Source: an uncultured Bacteroidia bacterium (GTDB lineage Bacteria; Bacteroidota; Bacteroidia; Bacteroidales; UBA932). From it: a stretch of DNA of 64,000 bases. The stretch lies in NCBI GenBank assembly GCA_902785065.1, contig CACZXH010000002.1:1-64000 (forward strand), in the 5' to 3' direction. Shown piece by piece: positions 1 through 64,000 of this stretch. Each line of letters begins with the position of its first letter. Within the stretch, counting starts at the first letter, position 1. The notes below the pieces were generated by a model that was not told the origin of the DNA, ran no database searches, and worked only from the letters and a program-made list of their open reading frames with translations. Both the position numbers and the translations under genes were made by a program.

Positions 1-669
1 GTTCTGGATCTCGCGGAACTTCGGGAAGGCGTCCTTCATGTCGCCCTGCTCGTCGACGAGGGCCTTCAGGTCCTCGATGATGGCCTGCTTCTTCACGAGA
101 TTGGCCTCGCGCTCGGCATCCAGCTGGCGGTTGTACTCCGCGCGCTCTTTCTTATACGTGTTGTAGAGGGACTTGAAACCGGCCTCGATCGCGGCAAACG
201 GGCTCACAGGCGCGCTCGTCAGCGGTTCGGTGGCGGCGATTTCCTCCACGGTATCGGCATCGGGTTCATCGACCGTCGCATCCTCGCCGGCCTCCGCCTT
301 TTCGCGGGACAGACGCTTGTAGAAGGCGGACTTGATGGCCTCGGCCTCCTTGGAACGCTTCATACGGTCAGCGCTTTCCGTCAATTCCTGGAACAGTCCG
401 GACAGTTCGGCAAGGGTTTTCTCGCCGAAGTTGACCACCGATTCCTTCGCCTCTTCCACGGCTTCCTTCACTTCCTCTTTCACTTCCTCCACGACCGATT
501 TCTCTTCCGCCTCCTCAGCGACTTCTTCCTTCGCCTCCTCAACAGCCTCTTCCACAACTTCTTCGACAACTTCTTCGACAACTTCTTCCACAGTCTCTTC
601 CACGGTTTCCTGGGACGCTTCCTGTGCTACATCTAAGGTCTCGTTGACGGTTTCGAGGACCTCAGGCAC
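1..669 (-). CDS. DUF349 domain-containing protein, N-terminal part (cut by window edge)
   Basis: The reading frame is open from about 669 to the window edge, giving 223 residues with no stop. The first ~65 residues are very acidic, dominated by VVEE-type repeats encoded by a 12-bp tandem DNA repeat. A charged helical region follows ([11 protein letters not shown]), then residues ~180-223 ([26 protein letters not shown]) resemble the start of a DUF349 helical repeat, a family of coiled proteins common in Bacteroidetes and without a settled function. No ATG lies in this frame near the 5' end; GTG at 669 is the best start, TTG at 681 the alternative. It diverges from trmD. The family call rests on the last ~45 residues only. 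Confidence 0.7.
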
Positions 670-689
670 ATTTTTTCGACAATAAATAT

Positions 690-697
690 TACATTTG
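690..697 (+). promoter_or_regulatory. -7 box of the trmD promoter
   Basis: TACATTTG matches the Bacteroidetes TAnnTTTG -7 consensus and ends 20 bp before the trmD ATG, leaving a short leader. No convincing TTTG -33 box is present at the expected distance. Confidence 0.6.
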
Positions 698-717
698 CAG
701 GACCGAACCGAAAAAGC

Positions 718-1392
718 ATGCGCATCGATATCCTCACCGTCGTTCCGGAGCTCCTCGAGAGTCCGCTGAGCCATTCCATCCCGGGTCGGGCCGTCAAGAA
801 AGGCCTGGTGGAAATCCATGTCCATAACCTCCGCAAATACGGCCTCGGACCGCGCCTGACCGTGGACGACTACTGCTACGGCGGCGACGCCGGCATGGTG
901 ATGATGGTGGAACCCGTGTTCCGGATGATCGAGGAACTGAAAGCCGAAAGGGATTACGACGAGGTCATCTACATGGCCCCGGACGGCGAGATCCTGGACC
1001 AGGGCATCGCCAACGAACTGTCCCTCAAGGAGAACATTATCATACTGTGCGGCCACTACAAAGGGATAGACGAGCGCATCCGCGAACATCTCGTGACGCG
1101 GGAGATTTCCGTAGGCGACTTCGTGGTCAGCGGCGGCGAGATTCCGGCCGCCCTCCTCGCGGACAGCATCATCCGCCTGATCCCGGGCGTACTCACCGAC
1201 GAGACCTCCGCCCTCTCCGACTCTTTCCAGGACGGCCTGGTTTCCCCGCCCGTCTATACCCGCCCCGCCGAGTTCAACGGCTGGAAGGTTCCCGACGTCC
1301 TCCTCTCCGGCAATCCCAAGCTCATCCAGGCCTGGCAGGACGAACAGGCCCTCCAGCGGACGAAGGAACGCCGGCCCCATCTCATCGACTAA
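718..1392 (+). CDS. trmD: tRNA (guanine-N1-)-methyltransferase TrmD
   Basis: TrmD methylates N1 of G37 in tRNAs that read CNN-type codons, using S-adenosylmethionine, and prevents +1 frameshifting. The 224-residue protein shows the SPOUT-family trefoil-knot signatures: [10 protein letters not shown] (residues 112-121), [11 protein letters not shown] (131-141) and the DSFQDGL...PPVYTRP segment (168-183) that holds the catalytic aspartate region. Length is usual for the family. It is a single-gene unit here rather than the rpsP-rimM-trmD-rplS operon seen in many bacteria. A strong hairpin at 1412-1447 follows the stop codon and probably terminates it. Confidence 0.97.
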
Positions 1393-1404
1393 CCTGTTGG
1401 AATA

Positions 1405-1553
1405 CAGATAAAAGAATACGGCTCGCATCCCTGCGAGCCGTATTCTTGGTTAGTTAGTAGTGTATTCTTACTCAGAAGAAGGTTAATTGTACTGGTTAGA
1501 AGAAGCGTTTTGTCTTCTAAAAAGGGCCGTCCCGTCACGGGCCTACCTTTTTC
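1405..1553 (-). ncRNA. Candidate small RNA antiparallel to trmD, about 150 nt
   Basis: A perfect promoter (TTTG, 19 bp, TATCTTTG) at 1589-1559 points leftward into a gene-free stretch. Reading on the minus strand, the predicted RNA starts near 1553, folds a GC-rich hairpin framed by AAAAAGG and CCUUUUU, then has a CU-rich single-stranded part with two CUUCUUCU-type motifs next to AACC, and ends in a 15-bp stem followed by a U-rich tail. No credible ORF lies downstream of the predicted start site. I cannot match it to 6S, SRP or any named Bacteroidales RNA. The CU-rich motifs could pair with Shine-Dalgarno-like purine runs, but that is inference. Confidence 0.5.
1412..1447. terminator. Bidirectional terminator between trmD and the small RNA
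   Basis: A perfect 15-bp inverted repeat (AAGAATACGGCTCGC with its complement, 6-nt loop). On the minus strand it is followed by a U-rich tract (UUCUUUUAU), so it is the better terminator for the leftward small RNA, while also lying 20 bp after the trmD stop. Confidence 0.75.
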
Positions 1554-1558
1554 AAGGA

Positions 1559-1589
1559 CAAAGATACGCAAACTTTCTTTATCTGCAAA
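1559..1589 (-). promoter_or_regulatory. Promoter of the candidate small RNA
   Basis: On the minus strand TTTG (1589-1586), a 19-bp spacer, then TATCTTTG (1566-1559): an exact match to the Bacteroidetes primary-sigma promoter. No protein-coding gene starts downstream before the terminator. Confidence 0.7.
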
Positions 1590-1623
1590 TTTTTTTGAAT
1601 AAATATTTTATTATTAAAATAAT

Positions 1624-3825
1624 TTAGAAACTATAAGTAAGTTTTACCATAAGATTCCGGAGCGCCTGCGGGTACAATCCGGCCTCCACATACTCACTGC
1701 CTTCCCAGGCCCGGTAAACCCAAGCATAGGCATAATAGGCACGGTTCAGGAGGTTGTTCACGTACAGGGATAAGCCAAGGGAACCAGTCCGCAACGGAAT
1801 GGAATGCGACAAGGACAGGTCGGTCACAAACCAGGCCGGAATCGCGCGTCCCTCGTTCTGGGTATTGTCCCAATACTGCTTGCCAACATACTTGCCGCTC
1901 AAGGTCAACGAGAGCGGCTTCCACCATCCCCCGAAAGGAGACAGCGCGATGCGGCCCATACCCACCACGGACGGAGAAAGGAGCATGGTCGTGTTATCGT
2001 AGGTTTCCGTCTTGTAGCCCCCGTCCACCCAGTTTTCCAGATAGGCGGTAAAGGAACGCAGCTTGTTCGTGGACAGAGTCAGATTCGCATCGGCCCGGAG
2101 CCAGGACGCAGGCGTCCAGGCGGCCGCGAGTTCGATGCCCCGGCGCCAGCCCCGTCCCACGTTCTCCTTGATCGCATAGCCGGAATTGCTCAACTTGCCT
2201 GTCTCCAGGAGCATGTCCTTGTATTCCATCAGATATAGGTTGGCGGAAGCGGTGAACCGTTCTGCGGCGAACTGGTACCCGGCCTCTATGTCCAGCATCG
2301 ACTCGGGCCGGATGGGGATCATCTCGCCCTTGATGTTTTCCTTGATGTCGCTCTTGCCCGGCTCGCGGTGACCGACGGCGGCGGAAGCGTACAGCTTATG
2401 GGCGCCGAATTCGGCTGTCAAGCCCGCCCGGGGGTTGAAGAAATCCCATTTCTCGTGATAGTCGAGCGGAACGGAGCTTGCCTTGTCGTCCCGGCCCACC
2501 AGTGCGTAGCCGATATGCCGGTACTGGAGGTCCGCATAGGCAGTCAGCCACGGAAGCGGCTGGTACTCCGCGCGGAGGAACGCGCTCACTTCCTGCTTGG
2601 TGCCCGTATTCCGGTACCAGGTCTCGTCGCGGTTCATGGACGCATAATCATAATCCGGCCCCAGAAGGCGCGCCCACAGCATTTCTCCCCAATGTCCGCC
2701 GACATAGCGCGAGAGGTTCACTCCCCCGTTCACGCGCAGGTCTGCTCCTACATAGCGGAGTTCCGACTGCAGCACATACAGATTGTTGCCCATCCGCTTC
2801 CGGTAGATCATGTCGCTCTTTTTCTGGCCCTGCCACGCGGAGAAAGGATAGCCGAACTCGGCGAACTTCCGGCCCGTCTTGTAATACTCGTCGTAGCCGT
2901 CGCCGCGGGTATAGTCGGCCGTGTTGGCCCAGGTCAGGCGGTCCGTCAACCGGCGGGTGTAGTTCAGCTGGATATGGTGCTGGGCGTAGTTGTCGGTCTG
3001 GTTCGGGTAGTAGCAGGTTTTCCCGCTGTCGTCCACATATTCACCGGCGCCGTTGTACGTACGGTCCACGGCATACATCTCGGGTGAAATGCCGTCCCAG
3101 GTGATTCCGCTCCGCTGGTCCCCCATCAGATAAGTCAGCCGGAGGGAATTGCGTCCCTTGAGCCAGCCGATTACCCCGAAAAGCGAGGAGGATTCGACGC
3201 CGGCGTTCCGGATGTATCCGTCCGTCCTTCCGGCCGAGTACGCCAGGTTGAAATACAGGCCGGACGGCAGCAGGCCGGACATGCCGGATACCGTGGTGAG
3301 GACGGTCCCGTACGAACCCGCGGACAGTTCCCAGCGGAAGGCCGGATCGGGCGTGACGAAGGCCGTGTTCATATTGACGCTCGCCCCGAAGGCGCCGGCG
3401 CCGTTGGCCGACGTGCCCAGGCCGCGCTGGACCTGGACGCCGGACAGCAAGGCCGTCAGCGCGGGGATATTGACCCAGAACACCTCCTGGGATTCGGCAT
3501 CGTTAAGGGTGATGCCGTTCAGGGTCACATTGACCTGCGACCCCTTGGAGCCGCGGATGGTCATCGCCGAATTGCCCAGTCCGGTACCTCCTTCGTTGTA
3601 GGTCACCACGGACGGCAGCAGGTTCAGGGCCATCGGCAGGGATTGCATGGGACTGGCGGCGCGGAGGGCGTCCTTGCCCACATCGGTGTGTGTTACGGGG
3701 GTGTGTGCTCCGGCACGGGAAGCGGAAACGACGACTGAGTCCAGTCTTTCCTGCTTTTCAGGCTCCTGCGCACCTGCGCAGAAACACAAGACGGCGAATG
3801 CCGTCATCAATACGGTTTTTTTCAT
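1624..3825 (-). CDS. TonB-dependent outer-membrane receptor, probably for thiamine
   Basis: This 733-residue protein has a signal peptide (MKKTVLMTAFAVLCFCAGAQ), a TonB-box-like segment (DSVVVSASR, residues ~30-38), a plug domain with MTIRGSKGSQVNVTLNGI and RGLGTSANGAGAFG, and a long beta-barrel ending in an aromatic residue (LTYSF), all standard for outer-membrane TonB receptors of the BtuB/FepA group. Substrate is inferred from regulation: a TPP riboswitch lies immediately upstream and its 3' end contains the ribosome binding site. TPP-controlled TonB receptors in Bacteroides take up thiamine. No inner-membrane thiamine transporter or biosynthesis gene is adjacent, so the receptor stands alone. 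Confidence 0.9.
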   Translation of the reverse strand: MKKTVLMTAFAVLCFCAGAQEPEKQERLDSVVVSASRAGAHTPVTHTDVGKDALRAASPMQSLPMALNLLPSVVTYNEGGTGLGNSAMTIRGSKGSQVNVTLNGITLNDAESQEVFWVNIPALTALLSGVQVQRGLGTSANGAGAFGASVNMNTAFVTPDPAFRWELSAGSYGTVLTTVSGMSGLLPSGLYFNLAYSAGRTDGYIRNAGVESSSLFGVIGWLKGRNSLRLTYLMGDQRSGITWDGISPEMYAVDRTYNGAGEYVDDSGKTCYYPNQTDNYAQHHIQLNYTRRLTDRLTWANTADYTRGDGYDEYYKTGRKFAEFGYPFSAWQGQKKSDMIYRKRMGNNLYVLQSELRYVGADLRVNGGVNLSRYVGGHWGEMLWARLLGPDYDYASMNRDETWYRNTGTKQEVSAFLRAEYQPLPWLTAYADLQYRHIGYALVGRDDKASSVPLDYHEKWDFFNPRAGLTAEFGAHKLYASAAVGHREPGKSDIKENIKGEMIPIRPESMLDIEAGYQFAAERFTASANLYLMEYKDMLLETGKLSNSGYAIKENVGRGWRRGIELAAAWTPASWLRADANLTLSTNKLRSFTAYLENWVDGGYKTETYDNTTMLLSPSVVGMGRIALSPFGGWWKPLSLTLSGKYVGKQYWDNTQNEGRAIPAWFVTDLSLSHSIPLRTGSLGLSLYVNNLLNRAYYAYAWVYRAWEGSEYVEAGLYPQALRNLMVKLTYSF

Positions 3826-3828
3826 ATA

Positions 3829-3905
3829 CTTTCCTCCGGCGGTATGAACCGCATCAGGTTCACGGGTATGCTCTCAACCGGGCCGGACGGCCCGATACCC
3901 CGAGT
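3829..3905 (-). promoter_or_regulatory. TPP (thiamine pyrophosphate) riboswitch
   Basis: Reading the minus strand, the conserved TPP aptamer blocks occur in order: ACTCGGGGT, GGTTGAGAGCATACCC, GTGAACCTGATGCGG and ATACCGCCGGAGGAAAGT. The variable P3 stem is GGGCCGTCCGGCCC. The last block holds the GGAGG Shine-Dalgarno sequence and ends 3 nt before the receptor ATG, so ligand binding would directly hide the ribosome binding site; no separate terminator is needed. The 5' side begins at the stop codon of the upstream cyclotransferase gene. Confidence 0.93.
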
Positions 3906-3907
3906 TA

Positions 3908-4660
3908 CTATTTCTTAACCAGTTCTATTTCAAACATTTTCGGCCAGTACTTCCCGGTCAGGAAGATCCGGCCCTGTTTGTCCACGGCGATGCCGTTCAG
4001 GACATCCGTCTCGGCGGTCCGCTCCCGGTAAGGGAGCAGGCCCCGGCAGTCTATGGTCGCCTCCACCTTCCCGTCGGACGGGTCGATGATGACGATCGTG
4101 TCGGTGGTATAGACATTGGCCCATACCTTTCCGTCAATGTATTCCAGTTCGTTCAGGTAGCTCACCGACTTCCCGTCCATGGTCACCCGCAGGCGGCGTT
4201 CCACGTTCAGGTCGCCATCCATGAAAAACAGGAAAGCGCTGCCGTCGCTGGCAATGAGCTGCTTTCCATCCGTGGTGAGGCCCCAGCCTTCGCGGGGATA
4301 CGCGAGCGTCGCCTTATACTTCCGCGTGGCCGCGTCGTACAGGAAAACGAGGTTGTTCGTCCAGGTCAGGAGATACAGGTTGTCGCCGAAGAAGATGGAT
4401 CCCTCGATGAAATACTTCCGCGAGAAGTCCATCCGGGAGAGCGCTTCGCCCGTTTCCAGGTCCACGGTGCGGAAGGTGCTCTCGCCCCACTGGCCCGTGG
4501 ATTCGTACAGCGAATCGCCGTGGAAGAACAGGCCCTGGGTGTAGGAAGTGACGTCATGGGGATACTCCCGGACCACTTTCACCTTGTATTCCCGCACCTG
4601 GGTCGTACCGCAGGAAACCGCGGCGGCAAGGAGGCACGCTATGACCAAAAACTTTCTCAT
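3908..4660 (-). CDS. Glutaminyl-peptide cyclotransferase (glutamine cyclotransferase) lipoprotein
   Basis: The enzyme family converts N-terminal glutamine of peptides to pyroglutamate and folds as a five-bladed beta-propeller. The sequence shows YTQGLFFHGDSLYESTGQWGES, GEALSRMDFSRKYFIEGS, YPREGWGLTTDGKQL and LNELEYIDGKVWANV, the conserved blade motifs of PF05096. The N-terminus MRKFLVIACLLAAAVSC has a lipobox with the cysteine at residue 17, so the mature protein is probably lipid-anchored. ATG at 4660 is preferred; ATG at 4666 adds two residues. Longer readings of the frame run into RNase P RNA and are not real. About 250 residues, as expected. Confidence 0.9.
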   Translation of the reverse strand: MRKFLVIACLLAAAVSCGTTQVREYKVKVVREYPHDVTSYTQGLFFHGDSLYESTGQWGESTFRTVDLETGEALSRMDFSRKYFIEGSIFFGDNLYLLTWTNNLVFLYDAATRKYKATLAYPREGWGLTTDGKQLIASDGSAFLFFMDGDLNVERRLRVTMDGKSVSYLNELEYIDGKVWANVYTTDTIVIIDPSDGKVEATIDCRGLLPYRERTAETDVLNGIAVDKQGRIFLTGKYWPKMFEIELVKK

Positions 4661-4675
4661 TTCCATTCGAGACAA

Positions 4676-4683
4676 CAAAAATA
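4676..4683 (-). promoter_or_regulatory. -7 box of the cyclotransferase promoter
   Basis: TATTTTTG on the minus strand, ending 9-15 bp before the alternative start codons (4666, 4660). It overlaps the upstream part of the rnpB promoter on the other strand, so the two units diverge from a very compact region. Confidence 0.6.
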
Positions 4684-4695
4684 CAACTTTTTTCG

Positions 4696-4703
4696 TACCT
4701 TTG
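4696..4703 (+). promoter_or_regulatory. -7 box of the rnpB promoter
   Basis: TACCTTTG lies about 6 bp before the predicted 5' end of RNase P RNA, the spacing expected for TAnnTTTG promoters. The -33 region is weak. Confidence 0.65.
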
Positions 4704-4708
4704 CAACC

Positions 4709-5045
4709 GAAAAAGGTGGGACGATCTGCCGCGCCGTCATTCCGGGCTTGACCCGGAATCCCGGTGAGGAAAGTCCGCACAGGGCAGGGCGCCTGGCTGT
4801 GGAAAGCACAGAAGGGAGCAATCTTTTCCGTCCGTAACAGAGAACGACCGCCCGAAAGGGCAAGGGTGAAAACGCGGGGTAAGAGCCCACGACGCCGTGC
4901 GGCGACGTACGGCGGGTACGGCGGCAGGCCTGCAAGACCAAATATACCGGCAGATGAGGGCGGCCCGTCCGATGCCGGGGGGTAGGTTGCGAAGATAAAT
5001 GGCAGATTCAAAAACAGAAAGCGGCTTACGGCCCCGCCTTTAACC
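4709..5045 (+). ncRNA. rnpB: RNase P RNA (bacterial type A)
   Basis: Catalytic RNA that matures tRNA 5' ends. Diagnostic segments are GAGGAAAGTCCGCACAGGGCAG (4766 on, spanning the conserved P4-proximal core), ACAGAGAACGACCGCCC, GGGTAAGAGCCCACG, and near the 3' end ACAGAAAGCGGCTTACGG. P1 pairs AAAGGTGGG (4712-4720) with CCCGCCTTT (5033-5041); P2 pairs GATCTGCC (4723-4730) with GGCAGATT (5001-5008). The P3 hairpin (4737-4760) is an ATTCCGGG/CCCGGAAT stem closely resembling a dispersed repetitive palindrome found elsewhere in this window. Ends are estimated from P1 pairing and the promoter. Confidence 0.95.
4737..4760. repeat. REP-like palindrome inside RNase P RNA (P3)
   Basis: TCATTCCGGGCTTGACCCGG followed by AATC: an 8-bp stem with a CTTGA loop. 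It shares the pattern TCATT-Y-CG-R-GCTTG with the copies at 42102-42130 and 55005-55032, differing by compensatory stem changes. Confidence 0.55.
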
Positions 5046-5047
5046 AC

Positions 5048-5083
5048 AAGAGGACGATCCCGAAGGGCCGTCCTCTTTTCTTT
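5048..5083 (+). terminator. rnpB terminator
   Basis: AAGAGGACG...CGTCCTCTT hairpin with an inner CCC/GGG pairing and a GAA loop, followed by TTTTCTTT. It abuts the stop codon of ilvE on the opposite strand, so it separates two converging units. Confidence 0.85.
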
Positions 5084-6122
5084 ACACCTCCACGAACCGG
5101 CACCAGCCGTGCTCATCGGGGAATTCGCCGTCCTGGATGGCCCGGATACGCCTGTAGAGCGCCGTGGACTTCGGGCCCACTTCCCCATCGGGACAGTAGC
5201 GGAACTCGCGGGAAACTTCCGGCTCCTCGAGCACGGGTTTCATGTCGATGTGCGAGAGCGGGGTGATGACCACGGCGGTGCCGCAGCCGCCCACTTCCTC
5301 GAAGGTTTCCAGTTCCTCCAGCGGGACCGGCCGCTTCTCCACTTCCATGCCCAGGTCGACAGCCACCTGCTGCAGCGTCTTGTTCGTAATGGACGGAAGG
5401 ACGCTGTCGGAGAGCGGGGTGATGTACTTGTTCCCCTTGATGCCGAAGAAATTGGACGAGCCGAACTCGTCGACGAACTCGCGGGTGGAGGAATTCAGGT
5501 ACAGGAGCTCCGCATAGCCCTGCTCATGGGCGAATTTGTAGGGCTTGAAGGTGTTCGCGTAGTTCGCGCCGATCTTGTAGCTGCCGGAGCCCTTCGGCGC
5601 CGCCCGGTCATAATTGCCCGGAATCACGGCCGCGCAGGACTTCAGGTGCGCGCCGTAGTAGGAGCCCACCGGGGCGCACATGACGGCGAAAACGGCCTCC
5701 GGATACGGCACGAGCTGCATCTGGGGATGCATGCCCACCAGCAGCGGACGCAGGTACATCGAAGCGCCCAGGCCGTACGGCGGGAGGAACTCCATGTTGC
5801 CGCGGATGCAGGCCTCGCACATCTCGTAAAACATCTTTTCATCCGGGCAGGGCATGCCCAGGTAGTCGGCGGTCCGCTGCAGGCGGGCGGCGTTCTGATC
5901 GGGCCGGAACATAGCCACGCGACCGTCCTTCTGCCGGAAGGCCTTCAGGCCCTCGAAGCAGGAAATCGCGTAGTGGAACACCTGCGCGAAGGGATCGAAC
6001 GTGAAGGAGAAGGTCTCCGTCGATTCGGGTTTGGACCACTTGCCGTCCTTGAAATGCGAGACGACAACCGTGCGGGTCCGATAGGCGTCAAAGCCCAAAG
6101 TCTTCCAATCTATCTGTGCCAT
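5082..6122 (-). CDS. ilvE: Branched-chain-amino-acid aminotransferase
   Basis: Pyridoxal-phosphate enzyme that performs the last step of Leu, Ile and Val synthesis by transferring an amino group from glutamate to the 2-oxo acids. 346 residues of the class IV (BCAT II) type: FHYAISCFEGLKAFR and FRPDQNAARLQRTA near the N-terminus, MYLRPLLVG mid-protein, SGSYKIGANYA with the PLP-binding lysine, and EVGGCGTAVVITPLSHI near the C-terminus, the cofactor phosphate-binding loop. It is the last gene of the ten-gene ilv-leu operon, 6 bp after leuB, and converges on rnpB. Confidence 0.95.
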   Translation of the reverse strand: MAQIDWKTLGFDAYRTRTVVVSHFKDGKWSKPESTETFSFTFDPFAQVFHYAISCFEGLKAFRQKDGRVAMFRPDQNAARLQRTADYLGMPCPDEKMFYEMCEACIRGNMEFLPPYGLGASMYLRPLLVGMHPQMQLVPYPEAVFAVMCAPVGSYYGAHLKSCAAVIPGNYDRAAPKGSGSYKIGANYANTFKPYKFAHEQGYAELLYLNSSTREFVDEFGSSNFFGIKGNKYITPLSDSVLPSITNKTLQQVAVDLGMEVEKRPVPLEELETFEEVGGCGTAVVITPLSHIDMKPVLEEPEVSREFRYCPDGEVGPKSTALYRRIRAIQDGEFPDEHGWCRFVEV

Positions 6123-6128
6123 AATGTC

Positions 6129-7178
6129 TTAGATTTTCGATGCAATCCAATCGCCCACCGCGGAGGTGGAGCAGCTGCCGCCGAGGTCCTCGGTCGTAAC
6201 GCCGGCCTCCAGGGAGGCGGCGACGGCCTCGCGGATGGCCTTGCCCTCATCCATCAGGCCGAAGGCGTACTCGAACATCATCGCCGCCGACAGGATGGCC
6301 GCGACAGGGTTCGCGATATCCTTGCCGGCTGCCTGCGGATAGGAGCCGTGGATCGGCTCGAACAGGGAGGTGTGCTCGCCCACCGAAGCCGACGCCAGCA
6401 GGCCCATGGACCCGCTGATGCAACTGGCCTCGTCCGTGAGGATGTCGCCGAAGGTGTTCTCGGTCACGAGGACGTCGAAGAACTTCGGCCAGCGGATGAG
6501 CTGCATGGCGGCGTTGTCCACGAACATGTAGTCGACCTGGATATCCGGGTAGTTCGGCGCCATTTCCTGGGCAACCTGGCGCCACAGGCGGGAGGATTCC
6601 AGCACATTCGCCTTGTCCACGACCGTAAGATGCTTGCGGCGGCGTCCGGCGTACTCAAAGGCGAGCTTCAGGATGCGCTCCACCTCGGCACGGCTGTAAA
6701 TACAGGTATCATAGGCGGTGTTCCCATGGTCCTTCCGGCCTTTCTCGCCGAAGTACATGCCGCCGGTGAGTTCCCGGATGCACAGGAAATCGGCCCCATC
6801 CACGAGCTCGGTCTTCAGCGGGGACTTGTCCACCAGGGACTTGAAGGTCTCCACCGGACGGAGGTTCGCGTACAGGCCCAGCTGCTTCCGGATGGCCAGC
6901 AGGCCCTGTTCCGGGCGCACCTTGGCCGTGGGGTCGTTGTCGAACCGGGGGTCGCCCACCGCGCCGAAGAGGACGGCGTCGCTGTCCATGCACAAGGCGT
7001 GGGTTTCGGCCGGATAGGCGTCGCCGAAGCGGTCGATGGCGCAGGCGCCCACATAACCGTAGGTATAGGACACCTCATGTCCGAAGCGGGCGCAGACGGC
7101 GTCCACGACTTTGACGGCCTGGGCCACGACTTCCGGTCCGATGCCGTCGCCGGGCAGTTTTGCAATCTTGAGTCTCAT
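6129..7178 (-). CDS. leuB: 3-isopropylmalate dehydrogenase
   Basis: Oxidises and decarboxylates 3-isopropylmalate to 2-oxoisocaproate with NAD+, third step of leucine synthesis. 349 residues, normal length. Seen: [12 protein letters not shown] (N-terminus), [25 protein letters not shown], the catalytic YDT..Y region, [14 protein letters not shown] with the catalytic lysine, [20 protein letters not shown] (metal-binding aspartates) and [15 protein letters not shown] (NAD binding). Its start overlaps the end of leuA2 by 4 bp, so translation is probably coupled. Confidence 0.97.
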
Positions 7179-8681
7179 ATCAGGTTGTTTTCGATTAAAT
7201 TCAACATTTTGACCGTGGCCTTGATGGCGGCTTCGGCCTGGTCGGAGTCCACGCCCCGGGTCTTGAAGCCCTTGCCCTGCCAGTCCCAGGAGATGGTCGT
7301 CTCCACGAGAGCGTCGGTCTTGCCCCCGGGCGGAATCTTTACAACGTAGTCCGTCAGGCGGGGATGCCGGCGGCCCAGGCGGTCGTAAATGATCCAGAGC
7401 GCCTTCATGAAGGCGTCGTACTGGCCGTCACCGGCGGCGGCTTCCTCGTACTCGGTGCCATCTATGTCGATACGGATGTTCGCAATCGGACGCATCCCGC
7501 GGGCGAGCTGCAGGCTGTAGTTGATGATATGGATCCGGTCCGGCGCCGTCGTGGACACGTCCCCTTTCAGGACGTCCGCGACGATGAACGGGAGGTCCTC
7601 CGGGGTCAAGCTTTCTTTCTTGTCACCGAGTTCGACGACGCGGGCCGTGACCTGCTTCATTTGCTCGGGCGTCAGGGTAATGCCCAGGGATTCCAGGTTC
7701 TTGACAATGTTCGCCTTCCCGCTGGTCTTGCCAAGGGCGTAGTGGCGGTGGCGGCCGAAGCGCTCCGGCAGGAGGGCGTTCTGGTACAGCCCGCCCTTGC
7801 GGTCGCCGTCGGCATGGACCCCGCTCGTCTGGGTGAAGACGAACTCGCCCACGAGGGGCTTGTTCGCTGGTCTCCACATACCGGCATACGTGCATCAAGC
7901 GGCTTTCATCGAGGGTGTTCTTCACCTTCAGATGATCGTTCAGGATGCCGATGGCGCTGGAAACGGGCAAGTTGCCGGTCCGCTCCCCCAGCCCGTTCAC
8001 GGTCGTGTGCAGGCCCTTGACCCCGGCGCGGACCGCCTCAAAAGCGTTGGCGGCGGCGAGGTCGTAGTCGTTGTGCGGATGGAAGTCGAAATGGACGGAC
8101 GGATAGCGCTCCACCATGGTCCGGCAATACACCGAGGCCCGCGTCGGGTCCAGGATGCCGAGGGTGTCCGGGAGCATGATCCGCCGCACGGGCGCATCCT
8201 TCAGAGCGTCCACCAGGAAAAACACGTACTCCGGCGAGTCCGCCATCCCGTTGGACCAGTCTTCCAGGTACACATTGACCTCCAGGCCCTTGGAAACGGC
8301 GATGCGGATGTCCCGGAGAATGTCGTCCAGATGCTCCTCCGGCGTTTTCCGGAGCTGGGCGGTCACGTGGCGGAGAGAGCCCTTCGTGAGGAGGTTCATC
8401 ACCTGTCCTCCGGCCGAACGGATCCAGTCCACGGACAGGCCGCCGTCCACGAAACCGAGCGCCTCCACGGCGCCGAGCTTCCCGCAGGTGGAAGCCCAGG
8501 CGCAGATCTTGGCGAAAGCCTCCTGCTCGCCGCGGGAAACCCGCGCCGAGGCCACCTCGATCCGATTGACCTTCAGTTCATCCAGGAGCAGGCGCGCAAT
8601 GGCCAGCTTCTCGTCCGGATTGAACGAGACGCCGGCGGTCTGCTCGCCGTCACGGAGGGTGGTATCCAGGATTTCGATCAT
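7175..8681 (-). pseudogene. Second 2-isopropylmalate synthase-family gene (leuA2 or citramalate-synthase-like), frameshifted
   Basis: Frame A (8681 down to a stop at 7623) encodes the DRE-TIM catalytic domain: [16 protein letters not shown] at the N-terminus, LPDTLGILDP, FHPHNDYDLAAANAFEA (metal histidines) and NGLGERTGNLP. Homology then continues in frame B (about 7879 to 7175): PANKPLVGEFVFTQTSGVHADGD, YALGKTSGKANI and the C-terminal allosteric LeuA dimer domain. The switch lies at VET|PANKP near 7877, where family members have roughly seven more residues; a deletion of about 20 nt explains both the gap and the frame change. A separate intact leuA lies in the same operon. The intact enzyme would condense acetyl-CoA with a 2-oxo acid; whether citramalate or isopropylmalate was the product cannot be told. 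Confidence 0.88.
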
Positions 8682-9268
8682 CGTTTTTCGTAGGCTTCAA
8701 TCTTGTCCTTCTGGAGGAGCAGATAGTCGATGTCGTCCAGCGCGTTCATCAGGCAGTACTTCTTGTACGCGTTCAGCTCGAAGGACTGGCTCCGGCCCGT
8801 GGCAAGGTTCGTCACGGTCTGGTTCGGGACATCCACCCGGACTTTCGTCGCGGGATCCGCCTCGATGGAGGCGAAGAGTTCCTCCAGGAAATCCGGGGTC
8901 ACGACCACCGGCAGGACGAAGTTGTTCAGTTCGTTGTTCTTGTGGATATCCGCGAAGAAACTGGAAATCACCACTTTGAACCCATAGCCGGCAATGGCCC
9001 AGGCCGCATGCTCGCGGCTGGAGCCGGAGCCGAAGTTGCGGCCGGCCACGAGGATTTCACCGCCGTAGCGAGGGTCGTTCAGGACGAAGTCCGGATCCGG
9101 CGCGCCGTCCGGAAGGAAGCGCCAGTCGCGGAACAGGTTGTCGCCGAAGAAGCTTTCGTCCCGCGTGGTCGCCTTCAGGAAACGGGCGGGAATGATCTGG
9201 TCCGTGTCCACGTTCTCGAGCGGAAGCGGAACGCAGGTGCTCTCGATGATGTCGAATTTCTGTTTCAT
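8678..9268 (-). CDS. leuD: 3-isopropylmalate dehydratase small subunit
   Basis: Swivel-domain partner of LeuC in the isomerisation of 2- to 3-isopropylmalate. 196 residues; the signature region [13 protein letters not shown] (residues ~19-31) and [17 protein letters not shown] (~76-92) are intact, the latter forming the substrate-recognition loop. It overlaps leuC and leuA2 by 4 bp each. Confidence 0.97.
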
Positions 9269-10659
9269 AGCAGTACGCGGGGATCAGTGATGAAACCGGT
9301 GACGGCCGCAGCGGCCGCCGTGAGCGGGCTGGCGAGAAGTGTCCGGGAACCGGGGCCCTGCCGGCCCTCGAAGTTCCGGTTGCTCGTGGAGACGCAGTAT
9401 TTCCCGGCGGGAACCTTGTCCGGGTTCATTGCCAGGCAGGCGGAACAGCCCGGCTGGCGGATCTCGAAGCCGGCGGCTTCGAGGATCTTGTCCAGGCCCT
9501 CTTCCTCGATCTGGCGGCGGACCTTCCAGGAGCCGGGGACGAGCCAGGCCACCACGCCGGGCGCCTTCTGACGGCCGGCGGCAATGGATGCGAACGCGCG
9601 GAAATCCTCGATGCGGCCGTTCGTGCAGGCGCCGAGGAAAACATAGTCCACAGGTTTCCCCAGGAGCATGTCTCCCGGACGGAATCCCATGTATTTCAAG
9701 GACTTGCAGAAGGAAGCATGGGCCTCGGCAGGGATATCGTCCAGCGTGGGCAGATAGCCCGTGATGGCGATGCCCATACCGGGATTGGTGCCGTAGGTGA
9801 GCATCGGCGCAATCTCGGCCGCGTCGAAGACGATTTCCCGGTCGAAAATGGCGTCATCGTCGCTGCGGAGCTGCTTCCAGGCGGCAACGGCCTTGTCCCA
9901 GTCCTCCCCCTTCGGTGCATAATCGCGGCCCTGGAGATAGGCGAACGTGATATCGTCCGGGGCGATGAAACCGCCGCGGGCGCCCATTTCAATGGAAAGG
10001 TTGCAAAGCGTCAGCCGGCCTTCCATGGACAGGGCCCGGACAGCGGAACCGGCATACTCCACGAAGTAGCCCGTCGCGCCGCTGGTGGTGAGCTTGCTCA
10101 TCAGGAACAGCGCCATGTCCTTGGCGGTCACACCCCGTCCGAGGGTGCCCTCGATGCGGATCCGCATCGATTTGGGCTTCTGCTGCAGGATGCACTGCGA
10201 GGCCATGACCATTTCCACTTCGGACGTGCCGATGCCGAACGCCACGGCGCCCACAGCACCATGCGTCGATGTATGCGAGTCGCCGCAGACGATGGTCATG
10301 CCCGGCAGGGACAGGCCCTTCTCCGGTCCCACGACGTGGATGATGCCGTTGTCCGGGTCCATCATGCCGTAGTGCGTGAGCCCGAACTCAGCGGCATTGG
10401 CCGCAAGGGCGTCCACCTGCTTCTTGGAAACCGGGTCCTCGATGGGCTTTTCCTGGCCCTCGGTCGGGGTATTGTGGTCCGGCATGCAGATAATCTTCTC
10501 CGGACGCAGGCAGCGGATACCCCGTTCGCGCAGGCCGTCGAACGCCTGCGGACTCGTCACTTCGTGGCAATACAGCCGGTCGATGTACAGCTGGTCGGGT
10601 CCGCCTTCCACATGCTGGACGACATGCGCGTCCCAGATCTTGTCAAAGAGGGTATTCAT
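9265..10659 (-). CDS. leuC: 3-isopropylmalate dehydratase large subunit
   Basis: Aconitase-family subunit that carries the [4Fe-4S] cluster of isopropylmalate isomerase. 464 residues, full length. The N-terminal CMPDHNTPT, the [13 protein letters not shown] motif, the cluster ligand in [15 protein letters not shown] and the paired cysteines in [12 protein letters not shown] are all present, followed by [17 protein letters not shown]. Overlaps leuA upstream and leuD downstream by 4 bp. Confidence 0.97.
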
Positions 10660-12149
10660 ACAATCTTGTTGATACAGTCCACATAGGCCTCGATGGAGGC
10701 CGTCACAATGTCGGTCGAAGCGCCGAAGCCGTAGTACACCCTTCCCTCGTTCTCCACCTGCATATGTACCTTGCAGCAGTCATCAGACCCCTTGGAGACA
10801 CCCTGGATGGTGTATTCGTTGATGGTGAGATGCCGCTTCACGATCTGTCGCAGCGCGTTGATGGCGGCGTCCACCGGCCCGTTGCCGGTTGCGGCCGCCT
10901 CGAACTTCTCCCCGGCGATGTCCAGCCCGACGGAGGCCACCGGCTTCACGCCGATGCCGCTCGTCGCCTGGAGCCAGTCCACCTTGATGCGGCGCACAGC
11001 GGCCCGGTCGGCCCCGGCGAGCATCAGGATGTCGTCGTCATGGATCTCCTTCTTGCTGTCGGCAAGGCGGAGGAACTGCTCGTACACCTCGTCCAGCTTG
11101 TTCTCGTCCAGCTTCACGCCATTCACTTCCAGGCGGTACTTGAGCGCCGCCCGGCCGCTGCGGGCCGTCAGGACGATGGAATTCGTGTCAATGCCGACGT
11201 CCTTCGGGTCGATGATCTCGTAGGTCTCGGCGTTCTTCAGGACGCCATCCTGGTGGATACCGGACGAATGGGCGAACGCGTTCTTGCCGACGATGGCCTT
11301 GTTCGGCTGCACCGGCATGTTCATCAGGGACGACACGAGCCGGCTCGTGGGATAGATGCGCTTGGTATTGATATTCGTCTCCAGCGGAATCCCGTGATGG
11401 GCCTTCAGGATCATCGCGATCTCCTCCAGGGCGGTGTTCCCCGCCCTTTCGCCGATACCGTTGACCGTGACCTCGCACTGGCGGGCGCCGTTCAGCAGGC
11501 CGGCCATCGTGTTGGCCGTCGCCATCCCGAGGTCGTTGTGGCAATGGGTGGAGAGGATGGCTTTGTGGACACCGTCCACATGTTCCATCAGGTACTTGAT
11601 CTTGGCACCGAACTCCTCCGGCAGGCAGTAACCCGTCGTGTCGGGGATGTTCACGACCGTCGCGCCCGCCTTGATCACCGCCTCCACCACGCGGGCGAGG
11701 AACTCGTTGTCGGTACGGCCGGCGTCCTCCGCGTAGAATTCGACATCCTCGACGTACTTCTTCGCGTACTTGACGGCGCGGACAGCCCGTTCCAGGACCT
11801 CTTCCCGGGTGGAATTGAACTTATAACGGATGTGCGAATCGGAGGTGCCGATTCCGGTATGGATCCGGCCCCGCTTGGCGTACTTCAGCGCCTCCGCGGC
11901 CATGTCGATGTCCTTTTCCACGGCCCGCGACAGCGCGCAGACCGTGGGCCAGGTCACCGCCTTGGAGATCTCCACCACCGAGTTGAAATCACCCGGCGAG
12001 GAAATCGGGAAACCGGCCTCGATGACGTCCACGCCGAGGAGCTCCAGGGCCTTGGCGACCTGGATCTTCTCCACGGTGTTCAGCTGACATCCCGGGACCT
12101 GTTCCCCGTCGCGGAGCGTGGTGTCGAATATGTACACCCGGTCGCTCAT
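10656..12149 (-). CDS. leuA: 2-isopropylmalate synthase
   Basis: First committed step of leucine synthesis: acetyl-CoA plus 2-oxoisovalerate to 2-isopropylmalate. 497 residues with the full architecture: catalytic TIM barrel starting [32 protein letters not shown] (metal-binding histidines), [10 protein letters not shown] and [12 protein letters not shown], then the accessory domains and a C-terminal LeuA dimer regulatory domain (residues ~360-497) that senses leucine in this family. Intact, unlike the paralogue at 7175-8681. Four-bp overlaps with ilvC and leuC. Confidence 0.96.
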
Positions 12150-13155
12150 CGGTCGATCTCTTCGGGACGGAGTTTCCGGACGGCGGCGCCGGTGCGCCAG
12201 AGTTCGCTCTCGCGGAGCGCCTTCAGTTCCTTCTCCAGGCCTTCGCGGTAATCCGGCTTGGAATTCGCGTCGATGGAGACCTGGGCTTCCTCGCCGCTGG
12301 CCACCCGCTGGTACAGCTTTTCGAACACGGGCTTGGTCGCATCATGGAACGGGCCCATCCAGTCCAGCGCGCCGCGCTGGGCGGTGGTGGAGCAGTTCGC
12401 GTACATCCAGTCCATGCCCTTCTCCGCGAAGAGCGGCATCAGGGACTGCGTCAGCTCCTCGACGGTCTCGTTGAAGGCCTCGGACGGGCTGTGGCCGTGC
12501 TCGCGGAGCACTTCGTACTGGGCGGACAGGATGCCCTGGATCGCGCCCATCAGGGTGCCGCGCTCACCGGTGAGGTCGGAATAGACCTCGCGCTTGAAAT
12601 CGGTCTCGAACAGGTAGCCGGAACCTACGCCGATGCCCAGGGCGAGCGTGCGCTCGAGGGCGCGGCCGGTAGCGTCCTGGTAAACGGCATACGAAGAATT
12701 CACGCCGCGGCCCTGCAGGAAGAGGCGGCGCAGGGAGGTGCCGGAGCCCTTCGGGGCCACCATGATCACATCCACGTCCGCGGGCGGGATGATGCCGGTG
12801 CGCTCCTTGTAGGTGATGCCGAAGCCATGGGAGAAATACAGGGCCTTGCCCGCGGTCAGGTGCTTCTTCACGGTGGGCCAGATCGCGATCTGGGCCGCAT
12901 CGGAGACCAGGAACTGGATGATGGTGCCTTTCTCGCAGGCCTCCTCGATCTCGAAGAGGTTCACGCCCGGGACCCAGCCGTCGGCGACGGCCTTGTCATA
13001 CGTCTTGCCCTTGCGCTGGCCCACAATGACGTTGAAGCCGTTGTCTTTCAGGTTCAGGGACTGTCCGGGGCCCTGGACGCCGTAGCCGATGACGGCGTGA
13101 ATTCCTCGCGGGTCACGACGTTTTCGTCGACCCCGCCAAAATTGATCTTTGCCAT
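12146..13155 (-). pseudogene. ilvC: Ketol-acid reductoisomerase, disrupted near the N-terminus
   Basis: The enzyme isomerises and reduces acetohydroxy acids with NADPH. The start (ATG 13155, MAKINFGGVDENVVTREEF) is the usual Bacteroidetes IlvC N-terminus, but after residue 19 the frame runs to a stop at 13054. The rest of the protein (AVIGYGVQGPGQSLNLKDNG onward) is in another frame and is intact to the end, including KGSGTSLRRLF and the knotted C-terminal domain. About 14 residues between REEF and AVIGYG are missing, consistent with a ~40-nt deletion. The loss removes the strand leading into the NADPH-binding Rossmann motif. A fragment starting at 13024 would lack the nucleotide site. No second ilvC is in the window. 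Confidence 0.9.
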
Positions 13156-13157
13156 GT

Positions 13158-13718
13158 CTATCTGTTGTTTAATTGTTGATTTCTTTCCCGTTCCCGTTTC
13201 TTCAGGAACTTGAAGACGGGCTCCTGCTCGGCGCGGGAGACCGCGATGCGGCCCGAGCGAACGAACTGCAGCACGCCGATGGGCTTGAGGTCGTCGTGCA
13301 GGGCGGCCGTCTCGTCCGAGAGGCCGGTCTTCTGGATAACCGTGAACACCTTGTTCATTTCCACGATGCGCGCGTGATAGCGGTTCAGCAAGGTTTCGAT
13401 GTCGCCGTACTCGAGGAGGGCCGGGGTGGGCACCTTGTACAGGCACAGTTCGCGGTAGACAATCTTGTCGGCCGTGTAGAAGAAGACCTTGATCACGTCC
13501 ACGCGCTTCTCGATCTGCTGGACGCTCTCGCGCACTTTCTTTTCCGAACCGGAGGTCACGATGGTGATGTTGTGGACACCCTCCATGGAGGTGGCGCCGG
13601 CGGACAGGCTCCAGATACTCAGGCCATGGCGCGTGAACACATTCGTGATCTGCGCCAGGAGGCCGATCTGGTTCTCGGTGTAGATAGTCACCGTATATTC
13701 TCTCACTTCGCTATCCAT
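13158..13718 (-). CDS. ilvN: Acetolactate synthase small (regulatory) subunit
   Basis: ACT-domain subunit that activates acetolactate synthase and confers feedback inhibition by valine. 186 residues: N-terminal ACT domain (YTVTIYTENQIGLLAQITNV, residues ~8-27, with HGLSIWSLSAGAT after it), then the small-subunit C-terminal domain with ELCLYKVPTP and IVEMNKVFTVIQKTG and VLQFVRSGRIAVSR. It overlaps the 3' end of ilvB by 8 bp and its stop is 2 bp before the ilvC ATG. Bacteroidetes usually carry this longer form. Confidence 0.95.
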   Translation of the reverse strand: MDSEVREYTVTIYTENQIGLLAQITNVFTRHGLSIWSLSAGATSMEGVHNITIVTSGSEKKVRESVQQIEKRVDVIKVFFYTADKIVYRELCLYKVPTPALLEYGDIETLLNRYHARIVEMNKVFTVIQKTGLSDETAALHDDLKPIGVLQFVRSGRIAVSRAEQEPVFKFLKKRERERNQQLNNR

Positions 13719-15414
13719 TGTACCATTCGTTTTCCGTGATCATGATCTGGTGGATGCCCTTGCCGGGGGGCACCATGGGCATTACCATCCCCTCTTCCAG
13801 GACATGGACGTCCAGGAGGAAGGGCTTGTCGTCGGCGAACATCGCTTCCAGCGCCGCATCCAGCTCCTCCCGCTTTTCAACCGTAACGCAAGGAATGCCG
13901 TAGGCACGGGCGATCATCGCATAGTCCGGATTCAGCATCCGGGTTTCGGAATAGCGGCAGCCGAAGAAGAGTTCCTGCCACTGACGGACGTTGCCCAGCC
14001 AGTTGTTGTTCAGGAGGACAACCTTCACACCCACCTGCTCCTGCATGATGGTGCCGAACTCCTGCATCGTCATCTGGATGCCGCCGTCGCCGACGAAGCA
14101 GCACACCGGACGGCCGGGTTCGGCCACCTTGGCGCCAATGGCGGCGGGCAGTCCGAAGCCCATCGTGCCGAGGCCGCCGGAGGAGATGAAGCTGCGGGAG
14201 CGCGTGAAGCGGGAATAGCGGGCGCCCATCATCTGGTTCTGCCCGACGTCCGTCACGACGACCGCCTTCTCCTCGGAAGCGCGGACCACGCGGTCCACGA
14301 CCTCGCCCATCCTGAGCATGCCGTCGGCGGGGTGCACTTCCGGATCGATGACCTTTTCTTTCTCCACGGCGTCGCAGCGGTCGAATCCAGCATTCCACGC
14401 GGGGTGTTTCCGCGCCTTCATCCGCTCCGTCAGGAGCGTGAGGACCTTCTTCGCGTCGCCGCGGAGGCCCACCTCCACCGGGATGATCTTCCCGATCTCG
14501 GAGGTGTCGATATCTATGTGGATGACTTTCGCCTGGCGGGCGTAGGTGGAGACCGTACCGGTCACGCGGTCGTCAAACCGCATGCCGACGGCCACCAGCA
14601 CGTCGCAGGAATTCGTCATGATGTTCGGGGCCACGTTGCCATGCATGCCGATCATCCCGCGGTACAGCGGGAAATCGGAAGGCAGGGCGCTGAGGCCCAG
14701 CAGGGTGGACCCCGCCGGGATATCGCCCTTCTGAAGGAACGCCTTCAGCTCCTCCTCCGCATGTCCCAGGACCACTCCCTGGCCGAACACGACAAAGGGA
14801 CGTTCCGCCGCATTCAGGAGGGAAACCGCCTTGTTCAGGGACACTTCCGACACCTTCGGATCAGGAACATAGCTGCGGATGAAGTTGCACTTCTCGAACT
14901 TGAAGTCCGTCAGGCCCACCTGTGCGTCCTTGGTGAAGTCCAGGACCACGGGACCCGGTCGGCCGCTCCGGGCGATGTAGAAAGCCCGGGCGACGGCCCA
15001 CGCCACCTCGTCCGCCGAGCGGATCTGGTAGTTCCATTTGCTGATAGGACCGGTCAGGCCGATGACATCGGCCTCCTGGAAAGCGTCCGTGCCCAGGGCG
15101 GCGGACGAAACCTGGCCGGTGATGACCACGACCGGGGTGGAGTCCGTCATCGCATCATGGACGCCGGTAATGACGTTGGTCGCACCGGGGCCGGAAGTGA
15201 CGATCACCACGCCGGGATCCCCTTTCACGCGGGCATAACCCTGCGCTGCGTGGATGGCTCCTTGTTCGTGCCGCACCAGGATATGGCGGACGCGGTCCCG
15301 ATAACCGCACAGGCTGTCGTACACGGGCATGATCTGCCCGCCGGGATACCCGAAGACGGTATCCACACCCTCTTCGATGAGGGATTGCCACAAGGCTTCC
15401 GAACCGGTAATCAT
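13711..15414 (-). CDS. ilvB: Acetolactate synthase large (catalytic) subunit
   Basis: Thiamine-diphosphate enzyme that makes acetolactate or acetohydroxybutyrate, the shared first step for Val/Leu and Ile. 567 residues. The catalytic glutamate lies in [15 protein letters not shown] (residues ~48-62), the central FAD-type domain around residues 190-340, and the ThDP motif runs [15 protein letters not shown] to [14 protein letters not shown] near residues 440-475. [15 protein letters not shown] precedes it. Overlaps ilvD by 4 bp. Confidence 0.97.
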
Positions 15415-17240
15415 ATTTCCCTGACCGCCCCCTTGTCGGCAGAACTGACCATTTTTGCATAGATTTTCAGGCTCTTGGAGACCTCCCGCTTGCGGAACGG
15501 CGGCGTGAAAGCCTTGTCGCCGCGGGCGAGTTCTTCCTGCCTCCGGCTTTCCAGTTCCCCGTCCGACAGAAGGACGCGGATGGAACGGGCCGGGATGTCG
15601 ATTTCAATGAGGTCGCCGTCACGCACCAGACCGATGGCGCCGCCCGCCGCCGCCTCGGGCGAAATGTGCCCGATGGACAGGCCGGAGGTGCCGCCGCTGA
15701 AACGGCCGTCGGTCAGGAGGGCGCATTCCTTGCCCAGGTGCACCGACTTCAGGTAGGAGGTCGGGTACAGCATTTCCTGCATGCCGGGACCGCCGCGCGG
15801 GCCTTCGTAGGTGATGACGACAACGTCGCCGCTCTTCACTTTGCCGCCCAGGATGCCGTCACAGGCCGCTTCCTGGGAGTCGAAGACCTTCGCCGGGCCG
15901 GTGAACTTCCAGATGGAAGCGTCCACACCGGCCGTCTTCACGACACAGCCGTCGGCCGCAATGTTTCCCCGGAGCACTGCCAGGCCGCCGTCCTTCGTGT
16001 AGGCGTGGGCGACGGAACGGATGCAACCGTTCTCGCGGTCGGTGTCCAGTTCCTTGTAATAAGTCTCCTGGGAGCCCAGTTCCGTCGAGAACCGCCCGGC
16101 AGGTGCGCTGCGGTACAGCTGCAGGGCCTCCTCCGTCACGTGCTCCGACAGGATGGCGAAGCGGTCCATCGTCTCCGAAAGGGAGGCGCCATCCACCCGG
16201 TAAAGGGTGGTGTCGATGAGACCCGCAACGGCCAGTTCGCGGAGGATGGAGAGGACGCCGCCGGCGCGGTTCACGTCCTGAACATGGTATTTTGCAGTAT
16301 TGGGGGCCACCTTGCAGATGCAGGGGACCTTCCGGGAAAGGGCGTCAATGTCCGCCATCGTGAAATCCACGCCGGCTTCCTGTGCCACGGCCAGCAAATG
16401 CAGGACCGTGTTCGTGGATCCGCCCATCGCGATGTCCAGCGCCATGGCGTTCAGGAACGCCGGGCGGGTCGCAATGCTGCGCGGCAGGACGCGTTCGTCC
16501 CCGTCCCGGTAGTATTTCCAGGCATTGTCGACGATGAGCCTCGCAGCCTTGCGGAAGAGTTCTTTCCGGTTCTTGTGTGTCGCGAGGACGGAACCATTGC
16601 CCGGCAGCGCCAGGCCGATGGCCTCGGTCAGGCAGTTCATCGAGTTCGCCGTGAACATGCCGGAGCAGCAGCCGCAGCCCGGGCAGGATGCGGCCTCGAT
16701 CTTCGCCACCTCGGCATCCGACAGGGAGGTGTCGGCCGACTGGACCATTGCATCGATCAGGTCCAGCTTGCGGTCACCCAGCACACCGGCCTCCATCGGG
16801 CCGCCCGAAACGAAGACCGCCGGGATGTTCAGCCGCATCGCGGCCATCAGCATCCCGGGCGTGATCTTGTCGCAATTGCTGATGCAGACCATGGCGTCGG
16901 CCTTGTGGGCGTTAACCATGTATTCGACGCTGTCCGCAATGACTTCGCGGGAAGGAAGGGAATACAGCATGCCGTCATGGCCCATGGCGATGCCGTCGTC
17001 GACGGCGATGGTGTCGAATTCGGCCGCATAGCATCCCAGCCGCTCGATCTCGGCCTTGACCAACTGGCCGGCCTCATGCAGGTGCGTATGGCCGGGAACG
17101 AACTGCGTAAAGGAATTCACCACCGCGATCACAGGTTTTCCCACCTGTTCCGGTTTCATGCCCGCTGCAGCCCAGAGGGCGCGGGCGCCTGCCATCCGGC
17201 GTCCCTCGAAGGTGACGCTGCTTCTGAAAGGATGTTTCAT
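15411..17240 (-). CDS. ilvD: Dihydroxy-acid dehydratase
   Basis: Iron-sulfur enzyme that dehydrates dihydroxy acids to the 2-oxo acids of the Val, Leu and Ile routes. 609 residues, normal length. Conserved cysteines occur in [11 protein letters not shown] (~residue 120) and [19 protein letters not shown] (~190); [18 protein letters not shown] and [21 protein letters not shown] mark the C-terminal half. First structural gene of the operon; the attenuator terminator lies 9 bp upstream of its ATG, so read-through of that terminator decides operon expression. Confidence 0.97.
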
Positions 17241-17248
17241 ACACTACT

Positions 17249-17282
17249 AAAAAACACCCCCTCCAGTGCGGACTGGAAGGGG
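17249..17282 (-). terminator. Attenuator terminator of the ilv-leu operon
   Basis: On the minus strand CCCCTTCCAGT pairs with ACTGGAGGGGG around a CCGC loop, followed by GTGTTTTTT. It sits between the leader peptide gene and ilvD. Its 5' arm and loop (CCTTCCAGTCCGC) can instead pair with an upstream segment at 17321-17308, giving the alternative antiterminator. Confidence 0.88.
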
Positions 17283-17307
17283 CTCATGTTATCTTTATAC
17301 CGTCATG

Positions 17308-17321
17308 CCTTTCCAGTCCGC
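17308..17321 (-). promoter_or_regulatory. Antiterminator segment of the ilv-leu leader
   Basis: GCGGACTGGAAAGG on the minus strand begins 2 nt after the leader-peptide stop codon and is complementary, with one bulged A, to CCTTCCAGTCCGC in the terminator. A ribosome that finishes the leader would cover this segment and let the terminator form; a ribosome stalled at Leu, Ile or Val codons would leave it free to pair. Confidence 0.82.
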
Positions 17322-17323
17322 GT

Positions 17324-17374
17324 CTACTTGACAAGGATAATAAGGACGAGAGCAAGGACGAGTACGATGTTCAT
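17324..17374 (-). CDS. Branched-chain amino acid leader peptide (16 residues)
   Basis: ATG at 17374 to TAG at 17324 encodes MNIVLVLALVLIILVK: five Leu, four Val and three Ile, i.e. 12 of 16 residues are the products of the downstream operon. Codons are mixed (CTC, CTT, GTC, GTA, ATC, ATT). It is placed between a promoter-like element and a terminator/antiterminator pair, exactly as in the enterobacterial ilv and leu attenuators. The ribosome binding site is weak by sequence, which is common in Bacteroidetes. Confidence 0.88.
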   Translation of the reverse strand: MNIVLVLALVLIILVK

Positions 17375-17399
17375 TCCGGTTTCAAATTGTTACCGGGAA

Positions 17400-17431
17400 C
17401 AAAGATGGGAAATTAGTTTTTAAAAAACAAG
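17400..17431 (-). promoter_or_regulatory. Likely promoter of the ilv-leu operon
   Basis: CTTG, 20-bp spacer, CATCTTTG on the minus strand: one mismatch to TTTG and one to TAnnTTTG. It would start transcription about 20 nt before the leader-peptide ATG. No better candidate lies in the intergenic region. Confidence 0.5.
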
Positions 17432-17449
17432 AAAAAGTCCAAAAAATTC

Positions 17450-18214
17450 TTAATAATCAGCATCTGACAAGGCTGGGAAGGATTGACGGAATTGATCCAG
17501 TACAGGGCGTTTCAATTCAGATTCGATAATGTCGATACGTCCTTCCTTACAGATTGAAAGCAATTCACCGCGCGGACCGTACAAACTGGTATGTCCAGAG
17601 TACAGGTTCCCAGGGTCCTTACCGGCCCGGTTCACACCGGCGACAAAGCAGACATTCTCGATGGCACGGGCCTTCAGGAGGGCGTCCCAGGCATCGATCC
17701 GCTGCTGCGGCCAACTGGCGACGTAGAGGATCAGGTCGTAATCGGGCTTACCGTCCACCAGTTTGTTCCGCGCGAAAACCGGGAACCGGAGGTCATAGCA
17801 GACCTGGAGCAGGATCCGGAAGCCGGCATGCTCAACGACTACACGCTCCCCGCCGGCGGTATAGCGCTCATGCTCGCCGGCATAGGTAAAGAGGTGATGC
17901 TTGTCGTAATACTGATAATGGCCGTCCGGGAACACGAAATAGAATCGGTTGCGATAAGTGCCGTCCACGTGCGTGGAGACGCTGCCGGCGACGGCGCAGC
18001 CCTTACTGCGCGCATAGTCCTGCATCCAGCGAAGACTGTCCCCTTCTCCCTCCTCGGCTACCCCGATGGGGTCCGTGACGAATCCGGTGGAAAACATTTC
18101 AGGAAGGACGACAAGGTCCGTCTTCAGGGTACCCATCAGCATCCGGCGGGCATCCTCCCGGCTCCGGGCGGGATTCCCCCACTCCGGCGCCGTCTGCAAC
18201 AAGGTGATTCTCAT
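17450..18214 (-). CDS. Nitrilase-superfamily amidohydrolase (omega-amidase-like)
   Basis: C-N hydrolase family enzyme, probably deaminating 2-oxo-acid omega-amides (YafV/Nit2 type), the repair partner of glutamine and methionine transaminases. The Glu-Lys-Cys triad is visible: VVLPEMFSTGF (Glu, ~38), YYDKHHLFTYAGEHE (Lys, ~104) and LLQVCYDLRFPVFAR (Cys, ~138). 254 residues. The Cys-motif CYDLRFP and the N-terminal LLQTAPEWGN fit the omega-amidase branch better than plant-type nitrilases. A TATCTTCG element ends 4 bp before the ATG, suggesting a leaderless message. Confidence 0.87.
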   Translation of the reverse strand: MRITLLQTAPEWGNPARSREDARRMLMGTLKTDLVVLPEMFSTGFVTDPIGVAEEGEGDSLRWMQDYARSKGCAVAGSVSTHVDGTYRNRFYFVFPDGHYQYYDKHHLFTYAGEHERYTAGGERVVVEHAGFRILLQVCYDLRFPVFARNKLVDGKPDYDLILYVASWPQQRIDAWDALLKARAIENVCFVAGVNRAGKDPGNLYSGHTSLYGPRGELLSICKEGRIDIIESELKRPVLDQFRQSFPALSDADY

Positions 18215-18218
18215 AACG

Positions 18219-18245
18219 CGAAGATAAGAAATTTCCGTATCTTTG
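18219..18245. promoter_or_regulatory. Divergent -7 boxes for the amidohydrolase and nitroreductase genes
   Basis: Minus strand TATCTTCG (18226-18219) ends 4 bp before the amidohydrolase ATG; plus strand TATCTTTG (18238-18245) ends 4 bp before the nitroreductase ATG. Both put the predicted start site at or inside the initiation codon. Confidence 0.6.
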
Positions 18246-18249
18246 CCAC

Positions 18250-18879
18250 ATGGCAGACAACTATTTGGAAAAGAAATTCGAGGAACTCCGGGAAAAACGG
18301 CCGGTCATCAAGCGGAACCACCTGTCCCTGGACACGCTCCTCCGCCGCAACCGGAGCTACCGGGGCTACGATCCCGCCCGCGTGGTCACGCGCGAAGAAT
18401 TGAAGAAACTGGTGGAAGTGACCACCCTGGTCCCTTCCGGGAAGAACCTGCAGGCACTCCGCTACCGGCTCGTCACGGCCGAAGAAAGCGACAAAGTCCT
18501 TCCGCTCATCCGGATGGGCGCCGCCCTGCCTGAACTGCATCTACCCTTCCCGGGCACGGAGCCCCGCGCCTTCCTGGTCATATGCAGCACCATTCCGGAG
18601 AATCCGGTCCTGGACATCGACCTGGGTATCGCGGCCCAGAGCCTGCTGCTCAAGGCCGTCGAGATGGGCCTGAACGGCCTGATCATCCGGGCTTTCGATC
18701 CCGGGAAAATGCAGGAAGCCCTGGGGCTGGAACTCGTCCCCCTGCTGGTCATCGCGATCGGCAAAGGCGCTGAAAACATCTTCCTGAAACCCGTGGACGC
18801 CGGCGAATCCCTCGCCTACTACCGCAAAGACGGCGTCCATTTCGTTCCCAAACTGAAAGCTGAAGATCTCCTGATTTAG
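18250..18879 (+). CDS. Nitroreductase-family flavoprotein
   Basis: FMN-dependent NAD(P)H oxidoreductase fold. The N-terminal RRNRSYRGYDPARVVTREEL and VPSGKNLQALRYRLV (residues ~33-75) form the FMN-binding start of the family, and LGIAAQSLLLKAVEMGLNGLII (~125-146) and ALGLELVPLLVIAIGKGAEN (~160-179) the helix and strand that complete it. 209 residues. The physiological substrate cannot be predicted; no neighbour suggests one. Converges on the DUF4332 gene across a palindromic element. Confidence 0.85.
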   Translation: MADNYLEKKFEELREKRPVIKRNHLSLDTLLRRNRSYRGYDPARVVTREELKKLVEVTTLVPSGKNLQALRYRLVTAEESDKVLPLIRMGAALPELHLPFPGTEPRAFLVICSTIPENPVLDIDLGIAAQSLLLKAVEMGLNGLIIRAFDPGKMQEALGLELVPLLVIAIGKGAENIFLKPVDAGESLAYYRKDGVHFVPKLKAEDLLI

Positions 18880-18899
18880 TTTTCGTTCGGTGCATCAGG

Positions 18900-19025
18900 G
18901 GTCCGGGGGCTTGTCCACCCCCGGACAAGTATAGGGGGAGGGGCCCGACGGATACAAGTTATTTGCGCAGCAAATGACGCAGGAGACGTTGGGAGGGGCC
19001 GGAGCGAAGCGGAGTCCCCCGGACC
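18900..19025. repeat. Long imperfect palindrome between convergent genes (copy 1)
   Basis: Outer arms GGTCCGGGGG (18900-18909) and CCCCCGGACC (19016-19025). Inside are a nested hairpin (the left arm also pairs with CCCCCGGAC at 18917-18925), a small ATTTGC/GCAAAT stem, and two GGGAGGGGCC blocks near 18935 and 18991, the second followed by GGAGCGAAGCGG. The same block order occurs at 23338-23456. No ORF; the position between the 3' ends of two converging genes suggests a terminator function. Confidence 0.6.
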
Positions 19026-19069
19026 GGCACCCCGGAAGGGACGCCGTCTTTCGTTGGGTTATGCGACGA

Positions 19070-19477
19070 TTAGTAGGTCACGACCGGATCGAGGGCCTTG
19101 GCGAGCTCGATGAACTTCGCGACTTCCTTCTCGACCGGGGTGCGGCGGCAGAGGTGCTTCTCTTCGTTCACCTCGGCGAGCTTGGCGGCGAGATTCGCAG
19201 CATTGCGGTTGCGGAGCTCTTTCACGGTGTCCACACCGGCGGCCTCGAGCAGTTCGGAGAACTGCGGGCCGACACCCTTGACGCGGAACAGGTCCGCATG
19301 GTTCACCCACGTGAGAACGCGGCCGTGATCGATACCGGTGGCATCCTCGATGGCCTGACGGCCCTTGGCGTCGGCGCCCTTCTCGAGGAGCTGGTCTACG
19401 GTTTCAATGCCGATGCCAATGAGCTTCTCGGCGTACACAGGGCCGATACCCTGAATGTCGATAATCTTGTAAGTCAT
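19070..19477 (-). CDS. DUF4332 (helix-hairpin-helix) protein
   Basis: 135 residues. Two helix-hairpin-helix-like units are visible: DIQGIGPVYAEKLIGIGIETVDQLL (N-terminal) and RVKGVGPQFSELLEAAGVDTVKEL (residues ~64-87), the arrangement of DUF4332, a small family related to nucleic-acid-binding HhH domains. A long leader precedes the ATG; the promoter at 19524-19531 is divergent from that of the next gene. Molecular role unknown. Confidence 0.85.
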   Translation of the reverse strand: MTYKIIDIQGIGPVYAEKLIGIGIETVDQLLEKGADAKGRQAIEDATGIDHGRVLTWVNHADLFRVKGVGPQFSELLEAAGVDTVKELRNRNAANLAAKLAEVNEEKHLCRRTPVEKEVAKFIELAKALDPVVTY

Positions 19478-19523
19478 ATCAAAATTTGTGTTTAAAGGTT
19501 GTTGTCCGTGTTAATTAATCGTT

Positions 19524-19571
19524 CAAATATACATTTTTTCGTGGAAAAAGACAAAATTTTTCTTATATTTG
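19524..19571. promoter_or_regulatory. Divergent promoters for DUF4332 and the 19594 gene
   Basis: Minus strand TTTG (19555-19552), 20-bp spacer, TATATTTG (19531-19524). Plus strand TATATTTG (19564-19571), 22 bp before the 19594 ATG, with an AAGGAG ribosome binding site just after it. Confidence 0.7.
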
Positions 19572-19593
19572 CAAGGAGTAGGAAAATTTTTTG

Positions 19594-20055
19594 ATGGAAA
19601 CCTATCCGCTTGACCAAGAAAAAACGTACAATTCCGCTGACCTGCTGACACTTGAGGGTGAAAGCGGTCCTGAAACCCGGAAAATTGGCGAATGGCTGAA
19701 TGTGGACCCTGTCCGCATCCACCGGATGGTCGTGCGCGAAAAGGTCCTGAAGGTGGATCAGATGGAAGTCTTCACCCCCCTGGTGTCCAAACTCCGACGG
19801 GCGGACTACGAGTATTACAAGCGCATCACCGGCCTCAAGATGCTCATCGACTTCCCCGGATACACCTCCGAGATCGAAGCCAAGATCCCCTACGACACCG
19901 ATCCCATCGCCTTCTACAAATGGTGGCGCAAAGGAAAGCACGAGCACGTGGTCTACCTCTCCCCCGCCTACCAGTTCAAGCTGTTCCAGAAAGTCTCCGT
20001 AATGGAGCCGAAGGTGATGCTCAAGAAAGACATCGAATTCGTCAAGACCTTCTGA
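19594..20055 (+). CDS. Uncharacterised protein, 153 residues
   Basis: I do not recognise a family. The protein is soluble and charged with no signal peptide or membrane segment; the middle (RKIGEWLNVDPVRIHRMVVREKVLKVDQ) could be a small helix-turn-helix-like segment, and the C-terminal third is aromatic (AFYKWWRKGKHEHVVYLSPAYQFKLF). ATG at 19594 is used rather than the TTG one codon earlier. It leads a tight unit with the LRR protein, a pseudouridine synthase, a hydrolase and tcdA. Confidence 0.7.
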   Translation: METYPLDQEKTYNSADLLTLEGESGPETRKIGEWLNVDPVRIHRMVVREKVLKVDQMEVFTPLVSKLRRADYEYYKRITGLKMLIDFPGYTSEIEAKIPYDTDPIAFYKWWRKGKHEHVVYLSPAYQFKLFQKVSVMEPKVMLKKDIEFVKTF

Positions 20056-20057
20056 CA

Positions 20058-20681
20058 ATGACCCTGGAAGAGATCCTCCGCGTCCCGACGGCCGCCAGCC
20101 CCGAAGAGCGGGCCCATGACGTCTGGGACGACGAAAACCGTTGCTGCTACTCCGCGGACGGGGAAAAACTCCTCGACGCGGAGAACTTTCCCTCCGAAGT
20201 GACGGTCCGCGAAGGTTGCCGGATCCTCTGCGACGGGGTGTTCGCTTTCCAGGACTACATGGCCGAAGACCGGAAGATCGGGGAAGAGATTCCCCTGGAT
20301 GAGCGGGACTCCTTCCTGGAGAAGATCCACCTCCCGGCCACCCTCACGCATATCGGAAACGCCGCCTTCAACGAATGCGGGCTCCTGGAGAGCATCCGGC
20401 TCCCGAAAGGACTCCTGTCCATCGGTGAAGAAGCCTTCTGCGACTGCTGGAACCTGGAAAAGGTCACCTGCCCCGCCTCGCTCCGGGTCATCGGCCCCCG
20501 AGCCTTCCAAGGCTGTATCAACCTGTACCAGATCCGCCTGAACAAGGGGCTCGAAGCCATTGGCGAGGACGCCTTCGACGACTGTGAGTCGCTTGAGACC
20601 ATCCTCGTCCCTGCCGGAACCCTGGACCGGTTCCTCACCCTCCTTCCCAAATCCTTACACGAATTCATCGAAGAACTATGA
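20058..20681 (+). CDS. Leucine-rich repeat (BspA-type) protein
   Basis: 207 residues with three to four tandem LRR_5 units of the form IHLPATLTHIGNAAFNEC, IRLPKGLLSIGEEAFCDC, VTCPASLRVIGPRAFQGC, IRLNKGLEAIGEDAFDDC (residues ~90-185). BspA-like LRR proteins of Bacteroidales are usually surface-exposed, but this one has no signal peptide, so it may act in the cytoplasm. Starts 2 bp after the previous stop and overlaps the next gene by 4 bp. Confidence 0.88.
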   Translation: MTLEEILRVPTAASPEERAHDVWDDENRCCYSADGEKLLDAENFPSEVTVREGCRILCDGVFAFQDYMAEDRKIGEEIPLDERDSFLEKIHLPATLTHIGNAAFNECGLLESIRLPKGLLSIGEEAFCDCWNLEKVTCPASLRVIGPRAFQGCINLYQIRLNKGLEAIGEDAFDDCESLETILVPAGTLDRFLTLLPKSLHEFIEEL

Positions 20682-21679
20682 ACACCGCCGGACAAAAGTT
20701 TACCGTCTCCCACGACAGCCCCCTCCTGAAATATCTGTATGAAATCTTCCCGAACCAGTCCAAGACCGGTGTCAAGAACATGCTTTCCAAGGGCCAGGTC
20801 CTGGTGAACGGAGAGCGGAGGACCGCCTTCGACCATCCCCTCCGCGCCGGGGACTCTCTCCTGATCCTCGCCAAGGTGGTTTCCATGGCCCGAGAAAGCA
20901 GCGAGAATGCCCGGGAGGACGTGGAAAAGACGGGCGTCAAGATCGTCTTCGAGGATGCCGACTACATCGTCGTGGACAAACCCGCCGGCCTCCTGACGGT
21001 CTCCACCGCCAAAGGCTCTCAGAGCAAGTCCGGCAAGAAGGAAGCCACCCTCTACGCCATCCTGAACGCGTATGTGAAGACGGATGCCCGTGCCCGCCGC
21101 AAGGAGGATCTTGCCAGCGGACGCACGCCGGACCGTTCCACCGCCAAGATCTGGATCGTCCACCGCCTGGACAAGGGCACTTCCGGCCTGGTGGTCTTCG
21201 CCAAGAACGAGCATGCCAAGGATATCCTCCAGAGCCGCTGGAAGGAACTCGTCATCGAACGCCGGTATATCGCCGTCCTGGAGAACAGGCTCGAAAAGGA
21301 GAGCGGCGCCATCCAGAGCTGGCTCGTAGAGAATCCCAAGTCCCTGATCGTCTATTCCTACCCCGAAGAAGTCCGCGGCGGCCAGTTGGCCATCACCCAC
21401 TACAAGGTCCTGGAGTACGTCCGCCGGGGCAAGGGCGTCTATACCAAGGCCGAGTTCTCCCTGGAAAGCGGCCGCAAGAACCAGATCCGCGTCCATGCCG
21501 CCGACCTCGGCCATCCCGTCGCCGGCGACAAGAAATACGGCGCCGAGACGGATCCGATCCGCCGCCTCGCCCTCCACGCGGCCACCCTCGTGTTCCGGAA
21601 TCCGATGTCCGGTGAGGTCGTACGCCTCAAGTCCCCGCTTCCCGCCCCCTTTGACAAATTCGAGAAAATCGAGAAATGA
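20678..21679 (+). CDS. RluA-family 23S rRNA/tRNA pseudouridine synthase
   Basis: Isomerises uridine to pseudouridine in RNA. N-terminal S4-like RNA-binding domain (residues ~15-70, with KGQVLVNG), then the catalytic domain with IVVDKPAGLLT and HRLDKGTSGLVVFAK containing the invariant catalytic aspartate, and the C-terminal SGRKNQIRVHAADLGHPVAGDKKYG. 333 residues. The specific target (RluC/RluD type or another) cannot be fixed from sequence. Confidence 0.92.
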   Translation: MNTAGQKFTVSHDSPLLKYLYEIFPNQSKTGVKNMLSKGQVLVNGERRTAFDHPLRAGDSLLILAKVVSMARESSENAREDVEKTGVKIVFEDADYIVVDKPAGLLTVSTAKGSQSKSGKKEATLYAILNAYVKTDARARRKEDLASGRTPDRSTAKIWIVHRLDKGTSGLVVFAKNEHAKDILQSRWKELVIERRYIAVLENRLEKESGAIQSWLVENPKSLIVYSYPEEVRGGQLAITHYKVLEYVRRGKGVYTKAEFSLESGRKNQIRVHAADLGHPVAGDKKYGAETDPIRRLALHAATLVFRNPMSGEVVRLKSPLPAPFDKFEKIEK

Positions 21680-22599
21680 TGGAAAAGTTCACCGTCCCCG
21701 GCGCCGCCGACGGCGTCCAGCTCAGCACTCTCGTCATCGCCCCGGAATCCCCCAAGGCCGTCCTCCAGCTGGTCCACGGCATGGCCGAGCACAAGGAGCG
21801 CTACATTCCCTTCATGAACTACCTGTCCGAGGCTGGCTACGCCTGCGTGATCTGCGACCTCCGCGGCCACGGCGAGACGGTCACGGACCCGGAAGACCTC
21901 GGCTGGATGGGCAAGGGCGGCATGACGGCCCTGGTGGACGATGTCCACAGCGTAACCGACTGGGCCAAAGCGCAATTCCCCGGACTCCCCTTCTTCCTGT
22001 TCGGCCATAGCATGGGGTCGATGATCGTTCGCAGCTACCTCAAGCGGTATGACCACGATATCGACGGTCTGGTCGTTTGCGGCAGCCCGAGCCAGAACCC
22101 GGCCGCCGGCCTGGGCGACTTCCTCGCCGGCTGTATCAGCCTGTTCCGGGGCCCCCGCTACCGGTCCCAGTTCCTCGCGAACCTGTGCACCGGCAACAAT
22201 GACCGGAAATTCAAGGCCGATGGCATCAAGAACGCCTGGCTGTCCACGAACAAGGCCAATGTCCAGGCCTACAACAACGATCCCCTTTGCGGTTTCGTGT
22301 TCACGGCGAACGGCTACCGGAACGGCCTTTTCCGCCTGATGAAGGACATTTACTCTCCCGAGGGCTGGAATGTGACGAAGCCCGACCTGCCAGTCCACTT
22401 CATTGCCGGCGCCGAGGATCCCTGCATCGTCAGCTTGAAAAAGTTCTCGCAGGCGGTGAGTTTCCTCCGCGGCCGCGGCTACCGGGACGTCACAAGCCAG
22501 GTCTATCCCAAGATGCGTCATGAAATCCTGAACGAAATCGGCCGGGAGGACGTCTGGCGCGATGTCCGGGAGCGCCTGGACAGTTGGCTGGCCCGATGA
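21676..22599 (+). CDS. Alpha/beta hydrolase (lysophospholipase / monoacylglycerol lipase-like)
   Basis: 307 residues. The nucleophile elbow FGHSMGSMI (serine ~113), oxyanion region LVHGMAEHKERY, the acid-residue region HFIAGAEDPCIV and the final PKMRHEILNE with the catalytic histidine fit the serine aminopeptidase/Hydrolase_4 group, which cleaves lysophospholipids or monoacylglycerols. No signal peptide. Overlaps genes on both sides by 4 bp. Confidence 0.88.
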   Translation: MMEKFTVPGAADGVQLSTLVIAPESPKAVLQLVHGMAEHKERYIPFMNYLSEAGYACVICDLRGHGETVTDPEDLGWMGKGGMTALVDDVHSVTDWAKAQFPGLPFFLFGHSMGSMIVRSYLKRYDHDIDGLVVCGSPSQNPAAGLGDFLAGCISLFRGPRYRSQFLANLCTGNNDRKFKADGIKNAWLSTNKANVQAYNNDPLCGFVFTANGYRNGLFRLMKDIYSPEGWNVTKPDLPVHFIAGAEDPCIVSLKKFSQAVSFLRGRGYRDVTSQVYPKMRHEILNEIGREDVWRDVRERLDSWLAR

Positions 22600-23348
22600 C
22601 GCCCTCCTCCAAAGATATCTTCAACCGGGCGGAACTCCTGCTCGGGGCCGACGTGATGGAACGCCTCGCGTCGGTCCGCGTCATCCTCTTCGGCGTGGGC
22701 GGCGTGGGCAGCTGGTGCGCGGAAGGGCTCGTCCGCTCGGGTATCACGCACCTGACGCTGGTGGATGCCGACAACGTGGTCCCTTCCAACATCAACCGGC
22801 AGCGCATGGCCACGGTTTCCACCGTGGGCCGGTCCAAGGTAGAAACCCTGAAAGAGATCCTCCTGGATATCAACCCGGAGGCATCCATCGAGACGGTCCA
22901 CGCCCGTTTCACGGAAGCATCGGCGGCCTCGTTCGGATTGGATAACTACGATTATATCATCGACGCGATTGACGCCCTGAAAGACAAGGCGTCCCTGATC
23001 CTGCATGCGACGGCGACCCCGGCGACCTTCTTTTCTTCCATGGGCGCAGCGTGCAAAATCGACCCCACAAAGGTGCGGGTGGCCTCTTTCTGGGAGGTCC
23101 GTGGATGTCCCCTCGGCGCCATGCTCCGCAAGAAACTCCGCAAGGCCGGCACCCTGCCCGCCCAGGATTTCCTCTGCGTCTACGACGAGGAACTCCTCCC
23201 CAACCGCGGCACCGACACCGCGCTTCCCGAAGAACTGAAATTCGACAAAGTCTCCCACAACGGTTCCCTCATCACCGTCACGGCCACCTTCGGCTTTACC
23301 CTCGCTTCGCTCGTCATTCAACATCTCTACACATCGGACTGCCGGTAG
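22596..23348 (+). CDS. tcdA: tRNA threonylcarbamoyladenosine dehydratase TcdA
   Basis: E1-like enzyme that uses ATP to cyclise t6A37 of tRNA to ct6A. VILFGVGGVGSWCAEGLVRSG (residues ~25-45) is the ATP-binding motif, followed by LVDADNVVPSNINRQ, DYIIDAIDALKDKASLI and the C-terminal ATFGFTLASLVIQHL. ATG at 22596 overlaps the previous stop. About 250 residues. The last five residues (SDCR after LYT) and the stop codon lie inside the left arm of a palindrome whose right arm encodes the end of fur, so the tail appears to be acquired. Confidence 0.92.
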   Translation: MTPSSKDIFNRAELLLGADVMERLASVRVILFGVGGVGSWCAEGLVRSGITHLTLVDADNVVPSNINRQRMATVSTVGRSKVETLKEILLDINPEASIETVHARFTEASAASFGLDNYDYIIDAIDALKDKASLILHATATPATFFSSMGAACKIDPTKVRVASFWEVRGCPLGAMLRKKLRKAGTLPAQDFLCVYDEELLPNRGTDTALPEELKFDKVSHNGSLITVTATFGFTLASLVIQHLYTSDCR

Positions 23349-23456
23349 TGACATTCCCAAACCTGTGGCCACCCTCGGCCACATAAGAGGGAGGGGCCCA
23401 AACTTGTTTGGGAGGGGTCGCGAAGCGACGGTTTGGGGATGTCACTACCGGCAGTC
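23338..23456. repeat. Long palindrome spanning the 3' ends of tcdA and fur (copy 2)
   Basis: Arms of about 27 bp: GACTGCCGGTAGTGACAT plus TCCCAAACC (23338-23364), complementary to 23430-23456 with one mismatch. Inside are a GTGGCC/GGCCAC hairpin, GAGGGAGGGGCCC, then TTGGGAGGGGTCGCGAAGCG, in the same order as the copy at 18900-19025. The TAG stop codons of both genes lie in the arms. Confidence 0.75.
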
Positions 23457-23858
23457 CGGGCAGATTCCTTTTAAAAGATAATTGACAGTCCGGGGCGAAA
23501 AACCTTCCGGAATGGAAACGGGAGGGACGGGGGTGTCTTCCAGGCAGAAGGTGCGGTGGCACTTTTCGCAGTAGAAATGGACATGGACGTCATCGTCCTC
23601 GTCATCGTGGTGGCTGTGACAGAGTTCGTAGCGGACACCGTCGCCCGAGTCGTCCAGCACGTGCACCAGATGGGCCTCGCGGAACGCCTGCAAGGTCCTG
23701 AAAACATTGGATTTGTCGATGGTCTCGACAACCGTCTCCAGCTCGGTCATGGACATCGGACGGCCCGCTGCAGCGAGAGCGCGGGCGATAACGATGCGGT
23801 TTGCCGTCGGCTTGATGCCGTGGCTTTCCATGAGTTCCAGCAGGTGTTTTTCTTCCAT
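23445..23858 (-). CDS. Fur-family transcriptional regulator
   Basis: Metal-dependent repressor family. N-terminal winged helix (KPTANRIVIARALAAAGRPMSMTELE and IDKSNVFRTLQAFREAHLV, residues ~13-70), then a metal-binding C-terminal domain with CHSHHDDEDDDVHVHFYCEKCHRTFC and a terminal CPDC. Two CxxC-type pairs form the structural zinc site. 137 residues. Whether it senses Fe, Zn or peroxide is not decidable; no target gene is adjacent. The TATCTTTG -7 box ends 6 bp before the ATG, so the mRNA is probably leaderless. Confidence 0.92.
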   Translation of the reverse strand: MEEKHLLELMESHGIKPTANRIVIARALAAAGRPMSMTELETVVETIDKSNVFRTLQAFREAHLVHVLDDSGDGVRYELCHSHHDDEDDDVHVHFYCEKCHRTFCLEDTPVPPVSIPEGFSPRTVNYLLKGICPDCR

Positions 23859-23864
23859 ACGGTG

Positions 23865-23872
23865 CAAAGATA
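23865..23872 (-). promoter_or_regulatory. -7 box of the fur promoter
   Basis: TATCTTTG on the minus strand, 6 bp before the start codon, with TTGG 19 bp further upstream as a degraded -33 box. Confidence 0.6.
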
Positions 23873-23902
23873 GTACAGAATCGCCGCAAAACCAATCCCC
23901 AC

Positions 23903-25852
23903 TTATTGGGATACCTCGAAAGGAATCTCCTCATGGACCAGGCGGCCCTCGGAGGTGACGCCTTCCAGGACGACGAGGTAAGCGCCGGGCGTGTCTCCCA
24001 ACCGGAAGGAGACGGTATCGGACAGCAGGAGCGGATTCCAGTAGACCGTCCGGCGGTTGCGGTATGCGTCGGCCCTTTCAAAATCCACCACACGCTGATA
24101 GCCCAGCGGGACGACGGACTGATGCACCGTCGGACCGGAACCGAACCTGGACAATTCGCTGTCGCCGGACTTGGTCGTAATTGAAATCACGCCTCCCCCG
24201 CCGGCGGATCCCCAAAGGACCGTCTGCCCCGTCTTGAAGACGTCCACGCGCGCGATCTCCGTCATCGGAATGAAATCCAAATCGAAACCGCCCCCCGGCA
24301 ACCGCCGGCTCTCATCATAGATCATCTCGCTCAAAATAAATCCGTCCACGGCGATGGCGGCCGGGCGGTCGCCGTAAATGGACGCGTTGGCGCGCAGATG
24401 CGGCAGACCATCCCGGAAGAAAATGCCGGGGACCTCCTGCAGCAGCTCATACAGGCTCGTATATCCGCGGCTCTCCAACTGGCTGGCCGTGATGGCGAAG
24501 TCGGAGTTGCGGTTGAACCCCGTCGGCGGCGGGCCGTCCACCGTAACGGACACGCCCGCAGCGTCCAGCAGGATGTTCCCGAAAGGATTGTCATCGTCGG
24601 CATAAACGACGTGCAAGGTGTCGTCCAGGGCGGTGGCATACGGGTTCCGGGGAACCCGGAAAGCAGGGAAGGACGCCGCGTCCAGGTCCAGCTCGTACCG
24701 GTCGTTTCCTTCCCGGTCGGTCGATTTCACGAGATAATGCGTTCCCTCGGGATAATCCAGACCTTCGAAACGGAACCGTCCGTCCGGTCCGCTCCACTGC
24801 ACGTCCAGCATGCCCGCCTCGGGTGAGATCAGGCCGATGCGCGCCTCTTTTACGGGTCGGCCCAGAATCAGGGTCCGGACGGTGCCGGTCAGGATGGAAG
24901 TCACCTCCTTCTCCGCCGGAAGACGGATCTCCCCTTTCAAGGCGTCCGTGAAATCGAATCCCAGGGAGCGTCCCAGCACGTAGTCCGTAATGGATGCCGG
25001 CAGGTGGCGGGCTATCAGGGGGCGGCAAGTCACGGAAACGGAAAGGTCCAGCCATTCTCCGGCGCGGAGGGCGGACGGATCGACCCGCAGGGAAACCGAA
25101 TCACCGGCCTGATACAGCGCACGGTCCAGGGTCATCGGCACCCGGCAACGGTCCTCTCCCCGGTCCAGGGCTTGTTCCTGACGGGCAAGCACCTTCCCAT
25201 CCCGGTCCACGACCAGGAAATCTAGCGGGCCGTCCGACAGGATCCCGTCAGGAAGGGACAACGTGCGGCCTTTCCCCACCGACCCCAGGAAACGGATGGC
25301 TCCGCCCTGCAGGACCAGCAGATAGTGAAGGTCCTTACCGGGATAAGAAAGCACGAACCCGTGCTGACGGCGCCGGACGGACAGACTCCCGTCGGGGCGG
25401 TCCGGGTTCGGTTCCCGGACCGCGTCCCGCCCGACCACGATCCGCTTGATGAACGCAGTTTCCGGGGCGGCGGCCATGTACCGGGTATAGGCCCGGAGGT
25501 AGGCGGCGCCGGAAAGCAGGTCTTCCGGAATGTCCAGATAGCCGTAAAAAGCCCCCTCGCGGCGCAGGAGCTTCACTTGGCGGGCCATTATCCCGTTCTT
25601 GTCGAAGAGCTCGGCATACACATACAAGGTGCTGTCCACCGGGGTATGGTCCACTTCGTCCATCAGGTAGGCCTTGAGCCAGATCCGGTCGCCTTGCAAG
25701 TAATCCTCCGCATCGGTATGGACATAGACCCGTTCCAGCGGAAAAGCCTCACGCTGCTCCTGAATACGGTCATAAACCGAAATGCCTGTCTGACTGTAAG
25801 CGGTCAGACAGGACAGGAAAAGCAGCGGAACGATCCGTAAGAAACGGGCCAT
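23903..25852 (-). CDS. Secreted protein with a TonB-receptor plug domain but no barrel
   Basis: 649 residues with a signal peptide (RIVPLLFLSCLTAYSQ). Residues ~25-130 (ERVYVHTDAEDYLQGDRIWLKAYLMD, YVYAELFDKNGIM) resemble the MG2 domain of alpha-2-macroglobulins; residues ~330-400 look like a carboxypeptidase-regulatory-type beta sandwich; residues ~445-555 form a TonB plug domain (YTSLYELLQEVPGI, AAIAVDGFILSE, IARVDVFKTGQT, GSAGGGGVISITTK). The 22-strand barrel that should follow is absent. Such Bacteroidetes proteins are of unknown role, perhaps assembly or signalling partners at the outer membrane. It follows thrA by 15 bp, an unexpected partner. Confidence 0.8.
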   Translation of the reverse strand: MARFLRIVPLLFLSCLTAYSQTGISVYDRIQEQREAFPLERVYVHTDAEDYLQGDRIWLKAYLMDEVDHTPVDSTLYVYAELFDKNGIMARQVKLLRREGAFYGYLDIPEDLLSGAAYLRAYTRYMAAAPETAFIKRIVVGRDAVREPNPDRPDGSLSVRRRQHGFVLSYPGKDLHYLLVLQGGAIRFLGSVGKGRTLSLPDGILSDGPLDFLVVDRDGKVLARQEQALDRGEDRCRVPMTLDRALYQAGDSVSLRVDPSALRAGEWLDLSVSVTCRPLIARHLPASITDYVLGRSLGFDFTDALKGEIRLPAEKEVTSILTGTVRTLILGRPVKEARIGLISPEAGMLDVQWSGPDGRFRFEGLDYPEGTHYLVKSTDREGNDRYELDLDAASFPAFRVPRNPYATALDDTLHVVYADDDNPFGNILLDAAGVSVTVDGPPPTGFNRNSDFAITASQLESRGYTSLYELLQEVPGIFFRDGLPHLRANASIYGDRPAAIAVDGFILSEMIYDESRRLPGGGFDLDFIPMTEIARVDVFKTGQTVLWGSAGGGGVISITTKSGDSELSRFGSGPTVHQSVVPLGYQRVVDFERADAYRNRRTVYWNPLLLSDTVSFRLGDTPGAYLVVLEGVTSEGRLVHEEIPFEVSQ

Positions 25853-25866
25853 CGGGAAGCGGAACG

Positions 25867-28230
25867 TCAGATCGACAGCAGGATGTCGTTCAGCAGACCG
25901 CCGGCTGTCTGGCGTGTGCCGGCGCCGGCGCCCTGGATGAGCATCGGCGAAGGATAGTCGCCGGTCGTGATCAAGATGGCGTTGTCCGTACCCTTCAGGG
26001 CATAGAGCGGGCTGTCGGGTCCGACTTCCTGGAGGCCCACGGTCGCATGCCCTTCGGCATCGACGGAAGCAACATAGCGGAGCTTGAGGCCCTTGGCGGC
26101 GGCCGCGGCATAACGGTCGGCGATGTCGGCCGGGATAGGCTCGAGAGTCACCTGCGACTCCTCCAGCGGAATGCCCGTCTGGCGGCTGAGGATCAGGATC
26201 TTCCGGAGGACATCCTTGCCACTGAGGTCGATGTTCGGGTCCGGCTCGGTGTAGCCCTTGATGCGGGCGTCTTCGACCAGCTCGTCAAATCCGGTTCCCG
26301 TATAATTGTCCATCAGGTAGTTGAGCGTACCGGAAAGCACCGCGTCCATGCGGACCAGGGTGTCGCCGGACTGGACCACGCGGTCCAGCGTGACGAGCAC
26401 CGGCAGGGCGGCGCCGGCCGTGGTCTCGTAACGCAGGGAGACGCCCGCCTTGTGGGCCTGCTCCTGCAGCGCCTTGAACTGGGCGTACGTGCCCGAGAAC
26501 GGGATCTTGTTGCACGCGACCACGCTGTATCCGCTGCGGAACAGGGCAGGATACCGGAAGCCGATCTCCCCGTTCGCCGTGCAATCCACGAAGATGGAAT
26601 TCTCCAGCGACAGTTCCGCCACCGCATCGATATAACCCGCACCCGGTTTTCCGGCGTCCAGGCGTTCCTTCGCCTTCGTGAGGTCGATGCCTTCCGTGTC
26701 GATCACATACTTCCGGCTGTTCGCCAGACCGCACACGCGCAATTCCTTGCCGGAGCGCTTCGCGATGGAAGCCGCATTCTCGGAGAGCATTTCGACCAGC
26801 GCCTTTCCCACACGGCCATAACCCGCGATAAATAGATGGATGACCTTGTTGCTCCACTTGTCGAAGAACTCCCGGTGAATGGCCCGGATGGCCACCTCGG
26901 CCCGGACGGAAGGAACGATGACGGAGATGTTCCGTTCGGAGGATCCCTGCGCCGTGGCGCGGACCGGGACGCTGTGCGCCCCCAGGGCGGCCAGCATCCG
27001 GCCCGTGGCGCCGCTGTGTCCGAGGATATCGTCCCCGATCAGGCACACGAGCGAAAAGCCCGTCTCCACCTTGAGCGGATTCAGCCGGCCCAGCGAGATC
27101 TCGTAGGCGAAGCACGCATCGGCCGCCTCACGGGCGGCTTCGGCATCCTCTTCAGCGATGGCGATGCACATCGAATGGACTGACGAGGCCTGCGTGATGA
27201 GGATAATGTTGATTCCCTTCCGGCTCAGCGCATCGAACAGGCGCGACGAGAAGCCCGGAACGCCCACCATACCGCTCCCCTCCAGGGAAATGAGGGCGAT
27301 GTGGTCGGAATGGGCGATACCGATCATGCCGTCCCGCGCGCGCGGCGGGTTCCGCTCCACCAGCGTACCCGGTTCTTCCGGGTGGAAGGTATCTTTCACG
27401 ATAATCGGAATTCCCTCGTCCACAACGGGTTGAATGGTCGGTGGATAGATGACTTTAGCTCCGAAGTGGGACAGTTCCTGCGCCGCCCGGTAGGAAATAT
27501 TCGGGATGGGACGGGCCGTCGGGACAATCTTCGGATTGGCCGTCATGATGCCGGGAACATCGGTCCAGATCTCCACGCGGCGGGCATGAATGCCCACGGC
27601 CACGAGCGAGGCCGTAAAGTCGGAGCCGCCCCGGCCGAGCGTCGTCACGCGGCCGTTCCCGTCCGTAGCAATGAAGCCCGGGACCACGAACAGTTCCACG
27701 TGCGGGCTCGAATTGACGGTCCTGGCCACACGGGCGTAGGTCTCCGGTTCATCCACCTCTCCGTCTTTCACCTGGACGAAATCCCGGGCGTCCAGCCACT
27801 GGCAGGTGATGCCCAGCGACAGGAACTTATCCGTCAGGATGGCCGTGGAGAACAACTCTCCGAAACTCTCAATCGCGTCCAGGCTTGCCGGACTCAGTTC
27901 ACCCAGCAGATAGACCCCATATGTAATGCCCTCCAGGGACTCGAAGAGTTTGTCCACGGAAGCGGCCGTCCGCTCCCGGTACCCTTCCGGCAGCAGTTCG
28001 CCGATAATCTTGTAATGGCGTTTCCGGAGGTCTGATATGAGTTCCTTGTAGGATTCATCGCGGGCGGCTGCCCGCCGGCCGGTCTCGATCAGGGCGTCCG
28101 TACAGCCGCTCACGGCCGAGGAAACCACAATGGTGCGGTCTTCTTCAAGGGCCTTGCGGACAATGTCGACAACCTGAAGCATCGCTTCTGAAGAGGCCAC
28201 GGAAGTGCCTCCGAATTTCAGTACTTGCAT
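25867..28230 (-). CDS. thrA: Bifunctional aspartate kinase / homoserine dehydrogenase
   Basis: Catalyses the first and third steps from aspartate to homoserine. 787 residues. Kinase domain starts VLKFGGTSVAS, with TLGRGGSDFTASLVA, EIWTDVPGIMTANP and HFGAKVIYPPTIQP; two ACT domains follow (GFSSRLFDALSRKGINIILITQ, ~315-445); the dehydrogenase begins LFIAGYGRVGKALVEML (~460) with NKIPFSGTYAQF, YETTAGAALPV and GTLNYLMDNY. All catalytic motifs are intact, unlike the aspartokinase-like gene at 56465. In operon with metX and metY, so here it feeds methionine. Confidence 0.96.
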   Translation of the reverse strand: MQVLKFGGTSVASSEAMLQVVDIVRKALEEDRTIVVSSAVSGCTDALIETGRRAAARDESYKELISDLRKRHYKIIGELLPEGYRERTAASVDKLFESLEGITYGVYLLGELSPASLDAIESFGELFSTAILTDKFLSLGITCQWLDARDFVQVKDGEVDEPETYARVARTVNSSPHVELFVVPGFIATDGNGRVTTLGRGGSDFTASLVAVGIHARRVEIWTDVPGIMTANPKIVPTARPIPNISYRAAQELSHFGAKVIYPPTIQPVVDEGIPIIVKDTFHPEEPGTLVERNPPRARDGMIGIAHSDHIALISLEGSGMVGVPGFSSRLFDALSRKGINIILITQASSVHSMCIAIAEEDAEAAREAADACFAYEISLGRLNPLKVETGFSLVCLIGDDILGHSGATGRMLAALGAHSVPVRATAQGSSERNISVIVPSVRAEVAIRAIHREFFDKWSNKVIHLFIAGYGRVGKALVEMLSENAASIAKRSGKELRVCGLANSRKYVIDTEGIDLTKAKERLDAGKPGAGYIDAVAELSLENSIFVDCTANGEIGFRYPALFRSGYSVVACNKIPFSGTYAQFKALQEQAHKAGVSLRYETTAGAALPVLVTLDRVVQSGDTLVRMDAVLSGTLNYLMDNYTGTGFDELVEDARIKGYTEPDPNIDLSGKDVLRKILILSRQTGIPLEESQVTLEPIPADIADRYAAAAAKGLKLRYVASVDAEGHATVGLQEVGPDSPLYALKGTDNAILITTGDYPSPMLIQGAGAGTRQTAGGLLNDILLSI

Positions 28231-28240
28231 GTTCGTTCTA

Positions 28241-29245
28241 TTATTTCATGAGGATGGCCGTCAGCCGCGCGGTTTCCAGCAGGAAGCCGTCGTGGCCGAA
28301 ACGGGAGGAGATTTCAATATAGTCAGCCCCGGGAATCCAGCGGGCCCAGACGGATGATTCCTGCGGGGGGAAGAGGGCGTCCGTGTCGATGGAGACGACC
28401 GTCGTCCGCGCCTTGATCCGCGCAAGCGCTGCATCGACCCCGCCCCGGCCCCGGCCCACATTGTGGCTGTCCAAGGCATGGCACAAAGTGTAATAGGAAT
28501 AGGCGTCAAACCCGCGGCGGACCAGTTTCTCGCCCTGGTACCGCTCATAGGAAGCGGCCCGGCCGGCGAAGAGGGTGTCGGGATCGGCCTCGAACTGCGT
28601 GAGACCGTAACCTTCGAAGCAGCGGTAGGTAATGAGCGCCTGCGCACGGGCGCACTTGAGGCCGGCGGCGCCGCCCGACAGGTCCTGGGCCTCCCGGAAC
28701 GTCGGGTCCGCCTCCAGCGCCATCCGCTGCGCCTCCACCGTCGCCGACAGGTACGGTGACACGCGCGGCGCGGTCGCGATAAACAGGCAGCGCTTGAACA
28801 CCTCGGGCTCGGTCACCGCCCATTCAATGGCCTGGAAACCGCCGATGGAGCTGCCGATCAGGAGGTCCACCGTACTGATACCCAGTGCTTTGCGGACAAC
28901 GACAGAGGCCGTCACCATATCCCGGACCGTCACCTTCGGGAAATCCAGGAGCCAGGGTTTCCCCGTCGCCGGATTCTCGCGGGCCGGGCCCTCGGACCCA
29001 TAGGCGGATCCCAGCATGTTCACGCAGGCCACGAAACTTTTCTCCGTATCTATGGCCTTGCCCGGACCCACCATCTCAGGCCACCATTCTTCGGGATCGC
29101 TGTTCGCCGTGAGGGCGTGGCAGATCCAGATGACGGGTTTATGGCCGTCCCAGGCCTCCTGGGAGACATGGTACACGACATGGGCGCCGGAGAGGGTCCC
29201 CCCGGCTTCCAAGGTCAGGTCCGTGATGAGTTCTTTGCGGATCAT
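28241..29245 (-). CDS. metX: Homoserine O-acetyltransferase
   Basis: Activates homoserine for methionine synthesis by acetyl transfer from acetyl-CoA. Alpha/beta-hydrolase fold: ICHALTANSDPEEWW (oxyanion region), NMLGSAYGSEGP, LLIGSSIGGFQAIEWA with the catalytic serine (~133), and C-terminal SIDTDALFPP (Asp) and SRFGHDGFLLE (His). 334 residues. Acetyl specificity is inferred from family and from the adjoining O-acetylhomoserine sulfhydrylase. Overlaps metY by 4 bp and precedes thrA by 10 bp. Confidence 0.94.
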   Translation of the reverse strand: MIRKELITDLTLEAGGTLSGAHVVYHVSQEAWDGHKPVIWICHALTANSDPEEWWPEMVGPGKAIDTEKSFVACVNMLGSAYGSEGPARENPATGKPWLLDFPKVTVRDMVTASVVVRKALGISTVDLLIGSSIGGFQAIEWAVTEPEVFKRCLFIATAPRVSPYLSATVEAQRMALEADPTFREAQDLSGGAAGLKCARAQALITYRCFEGYGLTQFEADPDTLFAGRAASYERYQGEKLVRRGFDAYSYYTLCHALDSHNVGRGRGGVDAALARIKARTTVVSIDTDALFPPQESSVWARWIPGADYIEISSRFGHDGFLLETARLTAILMK

Positions 29246-30522
29246 TGGGCGGCGGCTTCAAGGGCTTGGGTGAGGTCCGCGATGATGTCGTCCGGATCTT
29301 CCAGGCCGATCGATACGCGCATCAGGCCGGGGTCGATGCCGGCGGCGCGGAGCTGCTCGTCCGACAGCTGCCGGTGCGTATGCGAGGCCGGGTGCAGGAT
29401 GCAGGAATAGCAGTCCGCCACGTGCGTCTCGATGGTAATGAGTTTCAGGGCATCCATGAAGCGGTTGTCGAAGGCGCGGCCGCCTTTGAGGCCGATGCAC
29501 ATGACACCGCAGGAGCCTTCCGGCAGGTATTTGAGCTGCTTCCCGTGTTCGGGATCGTCCGGCAAGTCAGGATAGCGGACCCAGGCGACGGCCGGGTGGT
29601 TCTTCAGGAAAGTGGCCACTTTCAACGCGCTTTCGGTCACGCGGCGGATCCTGAGGTGCAGCGTCTGCAGGCCCAGGTTCAGGTAGAAGGCGTTCTGCGG
29701 GCTCTGCATCGAGCCGAGGTCCCGCATCAGGTGCGTCGTGGCCTTGGTGATATAGGCTGCGCGGCCGAACTTCTTCGTGTAGGTAAGTCCATGGTAGGAA
29801 GCATCCGGCGTCGTCAGGCCCGGGAAATTGTCCGCATGGGCCTCCCAGTCGAAGTTGCCGCTGTCCACCAGGCAGCCGCCGACGGTTGTGCCGTGGCCGT
29901 CGATGTACTTGGTCGTGGAATGCGTGACGATGTCCGCGCCCCACTCGAAAGGACGGCAATGGACAGGTGTCGCAAAGGTATTGTCGATGACGAGCGGAAC
30001 GCCGTGTGCATGGGCGATCTTTGCAAAACGCTCGATATCGAGCACTTCCACGCCCGGGTTGGAAAGCGTTTCGCCGAAGAGGAGTTTCGTCTCCGGACGG
30101 AAACAGGCATTCACTTCCTCATCCGTGGCCTTGTGGTCCACGAAAGTGACATCAATGCCCATCTGCTTCAGGGACACGCCCAGCAGGTTGAAGGTGCCGC
30201 CGTAAATGTTGTTCAGGCTCACGATGTGATCCCCCGCCTGACAGATGTTCAGGCAGGCGAAGAGGTTCGCCGCCTGGCCGGAGGAGGTCAGGATGGCGCC
30301 CACGCCGCCTTCCAGGGCGTTGATGCGGGCCGCGACCATGTCGCACGTCGGGTTCGCCAGCCGCGTATAGAAATAGCCCGCGTCTTCCAGGTCGAAGAGG
30401 CGGCCCATCTGGTCGGAGGTTTCATATTTGAAAGTCGTGCTCTGCACGATAGGCATCTGCCTAGGTTCGCCGCGTCCGGGGGTGTAGCCCGCATGGACGC
30501 ACAGGGTGTCGATCTTGCTCAT
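29242..30522 (-). CDS. metY: O-acetylhomoserine sulfhydrylase
   Basis: PLP enzyme that converts O-acetylhomoserine and sulfide to homocysteine. About 426 residues, the usual MetY length and longer than cystathionine gamma-synthase. Visible: TLCVHAGYTPGRGEPRQMPI, YTRLANPT, LTSSGQAANLFACLNI, PGVEVLDIE, VIDNTFATPV and THSTTKYIDGHGTTVGG with the PLP lysine. The start is taken at 30522, after an AAAGGA ribosome binding site, rather than eight codons upstream. First gene of a metY-metX-thrA unit. Confidence 0.92.
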   Translation of the reverse strand: MSKIDTLCVHAGYTPGRGEPRQMPIVQSTTFKYETSDQMGRLFDLEDAGYFYTRLANPTCDMVAARINALEGGVGAILTSSGQAANLFACLNICQAGDHIVSLNNIYGGTFNLLGVSLKQMGIDVTFVDHKATDEEVNACFRPETKLLFGETLSNPGVEVLDIERFAKIAHAHGVPLVIDNTFATPVHCRPFEWGADIVTHSTTKYIDGHGTTVGGCLVDSGNFDWEAHADNFPGLTTPDASYHGLTYTKKFGRAAYITKATTHLMRDLGSMQSPQNAFYLNLGLQTLHLRIRRVTESALKVATFLKNHPAVAWVRYPDLPDDPEHGKQLKYLPEGSCGVMCIGLKGGRAFDNRFMDALKLITIETHVADCYSCILHPASHTHRQLSDEQLRAAGIDPGLMRVSIGLEDPDDIIADLTQALEAAAQ

Positions 30523-30543
30523 GGTCAATCCTTTGTTTCCTGA

Positions 30544-30575
30544 CAAAGATAAGGTCTTTGGACTTTTCTTCCAAA
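30544..30575 (-). promoter_or_regulatory. Promoter of the metY-metX-thrA operon
   Basis: TTTG (30575-30572), 20-bp spacer, TATCTTTG (30551-30544) on the minus strand, 21 bp before the metY ATG. Confidence 0.75.
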
Positions 30576-30602
30576 GTTCTTAAATAATTTGGAAAATATT
30601 TC

Positions 30603-30610
30603 TATTTTTG
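30603..30610 (+). promoter_or_regulatory. -7 box of the lrp promoter
   Basis: TATTTTTG, leaving a leader of about 65 nt before the lrp ATG. A TTTG occurs upstream but at the wrong spacing. Confidence 0.45.
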
Positions 30611-30680
30611 CAGAAAAATGGGCGCAATAAAGAAAAAGTACCTAATTAAACCAACATGATATAGAATAATATTCTACGAT

Positions 30681-31093
30681 ATGAACGATTTCGTCCTTGA
30701 CTCTACCGACCTGGATATCCTGCGCTGCCTCCAGGAAAACGCCCGCTTGACCACCAAGGAGCTGGCCGCCCGCGTGAACCTCTCCACCACCCCCGTCTTC
30801 GAACGGCTCAAACGCCTGGAACGTAGTGGCTTCATCAAGAAGTACGTCGCCGTGCTCGACGCGGAGAAACTGAACCTGGGCTTCGTCGTCTTCTGCTCCG
30901 TCAAGCTGAAACAGATGAGCCGCGAAGTCGCCCGCACCTTCGTCTCCATCATCCGCGACATATCCACGCCCCCGACATGAAATACTACAACGAATTCATT
31001 ATCAACGTCCTGGGCACCATTGATTCCATCGGTTCCATCCTCTCGTCCTTCGTCATGAAGGAAATCAAAAACACCCACGCGCTGTCGCTGTAG
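30681..31093 (+). pseudogene. Lrp/AsnC-family regulator, frameshifted
   Basis: Leucine-responsive-type regulators bind DNA through an N-terminal HTH and amino acids through a C-terminal RAM/ACT domain. Frame A reads LDILRCLQENARLTTKELAARVNLSTTPVFERLKRLE (HTH) and VAVLDAEKLNLGFVVFCSVKL, then runs out of frame at ~30960 and stops at 30980. Frame B resumes with HAPDMKYYNEFIINVLGTIDSIGSI and VMKEI and ends at 31093. The family has about 18 residues between IIRDI and HAPD (the PEVTECYN region) that are absent, so about 55 nt are missing. The lost segment is the first part of the ligand-binding core. It diverges from metY. Confidence 0.88.
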
Positions 31094-31103
31094 CGCGTGG
31101 GTG
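31067..31103 (-). terminator. Terminator of the 32526 operon, overlapping the end of lrp
   Basis: A perfect 12-bp stem CACCCACGCGCT / AGCGCGTGGGTG with an 8-nt loop; on the minus strand it is followed by TTTTTG. It also contains the last codons and stop of the convergent lrp pseudogene. Confidence 0.82.
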
Positions 31104-31131
31104 CTGACCTTATCAAATAGAAGCGGGTTCG

Positions 31132-32526
31132 CTATTTCGTCGAAAGGTACTCGTGAATGGCAGCCGCGGCCTTACGGCCGGCGCCCATTGCGAGGATGAC
31201 GGTGGCGGCGCCGGTGACGGCATCGCCGCCGGCGAAGATGCCGGGACGCGTCGTCGCCCCATGCTCATCTGCGACGAGACAGCCGCGGCGGTTCGTCTCC
31301 AGGCCGCCGGTCGTCTGGGCAATCAGCGGATTCGGGGACGTACCGAGGGCCATAATGACGGTATCGCAGGGAATCTCGAACTCGGAACCCTCGATCGGAA
31401 TCGGCGAACGACGGCCGCTGGCGTCGGGCTCGCCGAGTTCCATGCGGATGCACTTGATGGCCCGGACCCAGCCTTTCTCGTCCGCAAGGACCTCGACGGG
31501 GTTCGTAAGCATCTTGAACTCAACGCCTTCCTCATGCGCGTGATGGACCTCCTCCTTACGGGCAGGGAGCTCCACCTCGGTACGGCGGTAGACAATGGTG
31601 GTCTCGGCGCCGAGGCGCAGCGCGGTACGCGCAGCATCCATGGCGACGTTGCCGCCGCCGACCACGACGCACTGTTTGCCGGCGTGGATCGGGGTGAGAT
31701 AGTCCGGACGGAAAGCCTTCATCAGGTTGTTGCGGGTCAGGAACTCGTTGGCGGAGAAGACACCGTTGGCGTTCTCGCCCGGGATGCCCATGAAACGGGG
31801 AAGACCGGCGCCGGAGCCGACGAACACGGCCTCGAAGCCTTCCTTGTCCATTAGGGAATCGATGGTAACGGTCCGGCCGATGATTACGTCCAGTTCGATC
31901 TTGACGCCGAGGGCCTTGACGGCCTCGATCTCAGCGGCGACGACCTTGTCCTTCGGAAGGCGGAACTCGGGAATGCCGTACTCGAGCACGCCGCCCGGAC
32001 GGTGCAGCGCCTCGAAGATAGTCACGTCATAACCGAGCTTTGCAAGGTCCGCGGCGCAGGCCAGGCCCGAAGGACCGGAGCCGATGATCGCCACTTTCTT
32101 GCCGTTGGAGGGAGCAATGGCGGCGGCAGGGGCCTGGCCCTGCTCGCGCGTCCAGTCGGCCACGAAACGCTCGAGCTTGCCGATCGCAACGCTCTCGCCC
32201 TTGATGCCCAGGATGCAGCTGCCTTCGCACTGGGTTTCCTGCGGGCACACGCGGCCGCAAATGGCCGGAAGTGAGCTGTCCTCGGCGATGACCGCCGCGG
32301 CGCCGGCGAAATCGCCGTCCTTGACCTTCGCGATGAATTCGGGAATCTGGATGCCTACGGGGCAGGCGCCCACGCAGCGGGGGTTCTTGCAATGCAGGCA
32401 GCGGGTGGCCTCAAGCATCGCCTCATCGACATTGTATCCGTAGCAGACCTCTTCGAAATTGGTCGCCCTCACTTTCGGGTCCTGTTCCCGGACGGGAACT
32501 CTTCCAATCTTGTTTGCCATAGCCAT
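31132..32526 (-). CDS. NADPH-dependent glutamate synthase-like oxidoreductase (GltA / NfnL type)
   Basis: 464 residues. N-terminal Fe-S domain with ATRCLHCKNPRCVGACPVGIQIPEF and CGRVCPQETQCEGSC (residues ~38-105), then two dinucleotide-binding domains: KKVAIIGSGPSGLACAADLAKLGYDVTIFE (FAD, ~147) and KQCVVVGGGNVAMDAARTALRLG (NADPH, ~285), with GIFAGGDAVTGAATVILAMGAG at the end. Together with the overlapping ferredoxin-reductase-like gene it matches the NfnAB electron-bifurcating transhydrogenase (NADH, NADPH and ferredoxin) as well as archaeal-type GltA. I favour Nfn because of the partner. Confidence 0.88.
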   Translation of the reverse strand: MAMANKIGRVPVREQDPKVRATNFEEVCYGYNVDEAMLEATRCLHCKNPRCVGACPVGIQIPEFIAKVKDGDFAGAAAVIAEDSSLPAICGRVCPQETQCEGSCILGIKGESVAIGKLERFVADWTREQGQAPAAAIAPSNGKKVAIIGSGPSGLACAADLAKLGYDVTIFEALHRPGGVLEYGIPEFRLPKDKVVAAEIEAVKALGVKIELDVIIGRTVTIDSLMDKEGFEAVFVGSGAGLPRFMGIPGENANGVFSANEFLTRNNLMKAFRPDYLTPIHAGKQCVVVGGGNVAMDAARTALRLGAETTIVYRRTEVELPARKEEVHHAHEEGVEFKMLTNPVEVLADEKGWVRAIKCIRMELGEPDASGRRSPIPIEGSEFEIPCDTVIMALGTSPNPLIAQTTGGLETNRRGCLVADEHGATTRPGIFAGGDAVTGAATVILAMGAGRKAAAAIHEYLSTK

Positions 32527-33383
32527 TAACCTCTACCGATTTTACATACGTGATTCTCGCGGGCCTCCGTCTCTTCCGTGCGGTACTGTCCCTGCCGGCG
32601 CATCGCTTCATCGAAGTCGACGTCGTAGCCGTTGAATTCGGGACCTTCCACACAGGCGAAGCGGGTCTTGCCGGCCACGGTGACGCGGCAGGCGCCGCAC
32701 ATGCCGGTGCCGTCCACCATCAGGGTGTTCAGGCTCACGACGATGGGCAGACCGAGTTTCTTCGCAGTCAGCGTGGTGAACTTCATCATAATCATGGGGC
32801 CGATGGCGACGGCCTGGGTGTACTGGTTGCCGTCGTTCACAAGCTTCTCCAGAAGCGCGGTGACCATGCCATGGAAGCCCTCGGAGCCGTCATCGGTGCA
32901 GAGGTGGAGATGGTCGCAGACAGCGGCCATTTCTTCCTTGTAAATCAGCAGGGAGGCGGTCTTGGCGCCGATGATCACATCGACCTTGGCGCCGTGCGCG
33001 TGCAGCCATTTGGCCTGCGGATAGACCGGGGCGGTACCGACACCGCCTGCGATGAAGATGAAATGGCTCGCCGCGAGTTGCTCAGGGCTCATCTCGATGA
33101 ACTCGGACGGATTTCCGAGCGGGCCGACCACGTCGGCGAAGGACTCCCCTTCCTCGAAGGCCACGATGTCCTGCGTCGAGGCGCCGATGGGCTGGGTGAC
33201 GATGGTGACAGTGCCTTTCTCAACATCGAAATCACTGATGGTCAGCGGAATGCGCTCTCCTTTCTCGTCAGCCCTGACAATCAGGAACTGGCCGGGCTTG
33301 GCGGCGGCCGCCAGCCTCGGTGCTTCCACGACCATCCGGCAGATGTTCGGGGTCAGCATTTCCTTCTGGATAATCTTGTACAT
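32526..33383 (-). CDS. Ferredoxin-NADP reductase-like subunit (NfnS / sulfide dehydrogenase beta type)
   Basis: 285 residues. FAD-binding barrel at the N-terminus (PGQFLIVRADEKGERIPLTISDF), NAD-binding domain from HFIFIAGGVGTAPVYPQAKWL (~105), and a C-terminal [2Fe-2S] site MVDGTGMCGACRVTVAGKTRFACVEGPEFNGYDVDF. This is the small subunit of NfnAB/SudAB-type complexes and also resembles PyrK. Stop and start codons of the two genes overlap (TAATG), indicating a fixed subunit ratio. Confidence 0.88.
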   Translation of the reverse strand: MYKIIQKEMLTPNICRMVVEAPRLAAAAKPGQFLIVRADEKGERIPLTISDFDVEKGTVTIVTQPIGASTQDIVAFEEGESFADVVGPLGNPSEFIEMSPEQLAASHFIFIAGGVGTAPVYPQAKWLHAHGAKVDVIIGAKTASLLIYKEEMAAVCDHLHLCTDDGSEGFHGMVTALLEKLVNDGNQYTQAVAIGPMIMMKFTTLTAKKLGLPIVVSLNTLMVDGTGMCGACRVTVAGKTRFACVEGPEFNGYDVDFDEAMRRQGQYRTEETEARENHVCKIGRG

Positions 33384-33412
33384 TTGTTTCTAACAGTCGG
33401 TTTAAATTGGCC

Positions 33413-33441
33413 CAAAGTTAGGAAAAATATTCTTATATTTG
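33413..33441. promoter_or_regulatory. Divergent -7 boxes for the Nfn-like operon and the que-glp operon
   Basis: Minus strand TAACTTTG (33420-33413), plus strand TATATTTG (33434-33441), only 13 bp apart. The -33 regions must overlap the opposite promoter, so simultaneous use of both is unlikely. Confidence 0.65.
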
Positions 33442-33458
33442 AAAAATATAAACAAGGA

Positions 33459-34100
33459 ATGAAAGCAATCCTCATCTATTCCGGCGGGCTGGACAGCACG
33501 ACGCTCCTGTACGAGTACAAGGACAGCATCGCGCTGGCCGTCACCTTCGACTACGGTTCCAAGCACAACGCCCGGGAAATAGCATACGCAGTGGAAAACT
33601 GCCGTCGCCTCGGTATCCCGCACCGGGTGATTCCACTCGAATTCATCGGCAAGTACTTCCGCAGCGACCTCCTCCTCTCCGGCGGCGACATCCCCGAAGG
33701 AAGCTATGCCGACGACAACATGAAATCCACCGTCGTCCCCTTCCGCAACGGCATCATGCTCGCCGTGGCCGTGGGCCTGGCGGAAAGCAATGACCTCGAT
33801 ACCGTCCTCCTGGCGAACCACGGCGGCGACCACGCCATCTATCCGGACTGCCGTCCGGAATTCGTGGACGCCTTCGACCGGGCGGCCGAAGCGGGCACCT
33901 ACAACGGCGTCCGCATCGTCTCCCCCTACTGCACCATCACCAAGCGCGACATCGCCCTCCGCGGTCAGGCGCTTGGGATTGACTATTCCCTTACCTATTC
34001 CTGCTACAAGGGCGGCGAGAAGCATTGCGGCCGCTGCGGGACCTGCACCGAACGGAAAGAAGCCCTTGAAGGCTTCGACCCCACCGAATACGAAGCATAA
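33459..34100 (+). CDS. queC: 7-cyano-7-deazaguanine synthase QueC
   Basis: Converts 7-carboxy-7-deazaguanine to preQ0 with ATP and ammonia, on the queuosine path. 213 residues. PP-loop motif LIYSGGLDSTTLLYEY at the N-terminus, VPFRNGIMLAVAVGLAE, HGGDHAIYPDCRPEFV, and the zinc site SCYKGGEKHCGRCGTCTERKEA near the C-terminus. The start follows an AAGGA ribosome binding site; longer upstream readings of the frame are antisense to the Nfn-like gene. First gene of the que-glp operon. Confidence 0.97.
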   Translation: MKAILIYSGGLDSTTLLYEYKDSIALAVTFDYGSKHNAREIAYAVENCRRLGIPHRVIPLEFIGKYFRSDLLLSGGDIPEGSYADDNMKSTVVPFRNGIMLAVAVGLAESNDLDTVLLANHGGDHAIYPDCRPEFVDAFDRAAEAGTYNGVRIVSPYCTITKRDIALRGQALGIDYSLTYSCYKGGEKHCGRCGTCTERKEALEGFDPTEYEA

Positions 34101-34106
34101 ACGCCT

Positions 34107-34409
34107 ATGTACTACGTCTGTAAAAGACTTGAAATCTCGGCTGCGCACAGCCTGATGCTCTCCTATGAGAGCAAGTGCGAGGACCTGCACGGCCACAACT
34201 GGATCGTCAAGATCTACTGCAAGTCCGAAACCCTCAACCAGGACGGCATGGTCACGGACTTCACCGACCACAAGTTCCTGAACGAAGTCCTGCCGATGAA
34301 CCCGACGGCCGAGAACATCGCCCGCTGGATCTGCGACCGCACCCCCAACGCCTACAAGGTCGAAGTCTGGGAGTCCGAAATGAACATGGCCGCATACGAA
34401 AGGGACTAG
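34107..34409 (+). CDS. queD: 6-carboxy-5,6,7,8-tetrahydropterin synthase QueD, with internal deletion
   Basis: Makes 6-carboxytetrahydropterin from dihydroneopterin triphosphate. 100 residues against ~110-115 in relatives. Zinc histidines (SAAHSL, LHGHNW), the catalytic cysteine in ESKCEDLHGH and the DHKFLNEVLPMNPTAENIARWI motif are present. Between VTDFT and DHKFLNE the family has about ten more residues (a helix of the HIKxxIxxxL type) that are missing here in frame. The enzyme may still fold, but the deletion is unusual. Confidence 0.88.
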   Translation: MYYVCKRLEISAAHSLMLSYESKCEDLHGHNWIVKIYCKSETLNQDGMVTDFTDHKFLNEVLPMNPTAENIARWICDRTPNAYKVEVWESEMNMAAYERD

Positions 34410-35002
34410 TGTACCGGGTCAACGAAATATTCTATTCCCTGCAGGGAGAAGGGTTCTGGACCGGGACGCCGATGGTGTTCCTGCGCTTCTCCGGCTGCAA
34501 CCTGAAGTGCCCGTTCTGCGATACGGACCACAGCGGATATCGGGAGATGAGCGCGGAGGAAATCGTGACAGAAATCCTTCAGGCTGGAGGAGTTTGCAGG
34601 AGAGTCTGTGTCACCGGCGGCGAGCCTTCGCTGCAGCTGGACGTCGCCCTCGTCGAGGCCCTGCACGCGGCCGGATTCCAGGTCCATGTCGAGACGAATG
34701 GGACCCGTCCCCTGCCGGCAGGCGTGGACTGGGTGACCCTGAGCCCGAAAACCGGCGTGAAAGGCCTCAAAGGCGACGGGACCGTCGTGCTGGAAAGGGC
34801 CGACGAGGTGAAAGTCGTGTATGAGGACGGCATCGACGAGAAATGGGCGGCGTTCCCTGCGGACTGGCATTTCCTGCAGCCCTGTGACACCGGCGACGAA
34901 ACGAAGAACAAGGCCGTATTGGCCGAAACCATAGACCACATACAGCGGCATCCCCTTTGGCGGTTGTCGCTGCAGACACATAAACTATTGGATATCAAAT
35001 GA
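34409..35002 (+). CDS. queE: 7-carboxy-7-deazaguanine synthase QueE (radical SAM)
   Basis: Radical SAM enzyme that contracts 6-carboxytetrahydropterin to the 7-deazaguanine skeleton. The GTG start (34409) overlaps the queD stop (TAGTG). N-terminal NEIFYSLQGEGFWTGTPMVFLRFSGCNLKCPFCDT holds the CxxxxxCxxC-like cluster motif of QueE (C at residues ~30, 34, 37), and VCVTGGEPSLQLD and HVETNGTRPLP are standard radical SAM motifs. 197 residues. With queC and queD it completes the preQ0 branch except GTP cyclohydrolase. Confidence 0.95.
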   Translation: MYRVNEIFYSLQGEGFWTGTPMVFLRFSGCNLKCPFCDTDHSGYREMSAEEIVTEILQAGGVCRRVCVTGGEPSLQLDVALVEALHAAGFQVHVETNGTRPLPAGVDWVTLSPKTGVKGLKGDGTVVLERADEVKVVYEDGIDEKWAAFPADWHFLQPCDTGDETKNKAVLAETIDHIQRHPLWRLSLQTHKLLDIK

Positions 35003-36594
35003 AAAGGAACGAGTACGATGTCATTATCGTCGGCGGCGGCATCACCGGTGCCGGCACGGCGAGGGACTGTGCGATGCGCGGCCTGAAGGTCCTCCTCATC
35101 GAACGGCATGACATCGCCACCGGAGCGACGGGCCGGAACCACGGCCTGCTGCACTCCGGCGCGCGCTATGCCGTGACGGACCAGGAGTCCGCGAACGAGT
35201 GTATCCGCGAGAACATGATCCTCCGCCGGATCGCGTCCCACTGCGTGGACGAGACCGACGGCTTCTTCATCACCCTCCCGGAGGACGACCTCAACTACCA
35301 GGCCAAGTTTGTCGAATCCTGCCTCGCCGCGGGCATCAACGCGGAGATTGTGGACCCGAAGGAGGCCCTCCGGATGGAACCGGCCATGAACCCCGACATT
35401 ATCGGCGCCGTCAAGGTGCCGGACGGCAGCGTGGACCCGTTCCGCCTGTGCGCCGCGAACATGGTGGACGCGAAGCTCCACGGCGCCCAGGTCCTCCTGT
35501 ACACCGAGGTCACCGGCGTCATCAAGGACGGCGACCGCGTCGTGGGCGTGAAGACGTACAATCACCAGACCCACAAGTCCGGCCAGTATTACGCGAACAT
35601 TACCGTCAATGCCGCCGGCATTTGGGGCCAGCGCATCGCGGACCTTGCCGGCGTCAAGATCGGCATGTTCCCGGCCAAGGGCGCCCTCCTGATCTTCGCA
35701 CACCGCGTGAACGGCATCGTCATCAATCGCTGCCGCAAGCCTGCGAACGCCGACATCCTTGTTCCGGGCGATACCGTGTGCATCATCGGCACGACTTCCA
35801 CTAAGATCCCGTTCGAGGAATGTGACGGCGTGCGCGTCACGCCCGAGGAGGTAAACCTTCTTATCGAGGAAGGCGCCAAGCTCGCGCCCGCCCTCGCAAG
35901 CACCCGAATCCTAAGGGCTTACGCCGGCGTCCGTCCGCTGGTCAGCGCGGACAACGATCCCTCCGGCCGCAACATCAGCCGCGGAATCGTCTGCCTGGAC
36001 CATGAGACGCGCGACGGCGTGAAGGGTTTCATTTCCATTACCGGCGGTAAGCTGATGACCTACCGGCTGATGGCCGAGATGGCCACCGACCTGGTGTGCA
36101 AGAAACTCGCCGTGGACAAGGCCTGCGAGACGGCCTCGACTCCCCTGCCGGGGTCCGGCGAAAAGAGCTTCCGCGAGGTGGCCGAGAAAATCTGGGAGAA
36201 TCCGACCACGGTGCAGAAGGCGGCCGCAGGCCGTCTGGGCACCGGCGCCGCCCGCATCCAGTCGGCCGACTCGCTGGACCAGTCCCTCATCTGTGAGTGC
36301 GAGGAAGTGTCCGTGGGCGAGATCAATTCCGCGATCGAGCGGCTGGACGTGAACGGGCTGACGGACCTCCGGCGGAGAACGCGCGTAGGCATGGGCACGT
36401 GCCAGGGCGAGCTCTGCGGCTGCCGGGCAGCCGGCCTGCTCGCCAAGGCGCACGGCTGCGCCGACCGCGCCCGCGCCGACCTGCAGGACTTCATGACCGA
36501 GCGCTGGAAGGGCATGTACCCCATCGGCTGGGGCGACGCCCTCCGCGAAGCGGAATATACGCAGTGGGTCTATAAACACGTATTGGGCGTATGA
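34999..36594 (+). CDS. glpA: Anaerobic glycerol-3-phosphate dehydrogenase subunit A
   Basis: FAD subunit oxidising sn-glycerol-3-phosphate to dihydroxyacetone phosphate. 531 residues: YDVIIVGGGITGAGTARDCAMRGLKVLLIER (FAD), RNHGLLHSGARYAV, the substrate-binding region PDGSVDPFRLC, and a C-terminal BFD-like [2Fe-2S] domain with LICECEEVSVGEI and GMGTCQGELCGCR (residues ~430-480). First of three glp genes with 4-bp overlaps; it also overlaps queE by 4 bp, so deazaguanine and glycerol-phosphate genes share one transcript. Confidence 0.95.
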   Translation: MKRNEYDVIIVGGGITGAGTARDCAMRGLKVLLIERHDIATGATGRNHGLLHSGARYAVTDQESANECIRENMILRRIASHCVDETDGFFITLPEDDLNYQAKFVESCLAAGINAEIVDPKEALRMEPAMNPDIIGAVKVPDGSVDPFRLCAANMVDAKLHGAQVLLYTEVTGVIKDGDRVVGVKTYNHQTHKSGQYYANITVNAAGIWGQRIADLAGVKIGMFPAKGALLIFAHRVNGIVINRCRKPANADILVPGDTVCIIGTTSTKIPFEECDGVRVTPEEVNLLIEEGAKLAPALASTRILRAYAGVRPLVSADNDPSGRNISRGIVCLDHETRDGVKGFISITGGKLMTYRLMAEMATDLVCKKLAVDKACETASTPLPGSGEKSFREVAEKIWENPTTVQKAAAGRLGTGAARIQSADSLDQSLICECEEVSVGEINSAIERLDVNGLTDLRRRTRVGMGTCQGELCGCRAAGLLAKAHGCADRARADLQDFMTERWKGMYPIGWGDALREAEYTQWVYKHVLGV

Positions 36595-37724
36595 GATTCG
36601 ATACTGTGATCATCGGCGGAGGCCTGGCGGGCCTCACCGCAGGCATCAGCCTCCAGGAGGCAGGCCAGAAAGTCGCCATCGTAAGCGCCGGGCAGAATGC
36701 GATGCATTTTTTCTCCGGCAGTTTCGAAGAGGCCGCACCGGTCCGGGAACGGGTTTCGGCCCTGTTCGCCGCGGCCGGCGTACGCACCAACGCCATCGAC
36801 GGACTGCAGCTCATGCCCATGGGCAAGTTCCAGCCCGTTTCCCTGACCCTGGAGGACGTGACCGTCTTCCCGGAGGAACATATCGCCGAAAAGGCGCTTA
36901 TCGTCAATTTCACCGGCTTCCACGACTTCTATTGCACGTTCCTCGCGGAAACGCTGGAGAAGGCCGGCACAGCCTGCCGGATCCGCTTCGTGCGCCTGCC
37001 GGAGATGGAACACCTCCGGACGAGCCCTAGCGAAATGCGCTCGGTAAACATCGCCCGCGTGCTGGACGAATACTGGGAAAAGGCCGTCTCTGATATCCGT
37101 ATTCTGCTCGGGGACGAGGACCTCATCATCCTCCCGCAGGTGTTCGGGCTTAAGGACGCCTCCGTGCTGGACAAGATCAGGACCGCCCTCCCCGCCCGCG
37201 TGGCCTTCGTCGGGACGATGCCCCCATCCGTGCCGGGCATCCGCACCCAAATGCTGCTGAAACGCCGTTTCGAGGTGCTGGGGGGCACCTTCCTGATGGG
37301 TGACGAAGTCACCTCCGCCGCCCTGCACGAGGGCGTCGTCTCCAGTATTACCACCCGGAACCTGGACACGGCCCGGCTCTTCGCCGACCACTTCATCCTC
37401 GCTTCCGGCGGCTACTTCTCCAAAGGTCTCGCCGCTACGCCTACGCAGGTGTACGAGCCCCTGTTCGGACTGGACATCGACTATCCCGCGGAACGGAAAG
37501 ACTGGTACGATGCCGACTTTTTTGCGGAGCAGCCGTTCATGGACTTCGGCGTCAAGACGGACGCTTTACTGCACGCCGTCAAGGACGGCGAACCGGTGAA
37601 GAACCTTTTCTGCATCGGCTCCGTGCTCGGCGGTACCCGGAAAGAGGATTACGGAACGGCGGCCGGGCTCGCCATTCGGACGGCCTTCGCGGTCGTGGAC
37701 ACCATCAAAGGAGGGAACGTATGA
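36591..37724 (+). CDS. glpB: Anaerobic glycerol-3-phosphate dehydrogenase subunit B
   Basis: Flavoprotein subunit of GlpABC that passes electrons toward the membrane subunit. 377 residues; N-terminal FDTVIIGGGLAGLTAGISLQEAGQKVAIVSAGQNAMHFFSG is the FAD-binding region, and the C-terminus FCIGSVLGGTRKEDYGTAAGLAIRTAFAVVD the closing FAD contact. FGVKTDALLH shortly before is also typical of GlpB. Confidence 0.93.
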   Translation: MRFDTVIIGGGLAGLTAGISLQEAGQKVAIVSAGQNAMHFFSGSFEEAAPVRERVSALFAAAGVRTNAIDGLQLMPMGKFQPVSLTLEDVTVFPEEHIAEKALIVNFTGFHDFYCTFLAETLEKAGTACRIRFVRLPEMEHLRTSPSEMRSVNIARVLDEYWEKAVSDIRILLGDEDLIILPQVFGLKDASVLDKIRTALPARVAFVGTMPPSVPGIRTQMLLKRRFEVLGGTFLMGDEVTSAALHEGVVSSITTRNLDTARLFADHFILASGGYFSKGLAATPTQVYEPLFGLDIDYPAERKDWYDADFFAEQPFMDFGVKTDALLHAVKDGEPVKNLFCIGSVLGGTRKEDYGTAAGLAIRTAFAVVDTIKGGNV

Positions 37725-38935
37725 AACTGCAGGAATACACCGCCAGCGCGCATAATTTCGAGGAATGCATGAAATGCACCATCTGCACGGCCTATTGCCC
37801 GGTCGTGCCGGTGAACCCGCGCTACCCCGGCCCCAAGCAGGCCGGCCCTGACGGAGAGCGGCTCCGCCTCAAGGATCCGTACTTCTTCAACCAGGCGCTC
37901 AAGTACTGCCTGAACTGCAAGCGCTGCGAAGTCGTGTGCCCGTCCGGCGTGAAAGTGGCGGACATTATCCAGTCCGCCCGCATCAAGTACGACCACGCGC
38001 AGCCCAAGCTCCGCGACGTCGTGCTGGCGAACACGGATTTCATGGGCAAGCTCGCCCGCCCGTTCGCGCCCATCGTGAACGGAACCACCGCTCTCGGCAT
38101 CACAAAGACAGTCCTGGATGCGACCTTCGCTATCGACAAGCACCGCACTTTCCCGAAGTACAGCGGCCGCAGCTTCGAACGCTGGCTCAAGCGCCGCGCC
38201 AAGGAGCAGGCGAAGTTCGACAAGCAGGTCGCCTACTACCATGGATGCTACGTAAACTACAACTACCCCCGGCTGGGTAAGGATTTCGTGAAGGTGATGA
38301 ACGCCCTTGGCATCGGTGTCCAGTTGCTGGACAAGGAAAAATGCTGCGGCGTAGCCCTCATCGCGAACGGGATGTCCAAGAAAGCGACGAAGAACGCGAA
38401 ACACAACGTGGATGTCATCCAGAAGGCCGTAGACGCCGGACTCAAGGTCCTCACCACTTCCTCCACCTGCGTAATGACCATCCGCGAAGAGTATCCCGGT
38501 CTGTTGCAGGTCGACAACAGCGGCATCAAGGACTCCATCCTCCTCGCCACCCGGTATATTTACCAGTTGATCGAATCCGGCCAGGCGCAGCTCAAGTTCA
38601 AGGAGAACTACCGCGCCCGGATCGCCTACCATATCCCCTGCCATTTGGAGAAACTGGGCTGGGGTATCTTCTCCACCGAACTGCTGAAGATGATCCCCGG
38701 CGTGGAATTCACCCTCCTCGACTCCAACTGCTGCGGCATCTCCGGCACCTACGGCTTCAAGAAAGAGAACTACGAGGCCTCCCAGGCCATCGGCAAGCCC
38801 CTCTTCGACCAGATCAAGTCCGTGAACCCCGACTTCGTCGCCTGCGACTGCGAAACCTGCAAATGGCAGCTCGAGATGTCCACCCCCTACAAGGTCAAGC
38901 ACCCCATCTCCATCCTCGCCGAAGCGCTGGAATAG
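37721..38935 (+). CDS. glpC: Anaerobic glycerol-3-phosphate dehydrogenase subunit C
   Basis: Fe-S subunit that anchors GlpAB and reduces the quinone pool. 404 residues: two 4Fe-4S motifs (CMKCTICTAYCPVVPV and CLNCKRCEVVCPSGV, residues ~14-75) and two CCG domains (YYHGCYVNYNYPR..EKCCGVALIANGM and IPCHLEKLG..DSNCCGISGTYG). Converges tail-to-tail with the XRE gene with only 3 bp between stop codons and no terminator between them. Confidence 0.95.
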   Translation: MKLQEYTASAHNFEECMKCTICTAYCPVVPVNPRYPGPKQAGPDGERLRLKDPYFFNQALKYCLNCKRCEVVCPSGVKVADIIQSARIKYDHAQPKLRDVVLANTDFMGKLARPFAPIVNGTTALGITKTVLDATFAIDKHRTFPKYSGRSFERWLKRRAKEQAKFDKQVAYYHGCYVNYNYPRLGKDFVKVMNALGIGVQLLDKEKCCGVALIANGMSKKATKNAKHNVDVIQKAVDAGLKVLTTSSTCVMTIREEYPGLLQVDNSGIKDSILLATRYIYQLIESGQAQLKFKENYRARIAYHIPCHLEKLGWGIFSTELLKMIPGVEFTLLDSNCCGISGTYGFKKENYEASQAIGKPLFDQIKSVNPDFVACDCETCKWQLEMSTPYKVKHPISILAEALE

Positions 38936-38938
38936 GGA

Positions 38939-39130
38939 TTAATCCAGCGAGAAGATGTCATTGACCGTCTTCCCGAAATAGGCCGATAACTTGAGCGCCA
39001 GTTCCGTGGACGGAATGAACTTCCCGTTCTCGATAGCGTATATGGTTTGTCGGGACACCCCGACTGCATCGGCGAGCTCCTGCTGCGAGATGCGCAGCAC
39101 GGCCCTTTCGACACGGATGTTATTCTTCAT
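38939..39130 (-). CDS. Small XRE-type HTH regulator
   Basis: 63 residues. The whole protein is one HTH_3 domain: ERAVLRISQQELADAVGVSRQTIYAIENGKFIPSTELALKLSAYFGKTVNDIF. The second of two adjacent ATGs (39130) is chosen because AAGGAGGT lies 6 bp before it. It overlaps the end of the membrane-protein gene, a pairing seen in many bacteria where the regulator controls its own operon. Confidence 0.85.
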   Translation of the reverse strand: MKNNIRVERAVLRISQQELADAVGVSRQTIYAIENGKFIPSTELALKLSAYFGKTVNDIFSLD

Positions 39131-39602
39131 CATTGACCTCCTTGTAGTAGCGCGCCAGGCGGATCTTGTACAGGAGCAGATACAAGACAAAGGCTCCGCT
39201 AAACCCGGTCGATTTCAGAAGCGATTTGAAAGACAGAGCCACAATACGGTTGTCTAAGAACACTTCTTCACCAATCACATTCATTGTTGTCAACATACCC
39301 ATAGTCAACATAATCAGGACAAGAAGGATTCTAAACGCAAACATGAAAGCAACCGCCGTCAAGGCCGAGCGCGTACGTAAAAACACGGTAAACTCATCTT
39401 CTTGTCTTTCTCGGGACAACCCGGCAAGGAACAAGCCGATAAAAGATAAAATGACTCCCAATCCAGCATAGGTTTCTCGGTCGCTTTGCCCTTTGATGAA
39501 CAGTAGGCAGCCAACAGCGAAAACAAGGGAAACCCCAACCAGGATCCACCCAATCAACTGACACCGGTGCGGCAACAGATACAGTTTCTTTTGTGTGTTC
39601 AT
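39120..39602 (-). CDS. Four-helix membrane protein paired with an XRE regulator
   Basis: 160 residues with four predicted membrane helices (GWILVGVSLVFAVGCLLFI; LGVILSFIGLFLAGL; VAFMFAFRILLVLIMLTMGML; a final FVLYLLLYKIRLARYY). It resembles DUF2178-type proteins that sit beside small XRE regulators. Function unknown. It has its own promoter with a near-palindromic site (GTAAGTTATACTTTAC) just upstream of the -7 box, which could be the operator of the partner regulator. Codons are less GC-rich than in neighbours. Confidence 0.75.
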   Translation of the reverse strand: MNTQKKLYLLPHRCQLIGWILVGVSLVFAVGCLLFIKGQSDRETYAGLGVILSFIGLFLAGLSRERQEDEFTVFLRTRSALTAVAFMFAFRILLVLIMLTMGMLTTMNVIGEEVFLDNRIVALSFKSLLKSTGFSGAFVLYLLLYKIRLARYYKEVNDEE

Positions 39603-39623
39603 ATCTTGTAAAGTTTAACACCA

Positions 39624-39655
39624 CAAAAGTAAAGTATAACTTACATATTTGCAAA
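39624..39655 (-). promoter_or_regulatory. Promoter of the membrane-protein/XRE operon with a possible operator
   Basis: TTTG (39655-39652), 20-bp spacer, TACTTTTG (39631-39624) on the minus strand. The spacer contains GTAAGTTATACTTTAC, a 16-bp near-palindrome that a dimeric XRE protein could bind. Confidence 0.6.
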
Positions 39656-39683
39656 TAAAATTTACAACTTTCTTTCAGATTCC

Positions 39684-39915
39684 GGGGAGGTCTGAAGCGG
39701 GCGGCGGGAGGCTCCGGCGGATTTCGGCTTTCATCGACCGCGAGCCGCGAGGGAAGGCGCGGTCCCGGAACGGGATGACGGCGTCTGTTTGAGCGCTAGT
39801 TAGGCCCGCCTGCGGGACTAACTGAGCGAGTTCGCCGTCAAGCGCCTTCCCGACACCGTGCGAGCACGATGAAAGACGCATGACGCCGGAGCCCCCGCCG
39901 CCCGCCAGACCTCCC
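39684..39915. repeat. 232-bp composite palindrome
   Basis: Three nested inverted repeats: GGGGAGGTCTG..GCGGGCGGCGGG (39684-39707) with its complement at 39893-39915; TTTCATCG..GGGAAGGCG (39729-39758) with 39843-39876; and an inner GACGGCG / CGCCGTC pair enclosing AGTTAG..CTAACT at the tip. Many stem mismatches are present, as in old structured elements. No ORF. It occupies most of a 456-bp gene-free stretch (39603-40058). Confidence 0.7.
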
Positions 39916-39946
39916 AGCCATTTGTCAGTTAAGTCATATCACCGAG

Positions 39947-40034
39947 TGCGGGTAACGTCCCGAAAACAGGGACGCTACCCGCAATAAGGGCTCAGAATGC
40001 AGGTAACGTCCTCAAAAATGGGACGTCACCCGCA
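39947..40034 (-). terminator. Tandem 37-nt hairpins after the S9 peptidase gene
   Basis: Two related hairpins, 39947-39983 and 39998-40034, 51 bp apart start to start: TGCGGGTAACGTCCC with GGGACGCTACCCGCA, and TGCAGGTAACGTCCT with GGGACGTCACCCGCA; loops of 7 nt are A-rich. They sit 25-110 bp beyond the peptidase stop codon and could end that transcript, although no clear U-tract follows. Confidence 0.5.
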
Positions 40035-40058
40035 TTAAGCGAATGGAACGACGTCCTG

Positions 40059-42089
40059 CTACTCCCCTTTCAGGTACTTGAGCCAGAAGGCGTTGTTTTC
40101 GGCCTGGAAGTGGGCGCCCTGGTAGCCGCGGTAGCCGTGCATGCCGTCGGGGTAGACCATGAAGTCGAAGGAGGCGCCGATCTTGTGGAGGGCGTCGATG
40201 AGCTGGAGGGTGTTCTGGTAGTGGACATTGTCGTCGCCGGTGCCGTGGGTGAGCTTGAGCATCACGGAGCCGTCATCGCCGGGGCGGGCCGGATAGGAGG
40301 CGATGCGGTCCACTGCGCGGGTGCGGGCATAGCCGTCCGGGTTGTCCTCGGGCGTGGACATGAAGCGCTCGGTGTAGTGCGTATCGTAGAGCTTCCAGTC
40401 ATAGACGCCGCCGCCGGCGATGCCGTAGTGGAAGGCTTGCGGAGCCGTCGCCACCAACAAGGCCGTCATGGTGCCGCCGAAGGAGAAGCCCTCGACTCCG
40501 ATCTTGTCTCCCTTCACATACGGCAGGCTCTGGAGGTATTCCGCCCAGGCGACGAAGTCATCGACCTCCACCGTGGAGAGCTGCTTGTAGATGCAGTCCA
40601 GGCCGGCGCGGCCATTGTGGCCCGAGGCGCGGCAGTCGGCGATCAGTTCGATGATGCCGTTCTGCTGGTACCAGGCATAGCGGGTGGGCGCGGTCCAGCG
40701 GTCGGTCACCTGCGGAGAATCAGGACCGCCATAGATGTCCACATGGACGGGATACTGCTTCGCCTGGTCGAAATCCTTCGGGAGCACCATGATGCCCGGA
40801 AGGACAAAGCCCTCATTCTCAATGGTGATTACCTGGCCGAGGGAGTACTTGGAAGCGTCGAAATCCGGACCCTTCTGATCCGCAACGAGCCAATTCTTGG
40901 AGGGCTTGGAAGTCTGATACACACGCAGTTGCGGCGGAACCGCCAGCGAAGAAGTCTGCGCGACGAAATACTTTCCATCCGGGGAGAACTGTACGCCGGC
41001 TACGTTCAGGGATTCGTCCGTCAGGGGGGTAATGACTCCCTTGGGAGAGACTTTGTAGAGAGCCTGACGAATGTGGAGTTCGTCCCGCTGGGCGGTGAAA
41101 TAGACAGAGCCGTCCTTCTCCGCGCGGACCAGGGAGACACGCCAGTTCGGGCCGTCAGTCAGGCGGCGGACCGTGCCGTCATAGCCCAGGAAATAGATCT
41201 GCTGCCAACCCGTCTCGAAGGCGCGGACCATATACAGGCCCTTCTCCGTGAACAGCATGCCCTCGATCCAATCCAGCCAGGTGGGATAATACTCATGGTA
41301 GAGGACGTTCTTGGAACCGTCTACCGGCGACACGGCATACAGGTCCAGGGTGTTCTGGATACGGGGTTCGCGGGCGACGTAGAATGTCCGGGAGTCGTCC
41401 GACCAGAAGGGGATGCCGAAGTACTGGTCCTCCTTCTCGTCGAAATCGGCCCAGACCGTCGACACCCGGCCGGCGAACGCCGCGGGCACATCGACAAAGC
41501 CGATCTTCACGTCCGGGTTCTTCTCCCCCACCTTCGGATAATGGGTCTCGCGGATCTTCCCGTCCTGTCCGAAGGGCGAGTAGATCGGGAACATCGGCAC
41601 TTCCGTGTCGTCGAAATGATAGAAGGCGAGCTTTTTGCTGTCCGGCGACCACCAGAAGGCCCGGTAGCGGGACGGACGGCCGAGGATCTCCTCGTAGTAC
41701 ACCCAAGAGGCGTAGCCGTTCATCACCGTGGCCGTTCCGTCAAAGGTCAGGCGGCATTCCTTCCCGTCAGCGATTGTAACCACATACAGGTCATTGGCAC
41801 GCGTAAAGGCGAGCATCGTGGAATCAGGCGAATACGTGAGGTTCACGGCGCCTTCGGGCCGCAGCGGGAAATCGGAGAACTTCTCCGGCGCTTTCACGCC
41901 CGTCACCTTCGTCCCCTTGGGCATCACCAGCTTGAAGCAGCCATCGTCGGTGTACATTCCGTTGTACGTGAACGCCACTTCCTTGTCGCCCAGCCACTTG
42001 TAGGCATAGGGCATCCGGTTGAACTCCTGGGCGAAAGCGCCGGAGACAAGGGCCGCGAGGACAGTAAAGGTCAGGAATAACTTCTTCAT
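40059..42089 (-). CDS. Secreted S9-family (dipeptidyl-peptidase IV-like) serine peptidase
   Basis: 676 residues with a signal peptide (MKKLFLTFTVLAALVSGAFAQ). The N-terminal beta-propeller (residues ~30-430, with YASWVYYEEILGRPSRYRAFWWSPDSKKLAFYHFD, the DPP4 double-Glu substrate loop) is followed by an alpha/beta-hydrolase domain: VDIYGGPDSPQVTDRW, IGVEGFSFGGTMTALL (catalytic Ser), GDDNVHYQNTLQLID (Asp) and YPDGMHGY (His). It removes Xaa-Pro or Xaa-Ala dipeptides from peptide N-termini in the periplasm. Start taken at 42089, after a REP-like palindrome. Confidence 0.93.
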   Translation of the reverse strand: MKKLFLTFTVLAALVSGAFAQEFNRMPYAYKWLGDKEVAFTYNGMYTDDGCFKLVMPKGTKVTGVKAPEKFSDFPLRPEGAVNLTYSPDSTMLAFTRANDLYVVTIADGKECRLTFDGTATVMNGYASWVYYEEILGRPSRYRAFWWSPDSKKLAFYHFDDTEVPMFPIYSPFGQDGKIRETHYPKVGEKNPDVKIGFVDVPAAFAGRVSTVWADFDEKEDQYFGIPFWSDDSRTFYVAREPRIQNTLDLYAVSPVDGSKNVLYHEYYPTWLDWIEGMLFTEKGLYMVRAFETGWQQIYFLGYDGTVRRLTDGPNWRVSLVRAEKDGSVYFTAQRDELHIRQALYKVSPKGVITPLTDESLNVAGVQFSPDGKYFVAQTSSLAVPPQLRVYQTSKPSKNWLVADQKGPDFDASKYSLGQVITIENEGFVLPGIMVLPKDFDQAKQYPVHVDIYGGPDSPQVTDRWTAPTRYAWYQQNGIIELIADCRASGHNGRAGLDCIYKQLSTVEVDDFVAWAEYLQSLPYVKGDKIGVEGFSFGGTMTALLVATAPQAFHYGIAGGGVYDWKLYDTHYTERFMSTPEDNPDGYARTRAVDRIASYPARPGDDGSVMLKLTHGTGDDNVHYQNTLQLIDALHKIGASFDFMVYPDGMHGYRGYQGAHFQAENNAFWLKYLKGE

Positions 42090-42101
42090 ATCACTTACTA
42101 T

Positions 42102-42130
42102 TAGATTTCTCGACTTCGCTCGAAATGACA
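42102..42130. repeat. REP-like palindrome before the S9 peptidase
   Basis: On the minus strand TGTCATTTCGAG-CGAAGT-CGAGAAATCTA (42130-42102). Same element family as 55005-55032 and the rnpB P3 stem. It lies between the helicase stop codon (42134) and the peptidase start. Confidence 0.65.
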
Positions 42131-42133
42131 AGG

Positions 42134-43564
42134 TTAAACAAACAGTTCGTTTTTGAAATTCACGAGATATACTTTTTCAACGGCGCGGGTGAGGGCCGTG
42201 TAGAGCCATTTGAGATCGTCCGGGGTTAGGAAATCCTGCCAGAAGGGGTTGTCGATGAAAACGCAGCGCCACTGGCCGCCCTGGGACTTGTGGCAGGTGA
42301 TGGCATTGGCGTATTTCAGCTGCAGGGCATTGAAGAAAGGGTCCTCCCGGACGGCGTCGTACCGCTTTTTCTTGGTGGACAGATGGGCATAGTCCTCGTT
42401 GACACCCTGGTACAGCGCGTTCGCCTGCTCATAGGTCAGGCCGGCGGATTCCGCCTCCAGGGTATCCAGGATGACCTTGGCGACGATCTCCTGGTCCTGA
42501 TAGTCGGGGAAACGCAGGCGGGCTTCCGCGAAATGCAGGCCGTAGCGGTCCTCATAATGGCCGATGCGGACCAGCTTGCAGATGTCGCCGTTGGCAATGT
42601 AGTCCGTCCCCTCCAGCTCCTCGGCGAAGTGGTAGCAGTTCCGGACGATCATCAGTTTGTCGTCCCGCACGAGGCGCTCCTCCCGGAATTGGACCTGCGC
42701 GCGGATACCGGCATTGTAGCGGTTCGCCCGCTTGTTGGACCGGCACAGGACGACGGTCTCGTCCTCGCCGTACTTCGCATAAGCATCGGTCAATGTCTCG
42801 ATGAGTTCGCCGCCGGAAAGACGCTGCACGTCGTCGAAGCCGGCAACCGTCAACCCCAGTTCGTCCAGTGGAATCTCGCAGTCCTCCTCCAGCAGTTCCC
42901 GCAGGTGCGTCGCATTCCCGAGGATGCCGGAATCCGCCTGCTGGCGGACCACCGTCCGGAGTTCCGAGAAGCGGACACCCCCGACGCCGGCCATGTATTC
43001 CTCCGACAGCGCCGGAGAGCGGTCCAGGCCCACGGGCGGCAGCTGCGCCGAATCCCCGACCAGAATCATCCGGCAATCGACCCCGCTGCGCAGGTACAGG
43101 ATGAGGTCCTCCAGCAAGTTGCCCGAGCCGAAGGCCGCGGTACTCTGCCGCTCCCCCGCCTCGATACCGATCAGTGATACCTCATCCACGATGAAGAGCG
43201 TATTCTTCGCCTTGTTCGGCGCCAGGGAAAACTGACCGAAACCGTCGTCCCCATGGGATTTCTGCCGATAGATCTGCTTGTGTACCGTGGATGCCGGGCG
43301 TCCGGTGTACCCGGAGAGCACCTTAGCCGACCGCCCGGTCGGTGCCATCAGGATGACGGGCGTCTTCAGGTCCGTGAAGGCCGATACCACGGCCGCCAGG
43401 ACCGTTGTCTTGCCGGTGCCGGCGTACCCGTTGACGACCAGGATATCGCCCTCATCCGAAGTCAGGAATTCCCCGATATCGCGCATCAGGGCATCCTGGC
43501 AGGACGTCGGCTCGTACGGGAGCCGACGCAGGAACTCATGGTACAGGAATCCTGCCCGGTCCAT
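42134..43564 (-). CDS. RecD-like ATP-dependent DNA helicase
   Basis: SF1B helicase, 476 residues. Walker A VVNGYAGTGKTTVLAAVV (~45-62), motif II LFIVDEVSLIG (~125), MILVGDSAQLPPVG (motif III), VVLCRSNKRANRYN and the C-terminal AITCHKSQGGQWRCVFID and WLYTALTRAVEKVYLV (motifs V and VI). This short form is related to RecD2/Dda and lacks the RecB-RecC context. Role in repair or replication restart is inferred from family. Confidence 0.9.
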   Translation of the reverse strand: MDRAGFLYHEFLRRLPYEPTSCQDALMRDIGEFLTSDEGDILVVNGYAGTGKTTVLAAVVSAFTDLKTPVILMAPTGRSAKVLSGYTGRPASTVHKQIYRQKSHGDDGFGQFSLAPNKAKNTLFIVDEVSLIGIEAGERQSTAAFGSGNLLEDLILYLRSGVDCRMILVGDSAQLPPVGLDRSPALSEEYMAGVGGVRFSELRTVVRQQADSGILGNATHLRELLEEDCEIPLDELGLTVAGFDDVQRLSGGELIETLTDAYAKYGEDETVVLCRSNKRANRYNAGIRAQVQFREERLVRDDKLMIVRNCYHFAEELEGTDYIANGDICKLVRIGHYEDRYGLHFAEARLRFPDYQDQEIVAKVILDTLEAESAGLTYEQANALYQGVNEDYAHLSTKKKRYDAVREDPFFNALQLKYANAITCHKSQGGQWRCVFIDNPFWQDFLTPDDLKWLYTALTRAVEKVYLVNFKNELFV

Positions 43565-43567
43565 AGG

Positions 43568-45016
43568 CTACCCCTTGTGGAAAACGCTCGCGATGACGGC
43601 GAGGATGGGATAGATCTCCACGCGCCCGAGGAACATGTCGAACGAGAAGATGAACTTGAGGGCGTCCGGCTCCGCGTTGTAATTGCCGAACGAACCGATG
43701 GTCCCGAGGGACGGTCCCACATTCGTCAGGGAAGCGATGGAGCCCAGCAGTGCATGTTGGTTCGGGTCACCGATAACCACGCACAGGACGGAGGACAAGG
43801 CAATCAGAAGGAGGAACAGGGCGATATAGAGGATCTGCTGATAGACTTCCTCGTCCCGCAGCATCCGCTTTCCGAAGCGGACCTCGAAGATGGAGGAGGG
43901 ATACAGGGTCTTGACAATCTGCATCCGGATGGCCTTGAACAGTACCAGCATGCGGTCGGACTTGAGTCCGCACGTGGTCGACCCCGCGCAACCGCAGACG
44001 AGACCGCCGAGGATCAGGATGAAGCACGGCAGCATGGGCCAGTTGGCATTGTCGCTGATCGCCAGTCCCGAGGTGGACGTGTAGCTGACGACATGGAAAG
44101 TCGCATCCAGGAACGCTTCGCCCCAGGTAGCGTCCACTCCCTGCAGCTTGAGCGAGACAGCCGCCAGGAAGGATCCGCCGGCGAGGCTGAACAGGAAGAA
44201 CTTCAGCACCGGGTTGTTGAGCGGTCGGAGCGAACGGTTCACGAAGGACATATACAGCAAGCCGAAATGCAGCGATGCCAGGGTCATGAAGATAATCGTG
44301 AGGACGGAGATGAGCGTGGAATGGAAATAGCCCACGGACAGATTATGGGTGGAGAATCCCCCCGTCGCACATACGCTGAAGGCGTGGTTGACGGCGTCGA
44401 ATGCGGACATGCCGGCCGCCCAGAAACTCAGGAAAGCCAGGGCGAAGATGGCCAGGTACACCCGCGCGAAAATGGACACGGACTTGTTGGCCCGGGACTG
44501 ATAATCCTCGCGGGAAATGGACGACAGCTCCATATTGGTAAGCCGCAGGCGCACCGGCGAGGAGTTCGGGATGATCAGGAGCAGGAACACCACGACACCG
44601 AGACCGCCGATGAAATGCGTGGAAGACCGCCAGAACAGCAGACTCCGCGGAAGCGCTTCCACATCCTCCAGGATGGTGGCGCCGGTGGTGGTGAAACCTG
44701 ACACGCTCTCGAACCAGGCGTTGGCGAGGGTGAACGGGCCGCCATACAGCGCATAGGGCAGCATCCCGAACAGGAAGGACAGGATCCAGGACAGGAAGAT
44801 GATCATGTAACCGTCCCTGAGCGTAATACCGTCCGTCCTGCGAACAAAAATGAAAGGGAAGATACCCACGGTGAAAGTCAGCGCAAAACTGATCAGGAGC
44901 GGCGCCAGCGCCTTGTCCCCGCCATCGAGCAGCGAGATGCCTGCCGCGACCAGCATGAACAGCGAGCTCACCAGGAGCGCCATTCCCGTGTTCCGCGATA
45001 TGACTTTCAGGTTCAT
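43568..45016 (-). CDS. trkH: Trk-type potassium uptake membrane subunit
   Basis: 482 residues with about ten membrane segments and the four pore loops of TrkH/KtrB: SVSGFTTTGATILEDVE, NHAFSVCATGGFSTHNLS, TFHVVSYTSTSGLA and ASLTNVGPSLGTIG, each carrying the central selectivity glycine. A TrkA/KtrA RCK partner is not in the window. Its start overlaps the end of the upstream sensor-like gene by 4 bp, suggesting the two products work together. Confidence 0.95.
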   Translation of the reverse strand: MNLKVISRNTGMALLVSSLFMLVAAGISLLDGGDKALAPLLISFALTFTVGIFPFIFVRRTDGITLRDGYMIIFLSWILSFLFGMLPYALYGGPFTLANAWFESVSGFTTTGATILEDVEALPRSLLFWRSSTHFIGGLGVVVFLLLIIPNSSPVRLRLTNMELSSISREDYQSRANKSVSIFARVYLAIFALAFLSFWAAGMSAFDAVNHAFSVCATGGFSTHNLSVGYFHSTLISVLTIIFMTLASLHFGLLYMSFVNRSLRPLNNPVLKFFLFSLAGGSFLAAVSLKLQGVDATWGEAFLDATFHVVSYTSTSGLAISDNANWPMLPCFILILGGLVCGCAGSTTCGLKSDRMLVLFKAIRMQIVKTLYPSSIFEVRFGKRMLRDEEVYQQILYIALFLLLIALSSVLCVVIGDPNQHALLGSIASLTNVGPSLGTIGSFGNYNAEPDALKFIFSFDMFLGRVEIYPILAVIASVFHKG

Positions 45017-45858
45017 TCGGCTTCCTCCGTCCGGGACTGGGTTTCCTTCAGGAGCTTGATCCGGCGGCGGTACTGCCGGTTCTCCTCGGTGAGTTCGGTA
45101 ATGCCTTCATTCAGTTCAAGCAACTGGTCGTCCCCTTCGAAAGTATAACTGTATCGCCGGCCCATGGACCGGTAATCATCCAGCCCTGCGAGCATCCGGT
45201 TCAACGGATTCACATAGTAGCTGATGATGAAGAACATCAGGAGGATCACGAGGAGGACGCCCACGGCGACGGAGGCGACCACCGGCATCATGCTCCGGAT
45301 GAAACCTTGGTCGAAATCCTCGGAGTTCGCCTGCAGGTCGTCGTACATGGCCTGGCTGAGGCGGTCGATATCTCCATTCAGCCGGTTGAAGGAAGGCTGC
45401 AGGCGTTCGAAGTACCAGGTCCGCGAGTCGATGAAATCGGACTGGAGGACCTGCTCCAGTTCCAGGGAAGTGAGCATGTACGCCGAGTAGGAATACAGGA
45501 CGGAGTCCGTAAGCGGGAGGACGTTCTCCCCGGAGAAGGAAGAGCGCAGCGAATCACAATAAGAGACGAAACCCTGCTGGTCGAAGTCCGGCAGCGAATT
45601 CAGCGAATCGTCGCCGATGACGGCGAGGATCTGCAGGTTGTAGCTGTCGGTGACCGCCGCCAGCTTCTGCGCCACGTTGATGCTGTTGATATCCTCGGCG
45701 ATCATGTCGGACACATAGGTGGACATGCGCCTGTATTCGACAAAGGAGATGACGCCCGACACGATCAGGACGACGGCGATGGCGCTCAGGGCCAGCACCA
45801 TTTTCGACTTGATCGAGAGCCGGAACGAATGCATCCATTTTTTGAGCCTTCCGAACAT
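45013..45858 (-). CDS. Membrane protein with a periplasmic helical sensor domain, coupled to trkH
   Basis: 281 residues. An N-terminal membrane helix (MVLALSAIAVVLIVSGVISFV, ~20-40) is followed by a helical periplasmic region of ~130 residues and a second membrane helix (MPVVASVAVGVLLVILLMFFIISYYV, ~188-213), then PLNRMLAGLDDYRSMG and a coiled-coil tail (LLELNEGITELTEENRQYRRRIKLLKE). This is the layout of a chemoreceptor or histidine kinase cut after a HAMP-like linker: no kinase, methyl-accepting or cyclase domain follows. Start at 45858 is preferred, close behind the promoter; the upstream ATG would precede the -7 box. Confidence 0.75.
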   Translation of the reverse strand: MFGRLKKWMHSFRLSIKSKMVLALSAIAVVLIVSGVISFVEYRRMSTYVSDMIAEDINSINVAQKLAAVTDSYNLQILAVIGDDSLNSLPDFDQQGFVSYCDSLRSSFSGENVLPLTDSVLYSYSAYMLTSLELEQVLQSDFIDSRTWYFERLQPSFNRLNGDIDRLSQAMYDDLQANSEDFDQGFIRSMMPVVASVAVGVLLVILLMFFIISYYVNPLNRMLAGLDDYRSMGRRYSYTFEGDDQLLELNEGITELTEENRQYRRRIKLLKETQSRTEEAE

Positions 45859-45880
45859 AGCGTACCTTTTTCTCAACTTA

Positions 45881-45888
45881 CAAATATA
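45881..45888 (-). promoter_or_regulatory. -7 box for the sensor-trkH operon
   Basis: TATATTTG on the minus strand, 22 bp before the 45858 ATG. Confidence 0.6.
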
Positions 45889-45982
45889 ACGTTTTTTCGC
45901 AGAACTTGCTAAGGGAGGTATTTTTCTCAAAAATAATTTAAGGAATTTTCAAAACCCTATTTTTATTTCTAAAAAAATATCT

Positions 45983-45990
45983 TATTTTTG
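45983..45990 (+). promoter_or_regulatory. -7 box for the ROK regulator gene
   Basis: TATTTTTG, 20 bp before the ATG at 46011, in an AT-rich stretch. Confidence 0.55.
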
Positions 45991-46010
45991 CATATCTAAA
46001 TTGAAAGACG

Positions 46011-47213
46011 ATGCGAACTACTTTCCTAGACAAAAAAGACAACAAGAATTCCATTCTGAAAAAGACCATCCTTCGCCTCTGCATCCAGAGCGGGGAATAC
46101 AGCATCGCCGCCCTCAGCGAGCAGATCAACACCAGCGTCCCCACGGTGACAAAGCTCATTGGCGAACTGATGGACGAAGGGTTCATGATCGAGCTCGGGA
46201 AGTCCGGCACTTCCGGCGGACGCCGGCCCAGCATCTACGGGCTGAACCCCGAGGCCGGCTATTTCATCGGCCTGGATATCCGGCATACGCACGCCAGCAT
46301 CGCGGTCACCGACTTCAAGGGCGGGCTCGTCTGCTTCGAAGACAACATCCCCTTCATCCTGGAGATTGACGAAGCCTGCCTCCACACCATTTCGAAGAAC
46401 ATCCGTGACTTCTTCGTGGAGCACGACTTGGACTGGAACCGCGTACTCGGGATGGGCATCAGTGTCGCCGGCCGCGTGAACCCGAAGACGGGTTACAGCA
46501 ACCTGTACTCCTTCGATCCGGACCGACCTATCAACAGGATCCTCTCCGAAGACCTGGACATCCCCGTGGTGATTGAGAACGACTCCCGGGCCATGACCTA
46601 TGGCGAGTACCTTTCCGGGGTGGTCAAGAAGGAAAAGAACGTCCTTTTCGTCAACGTGAGCTGGGGTCTGGGCATGGGCATGATCCTGGATGGCCGCCTG
46701 TATTACGGAACGTCCGGCTATTCGGGCGAATTCGGCCATTTCCCGCTCCTGGACAACGACCAGATCTGCCGCTGCGGCAAGGTGGGCTGCCTGGAGACCG
46801 GCGCCTCGGGCTCCGCCCTCGTGCGCATGATCAGCGAGCAGCTCCAGGCAGGACGCGCCTCTTCCCTCTCCCGCATCTTCAAGGACCAGGGCAAGGTGAA
46901 CCTGAACGACATTTTCAAGGCGGTCCAGGAGGAGGACATCCTCACCATTGAGACCATCGAGAAGATCGGCGCCAACCTCGGCCGCGGCCTGGCGGGCCTG
47001 ATCAATGTCTTCAACCCGCAGCTTGTCGTCCTCGGCGGCAAGGTGGCCATGGCGGGAGACTACCTCCTGCTGGCCGTCCGCAGCGCCGTGAAGCGCCACG
47101 CGCAGACCATTGCCAACCAGGACACGGCGATCAAGTTCTCCAAGCTCCGGAACCAGGCAGCGCCGATCGGCGACTGCATGCTTTCGCGCAGCCACCTGCT
47201 CGGGATTCTCTAG
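46011..47213 (+). CDS. ROK-family transcriptional regulator (NagC/XylR-like)
   Basis: 400 residues. N-terminal winged HTH (LCIQSGEYSIAALSEQINTSVPTVTKLIGELMDEGFM, residues ~25-62), then a sugar-kinase-like ROK domain: FIGLDIRHTHASIAVTD (phosphate loop), VIENDSRAMTYGEYL, GTSGYSGEFGHFPL and the zinc site CRCGKVGCLETGASG (~250). Such proteins repress sugar or amino-sugar operons and are released by the sugar; no sugar operon adjoins it, so the target is elsewhere. Converges on the DUF4954 gene. Confidence 0.93.
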   Translation: MRTTFLDKKDNKNSILKKTILRLCIQSGEYSIAALSEQINTSVPTVTKLIGELMDEGFMIELGKSGTSGGRRPSIYGLNPEAGYFIGLDIRHTHASIAVTDFKGGLVCFEDNIPFILEIDEACLHTISKNIRDFFVEHDLDWNRVLGMGISVAGRVNPKTGYSNLYSFDPDRPINRILSEDLDIPVVIENDSRAMTYGEYLSGVVKKEKNVLFVNVSWGLGMGMILDGRLYYGTSGYSGEFGHFPLLDNDQICRCGKVGCLETGASGSALVRMISEQLQAGRASSLSRIFKDQGKVNLNDIFKAVQEEDILTIETIEKIGANLGRGLAGLINVFNPQLVVLGGKVAMAGDYLLLAVRSAVKRHAQTIANQDTAIKFSKLRNQAAPIGDCMLSRSHLLGIL

Positions 47214-47244
47214 CGGGAAAACCTTATTGACTGTCCATGACCGA

Positions 47245-49224
47245 TTAAGCCCGCAGGCGCGCGAGCAGCTCGTCTCCGAGCGCACGCTTGACACGAATGT
47301 GCTCCAGGACGGCCTGCACAAAGGAATTGGACTCGAAATCGCCGCGAACCTGCTCGAAGTCCAGTTCTTTTTCCTCGCGGGAGCCATCGGCGCCGAAGCC
47401 CGTCATCGAGGCCAGGTTGAACTCCTTCCGGGCGTCCTCGTAGAGCATGTCGTCCAGGCCGATGACCGCTTCCTTCCACTTCATGACGATCTCCCGCACC
47501 TGGGCGGCTGTCACCGTCTCCAGCGGGAAGCCGAAGAACTCGGCATACTTGTCATAGGCCCAGGTCCATTCCAGCCGGTAGTACTCCGCGTGCATCCGGC
47601 GGAAGACGCTGTCCACCGTCCCGAGGTCCTGGATGTCCCCTTTCTCAATCCGGTCCAGCAGGCCATCCACCAACTCCTTCGGGGCGATGAGGCCGCTGAG
47701 GTCCGTCCACTTGCCCCTTCCATCGGGGAGCTCAGGCTTCAAGGCCTCGCGGATCGCCTCGTCCGGGGCGCCCGCCGGAAGGTCTTCCAATTTCTTGATG
47801 ATGGAGTTCCCCAGGAACTTCGTGATGGCAATCCGGTACAGGTCCAGTCCCTTCCGGAGCGAGCTGTTCCGGATCTTCGCGCTGTGGTAGGAATAGACGT
47901 CGGACAGTTCGCCGGAGGAATGCTGCAGGTTCTTCAGCAATTGGATGCCCTTGAACATCTTTTGAATGGTATAAGGGCTCAACAGGTTGTAGTTGATGCA
48001 GTCCAGGCGGTCGGGATCCTTGCGGGCGTCGCGCTTGGGCCACTTCTGGGCATCGCGGATGGTGCCGACGCTCCGGAGGTTCACGCCCGGGACGAGGTAG
48101 GTCGTGTTCTGCTGCTCAATGAGATACGAGAACGGAAGCCAGGTCGTATCGGAGTGGTTCACATGCCGGCCCATCACGAGCGAGAAGGCGCCCACGCGGG
48201 AAGGCCAGAGAATGTAGGAGTCGGACGAGGTCTTCGCGCCACGCTCCAGGATGCCCTGGTGGATCGGCCCCAGCTTGTACATGTGGTTGGACTGGTTGGA
48301 GCCGCTGCCTGCGTTCATGAAGGAGAAGTTACCGGCGATGAGGAGGGTCGATTTGTGGTGGGTCACCGTGAACGGGCCTGCGAAAATGGAGCAGGCCTCG
48401 CCGTTTTCGCCCTGGCAATTGGAGAAAAACAACGAATCGGAAGCGCTGTACCCGTGCCCGAAGTGGCAGGCCTGCCCGATGAAGCAACGCGTGAAAGTCG
48501 CATTGTCCGTCAGGTGGGAACCGCTGCAGATGATGAAATTGTCGGCGATCACCCCATGGCCGATCTGGGCCGGCGCCGCCTCGTTGCTGTGCACGGTGCC
48601 GTTCCGCAACCGGTTCACGCCGCTGATGACCGCGTAGTCCCCGATCCGCACGCCGTTCAGGTAACGCGTGTTGCGGATGAACACATGGCTGCCGATCGTA
48701 CCGACGGTCGCCTCCTGGGATGCCGCATAGTCTTCGACCATCCGGTCCAGGGCCTTCACGAGCTCCGGACGGTGGCGGTACATGGCCATCACATAGGCGA
48801 TTTGTGCGGTAAGACGGTCGTAGATCAGCACCTCGCGGCCGCCGGTCTCGTTCAGGACCGAGACGGAAACGCCGTTGCCGAAGCGGCAGGGGCCGTCCGT
48901 CAGGACCAGGTCCACATTCTCCAGGACCGTGTCATGGCCGATTTCGTAATTGGCAATATAGTTGGATATGTTCTCGATGAGGCAGTTGTCGCCGACGGTC
49001 ACGTTGTGCAGGGTTGCATCATGCATGCCGGCATGCTTGCGCAGCCCGCCCGGGAATTCGAATTCCCGGTCGAACTGTCCAAAACGCACAGTGCCGGAGA
49101 AACGCACCCGCTTGATATGGTCCACCGCCGGGGCGGACGTCAGCACGTTTTCCCAATGGTCCGCTTCACAGCCGGCGGCCTGCAATTGAATGATTTCCTT
49201 CTGAGTAAGATTCCTGTAAGTCAT
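47245..49224 (-). CDS. DUF4954 protein (left-handed beta-helix, possible sugar-nucleotide enzyme)
   Basis: About 659 residues, a Bacteroidetes/Spirochaetes family. The middle shows hexapeptide-like repeats (VTVGDNCLIENI, YEIGHDTVLENV, VGTIGSHVFIRNT, VRIGDYAVISGV, AQIGHGVIADNFIICSGS) typical of left-handed beta-helix acyl- or nucleotidyl-transferases, and HHKSTLLIAGNFSFMNAGSGSNQSNHMYKLGP is highly conserved in the family. The C-terminal third is helical. Function not established. Start at 49224 lies just past the stop codon of the upstream ABC gene; an ATG at 49257 would overlap it. Confidence 0.85.
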   Translation of the reverse strand: MTYRNLTQKEIIQLQAAGCEADHWENVLTSAPAVDHIKRVRFSGTVRFGQFDREFEFPGGLRKHAGMHDATLHNVTVGDNCLIENISNYIANYEIGHDTVLENVDLVLTDGPCRFGNGVSVSVLNETGGREVLIYDRLTAQIAYVMAMYRHRPELVKALDRMVEDYAASQEATVGTIGSHVFIRNTRYLNGVRIGDYAVISGVNRLRNGTVHSNEAAPAQIGHGVIADNFIICSGSHLTDNATFTRCFIGQACHFGHGYSASDSLFFSNCQGENGEACSIFAGPFTVTHHKSTLLIAGNFSFMNAGSGSNQSNHMYKLGPIHQGILERGAKTSSDSYILWPSRVGAFSLVMGRHVNHSDTTWLPFSYLIEQQNTTYLVPGVNLRSVGTIRDAQKWPKRDARKDPDRLDCINYNLLSPYTIQKMFKGIQLLKNLQHSSGELSDVYSYHSAKIRNSSLRKGLDLYRIAITKFLGNSIIKKLEDLPAGAPDEAIREALKPELPDGRGKWTDLSGLIAPKELVDGLLDRIEKGDIQDLGTVDSVFRRMHAEYYRLEWTWAYDKYAEFFGFPLETVTAAQVREIVMKWKEAVIGLDDMLYEDARKEFNLASMTGFGADGSREEKELDFEQVRGDFESNSFVQAVLEHIRVKRALGDELLARLRA

Positions 49225-49225
49225 T

Positions 49226-51103
49226 TTAGGTAATCTGGTTTCCGGTATAGAGTTCATAATACTTGCCCTTCTGCTCCAGGAGCTCGAAGTGCTTGCCGCG
49301 CTCGATGATGCGGCCGTGGTCCATCACGGCAATGTAGTCGGCGTTCTGGACCGTGGACAGGCGGTGGGCGATCACGAAGGTCGTGCGCCCCTTCATCAGG
49401 GAGTCCATCCCCTGCTGGATGAGTCTTTCCGTGCGGGTGTCGATGGAGGAGGTCGCCTCGTCCAGGATGAGTACCGGCGGGTCCGCCACGGCGGCGCGGG
49501 CGATCGCGAGGAGCTGGCGCTCGCCCTGCGACAGGTTGCCGCCGTCGGCGTCCAGGACCGTGTCATACCCGTTGGGAAGACGGCGGATGAACGCATCGGC
49601 ATGCACCAGGCGCGCGGCGTCCCGGCATTCCTCGTCCGTGGCATCCAGGCGTCCATAACGGATGTTGTCCAGCACGGAACCGCTGAAGAGTTTCGTCTCC
49701 TGCAGCACAATGCCGAGGGAACGCCTGAGGTCGGCCTTCTTGATTCCCGCGACGCTGAAACCGTCGTACGTGATCGTGCCGTCCTGGATCTCGTAAAAAC
49801 GGTTGATCAGGTTCGTAATGGTGGTCTTACCCGCGCCGGTCCCCCCCACGAAAGCGATCTTCTGGCCGGGATAAGCCGTCAGCGTGATATCGAAAAGTAC
49901 TTGTTTTTCAGGAACATAACTGAAGTCTACGTCCGACAGGGACACGAGGCCCTCCAGCTTCCGGAGCGAGCCGTCCGCTTCCTTCCAGGACCACCGGCCC
50001 TCCCCTTCTTTCTCCAGGGTGACGCAGCCCTCGTCCACCTCGGACTGTTCGTCCAGCAGGGCATACAGGCGGTCGGTACCGGCGGAAGCCATGACGATCG
50101 AATTGATTTCATTGGAGATCTGGGTGACGGGACGGGTGAAATTCCGCTGCAGGGTGAGGAAGGAGACCAGCGAGCCCAGGGTCAGGGCCGCTCCGGGCAG
50201 ATGGCCCAGGGCGATGAGCGAGCCCAGGATCGCGAGGAGCACGTACATGAAGTTGCCGATGTTGGAGTTGATCGGCATGATGATATTGCCGATCTTGTTG
50301 GCGTTGTACACGCTCGCGCGCAGTTCCTCGTTCAGACCGGCGAACGCTTCCAGGGCCTTCTCCTCATGACAGTAGACCTTGACGACTTTCTGGCCGGATA
50401 CCATCTCCTCAATGAAGCCGTTCACGCGGCCCAGGTTGCGCTGCCGCTCCACGAAGTATTTGCGGGAAAGCTTTCCGAGACCGGTCGTCACCTTATACAT
50501 GAGGAAAGCCATCAGAACGGCCACGACGGTGAGCGGGACACTCAGGACGACCATGCTCACGAATGTGGCGACAATCGTGACAAGTGAACGGAAGAGGCTG
50601 GGGACGGAGTTGCCCACCACCTGCCGGAGCGTGTCCACGTCATTGGTGTACACGGACATGATGTCACCGTGCGAGTGGTTGTCGAAATACTTGAGCGGCA
50701 ACGTCTCCATGTGGGAGAACAGGTCCTTCCGAATGCGGAGCATCGTCCCCTGCCCCACGTGGATCATGATGAGCGACTGCACGTAGCCGGCGATAATACC
50801 CACGAGAATGATGGCACCCAGTTTCACCAGGGCGACGGCGAGCGGCGCGTAATCCGGCGCCGCGGCGGCCGTCATGGGCGTGATATAATCGTCAATGAGG
50901 GTCCGGGTGAACAGGGATGAAGCGAGCGAGGTGACGGATGACACGATGATGCACAGGGTCACCACGATAAAGTTCACCTTGTAGTTCTTGAAGATGTACT
51001 TGAACAGACGGAAGACCGTCGAATCCTTCTTGAGGTCCTTCAGGGTGGCGCCGGCCCGCGGCCCGCGGTCCTGTCCAGGGTGATGGTTGAATCCGGGTGG
51101 CAT
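49226..51103 (-). CDS. ABC exporter half-transporter with the canonical catalytic NBD
   Basis: 625 residues, type IV exporter half. Six membrane helices (residues ~40-340) and an NBD: Walker A AFVGGTGAGKTTITNLI, Q-loop LQETKLFSGSVL, signature NLSQGERQLLAIARA, Walker B VLILDEATSSID with the catalytic glutamate, and H-loop IAHRLSTVQ. It pairs with the gene at 51107, whose NBD lacks the catalytic Glu and His. The signature here is LSQGE rather than LSGGQ. Substrate unknown; heterodimers of this kind export drugs, lipids or peptides. Confidence 0.93.
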   Translation of the reverse strand: MPPGFNHHPGQDRGPRAGATLKDLKKDSTVFRLFKYIFKNYKVNFIVVTLCIIVSSVTSLASSLFTRTLIDDYITPMTAAAAPDYAPLAVALVKLGAIILVGIIAGYVQSLIMIHVGQGTMLRIRKDLFSHMETLPLKYFDNHSHGDIMSVYTNDVDTLRQVVGNSVPSLFRSLVTIVATFVSMVVLSVPLTVVAVLMAFLMYKVTTGLGKLSRKYFVERQRNLGRVNGFIEEMVSGQKVVKVYCHEEKALEAFAGLNEELRASVYNANKIGNIIMPINSNIGNFMYVLLAILGSLIALGHLPGAALTLGSLVSFLTLQRNFTRPVTQISNEINSIVMASAGTDRLYALLDEQSEVDEGCVTLEKEGEGRWSWKEADGSLRKLEGLVSLSDVDFSYVPEKQVLFDITLTAYPGQKIAFVGGTGAGKTTITNLINRFYEIQDGTITYDGFSVAGIKKADLRRSLGIVLQETKLFSGSVLDNIRYGRLDATDEECRDAARLVHADAFIRRLPNGYDTVLDADGGNLSQGERQLLAIARAAVADPPVLILDEATSSIDTRTERLIQQGMDSLMKGRTTFVIAHRLSTVQNADYIAVMDHGRIIERGKHFELLEQKGKYYELYTGNQIT

Positions 51104-51106
51104 AGG

Positions 51107-52852
51107 CTAGGCTTGGGGTTCGTCGAAATCGCCCGAGCCGCCGCTCGTCTGCATTTCGTAGATTTCGGAATAGATATCGCAGGTGCGCAGGAGGTTCTCG
51201 TGCGTGTCGAACGCGGCCACACGGCCGTTGTCCATCACCACGATACGGTCGGCCTCCTGGATGGAGAGGATGCGCTGGGAGATAATGACCTTCGTCGTGC
51301 CTGGGATGCGGGCATTGAAGGTCGCGCGGATGGCGGCGTCGGTCGCCGTGTCGACGGCCGAGGTGGAGTCGTCCAGCACCAGCACTTTCGGATGCTTCAG
51401 CAAGGCCCGGGCGATGCACAGGCGCTGCCGCTGGCCGCCGGAGACATTGGTGCCGCCCTGGTCGATGACCGTGTCATACCGATCGGGGAAACTCTCGATG
51501 AATTCGTCGGCGCAGGCCTGGCGGCACGCCTCCCGGCATTCTTCGAGGGTGGCGTCCTCCTTTCCCCAGCGAAGGTTGTCGAGGATCGTCCCGGAGAACA
51601 GCGTGCTCTTCTGCAGGACCATTGCGACCTCGTCCCGGAGGACCTGCATGGCATATTTCCGGACATCGATGCCACCCACCTCCACGGACCCTTCGGACAC
51701 GTCGTACAGGCGGGCCATCAGGTTCACGAGGGAGGATTTGCCGCTGCCGGTACCACCGATAATGCCAATGGTCTCACCGGCGCGGATGTGCAGGTCGATG
51801 TCTTCCAGGGCATAGTCACCGCCCCGCTTGTAGGAAAAGTAGACGTGGTTGAAGTCGATGCGGCCGTCCGGGACTTCCGTCACCGGGTCGGCCGGCTCGG
51901 CCATGTCAGGTTCCTCGTCGATCACCTCGGCGATACGGGCCGCGCTGGCCGCGCTCTGGGTGAGCTGGACGAAGATCATGGACAGCATCATCAGCGAGGT
52001 GAGGACCGTCATGATATAGCTGAAAAGCGAGGTCAGCTGGCCCGTGGTGAGGCTTCCTTCCACAATGAAATGCGCGCCCCACCAGCTCAGGGCGATGATG
52101 CAACCGTTGACGATGAGGTTCATCACCGGGCCGTTCAGGGCCATCAGCGTCTCCGCCTTGAGATTCATCGTATAGAGGCCCAGGGCGGCTTTGTCGAACT
52201 TGGACATTTCGTGGTCCTCCCGCACGAAGGCCTTCACCACGCGGATGGCATCGACATTCTCCTGCACCACGCCGTTCAGGGCATCCACCTTGAGAAGGAT
52301 CTGCTTGAAGAGCTTCGCGGCGCGGGTGATCAGCACGGTCAGGAACGCACTCAGGACGACCATCGCGACCAGGAAGATGATACTCAGTTTCTTATGGATC
52401 AGGAAACACATTCCCAGCGCCGAAACCATGTTCAGCGGAGCCCGGAACGAGACCCGGAGCAGCATCTGGAAAGCACTCTGGATGCTGGACACGTCCGTGG
52501 TCATCCGCGTGACGAGCCCGGCCGTTGAGAACTTGTCGATGTCAGAGAAGGAGAAACGCTGGATGTTCTCATACATCGCCAGGCGCAGGTTCGCCGCGAG
52601 GCCGGTGCTGCTGTAGGCGGCGAACCGGCCGGCCAGGATGCCGAACAGGAGGCTCAGGCAGGCGATGCCGATCATCATCGCCCCGTACCGGTACACATCC
52701 GGCAGGCTCCCCGCGCCGATGCCCTTGTCGATGATGGACGCCGTCACATACGGGATCAGCACGCCCATGATCACCTCCAGGGTCGTCCACAGCGGGGTCA
52801 GCAGGGCCGCGGCCTTGTACTGCCTGACTTGCTTGAGTATGGTTTTGAACAT
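51107..52852 (-). CDS. ABC exporter half-transporter with a degenerate NBD
   Basis: 581 residues. Six membrane helices, then Walker A IGIIGGTGSGKSSLVNLM, signature NVSGGQRQRLCIARALL, Walker B VLVLDDSTSAVD with Asp in place of the catalytic Glu, and an H-loop IISQRILSI with Gln in place of His. This matches the non-catalytic half of asymmetric exporters such as TM287 or BmrC. Partner gene starts 3 bp downstream. TATCTTTG ends 5 bp before the ATG. Confidence 0.93.
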   Translation of the reverse strand: MFKTILKQVRQYKAAALLTPLWTTLEVIMGVLIPYVTASIIDKGIGAGSLPDVYRYGAMMIGIACLSLLFGILAGRFAAYSSTGLAANLRLAMYENIQRFSFSDIDKFSTAGLVTRMTTDVSSIQSAFQMLLRVSFRAPLNMVSALGMCFLIHKKLSIIFLVAMVVLSAFLTVLITRAAKLFKQILLKVDALNGVVQENVDAIRVVKAFVREDHEMSKFDKAALGLYTMNLKAETLMALNGPVMNLIVNGCIIALSWWGAHFIVEGSLTTGQLTSLFSYIMTVLTSLMMLSMIFVQLTQSAASAARIAEVIDEEPDMAEPADPVTEVPDGRIDFNHVYFSYKRGGDYALEDIDLHIRAGETIGIIGGTGSGKSSLVNLMARLYDVSEGSVEVGGIDVRKYAMQVLRDEVAMVLQKSTLFSGTILDNLRWGKEDATLEECREACRQACADEFIESFPDRYDTVIDQGGTNVSGGQRQRLCIARALLKHPKVLVLDDSTSAVDTATDAAIRATFNARIPGTTKVIISQRILSIQEADRIVVMDNGRVAAFDTHENLLRTCDIYSEIYEMQTSGGSGDFDEPQA

Positions 52853-52857
52853 GAATG

Positions 52858-52865
52858 CAAAGATA
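52858..52865 (-). promoter_or_regulatory. -7 box of the ABC exporter operon
   Basis: TATCTTTG on the minus strand, 5 bp before the start codon: predicted leaderless message. Confidence 0.6.
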
Positions 52866-52875
52866 GCAAAAAAAA

Positions 52876-53820
52876 CTATCGCTCTGCACGCATGGGATTG
52901 GACAGGAAATCATTGTAGGCAAGACGGATACCGTCTTCCAGTCCGGTCTTGTAGGTCCAGCCGAGGGCAGTGGCCTTGGAGACGTCCAGGAGCTTGCGCG
53001 GGGTGCCGTTCGGGCGTGAAGTATCCCACTTGATGGCGCCCGTATAGCCGACGACCTTGGCGACCAGTTCGGTGAGCGCCTTGATGGTGAGCTCCTTGCC
53101 GGTGCCTGCGTTCACGGTTTCGTTCCCACTGTAGTTGTTCATCAGGAATACGCACAGGTTTGCGAGGTCATCGACATAGAGGAACTCGCGGAGCGGAGAG
53201 CCGTCGCCCCAGCAGGTCACTTCGTCCAGACCGGCGACCTTCGCTTCGTGGAAGCGGCGGATCAGGGCCGGAAGCACGTGGCTGTGCTCGGGGTGGTAAT
53301 TGTCATTCGGGCCATACAGGTTCGTCGGCATCACGGAAATGTAGTCCGTCCCGTACTGGCGGTTCAGGAACTCGCAGTACTTGAGGCCGGAGATCTTTGC
53401 CAAAGCGTAGGCTTCGTTGGTCTTTTCCAGTTCGCCGGTCAGCAGGCAGCTCTCCGGCATCGGCTGGGACGCCAGGCGCGGATAGATACAGCTGGAGCCC
53501 AGGAATTCGAGTTTCTTGCAGCCGTTGACCCAGGCTGCGTGGATGACGTTCATTTCCAGAATCATGTTGTCATACATGAAGTCCGCGAGGGCGCTCTGGT
53601 TGGCGACGATGCCGCCCACCTTCGCCGCCGCCAGGAACACATATTCCGGCTTTTCGGCGGCAAAGAACGCCTCCACATCCGCCTGACGGGTGAGGTCCAG
53701 TTCCTTGTGCGTACGGGTCAAGATATTCGTATAGCCCTGGCGCTGAAGCTCCCGGACAATGGCGGAGCCCACCATCCCGCGGTGGCCCGCCACATAGATT
53801 TTCGCGTTTTTCTCCATCAT
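52876..53820 (-). CDS. fcl: GDP-L-fucose synthase
   Basis: Epimerase-reductase that converts GDP-4-keto-6-deoxymannose to GDP-L-fucose with NADPH. 314 residues. [15 protein letters not shown] (NADP binding), [12 protein letters not shown] (catalytic Ser region), [20 protein letters not shown] (Tyr and Lys of the SDR YxxxK), and [30 protein letters not shown] are all characteristic. Start is one of two adjacent ATGs. Overlaps the upstream kinase-fusion gene by 4 bp. Confidence 0.95.
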
Positions 53821-54986
53821 AGCGTTCCTCTCCTTCTGATATGCAGTTCAATGGCTTCTGCCGGGAAATGGGCCCGGTCGGCGCAGACGAGGGCGAGGTA
53901 ACCGCCCCCGCCGGCACCGGGCATCTTCCACGCCAGGACGCCGTCCATGGAACCGTATCGGTCGATATACTCCGGTACGCCCGGCTGGATCATGGCCGGG
54001 AACATCGCCACCTGGGCCTCGAAGGAAGCCTTGTAGGCGGCGGCAAAACCGGCCAGGTCGCGGGCGAGAATCGCTTTCCAACAATCGTCGGCGGCCTTCG
54101 CCAGCGTTTCCACCTTGGGTTTGGTGAGGTCTTTCCCTTCCACCACGGAGCAGCCCGGGCGACGCGGGAACATCGGGACCATGCACAGATGGTCCTCGAG
54201 CCAGGAAAGGATGGCCTCGTCGTGGCAGGACTCGATCTTGTCCGGCCAGAAACGGTTGTCGTACCAATGGCGCACGAGCCCCGGCATGCAGATGCCGATG
54301 GAATCCTGGGCTCCGGACACGATGCCGTCGGAGCGTTCCGGATCGTTCTCGAAGCAGAAAACGAGCTTTGCGAGGGTCTCCGGATCCATGTTCGGCAACT
54401 GGAACGGCCAGATTTTCCGGATCATGTTCCGGGTCGATGTGGACAGTCCGCAGCGCTCGCGCACCTCGAAGGTAGGCTCCAGCGAGATGGTGATCGCCCA
54501 TCCGGGCGCGAAGCAGGACACGTATGGCTGGTCGATCCATGTGCCGGCGAGATCCAGACGCGTGGGAATCTGGCAGGGCGTCTGCTTCAGCGCCGTACTG
54601 GAGCGGGCCTGCAGCCCCTCCTGCGGCGTACGCTGCAGCACGACATACTCGATGCCGCGCTCTTCGCACAGCCGGCGCTTCTCTTCGTTCCCGCCGTCCT
54701 CGTTGACCACGAAGACGTCCGGCTTGACGACATCCAGCGTAGGCACGAAGTCCATGATCCCGTCGCCGGCATTGATATAGGCGTCCTTCACATAGCGGAT
54801 CGCCTTTACCATGAACAACCGCTCGTCCTCGCTGTAGATCGTCTTGTGATGCTTATAGTGCAGGATGGTCTCGTCCGAGCCGATTCCCACATACAGGTCG
54901 CCATACTGCGCCGCCTGCCGGAAAAACTCCACATGGCCGCTGTGCAGCAAGTCGTAGCACCCCGATACAAATACCTTCTTTGTCAT
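53817..54986 (-). CDS. Fusion of a cytidylyltransferase-like domain and a GHMP-type sugar kinase
   Basis: 389 residues. The N-terminal ~135 residues form a TagD/RfaE-C-like nucleotidyltransferase with the HxGH-type motif [14 protein letters not shown] and VGIGSDETI. The rest is GHMP-kinase-like: [15 protein letters not shown] (motif 1), [15 protein letters not shown] (a poor motif 2), [16 protein letters not shown] and the C-terminal [14 protein letters not shown] (motif 3). The nearest described architecture is a heptose or hexose kinase/nucleotidyltransferase, but its place between gmd and fcl points to fucose metabolism. It is not Fkp, which is far larger. The ATG at 54986 comes from a partial REP-like sequence. 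Confidence 0.8.
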
Positions 54987-54992
54987 TTCGAG
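54981..54992. repeat. Partial REP-like copy carrying the start codon of the kinase fusion
   Basis: TGTCATTTCGAG repeats the first 12 bp of the element at 55005-55032. The two occurrences are 24 bp apart, so the region looks like a 24-bp tandem duplication; each supplies an in-frame ATG on the minus strand (54986 and 55010). Confidence 0.6.
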
Positions 54993-55004
54993 TTTGCCTC
55001 CCTT

Positions 55005-55032
55005 TGTCATTTCGAGCTTGCCGAGAAATCTA
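55005..55032. repeat. REP-like palindrome between gmd and the kinase fusion
   Basis: TGTCATTTCGAG-CTTG-CCGAGAAATCTA. On the minus strand its first bases (TAG) are the stop codon of gmd and its last bases include an ATG usable by the next gene. Confidence 0.65.
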
Positions 55033-56322
55033 TTTCACGATACCCTTTTCCAGATACTCCGCGAGGTTCATCCGCACCTTCTCCGCCACGCCCTCGCCGG
55101 CGACCTTTGCCATATCATGGTCCACCATCAGCTTCACAAGCTGCTCGAAGGTCGTTTTCTGCGGGTTCCAGCCCAATTTCGCCCGGGCCTTGGTCGGGTC
55201 GCCCCAGAGGTTCACCACGTCGGTGGGCCGGTAGAAGTCCGGACTCACCTCCACCAGGACGCGGCCGGTGGCCTTGTCGATGCCTTTTTCATCAGCCCCT
55301 TCCCCGACGAACTCGAGTTCGATGCCGGCGTGTCGGAAGGCCAGGAGGCAGAAATCGCGCACGCTGTGCTGCACACCGGTGGCGATGACGAAGTCCTCGG
55401 CCTTCTTCTGCTGCAGGATAAGCCACATGCACTCGACGTAATCCTTTGCATAGCCCCAGTCACGGAGACTGGACAGGTTGCCAAGGTACAACTTGTCCTG
55501 CTTGCCCTGGGCGATGCGGGCGGCGGCCAGCGTGATCTTGCGCGTGACGAACGTCTCGCCACGGCGCTCGGATTCGTGGTTGAACAGGATACCGGAGCAG
55601 CAGTACATGCCATAGGCCTCCCGGTATTCCTTGACAATCCAGAAACCATACAGTTTCGCGACGGCGTACGGGCTGTAAGGATGGAACGGCGTATTCTCAT
55701 TCTGAGGCACTTCCTCCACCTTGCCATACAACTCTGAGGTCGATGCCTGGTAGATCCGGCAGGTCCCTGCGAGTCCGCACTGGCGGACGGCCTCCAGGAT
55801 GCGGAGGACGCCGGTCGCATCGACATTCGCCGTATACTCCGGGGAGTCGAAACTCACCTGGACGTGACTCTGCGCCGCGAGGTTGTAAATCTCGTCCGGA
55901 CGGACTTTGCCGATAACCTGGACGAGGCTCATGGAGTCGCCCATGTCGGCATAATGCAGGTGGAAACGGGGCTGACCTTCCAGGTGCGCGATGCGCTCGC
56001 GGAAGTCCACCGAACTGCGTCGGATAATGCCATGCACGTCGTAGCCCTTCTCGAGCAGGAACTCAGAGAGGTATGAGCCATCCTGGCCCGCCACGCCCGT
56101 AATGAGCGCGGTCTTCATCGTACGTTGTCTTTCTTTTGTCAAGTTGATGACGAGCGCAGCCTCGATCTGCTTGAGACTTTGTCCGCCGATGCCTACTTTT
56201 CCGGCCAGCCACCGGCTCACGACCGTCTCGTCCTTGCCGATCCGCTCCGCTAGCTCCCGCTGCGAAACACCTTTCTGGGTCAATGCAGCCTTGATTTTGT
56301 TGATAATCTCGTAATCTACCAT
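55030..56322 (-). CDS. gmd: HTH domain fused in frame to GDP-mannose 4,6-dehydratase
   Basis: From ATG 56322 the frame encodes an XRE-type HTH ([40 protein letters not shown], residues ~3-42), a short linker, and from residue ~69 (ATG 56118) a complete Gmd: [75 protein letters not shown] (catalytic Tyr, Lys) and [17 protein letters not shown]. Gmd makes GDP-4-keto-6-deoxymannose for fcl. The HTH is far shorter than free-standing regulators. Internal initiation at 56118 is possible. Promoter and operator-like repeats lie just upstream. Confidence 0.9.
56136..56146 (-). promoter_or_regulatory. Third copy of the operator-like repeat at the HTH-Gmd junction
   Basis: CAACTTGACAA on the minus strand, 18 bp before the Gmd ATG (56118) and read as INLT in the fusion. 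Identical over 11 bp to the two upstream copies, in inverted orientation. Confidence 0.45.
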
Positions 56323-56327
56323 AGATA

Positions 56328-56358
56328 CAAAGTTACGGCTTTTACGCAACTTGACAAA
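56328..56358 (-). promoter_or_regulatory. Promoter of the HTH-gmd gene
   Basis: TTTG (56358-56355), exactly 19 bp, TAACTTTG (56335-56328) on the minus strand: a perfect match. The ATG of the HTH reading frame is 5 bp after the box, so the message is probably leaderless. An operator-like repeat overlaps the -33 box. Confidence 0.78.
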
Positions 56359-56388
56359 ATTTCAGAGCATTTAAATACAACTTGACAA
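56347..56388 (-). promoter_or_regulatory. Paired direct repeats upstream of HTH-gmd, probable operator
   Basis: TTGTCAAGTTG occurs at 56388-56378 and 56357-56347 on the minus strand, 31 bp (three helical turns) apart. The inner copy covers the -33 box, as expected for repression by the HTH encoded just downstream. Confidence 0.6.
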
Positions 56389-56411
56389 TTTGACGTCAAT
56401 TAGATAACAAC

Positions 56412-56439
56412 AAAAAAGAGGCTTGCTTTCCAGCAAGCC
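56412..56439 (-). terminator. Terminator of the aspartokinase-like gene
   Basis: GGCTTGCT/AGCAAGCC 8-bp stem with a 4-nt loop followed on the minus strand by TCTTTTTTG, 25 bp past the stop codon. It isolates the gmd promoter from upstream transcription. Confidence 0.88.
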
Positions 56440-56464
56440 CCGCAGGTTTCAACCGCGTATACGG

Positions 56465-57727
56465 CTATAAGATCGAGAGCGCTTCCTCGGCGGCGGCGCG
56501 GTCCGCTGCACGGATCACGAAGGAAATCGTGAGTTCGTCACCACCTTGGGCGGCGGAAATGATATTCACACCGTAGGCACCGAGGGCGGTGTAAATGCGG
56601 CCTGAGGTGCCGGGAACGTTCTTCATGCCGTTGCCGCAGACGGACAGGAGGCAGACATCTTCCACGAAATCCACCGCGTCGTCCAGGGAAACCTCACCAT
56701 CCTTGTACAGGCCGGAAAGCGCCTCGCGGGCGGCGGGAAGGTCAGCCGTAGCCACCGCGATCGTGATGCAGAACTCGGAAGAAGGCTGGGAAATAAAGCG
56801 GATGTTCACGCCTCCGCGCGCCAGCGCGCCGAATATGGACGAAGAAACGCCCACCTTGCCCACCAGGCCGGTACCGCGCACGTTAATGAGCGCGAATCCA
56901 TCCTCCACCACGAAGCCTGTGACCACATGGTCGGAGGCTGGTTTGCTGCCGGAGATGACTGTCAGGCAGGAAGGATCGGCAACGTCCTTCACCAGGATCG
57001 GAAGCCCCGCCTTCATCATGGGCAGGAGCGCGGCGGGCGCGAAGGCGCCATCCGTTCCCGAGCAAAACACGGCCGCTTCTTCATAGGTCATGGCCGGAAT
57101 GCCCAGGATCCGGTCGCCGAGGACATAGACCTCGGCGGGCTCTCCGAAATGGGCCGCGATGGTCATCGCCATCAGGTCCTCGCCGCGGCGGCCCAGCCGG
57201 ATGCTGAAGCCATAGGGATTGTGGCCATAGCCGCTGGACATCACATACAGGCCGGGCTTGGCCGTACGCTCGTTCAAACGGGTCATGGACGTATTCCAGT
57301 CCACCCGGAGCGCGCCGTGGTCTTCCTCGCATACCATCACTTCGGCGCCGTCCACAAAGGTGCCGCCGACCACCGCATGGACCGTTTCCGCGCACATGCG
57401 GGCGCACTTGCCCAGCACATAGTCGCGGATGGTCTCGAAGGCGGGACGGTACACCACACCCTCATCGACATAATGCCGGAGCGCCTGGAGTTCGGCGTCG
57501 ATCTTCTCCCGGAAGGCCTGGTCGGAGACCATGCCCTTGAAATAGTCGCCGATGGCCGCGAAGGCGGGTTTCGTATCCCCACGCTGGTACAGCGCCACTT
57601 CCAGGGCGTCAATGAACAGATGACGCACCTTATGTTCGGACTTCACGACCAGGATGGCGTTCTCCTTCGGGAGTCTGCCGATATACTTCGCCGACGCTTC
57701 CGTCAGCCTGAAAACACGGGTAATCAT
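56465..57727 (-). CDS. Aspartokinase-like protein with degenerate catalytic site and ACT domains
   Basis: 420 residues aligning with lysine-type aspartokinases, but the hallmark N-terminal KFGGTS is absent (MITRVFRLTEASAKYIGRL instead) and the GRGGSD(F/Y)TA motif reads LGRRGEDLMAMTIA. The region equivalent to the aspartate/ATP site (TYEEAAVFCSGTDGAFAPAALLPMMKAGLPILVKDVADPS) keeps only the backbone pattern. Two C-terminal ACT domains are well kept (GKVGVSSSIFGALARGGVNIRFISQ; GTSGRIYTALGAYGVNIISAAQ). It is likely non-catalytic, perhaps an amino-acid sensor. thrA in this window supplies a normal aspartokinase. Confidence 0.8.
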   Translation of the reverse strand: MITRVFRLTEASAKYIGRLPKENAILVVKSEHKVRHLFIDALEVALYQRGDTKPAFAAIGDYFKGMVSDQAFREKIDAELQALRHYVDEGVVYRPAFETIRDYVLGKCARMCAETVHAVVGGTFVDGAEVMVCEEDHGALRVDWNTSMTRLNERTAKPGLYVMSSGYGHNPYGFSIRLGRRGEDLMAMTIAAHFGEPAEVYVLGDRILGIPAMTYEEAAVFCSGTDGAFAPAALLPMMKAGLPILVKDVADPSCLTVISGSKPASDHVVTGFVVEDGFALINVRGTGLVGKVGVSSSIFGALARGGVNIRFISQPSSEFCITIAVATADLPAAREALSGLYKDGEVSLDDAVDFVEDVCLLSVCGNGMKNVPGTSGRIYTALGAYGVNIISAAQGGDELTISFVIRAADRAAAEEALSIL

Positions 57728-57762
57728 AGCTTGCAAGTTCTTTCGGGGTATAAAGATAGCAA

Positions 57763-60642
57763 TTATTTCAGACAATCGAACAAAACCTCGACCGGATGAC
57801 GGGCCCGGATGCCGGTCCCATCCAGGATCTGCTGGCGGCAGGAAGTGCCCGGCGCGGCGACAATGGCGTCCGGTCCGGCCTGGCGGACCGCCGGGAACAG
57901 GACCATCTCCCCGATGGCCATCGAAGTGGCATAGTGCTCCTTTTCGTACCCGAAGGAACCCGCCATGCCGCAGCAGCCGCTCGGAATCACATGGATGGTC
58001 GCACCGGGGATCATGCGGAGCATTTCCGCCGACTTTCCGACGCCGATGAGGGACTTCTGCTGGCAGTGTCCATGCAGCCAGATATCGGCCCGGACCTCGC
58101 GGAAAGCGTCCTTGCCGATGCGCCCGGCCCGGAATTCCCGAACCAGGAACTCATCGAACAGCAGGCAGTTACGGCCGAGGGCCTGCGCTTCGGAGCGCAA
58201 TTCCGGCGGCACGAGATCGGGATACTCGTCGCGGAAAGACAGGATGCAGGATGGCTCGATTCCCACGAGGGGCGTTTCATCCGATACAATGTCCTTCAGA
58301 AGGGAGACATTCTTCACGGCATACTTCCGTGCGAGTCGCAGACAGCCCTTGGAGATGGCCGCGCGGCCGCTTTCCACGTGCCGGGGAATCTCCACGCGAT
58401 AGCCCAGCCGGTTCAGAAGCCGGACGAACGTCAGGCCCAGCTCCGCCTCCTGGTGGTTCGTGAACTCGTCCGCAAAGAGGTAGACCTGGCGGCCTCCGCG
58501 AGGCTGCCGCTCCATCGAGACCAGCTTCCGCATGCTGTAGCGGGAGAGCGTAGGGATCTGACGGTCCGCGGAGAAGCGGACAATCCGTTTGATAAGCGAA
58601 GCGGAAGGTTTCCACGTCGCGAAGAAATTGTACAGCGGCCGGACGAGGGCGCCCAACGCCTCGAAGGAGGCCATCCGCGCCACCATCCACGTGTGCAGCG
58701 GCGTTCCCTGGCGGTCGTATTTCTGCTGCAGGATCTCGCTGCGCAACCGTGTCATGTCCACATTGGACGGACATTCGGAAAGGCATCCCTTGCAGGCGAG
58801 ACAGGAGTCCAGGACCTCGGCCACGGCGGGATCGGAGAAACCGTCGCCGCGCGTCAGCGCTTCGCGCAGGATGTTCGCGCGAGCCCGGGTGGAGCGCAGT
58901 TCATCGCCGGATTCCCTGAAAGCCGGGCACATCGTCCCGCCGATCAGATTGGACTTCAGGCAGGCGCCGGCACCGTTGCACTGCTCGATCGAGCACATCA
59001 GCGCATGGGCCTGCGAACGAACACCGCTGGCTCCTTCGACCCGGCATTCATCGAACACCGCCCGCCAGTTGTACACGGTCTTCGCGTCCTCGATGACATA
59101 GCGCTGGTTCTCGTCGAACCGAAGGCCCTCGTCCATCGGCGGTGTGTCCACGATCTTGTTCCGGTTGAAAACGCCTTCAGGATCCCAGCAGCGCTTGACT
59201 TCCCGCAGGAGTTTATAGACTTCCGGCCCGTACATCAGCGGAATGAATTCGCCGCGGAGGCGGCCGTCGCCATGCTCGCCGCTCAGGCTCCCTTTGTGCT
59301 TGCGCACCAAGGCCGCCGTCTCGCCGGCAATGGCGCGGAACAGCCTCCGCCCCTCCCCTGTCTTGATATTCAGGATCGGCCGGAGATGCAGTTCGCCCGT
59401 ACTGATGTGGCCATAAAAGACACAGGATGTCTGCAAGCGTTCCAGCATCGCGCGGAAGTCCCGCATATAGGCGGGAAGCCGCTCGGGCGCCACGGCGGTA
59501 TCCTCGACCACGCCAATGGGCTTGGCGTCGCCTTTCATGCCGCTGAGCACGCCCAGTCCGGCTTTCCGCAAGTCCCAGACCCTGGCGACATCGGCCCCGT
59601 ACACCCGGGTGCAAGCGTACACCAGCCCGGAGGATTCTGCATCCTGCTCGAAGGCGGCGGCTTTGGCGTCGATTTCTTCGCGCGTATCACCCCAGAACTC
59701 AGCGATCAGCAGCGCTGCCGGCAGACCCTGCACAAATGTCGTGTTCCGTTTCAGTTCAATGTTCTGGAAACTCAGTTCCAGGATCTTGCCGTCCATCAGC
59801 TCGACGGCGGCGGGATGGTGCCCGAGGGCGACGAGATTGGCCTCGAAACTGCCTTCCAGCGTACCGCAATGGGCACAGACCACCATCTTCTCCTTCGGCG
59901 GAAGCGGGTCCAGGGAAACGGTTATTTCGGTGATGAAAGCCAAGGTCCCTTCGCTGCCGGCGAGGAGCTTGCACAGGTCGGTATCCAGCAGGGCCTCGTC
60001 GATGGCATAGCCGCAGCTGCGGCGCCTGAGGCTCTTGTCCGGGTAGTTCTCTTCGATCAGCCGACGGGTTTCCGGATCGTCGCGCCAGGTCTCGAGTTGT
60101 GTGAGAATGGCATCCAACCGTGGACGGGCCGCCCGGTAGGCGGAATCCTTCACCCGGATCGTATCGAAATCGGAGCCGTCGGACAGCACGCCCTTGCAGG
60201 CGATGACATGGTCCCGGGTGCCGCCGTAAACCAGCGAATGCGTCCCGCAAGAGTTGTTCCCGAACATGCCGCCGATGCAGCACCGGTTGCTGGTGGACGT
60301 TTCCGGCGAGAAAAGCAGGCCGTACGGCTTCAGGGCGAGGTTCAGTTCGTCGCGGACGACCCCGGGCTGCACCCGGGCCAAACGCTCCTCCGCATTGATT
60401 TCCAGGATCTTGTTCCAGCCCCTGATGTCCACGACGATTCCCTTCCCCACCACCTGGCCGGCGAGCGAAGTGCCGGCCGCACGGGGAATCAGGCAGGTTC
60501 CCCGCCGCCGCGCTTCGGCAACGAGTTCCTGCACATCCTCGACGGTTTCGGGATAGGCCACCCCTTCCGGTATCTCGCGGTAGGCCGATGCGTCAGTCGC
60601 ATAGGCCAGGCGGTGCAGACGGTCGGTGAGGATGGCAGGCAT
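57763..60642 (-). CDS. FAD-linked oxidase / Fe-S oxidoreductase fusion (D-lactate or 2-hydroxyacid dehydrogenase type)
   Basis: 959 residues. FAD_binding_4 domain (PETVEDVQELVAEARRRGTCLIPRAAGTSLAG and SRCCIGGMFGNNSCGTHSLVYGGTRDHV-like region, ~25-175), FAD oxidase C-terminal domain (GHISTGELHLRPILN, SLSGEHGDGRLRGEF, ~390-470), a ferredoxin domain with CSIEQCNGAGAC and CLACKGCLSECPSNV (~540-620), and a CCG domain (HGHCQQKSL, PSGCCGMAGSFGYE, ~850-900). Fusion proteins of this kind oxidise D-lactate or related 2-hydroxy acids. Directly follows the mutarotase gene. Confidence 0.88.
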   Translation of the reverse strand: MPAILTDRLHRLAYATDASAYREIPEGVAYPETVEDVQELVAEARRRGTCLIPRAAGTSLAGQVVGKGIVVDIRGWNKILEINAEERLARVQPGVVRDELNLALKPYGLLFSPETSTSNRCCIGGMFGNNSCGTHSLVYGGTRDHVIACKGVLSDGSDFDTIRVKDSAYRAARPRLDAILTQLETWRDDPETRRLIEENYPDKSLRRRSCGYAIDEALLDTDLCKLLAGSEGTLAFITEITVSLDPLPPKEKMVVCAHCGTLEGSFEANLVALGHHPAAVELMDGKILELSFQNIELKRNTTFVQGLPAALLIAEFWGDTREEIDAKAAAFEQDAESSGLVYACTRVYGADVARVWDLRKAGLGVLSGMKGDAKPIGVVEDTAVAPERLPAYMRDFRAMLERLQTSCVFYGHISTGELHLRPILNIKTGEGRRLFRAIAGETAALVRKHKGSLSGEHGDGRLRGEFIPLMYGPEVYKLLREVKRCWDPEGVFNRNKIVDTPPMDEGLRFDENQRYVIEDAKTVYNWRAVFDECRVEGASGVRSQAHALMCSIEQCNGAGACLKSNLIGGTMCPAFRESGDELRSTRARANILREALTRGDGFSDPAVAEVLDSCLACKGCLSECPSNVDMTRLRSEILQQKYDRQGTPLHTWMVARMASFEALGALVRPLYNFFATWKPSASLIKRIVRFSADRQIPTLSRYSMRKLVSMERQPRGGRQVYLFADEFTNHQEAELGLTFVRLLNRLGYRVEIPRHVESGRAAISKGCLRLARKYAVKNVSLLKDIVSDETPLVGIEPSCILSFRDEYPDLVPPELRSEAQALGRNCLLFDEFLVREFRAGRIGKDAFREVRADIWLHGHCQQKSLIGVGKSAEMLRMIPGATIHVIPSGCCGMAGSFGYEKEHYATSMAIGEMVLFPAVRQAGPDAIVAAPGTSCRQQILDGTGIRARHPVEVLFDCLK

Positions 60643-60990
60643 CTACAGGGATTCAGGTTTCTCCAGTTCGAAGATCTTTTCCATCAGCCGCCACTTGGCT
60701 GTGGAAGGGGCGGCAGGGTCACAGCCCTGGAACTGCGCCACATAGGCTTCCCACTCCGCTTGGCGCGGGAGCGAGGCCAGCCGGGCGTTGTCGGCGACGA
60801 AATCGAAGTCGTCCACCGTATCCATGATCATGAAAAGGCGGGTGCCCAGGCGGTAGATCTGCATGTCCAGGATACCGACCTCGCGGATGCCGGCCTGGAT
60901 TTCCGGCCACACATGCGCATGGGCCTCGCAGTACTTGTCGATCATCTCCGGATCGTCCCGGAGTTCCAGGGTCTGGCAAAAGCGTTTCAT
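60643..60990 (-). CDS. L-rhamnose mutarotase-family protein
   Basis: 115 residues. The RhaM fold interconverts sugar anomers; ELRDDPEMIDKYCEAHAHVWPEI (with the conserved His and Trp), YRLGTRLFMIMDTVDDFDF and the EWEAYVAQFQGC segment fit the family. Rhamnose and fucose mutarotases of this group cannot be separated here. Its stop codon is immediately followed by the FAD oxidase ATG. Confidence 0.88.
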   Translation of the reverse strand: MKRFCQTLELRDDPEMIDKYCEAHAHVWPEIQAGIREVGILDMQIYRLGTRLFMIMDTVDDFDFVADNARLASLPRQAEWEAYVAQFQGCDPAAPSTAKWRLMEKIFELEKPESL

Positions 60991-60992
60991 GG

Positions 60993-62255
60993 CTAATCCC
61001 GCTTGAAGATATCGCGCGTGTAGACTTTGTCCGCCACGTCATCGAGGGCGGCATCATAACGGTTGGCGATGATGGCGTGGGCCTGGGCCTTGAAAGCCGC
61101 CAGGTCGTTCACGACGCGGGAGCCGAAGAAGGTGATACCGTCCTGCAGAGTAGGCTCGTACACGATGACCTTGGCCCCCTTCGCCTTAATGCGTTTCATG
61201 ATGCCCTGGATAGCGGACTGGCGGAAGTTGTCGGAGCCGGTCTTCATCGTAAGACGGTACACGCCCACAACGACCTCCTTCTCCTTCGCGGAGTCGAAAG
61301 CACTGGAGGCGGTGTAGTAGCCCGCCTTCTCGAGCACACGGTCCGCGATGTAGTCCTTGCGGGTGCGGTTGGAATCCACAATGGCCTTGATGAGGTTCTC
61401 CGGCACGTCGTTGAAGTTCGCCAGGAGCTGCTTCGTATCCTTCGGCAGGCAGTAGCCGCCGTACCCGAAGCTCGGGTTGTTGTAGTGCGCGCCGATGCGG
61501 GGATCCAGGCAGACGCCATTGATAATCGCCTGCGTATCAAGCCCTTTCATCTCCGCATACGTATCCAGCTCGTTGAAGTAGGACACCCGGAGCGCCAGGT
61601 ACGTGTTCGCAAACAGCTTCACGGCCTCCGCCTCGGTGTCCCCCATCAACAGGACGGGGACGTCCTCCTTCAGCGCGCCTTCCTTGATAAGGGCGGCAAA
61701 GGTTTCCGCGGCCTCCTTCTCTGCGGCGTCATATCCGACAATGATCCGGGAAGGATACAGGTTATCGTACAAAGCCTTGGATTCCCGGAGGAATTCCGGG
61801 GCGAAAAGGATCTTCGGAGTGACGACGCGGAAAGAGCCGTCCGCCAGCCGTTCGCGGTACGAGAACTTCTCCCGTGTGGACTTCGTATAACCCACCGGCA
61901 CGGTGGACTTGATCACCATCACGGCGTCGGGATTGACCTCCAGGACCAGGTTGATGACCTCCTCCACATGGGAGGTGTCGAAGAAGTTCTTCTTGGGGTC
62001 GTAATTGGTGGGGGCGGCGATGACGACAAAGTCCGCATCACGGTAGGCGGCCCGGCCGTCCAGCGTGGCGACGAGGTCCAGGGGCTTCTCCGCCAGGTAT
62101 CTTTCCAGGTATTCGTCGGCGATCGGACTCACCTTCCGGTTGATCTTCTCCACCTTTTCGGGAATCACGTCCACAGCCACGACCGTATGCTTCTGAGCAA
62201 GCAGCGTGGCGATGGAAAGGCCCACATAGCCGGTTCCGGCGACAGCGATTTTCAT
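60993..62255 (-). CDS. UDP-glucose 6-dehydrogenase-type nucleotide-sugar dehydrogenase
   Basis: Oxidises the C6 alcohol of a UDP-sugar to the acid using NAD+. 420 residues: [18 protein letters not shown] (NAD), [63 protein letters not shown], and the catalytic cysteine in [21 protein letters not shown]. The Ugd-type (rather than ManNAc-type) features, and PTNYD, favour UDP-glucose as substrate. Confidence 0.93.
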
Positions 62256-62272
62256 AGCAGGTTATCCGTAGT

Positions 62273-63556
62273 TTACAGTCTTCCGTCGACGATGTTCCGG
62301 TCCAGGAATCCCTTGACGTCGTAGATCACGCCGTTTTCCTTCAAGAGGCCCTTCACGTCCAGGTTCTCAAACTCCCGGTGTGCGACAGCCAGGATGACGG
62401 CGTCGAACTGCTCCTGCGGGAGTTCGTTCGTCACGTCGATGCCATACTCATACATCACATGATCCTTGTCCGCCCAGGGGTCGAAGACCGTGATCCGGTG
62501 CGTGTATTCCTCCAGCGTGTGGTAGATGTCCACAATCTTGGTGTTGCGGATATCCGGGCAGTTCTCCTTGAAGGTAATGCCCAGGATGAGGATCTTCGCA
62601 TCCTTCACCACCACACCCTTCTTGTTCATGCACTTGATGGTCTGGTTCGCCACGTAGGCGCCCATGCCGTCGTTCAGGCGGCGCGCATTGGACATCACGC
62701 GCGGAAGAACGCCGTACACCTGCGCCTTCTGGATCAGGTAGTAAGGGTCCACAGAAATGCAGTGGCCGCCCACCAGGCCCGGGCTGAGCTTGATGAAGTT
62801 CCACTTGGAAGAGGCCGCCTCGATCACGTCGTGCGTGTCAATGCCCATGGCGTTGAAGATCTTCGCCAGCTCGTTCATGAAAGCGATGTTCACGTCGCGC
62901 TGGGAGTTCTCGATGATCTTGGAGGCTTCGGCTACCCGGATGGACGGGGCCTTGTGCGTGCCGTTCACGAGAACAGAGTTGTAGACCGCGTCCACATAAT
63001 CTGCGATTTCCGGCGTGGAACCGGAGGTCACTTTCTTGATCTTCTCCACCGTGTGCTGCTTGTCGCCCGGGTTGATGCGTTCCGGGGAATAGCCCGCAAA
63101 GAAATCGACATTGAACTTCAGACCGGATACCTGCTCCACCACCGGGAGGCATTCTTCCTCGGTGACGCCGGGATACACGGTGCTCTCGTAGACGACGACG
63201 TCGCCCCGGGAAATGACTTCGCCCACGGTCTTGGACGCGCCCCACAGAGGTTTCAGGTCCGGGCGGTTGTTCTCGTCCACCGGCGTCGGAACGGCCACCA
63301 CGTAGAAGTTGCAGTCGCGCACCTCGTCCAGGTCCGCCGTACAGCGGAAACCGTGCTTGTCAATGGCTTCCTGCAAGAGTTCGTCGGAGACTTCCAGGGT
63401 GGCGTCGTGGCCGGCCATCAGCGCTTCCACGCGCTGGCGGTTCATATCAAAGCCGATGGTGGGATATTTCGTGGAAAACAGGCGCGCAAGCGGCAGGCCG
63501 ACATAACCGAGGCCGATCACGCAGATCTTGGTATCTTCAAGGGCAGTACGTTTCAT
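62273..63556 (-). CDS. UDP-HexNAc 6-dehydrogenase-type nucleotide-sugar dehydrogenase (TviB/WbpO-like)
   Basis: 427 residues. CVIGLGYVGLPLARLFSTKY (NAD), VVAVPTPVDENNRPDLKPL, YESTVYPGVTEEECLPV, FFAGYSPERINPGDKQHTVEKIKKVTSG, and the catalytic cysteine in GLVGGHCISVDPYYL place it with UDP-N-acetylglucosamine/galactosamine dehydrogenases of capsule synthesis. With the neighbour at 60993 this locus makes two different uronic acids. It has its own promoter. Confidence 0.93.
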   Translation of the reverse strand: MKRTALEDTKICVIGLGYVGLPLARLFSTKYPTIGFDMNRQRVEALMAGHDATLEVSDELLQEAIDKHGFRCTADLDEVRDCNFYVVAVPTPVDENNRPDLKPLWGASKTVGEVISRGDVVVYESTVYPGVTEEECLPVVEQVSGLKFNVDFFAGYSPERINPGDKQHTVEKIKKVTSGSTPEIADYVDAVYNSVLVNGTHKAPSIRVAEASKIIENSQRDVNIAFMNELAKIFNAMGIDTHDVIEAASSKWNFIKLSPGLVGGHCISVDPYYLIQKAQVYGVLPRVMSNARRLNDGMGAYVANQTIKCMNKKGVVVKDAKILILGITFKENCPDIRNTKIVDIYHTLEEYTHRITVFDPWADKDHVMYEYGIDVTNELPQEQFDAVILAVAHREFENLDVKGLLKENGVIYDVKGFLDRNIVDGRL

Positions 63557-63579
63557 ATATCCTTTTCTGAATTTGCGCG

Positions 63580-63587
63580 CAAAGGTA
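63580..63587 (-). promoter_or_regulatory. -7 box for the nucleotide-sugar dehydrogenase operon
   Basis: TACCTTTG on the minus strand, 23 bp before the ATG at 63556, directly behind the upstream terminator. Confidence 0.6.
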
Positions 63588-63591
63588 CGAA

Positions 63592-63618
63592 AAATCTCGC
63601 GTATACGTATGCGCGAGA
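63592..63618 (-). terminator. Terminator of the nucleotidyltransferase gene
   Basis: CTCGCG/CGCGAG stem (minus strand) with inner pairing of TAC/GTA, followed by ATTTTT, right after the stop codon at 63620. Confidence 0.75.
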
Positions 63619-63619
63619 G

Positions 63620-64000
63620 CTATAAAATGCCGTGATAAGTCCGCTGGACCTCCTCGTAGGAGGCGAGATTGCCGATATCATAGCGCTTACCGGGCATCTC
63701 CCAGGCATGGACCGGAGTCTGCGCGGAAAGCCAGGCAATGAAGCTGCCGGGAGCGTCCACGCCGCATCCGCTGTCGATGCCCACCTTCACGAGCGGAACG
63801 TCACTCCGGCGGTAAAAGTAGAACGGCGGGCAGCACCAGTGGCTCTTGGGGCAGGCCGGTTTCTCTTCCATTTCCAGGATCAGGCCGTTCTCATCCACCG
63901 TGGCGACGCCGGTCTTGTGGAGTTTCTCCTCCGACGGCTCATAGTACCGCATGATACAGGATGTGCCCTTCTCCCGGGCATATTCCAGAAAACGTACCAG
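63620..64000 (-). CDS. Sugar-phosphate nucleotidyltransferase, C-terminal part (cut by window edge)
   Basis: The frame is open to the window end, giving 126 residues. KTGVATVDENGLILEMEEKPACPKSHWCCPPFYFYRRSDVPLV matches the central part of NTP_transferase enzymes (glucose-1-phosphate thymidylyl- or uridylyltransferases), where EKP is the conserved substrate loop, and VHAWEMPGKRYDIGNLASYEEV the C-terminal strand. Specificity cannot be called. Probably supplies a nucleotide sugar for the following dehydrogenases. Confidence 0.75.
   Translation of the reverse strand: MVRFLEYAREKGTSCIMRYYEPSEEKLHKTGVATVDENGLILEMEEKPACPKSHWCCPPFYFYRRSDVPLVKVGIDSGCGVDAPGSFIAWLSAQTPVHAWEMPGKRYDIGNLASYEEVQRTYHGIL

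Follow-up and report, generated by a model that had tools for sequence, protein, structure and literature searches.

A ribosome-mediated transcription attenuator very probably (we put the probability at about 0.9) stands before the ilv-leu operon of the window, the window being the whole 64,000-nucleotide stretch of DNA analysed here. The best reading of the upstream regions of relatives is that attenuation of this kind would be widespread in Bacteroidales, gut and environmental alike. The parts of the attenuator, their recurrence, the covariation of the alternative stems, the spacing to the leader stop codon and a promoter-like box were established computationally. An initial interpretation of the window from its letters alone (the sequence-only reading) had described the leader in this one genome; leaders turned out to be widespread before ilvD in Bacteroidales, and His-rich leaders were found before hisG.

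Organization of the leader region and of the operon

The positions of the features are collected in Table 1. The leader ORF runs on the minus strand from an ATG at 17374-17372 to a TAG stop codon at 17326-17324 and encodes MNIVLVLALVLIILVK, a short, strongly hydrophobic peptide. The sequence-only reading had claimed an ORF of 16 codons with 12 of 16 residues Leu, Val or Ile, and the ORF was found in its place with exactly that composition, all three amino acids being represented. Segment 2, GCGGACTGGAAAGG, begins 2 nt beyond the leader stop codon. The terminator consists of GCCCCTTCCAGT-CCGC-ACTGGAGGGGGT followed by GTTTTTT ending at 17249, and sits immediately upstream of ilvD (ATG at 17240). 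Nine terminator-like stems were listed between 5000 and 18300, and the stem of this terminator, with 12 pairs, exceeds all others in length. The calculated energy for pairing of segment 2 with the terminator 5' arm is -26.1 kcal/mol, compared with -21.2 kcal/mol for the terminator by itself. The positions and energies bear out the proposal of a 14-nt segment, beginning 2 nt after the stop codon, that can pair with the 5' arm of the terminator. When the whole window was scanned for leader-like ORFs, a gap of up to 2 nt being permitted between stem and U-run, 47 short ORFs with a bias towards a single class of amino acids were found; a strong terminator follows only two of these, the ilvD leader and a Pro-rich ORF that overlaps a gene.

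Table 1. Features of the attenuator region and of the ilv-leu operon in the window.
Feature	Position	Strand	Basis or remark
TTG, candidate Bacteroidales -33 element	17428..17430	-	20 nt before the -7-like box
CATCTTTG, candidate -7 element	17400..17407	-	one mismatch to TAnnTTTG
Leader ORF, MNIVLVLALVLIILVK and stop	17324..17374	-	sequence reading; recurs in relatives
Segment 2 (antiterminator strand), GCGGACTGGAAAGG	17308..17321	-	can pair with the 5' arm of the terminator
Intrinsic terminator hairpin (segments 3:4)	17256..17283	-	-21.2 kcal/mol
Terminator U-run	17249..17254	-	read from sequence
ilvD, dihydroxy-acid dehydratase	15411..17240	-	NCBIfam PRK12448, 1054 bits
ilvB, acetolactate synthase large subunit	13711..15414	-	NCBIfam TIGR00118
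ilvN, acetolactate synthase small subunit	13158..13718	-	NCBIfam TIGR00119
ilvC, ketol-acid reductoisomerase	12146..13024	-	NCBIfam TIGR00465, matched from profile position 35
leuA, 2-isopropylmalate synthase	10656..12149	-	NCBIfam TIGR00973
leuC	9265..10659	-	NCBIfam TIGR00170
leuD	8678..9268	-	NCBIfam TIGR00171
Citramalate-synthase-like gene	7175..8681	-	best NCBIfam NF042433 (CimA type), 1.9e-101, under its cut-off
leuB	6129..7178	-	NCBIfam TIGR00169
ilvE, branched-chain aminotransferase	5082..6122	-	NCBIfam TIGR01123

The ten-gene order given in the sequence-only reading stands on the NCBIfam matches, with the amendment that two of the genes are each split over two frames. The ilvC region (12146-13190) has the N-terminal part of the gene in another frame just upstream, and the eighth gene, a citramalate/isopropylmalate-synthase-like gene (7175-8681), likewise occupies two frames in this assembly. 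Both are long open frames in five near relatives (L311-L315), and the splits may represent either assembly indels or recent damage. These five relatives have the identical ten-gene order, and three others have shorter ilv clusters. Elsewhere in the window we noted a class A RNase P RNA gene at 4713-5044 (plus strand) and a TPP riboswitch at 3814-3912 (minus strand), the latter upstream of a TonB-receptor-like ORF.

Leaders recur upstream of ilvD across Bacteroidales

For a survey of ilvD upstream regions, matches to ilvD were found in 54 of 151 genomes at the level of the genus, 52 of 149 at that of the family, 88 of 198 at that of the order and 183 of 247 at that of the phylum; the phylum-level matches were fetched in part only, and 80 named loci were included as well. 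This gave 295 loci in all, with an ilvD start that could be placed in 287; the other eight, which are flavobacterial, were read separately. A leader was scored as an ATG-initiated ORF of 8-70 amino acids with at least 8 Ile, Leu or Val within 12 codons. Such an ORF is present in the sense orientation in 170 of the 287 upstream regions, compared with 13 in the antisense orientation and 2.9% of dinucleotide shuffles. After de-duplication, which was by shared 8-mers without a tree and leaves counts that are phylogenetically non-independent, a leader was present in 148 of 219 upstream regions of the Bacteroidales set (everything drawn at the level of genus, family or order, together with the named records of Bacteroidota and a single locus from the phylum draw) and absent at this threshold from 71. 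The corresponding count for non-Bacteroidota records is 1 of 23, these controls being classed from the record title alone and several of them being MAGs with doubtful names; the lone positive is a 69-amino-acid membrane-protein-like ORF. The recurrence in 148 of 219 as against 1 of 23 indicates that the leader ORF is not a product of chance. A frame control on 133 leaders gave 9.8 Ile, Leu or Val per block of 12 codons in frame, compared with 2.8 and 0.6 in the two shifted frames. Conservation of the short ORF in relatives, on which the sequence-only reading had staked its case, was therefore looked for across the order and found.

Before de-duplication, 37 of the 50 loci in the window's genus and 30 of the 57 named Bacteroidota records carried a leader, the remaining 13 and 27, respectively, being leaderless at threshold. 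Among the named records a leader was found for Bacteroides graminisolvens, Phocaeicola faecalis, Odoribacter laneus and Heminiphilus faecis and was absent for Marseilla massiliensis. The leaderless loci of the genus are L013, L017, L019, L020, L024, L025, L027, L028, L031, L032, L033, L035 and L043; the attenuator seems to have been lost or replaced in them. At L043, ilvD lies directly behind a leuB-like reading frame. L017 has a short 5' region that apparently borders on a divergent gene; an inverted repeat, GGGG/CCCC, immediately precedes the start. Loci L190-L215, which belong to a distant branch of the phylum, were rejected as leader loci: 8 of 23 exceed the ORF threshold, with weak or absent terminators and long ORFs. 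Many of these loci have a long ORF with a C-terminus rich in Val, Ile and Leu that ends approximately 110-120 nt before ilvD, with no clear terminator, and this arrangement is possibly another layout.

The leaders occupy a constant place. The leader stop codon lies 70-120 nt upstream of ilvD in 122 of 148 loci, and a terminator of -10 kcal/mol or better follows within 90 nt of the leader in 134 of 148. This bears on the alternative that the ORF encodes a small membrane peptide of hydrophobic character (or one resembling a type I toxin), has its own terminator and lies before ilvD by chance. A short, strongly hydrophobic product, a promoter-like box and a terminator are all to be expected of such a gene; the constant position is not, and we consider this explanation very unlikely in view of that position and of further evidence given below.

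The leader unit carries a promoter-like box and travels with ilvD

We take TAnnTTTG to be the -7 element of Bacteroides promoters. An exact copy is found in the 90 nt before the leader at 99 of 133 loci, compared with 8.7% of shuffles, and in 80 of these 99 relatives the exact box is preceded, at a distance of 17-26 nt, by a TTG. A GGTTAC/GGTAAC-AATTTG-like stretch, located between the promoter-like box and the start of the leader, recurs within the genus (for example, window 17400-17375, L006, L029 and L037).

The nearest gene upstream in the window is nitrilase-like (17450-18214), is encoded on the same strand and ends approximately 170 nt before the terminator, an arrangement in which the hairpin could be the terminator of that gene and the leader ORF spurious. 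Only 12 of 133 leader loci had a homologue of the nitrilase-like gene within the flank that was fetched (many flanks being approximately 1 kb, so that misses are possible), yet the leader and terminator stay with ilvD, and in the window the promoter-like box lies in between. We therefore conclude that the leader unit travels with ilvD, and regard assignment of the hairpin to the nitrilase-like gene as very improbable.

Segment 2 covaries with the terminator arm

To assess the antiterminator across relatives, we took the stretch that follows the last regulatory codon in 133 loci and calculated how well it pairs with the 5' arm and whole loop of its own terminator; L168 was left out because its segment is just 9 nt. 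The whole loop was added to the arm since in some clades the loop itself seemed to take part in pairing, and this changed the outcome little. The median pairing energy is -16.7 kcal/mol, compared with -9.2 kcal/mol for shuffled sequences. Pairing is better than that of shuffles at p≤0.05 in 106 of the 133 loci and at p≤0.005 in 76, and is no better (p>0.05) in 27. In a narrower test confined to the 5' arm and three loop bases, 68 of 134 loci beat all 100 shuffles, and in 107 of 134 at most five shuffles paired as well.

The pairing is also specific to cognate partners. The summed energy of cognate pairs is -2221, compared with -1430 ± 34 over 2000 permutations of partners, the best permutation reaching -1556. 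When the arm was exchanged for that of the nearest neighbour (106 pairs), the own arm was better in 73 cases, worse in 10 and within 0.5 kcal/mol in 23. The pairing cores comprise 118 distinct strings among the 133 loci, length differences being counted as well; examples are GCGGGCTGAAAAGG with CCTTTTCAGTCCGC and GGACCGGGAAAG with CTTTCCCGGTC, and the core in Bacteroides-like loci is GAGAAAGG with CCTTTCTC. The diversity of the cores together with the preference for the cognate arm indicates that complementarity has been kept while the sequence turned over. The sequence-only reading had made the conservation and covariation of the alternative stems a second point at which it could fail, and here too the prediction survived (106 of 133 loci; 73 against 10 in the arm swap). 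Covariation of the segment after the ORF with the terminator arm is unneeded for a plain terminator and so argues against a free-standing peptide gene.

The location of segment 2 relative to the leader is consistent with control by the ribosome. Counted from the first base of the stop codon, the median limits of segment 2 are 2 nt upstream for its start and 12 nt downstream for its end, which is within reach of a ribosome at the stop codon, and the ORF enters segment 2 by at least 6 coding nt in 36 of 134 loci. We also examined the 1:2 hairpin of the enterobacterial design. Compared with recodings drawn from the leaders' own codons, this hairpin is significant at p≤0.05 in 22 of 133 loci, with approximately 7 expected; for recodings drawn from ilvD codon usage the count is 12 of 133, again with approximately 7 expected. 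The leader codons in the window are able to pair with segment 2, and synonymous recodings are nearly as good. A selected 1:2 protector or pause hairpin is thus weakly indicated at best. Of the enterobacterial attenuation design that had been read from the sequence, the leader, the terminator and the antiterminator are retained, and the 1:2 hairpin is at best weakly supported.

Effects of ribosome position upon predicted folding

The model that we favor would operate as follows. RNA polymerase would start approximately 20 nt upstream of the leader, and a ribosome would trail it through the leader codons. With charged Leu-, Val- and Ile-tRNA plentiful, the ribosome would reach the stop codon (adjacent to segment 2 or overlapping it) and would mask that segment, so that the terminator (3:4) would form and transcription would end before ilvD. 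Should any of the three charged tRNAs be scarce, the ribosome would stall in the Ile/Leu/Val block, leaving segment 2 free to capture the 5' arm of the terminator ahead of synthesis of the 3' arm; with this antiterminator in place, the polymerase would continue into ilvDBNC-leuACD-cimA-like-leuB-ilvE. The model presupposes stalling, coupling of transcription to translation, read-through at the terminator and transcription of the ten genes as a single unit.

When ribosome positions were modeled in the window, the antiterminator was the best fold with the ribosome on codons 7-14 and the terminator was the best fold with the ribosome on codon 15 through the stop codon. The terminator is still the best fold with the ribosome on codons 1-6, among which are four Ile, Leu or Val codons, because upstream leader RNA then competes for segment 2. 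With the ribosome at the stop codon and the RNA ended before the 3' arm, approximately 6 antiterminator pairs remain possible in the window.

Across the set, the expected switch emerges from equilibrium folding in 42 of 133 loci, or in 35-40 when other ribosome footprints are used. We rejected equilibrium folding as proof of the switch, 42 of 133 being too weak, and the remaining loci would therefore need co-transcriptional kinetics. When the RNA was ended before the 3' arm, at least 5 antiterminator pairs were expected in 131 of 133 loci for a ribosome stalled mid-block, compared with 24 of 133 for one at the stop codon; the value of 131 is circular by itself, segment 2 having been defined by its pairing with the arm, and the test lies in the contrast with the stop state and in the shuffles.

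In the same RNAs ended before the 3' arm, the antiterminator would form first in 99 of 133 loci if no ribosome were present. An input besides translation of the leader, such as a T-box, a riboswitch or an RNA-binding protein, could act upon an untranslated leader of this kind. Rfam covariance models run over the region gave no family at gathering score and no T-box match; at E values up to 10 only PreQ1 (on the other strand, 16.9 bits) and Chloroflexi-1 (12.5 bits) appeared, both sub-threshold. The conserved feature, moreover, is the presence of in-frame Ile, Leu and Val codons, and control by such an input has in our estimation only a few chances in a hundred.

Codon content of the leaders

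Codon choice was compared between leaders and the ilvD genes of the same 76 loci, drawn from L002-L287. The Leu codon CTA makes up 20% of Leu codons in the leaders and 2% in ilvD, and is thus ten times commoner in the leaders; ATT accounts for 71% of Ile codons compared with 31%, and GTC for 47% of Val codons compared with 26%. Skewed choice among synonymous codons for these amino acids counts against the membrane-peptide alternative.

The Leu content of the leader was related to the content of the operon. The analysis covered 69 stretches representing 68 distinct operons, 66 of them with a usable leader (one leaderless and one too short were excluded), and leu genes were sought in the contiguous cluster within at most about 13 kb after ilvD, less in some cases (L369), so that some may have been missed. 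The Leu share of the block is 0.385 where leu genes are in the cluster (n=18) and 0.280 where they are not (n=48; p=0.007), and leaders with two or fewer Leu codons make up 0 of 18 in the first group and 20 of 48 in the second. Within the window's genus the shares are 0.388 and 0.189 (n=13 and 10; p=0.003); outside it no significant difference was found between the 5 operons with leu genes and the 38 without (p=0.25). Several Leu-rich leaders precede clusters where no leu gene was found. That Leu content tracks operon content, at least within the genus, is a further point against a membrane peptide gene. The claim that one leader serves for all three amino acids agrees with these data: Ile, Leu and Val codons are all present, and Leu content is linked to the leu genes, with significance only within the window's genus.

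Leaders before other amino-acid biosynthetic genes

A hisG gene is present in 11 of the 29 family genomes searched, and His-rich ATG-initiated leaders precede it in 7 of these 11 loci, with up to 9 His in 10 codons. A hairpin with a U-run lies downstream of the leader in loci L297, L298, L301, L302, L304, L305 and L306. In 2 of the 7, antiterminator pairing as delimited here is better than that of shuffles (p≤0.05). In the window's genome hisG is preceded by MKRNDINKFHHHPVSMD, the least convincing of these leaders, with 3 His (p=0.017 by shuffling). We regard the His-rich leaders as candidates for a second set of attenuators. Peptides that are non-hydrophobic and His-rich, in the same kind of place in 7 of 11 hisG loci, are not what a chance membrane peptide gene would predict. 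For tryptophan, a search for the trpE family PF04715 gave no match in the window's genome; it matched in 4 of 29 relatives, where the gene lies behind another gene, trpB by our reading of the sequence.

Five of the eight flavobacterial ilvD loci pass a laxer ORF threshold that admits ATG, GTG or TTG starts. In L288, L289 and L292 an ORF rich in Ile, Leu and Val ends 241-285 nt before ilvD, the start in L288 being TTG. A hairpin with a U-run is plain by eye in L288 and L289 and is followed by a long spacer.

These data raise the prospect, which we consider somewhat better than even, that leader-peptide attenuation is a default form of control of amino-acid operons in Bacteroidales (at least for ilv/leu and his) and is ancient in the phylum, with stems that have almost wholly turned over. 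Attenuation needs a ribosome close behind RNA polymerase, and such a default mode would therefore imply coupling of transcription and translation in Bacteroidota. It would also imply that leader codons are tuned to particular tRNA isoacceptors, as with the rare CTA. Bacteroidales are one of the dominant orders of the human gut, and a widespread attenuator would offer a test system that can be cultivated and a handle on transcription-translation coupling in Bacteroidota.

Comparison with known systems

The ilvGMEDA, ilvBN and leuABCD operons of Enterobacteriaceae are controlled by leader-peptide attenuators (Rfam Leu_leader and relatives). The Bacteroidales leaders resemble these in that a short ORF is enriched in codons for the amino acids the operon makes, antiterminator and terminator exclude each other, and the first biosynthetic gene follows directly; the enrichment of rare CTA Leu codons is also a property of leuL. 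They differ in that there is no Rfam match and at best a weak signal for a 1:2 hairpin, in that the stop codon is at or inside segment 2, and in having a Bacteroidales-type promoter-like box; in the window, moreover, one leader precedes the entire ilv and leu pathway. In the enterobacterial textbook case an untranslated leader leads to termination, whereas the untranslated leaders here would mostly form the antiterminator first (99 of 133); this and the weak 1:2 signal would distinguish the Bacteroidales leaders from that case.

Our searches of an open-access library, judged by listings and by the passages cited here, gave no description of amino-acid sensing at the biosynthetic operons of Bacteroidales, nor of leader-peptide attenuation in that order. 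The nearest report in the phylum concerns Flavobacterium psychrophilum, for which leader-peptide attenuation is reported upstream of amino-acid biosynthesis operons (PMC9723704). That system shares the phylum, a leader peptide and a structured 5' region with ours; it belongs to another branch of the phylum, and the relevant passage of the report gives neither an operon name nor a comparative test. The present analysis covers the order Bacteroidales, with covariation. For B. thetaiotaomicron, the relevant passage is a general remark on sORFs in 5' UTRs (PMC7366714). A 2010 survey of attenuators stated that demonstrated cases of leader-peptide control were until then confined to Proteobacteria and Actinobacteria, and it added Firmicutes; its main text names neither Bacteroides nor ilv (PMC2965389).

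Actinobacterial ilvB leaders (PMC1262725; Corynebacterium ilvBNC, PMC11857589) similarly have runs of Ile, Val and Leu codons and a terminator before the first ilv gene. There the codons overlap the terminator hairpin, whereas here codons, segment 2 and terminator follow in succession. As a caution, one report describes a look-alike ilvB leader of Streptomyces coelicolor in which mutation of the codons left regulation unaffected (PMC1262725). A leucine-rich attenuator peptide of Staphylococcus aureus is reported to control branched-chain amino acid synthesis (PMC5794164), and in this the two systems are alike; the host there is Gram-positive and has CodY as a second regulator. The kind of mechanism proposed here is thus that of the textbook and has been hinted at for Flavobacterium; what stands out is its wide conservation in Bacteroidales, with small departures from the known design.
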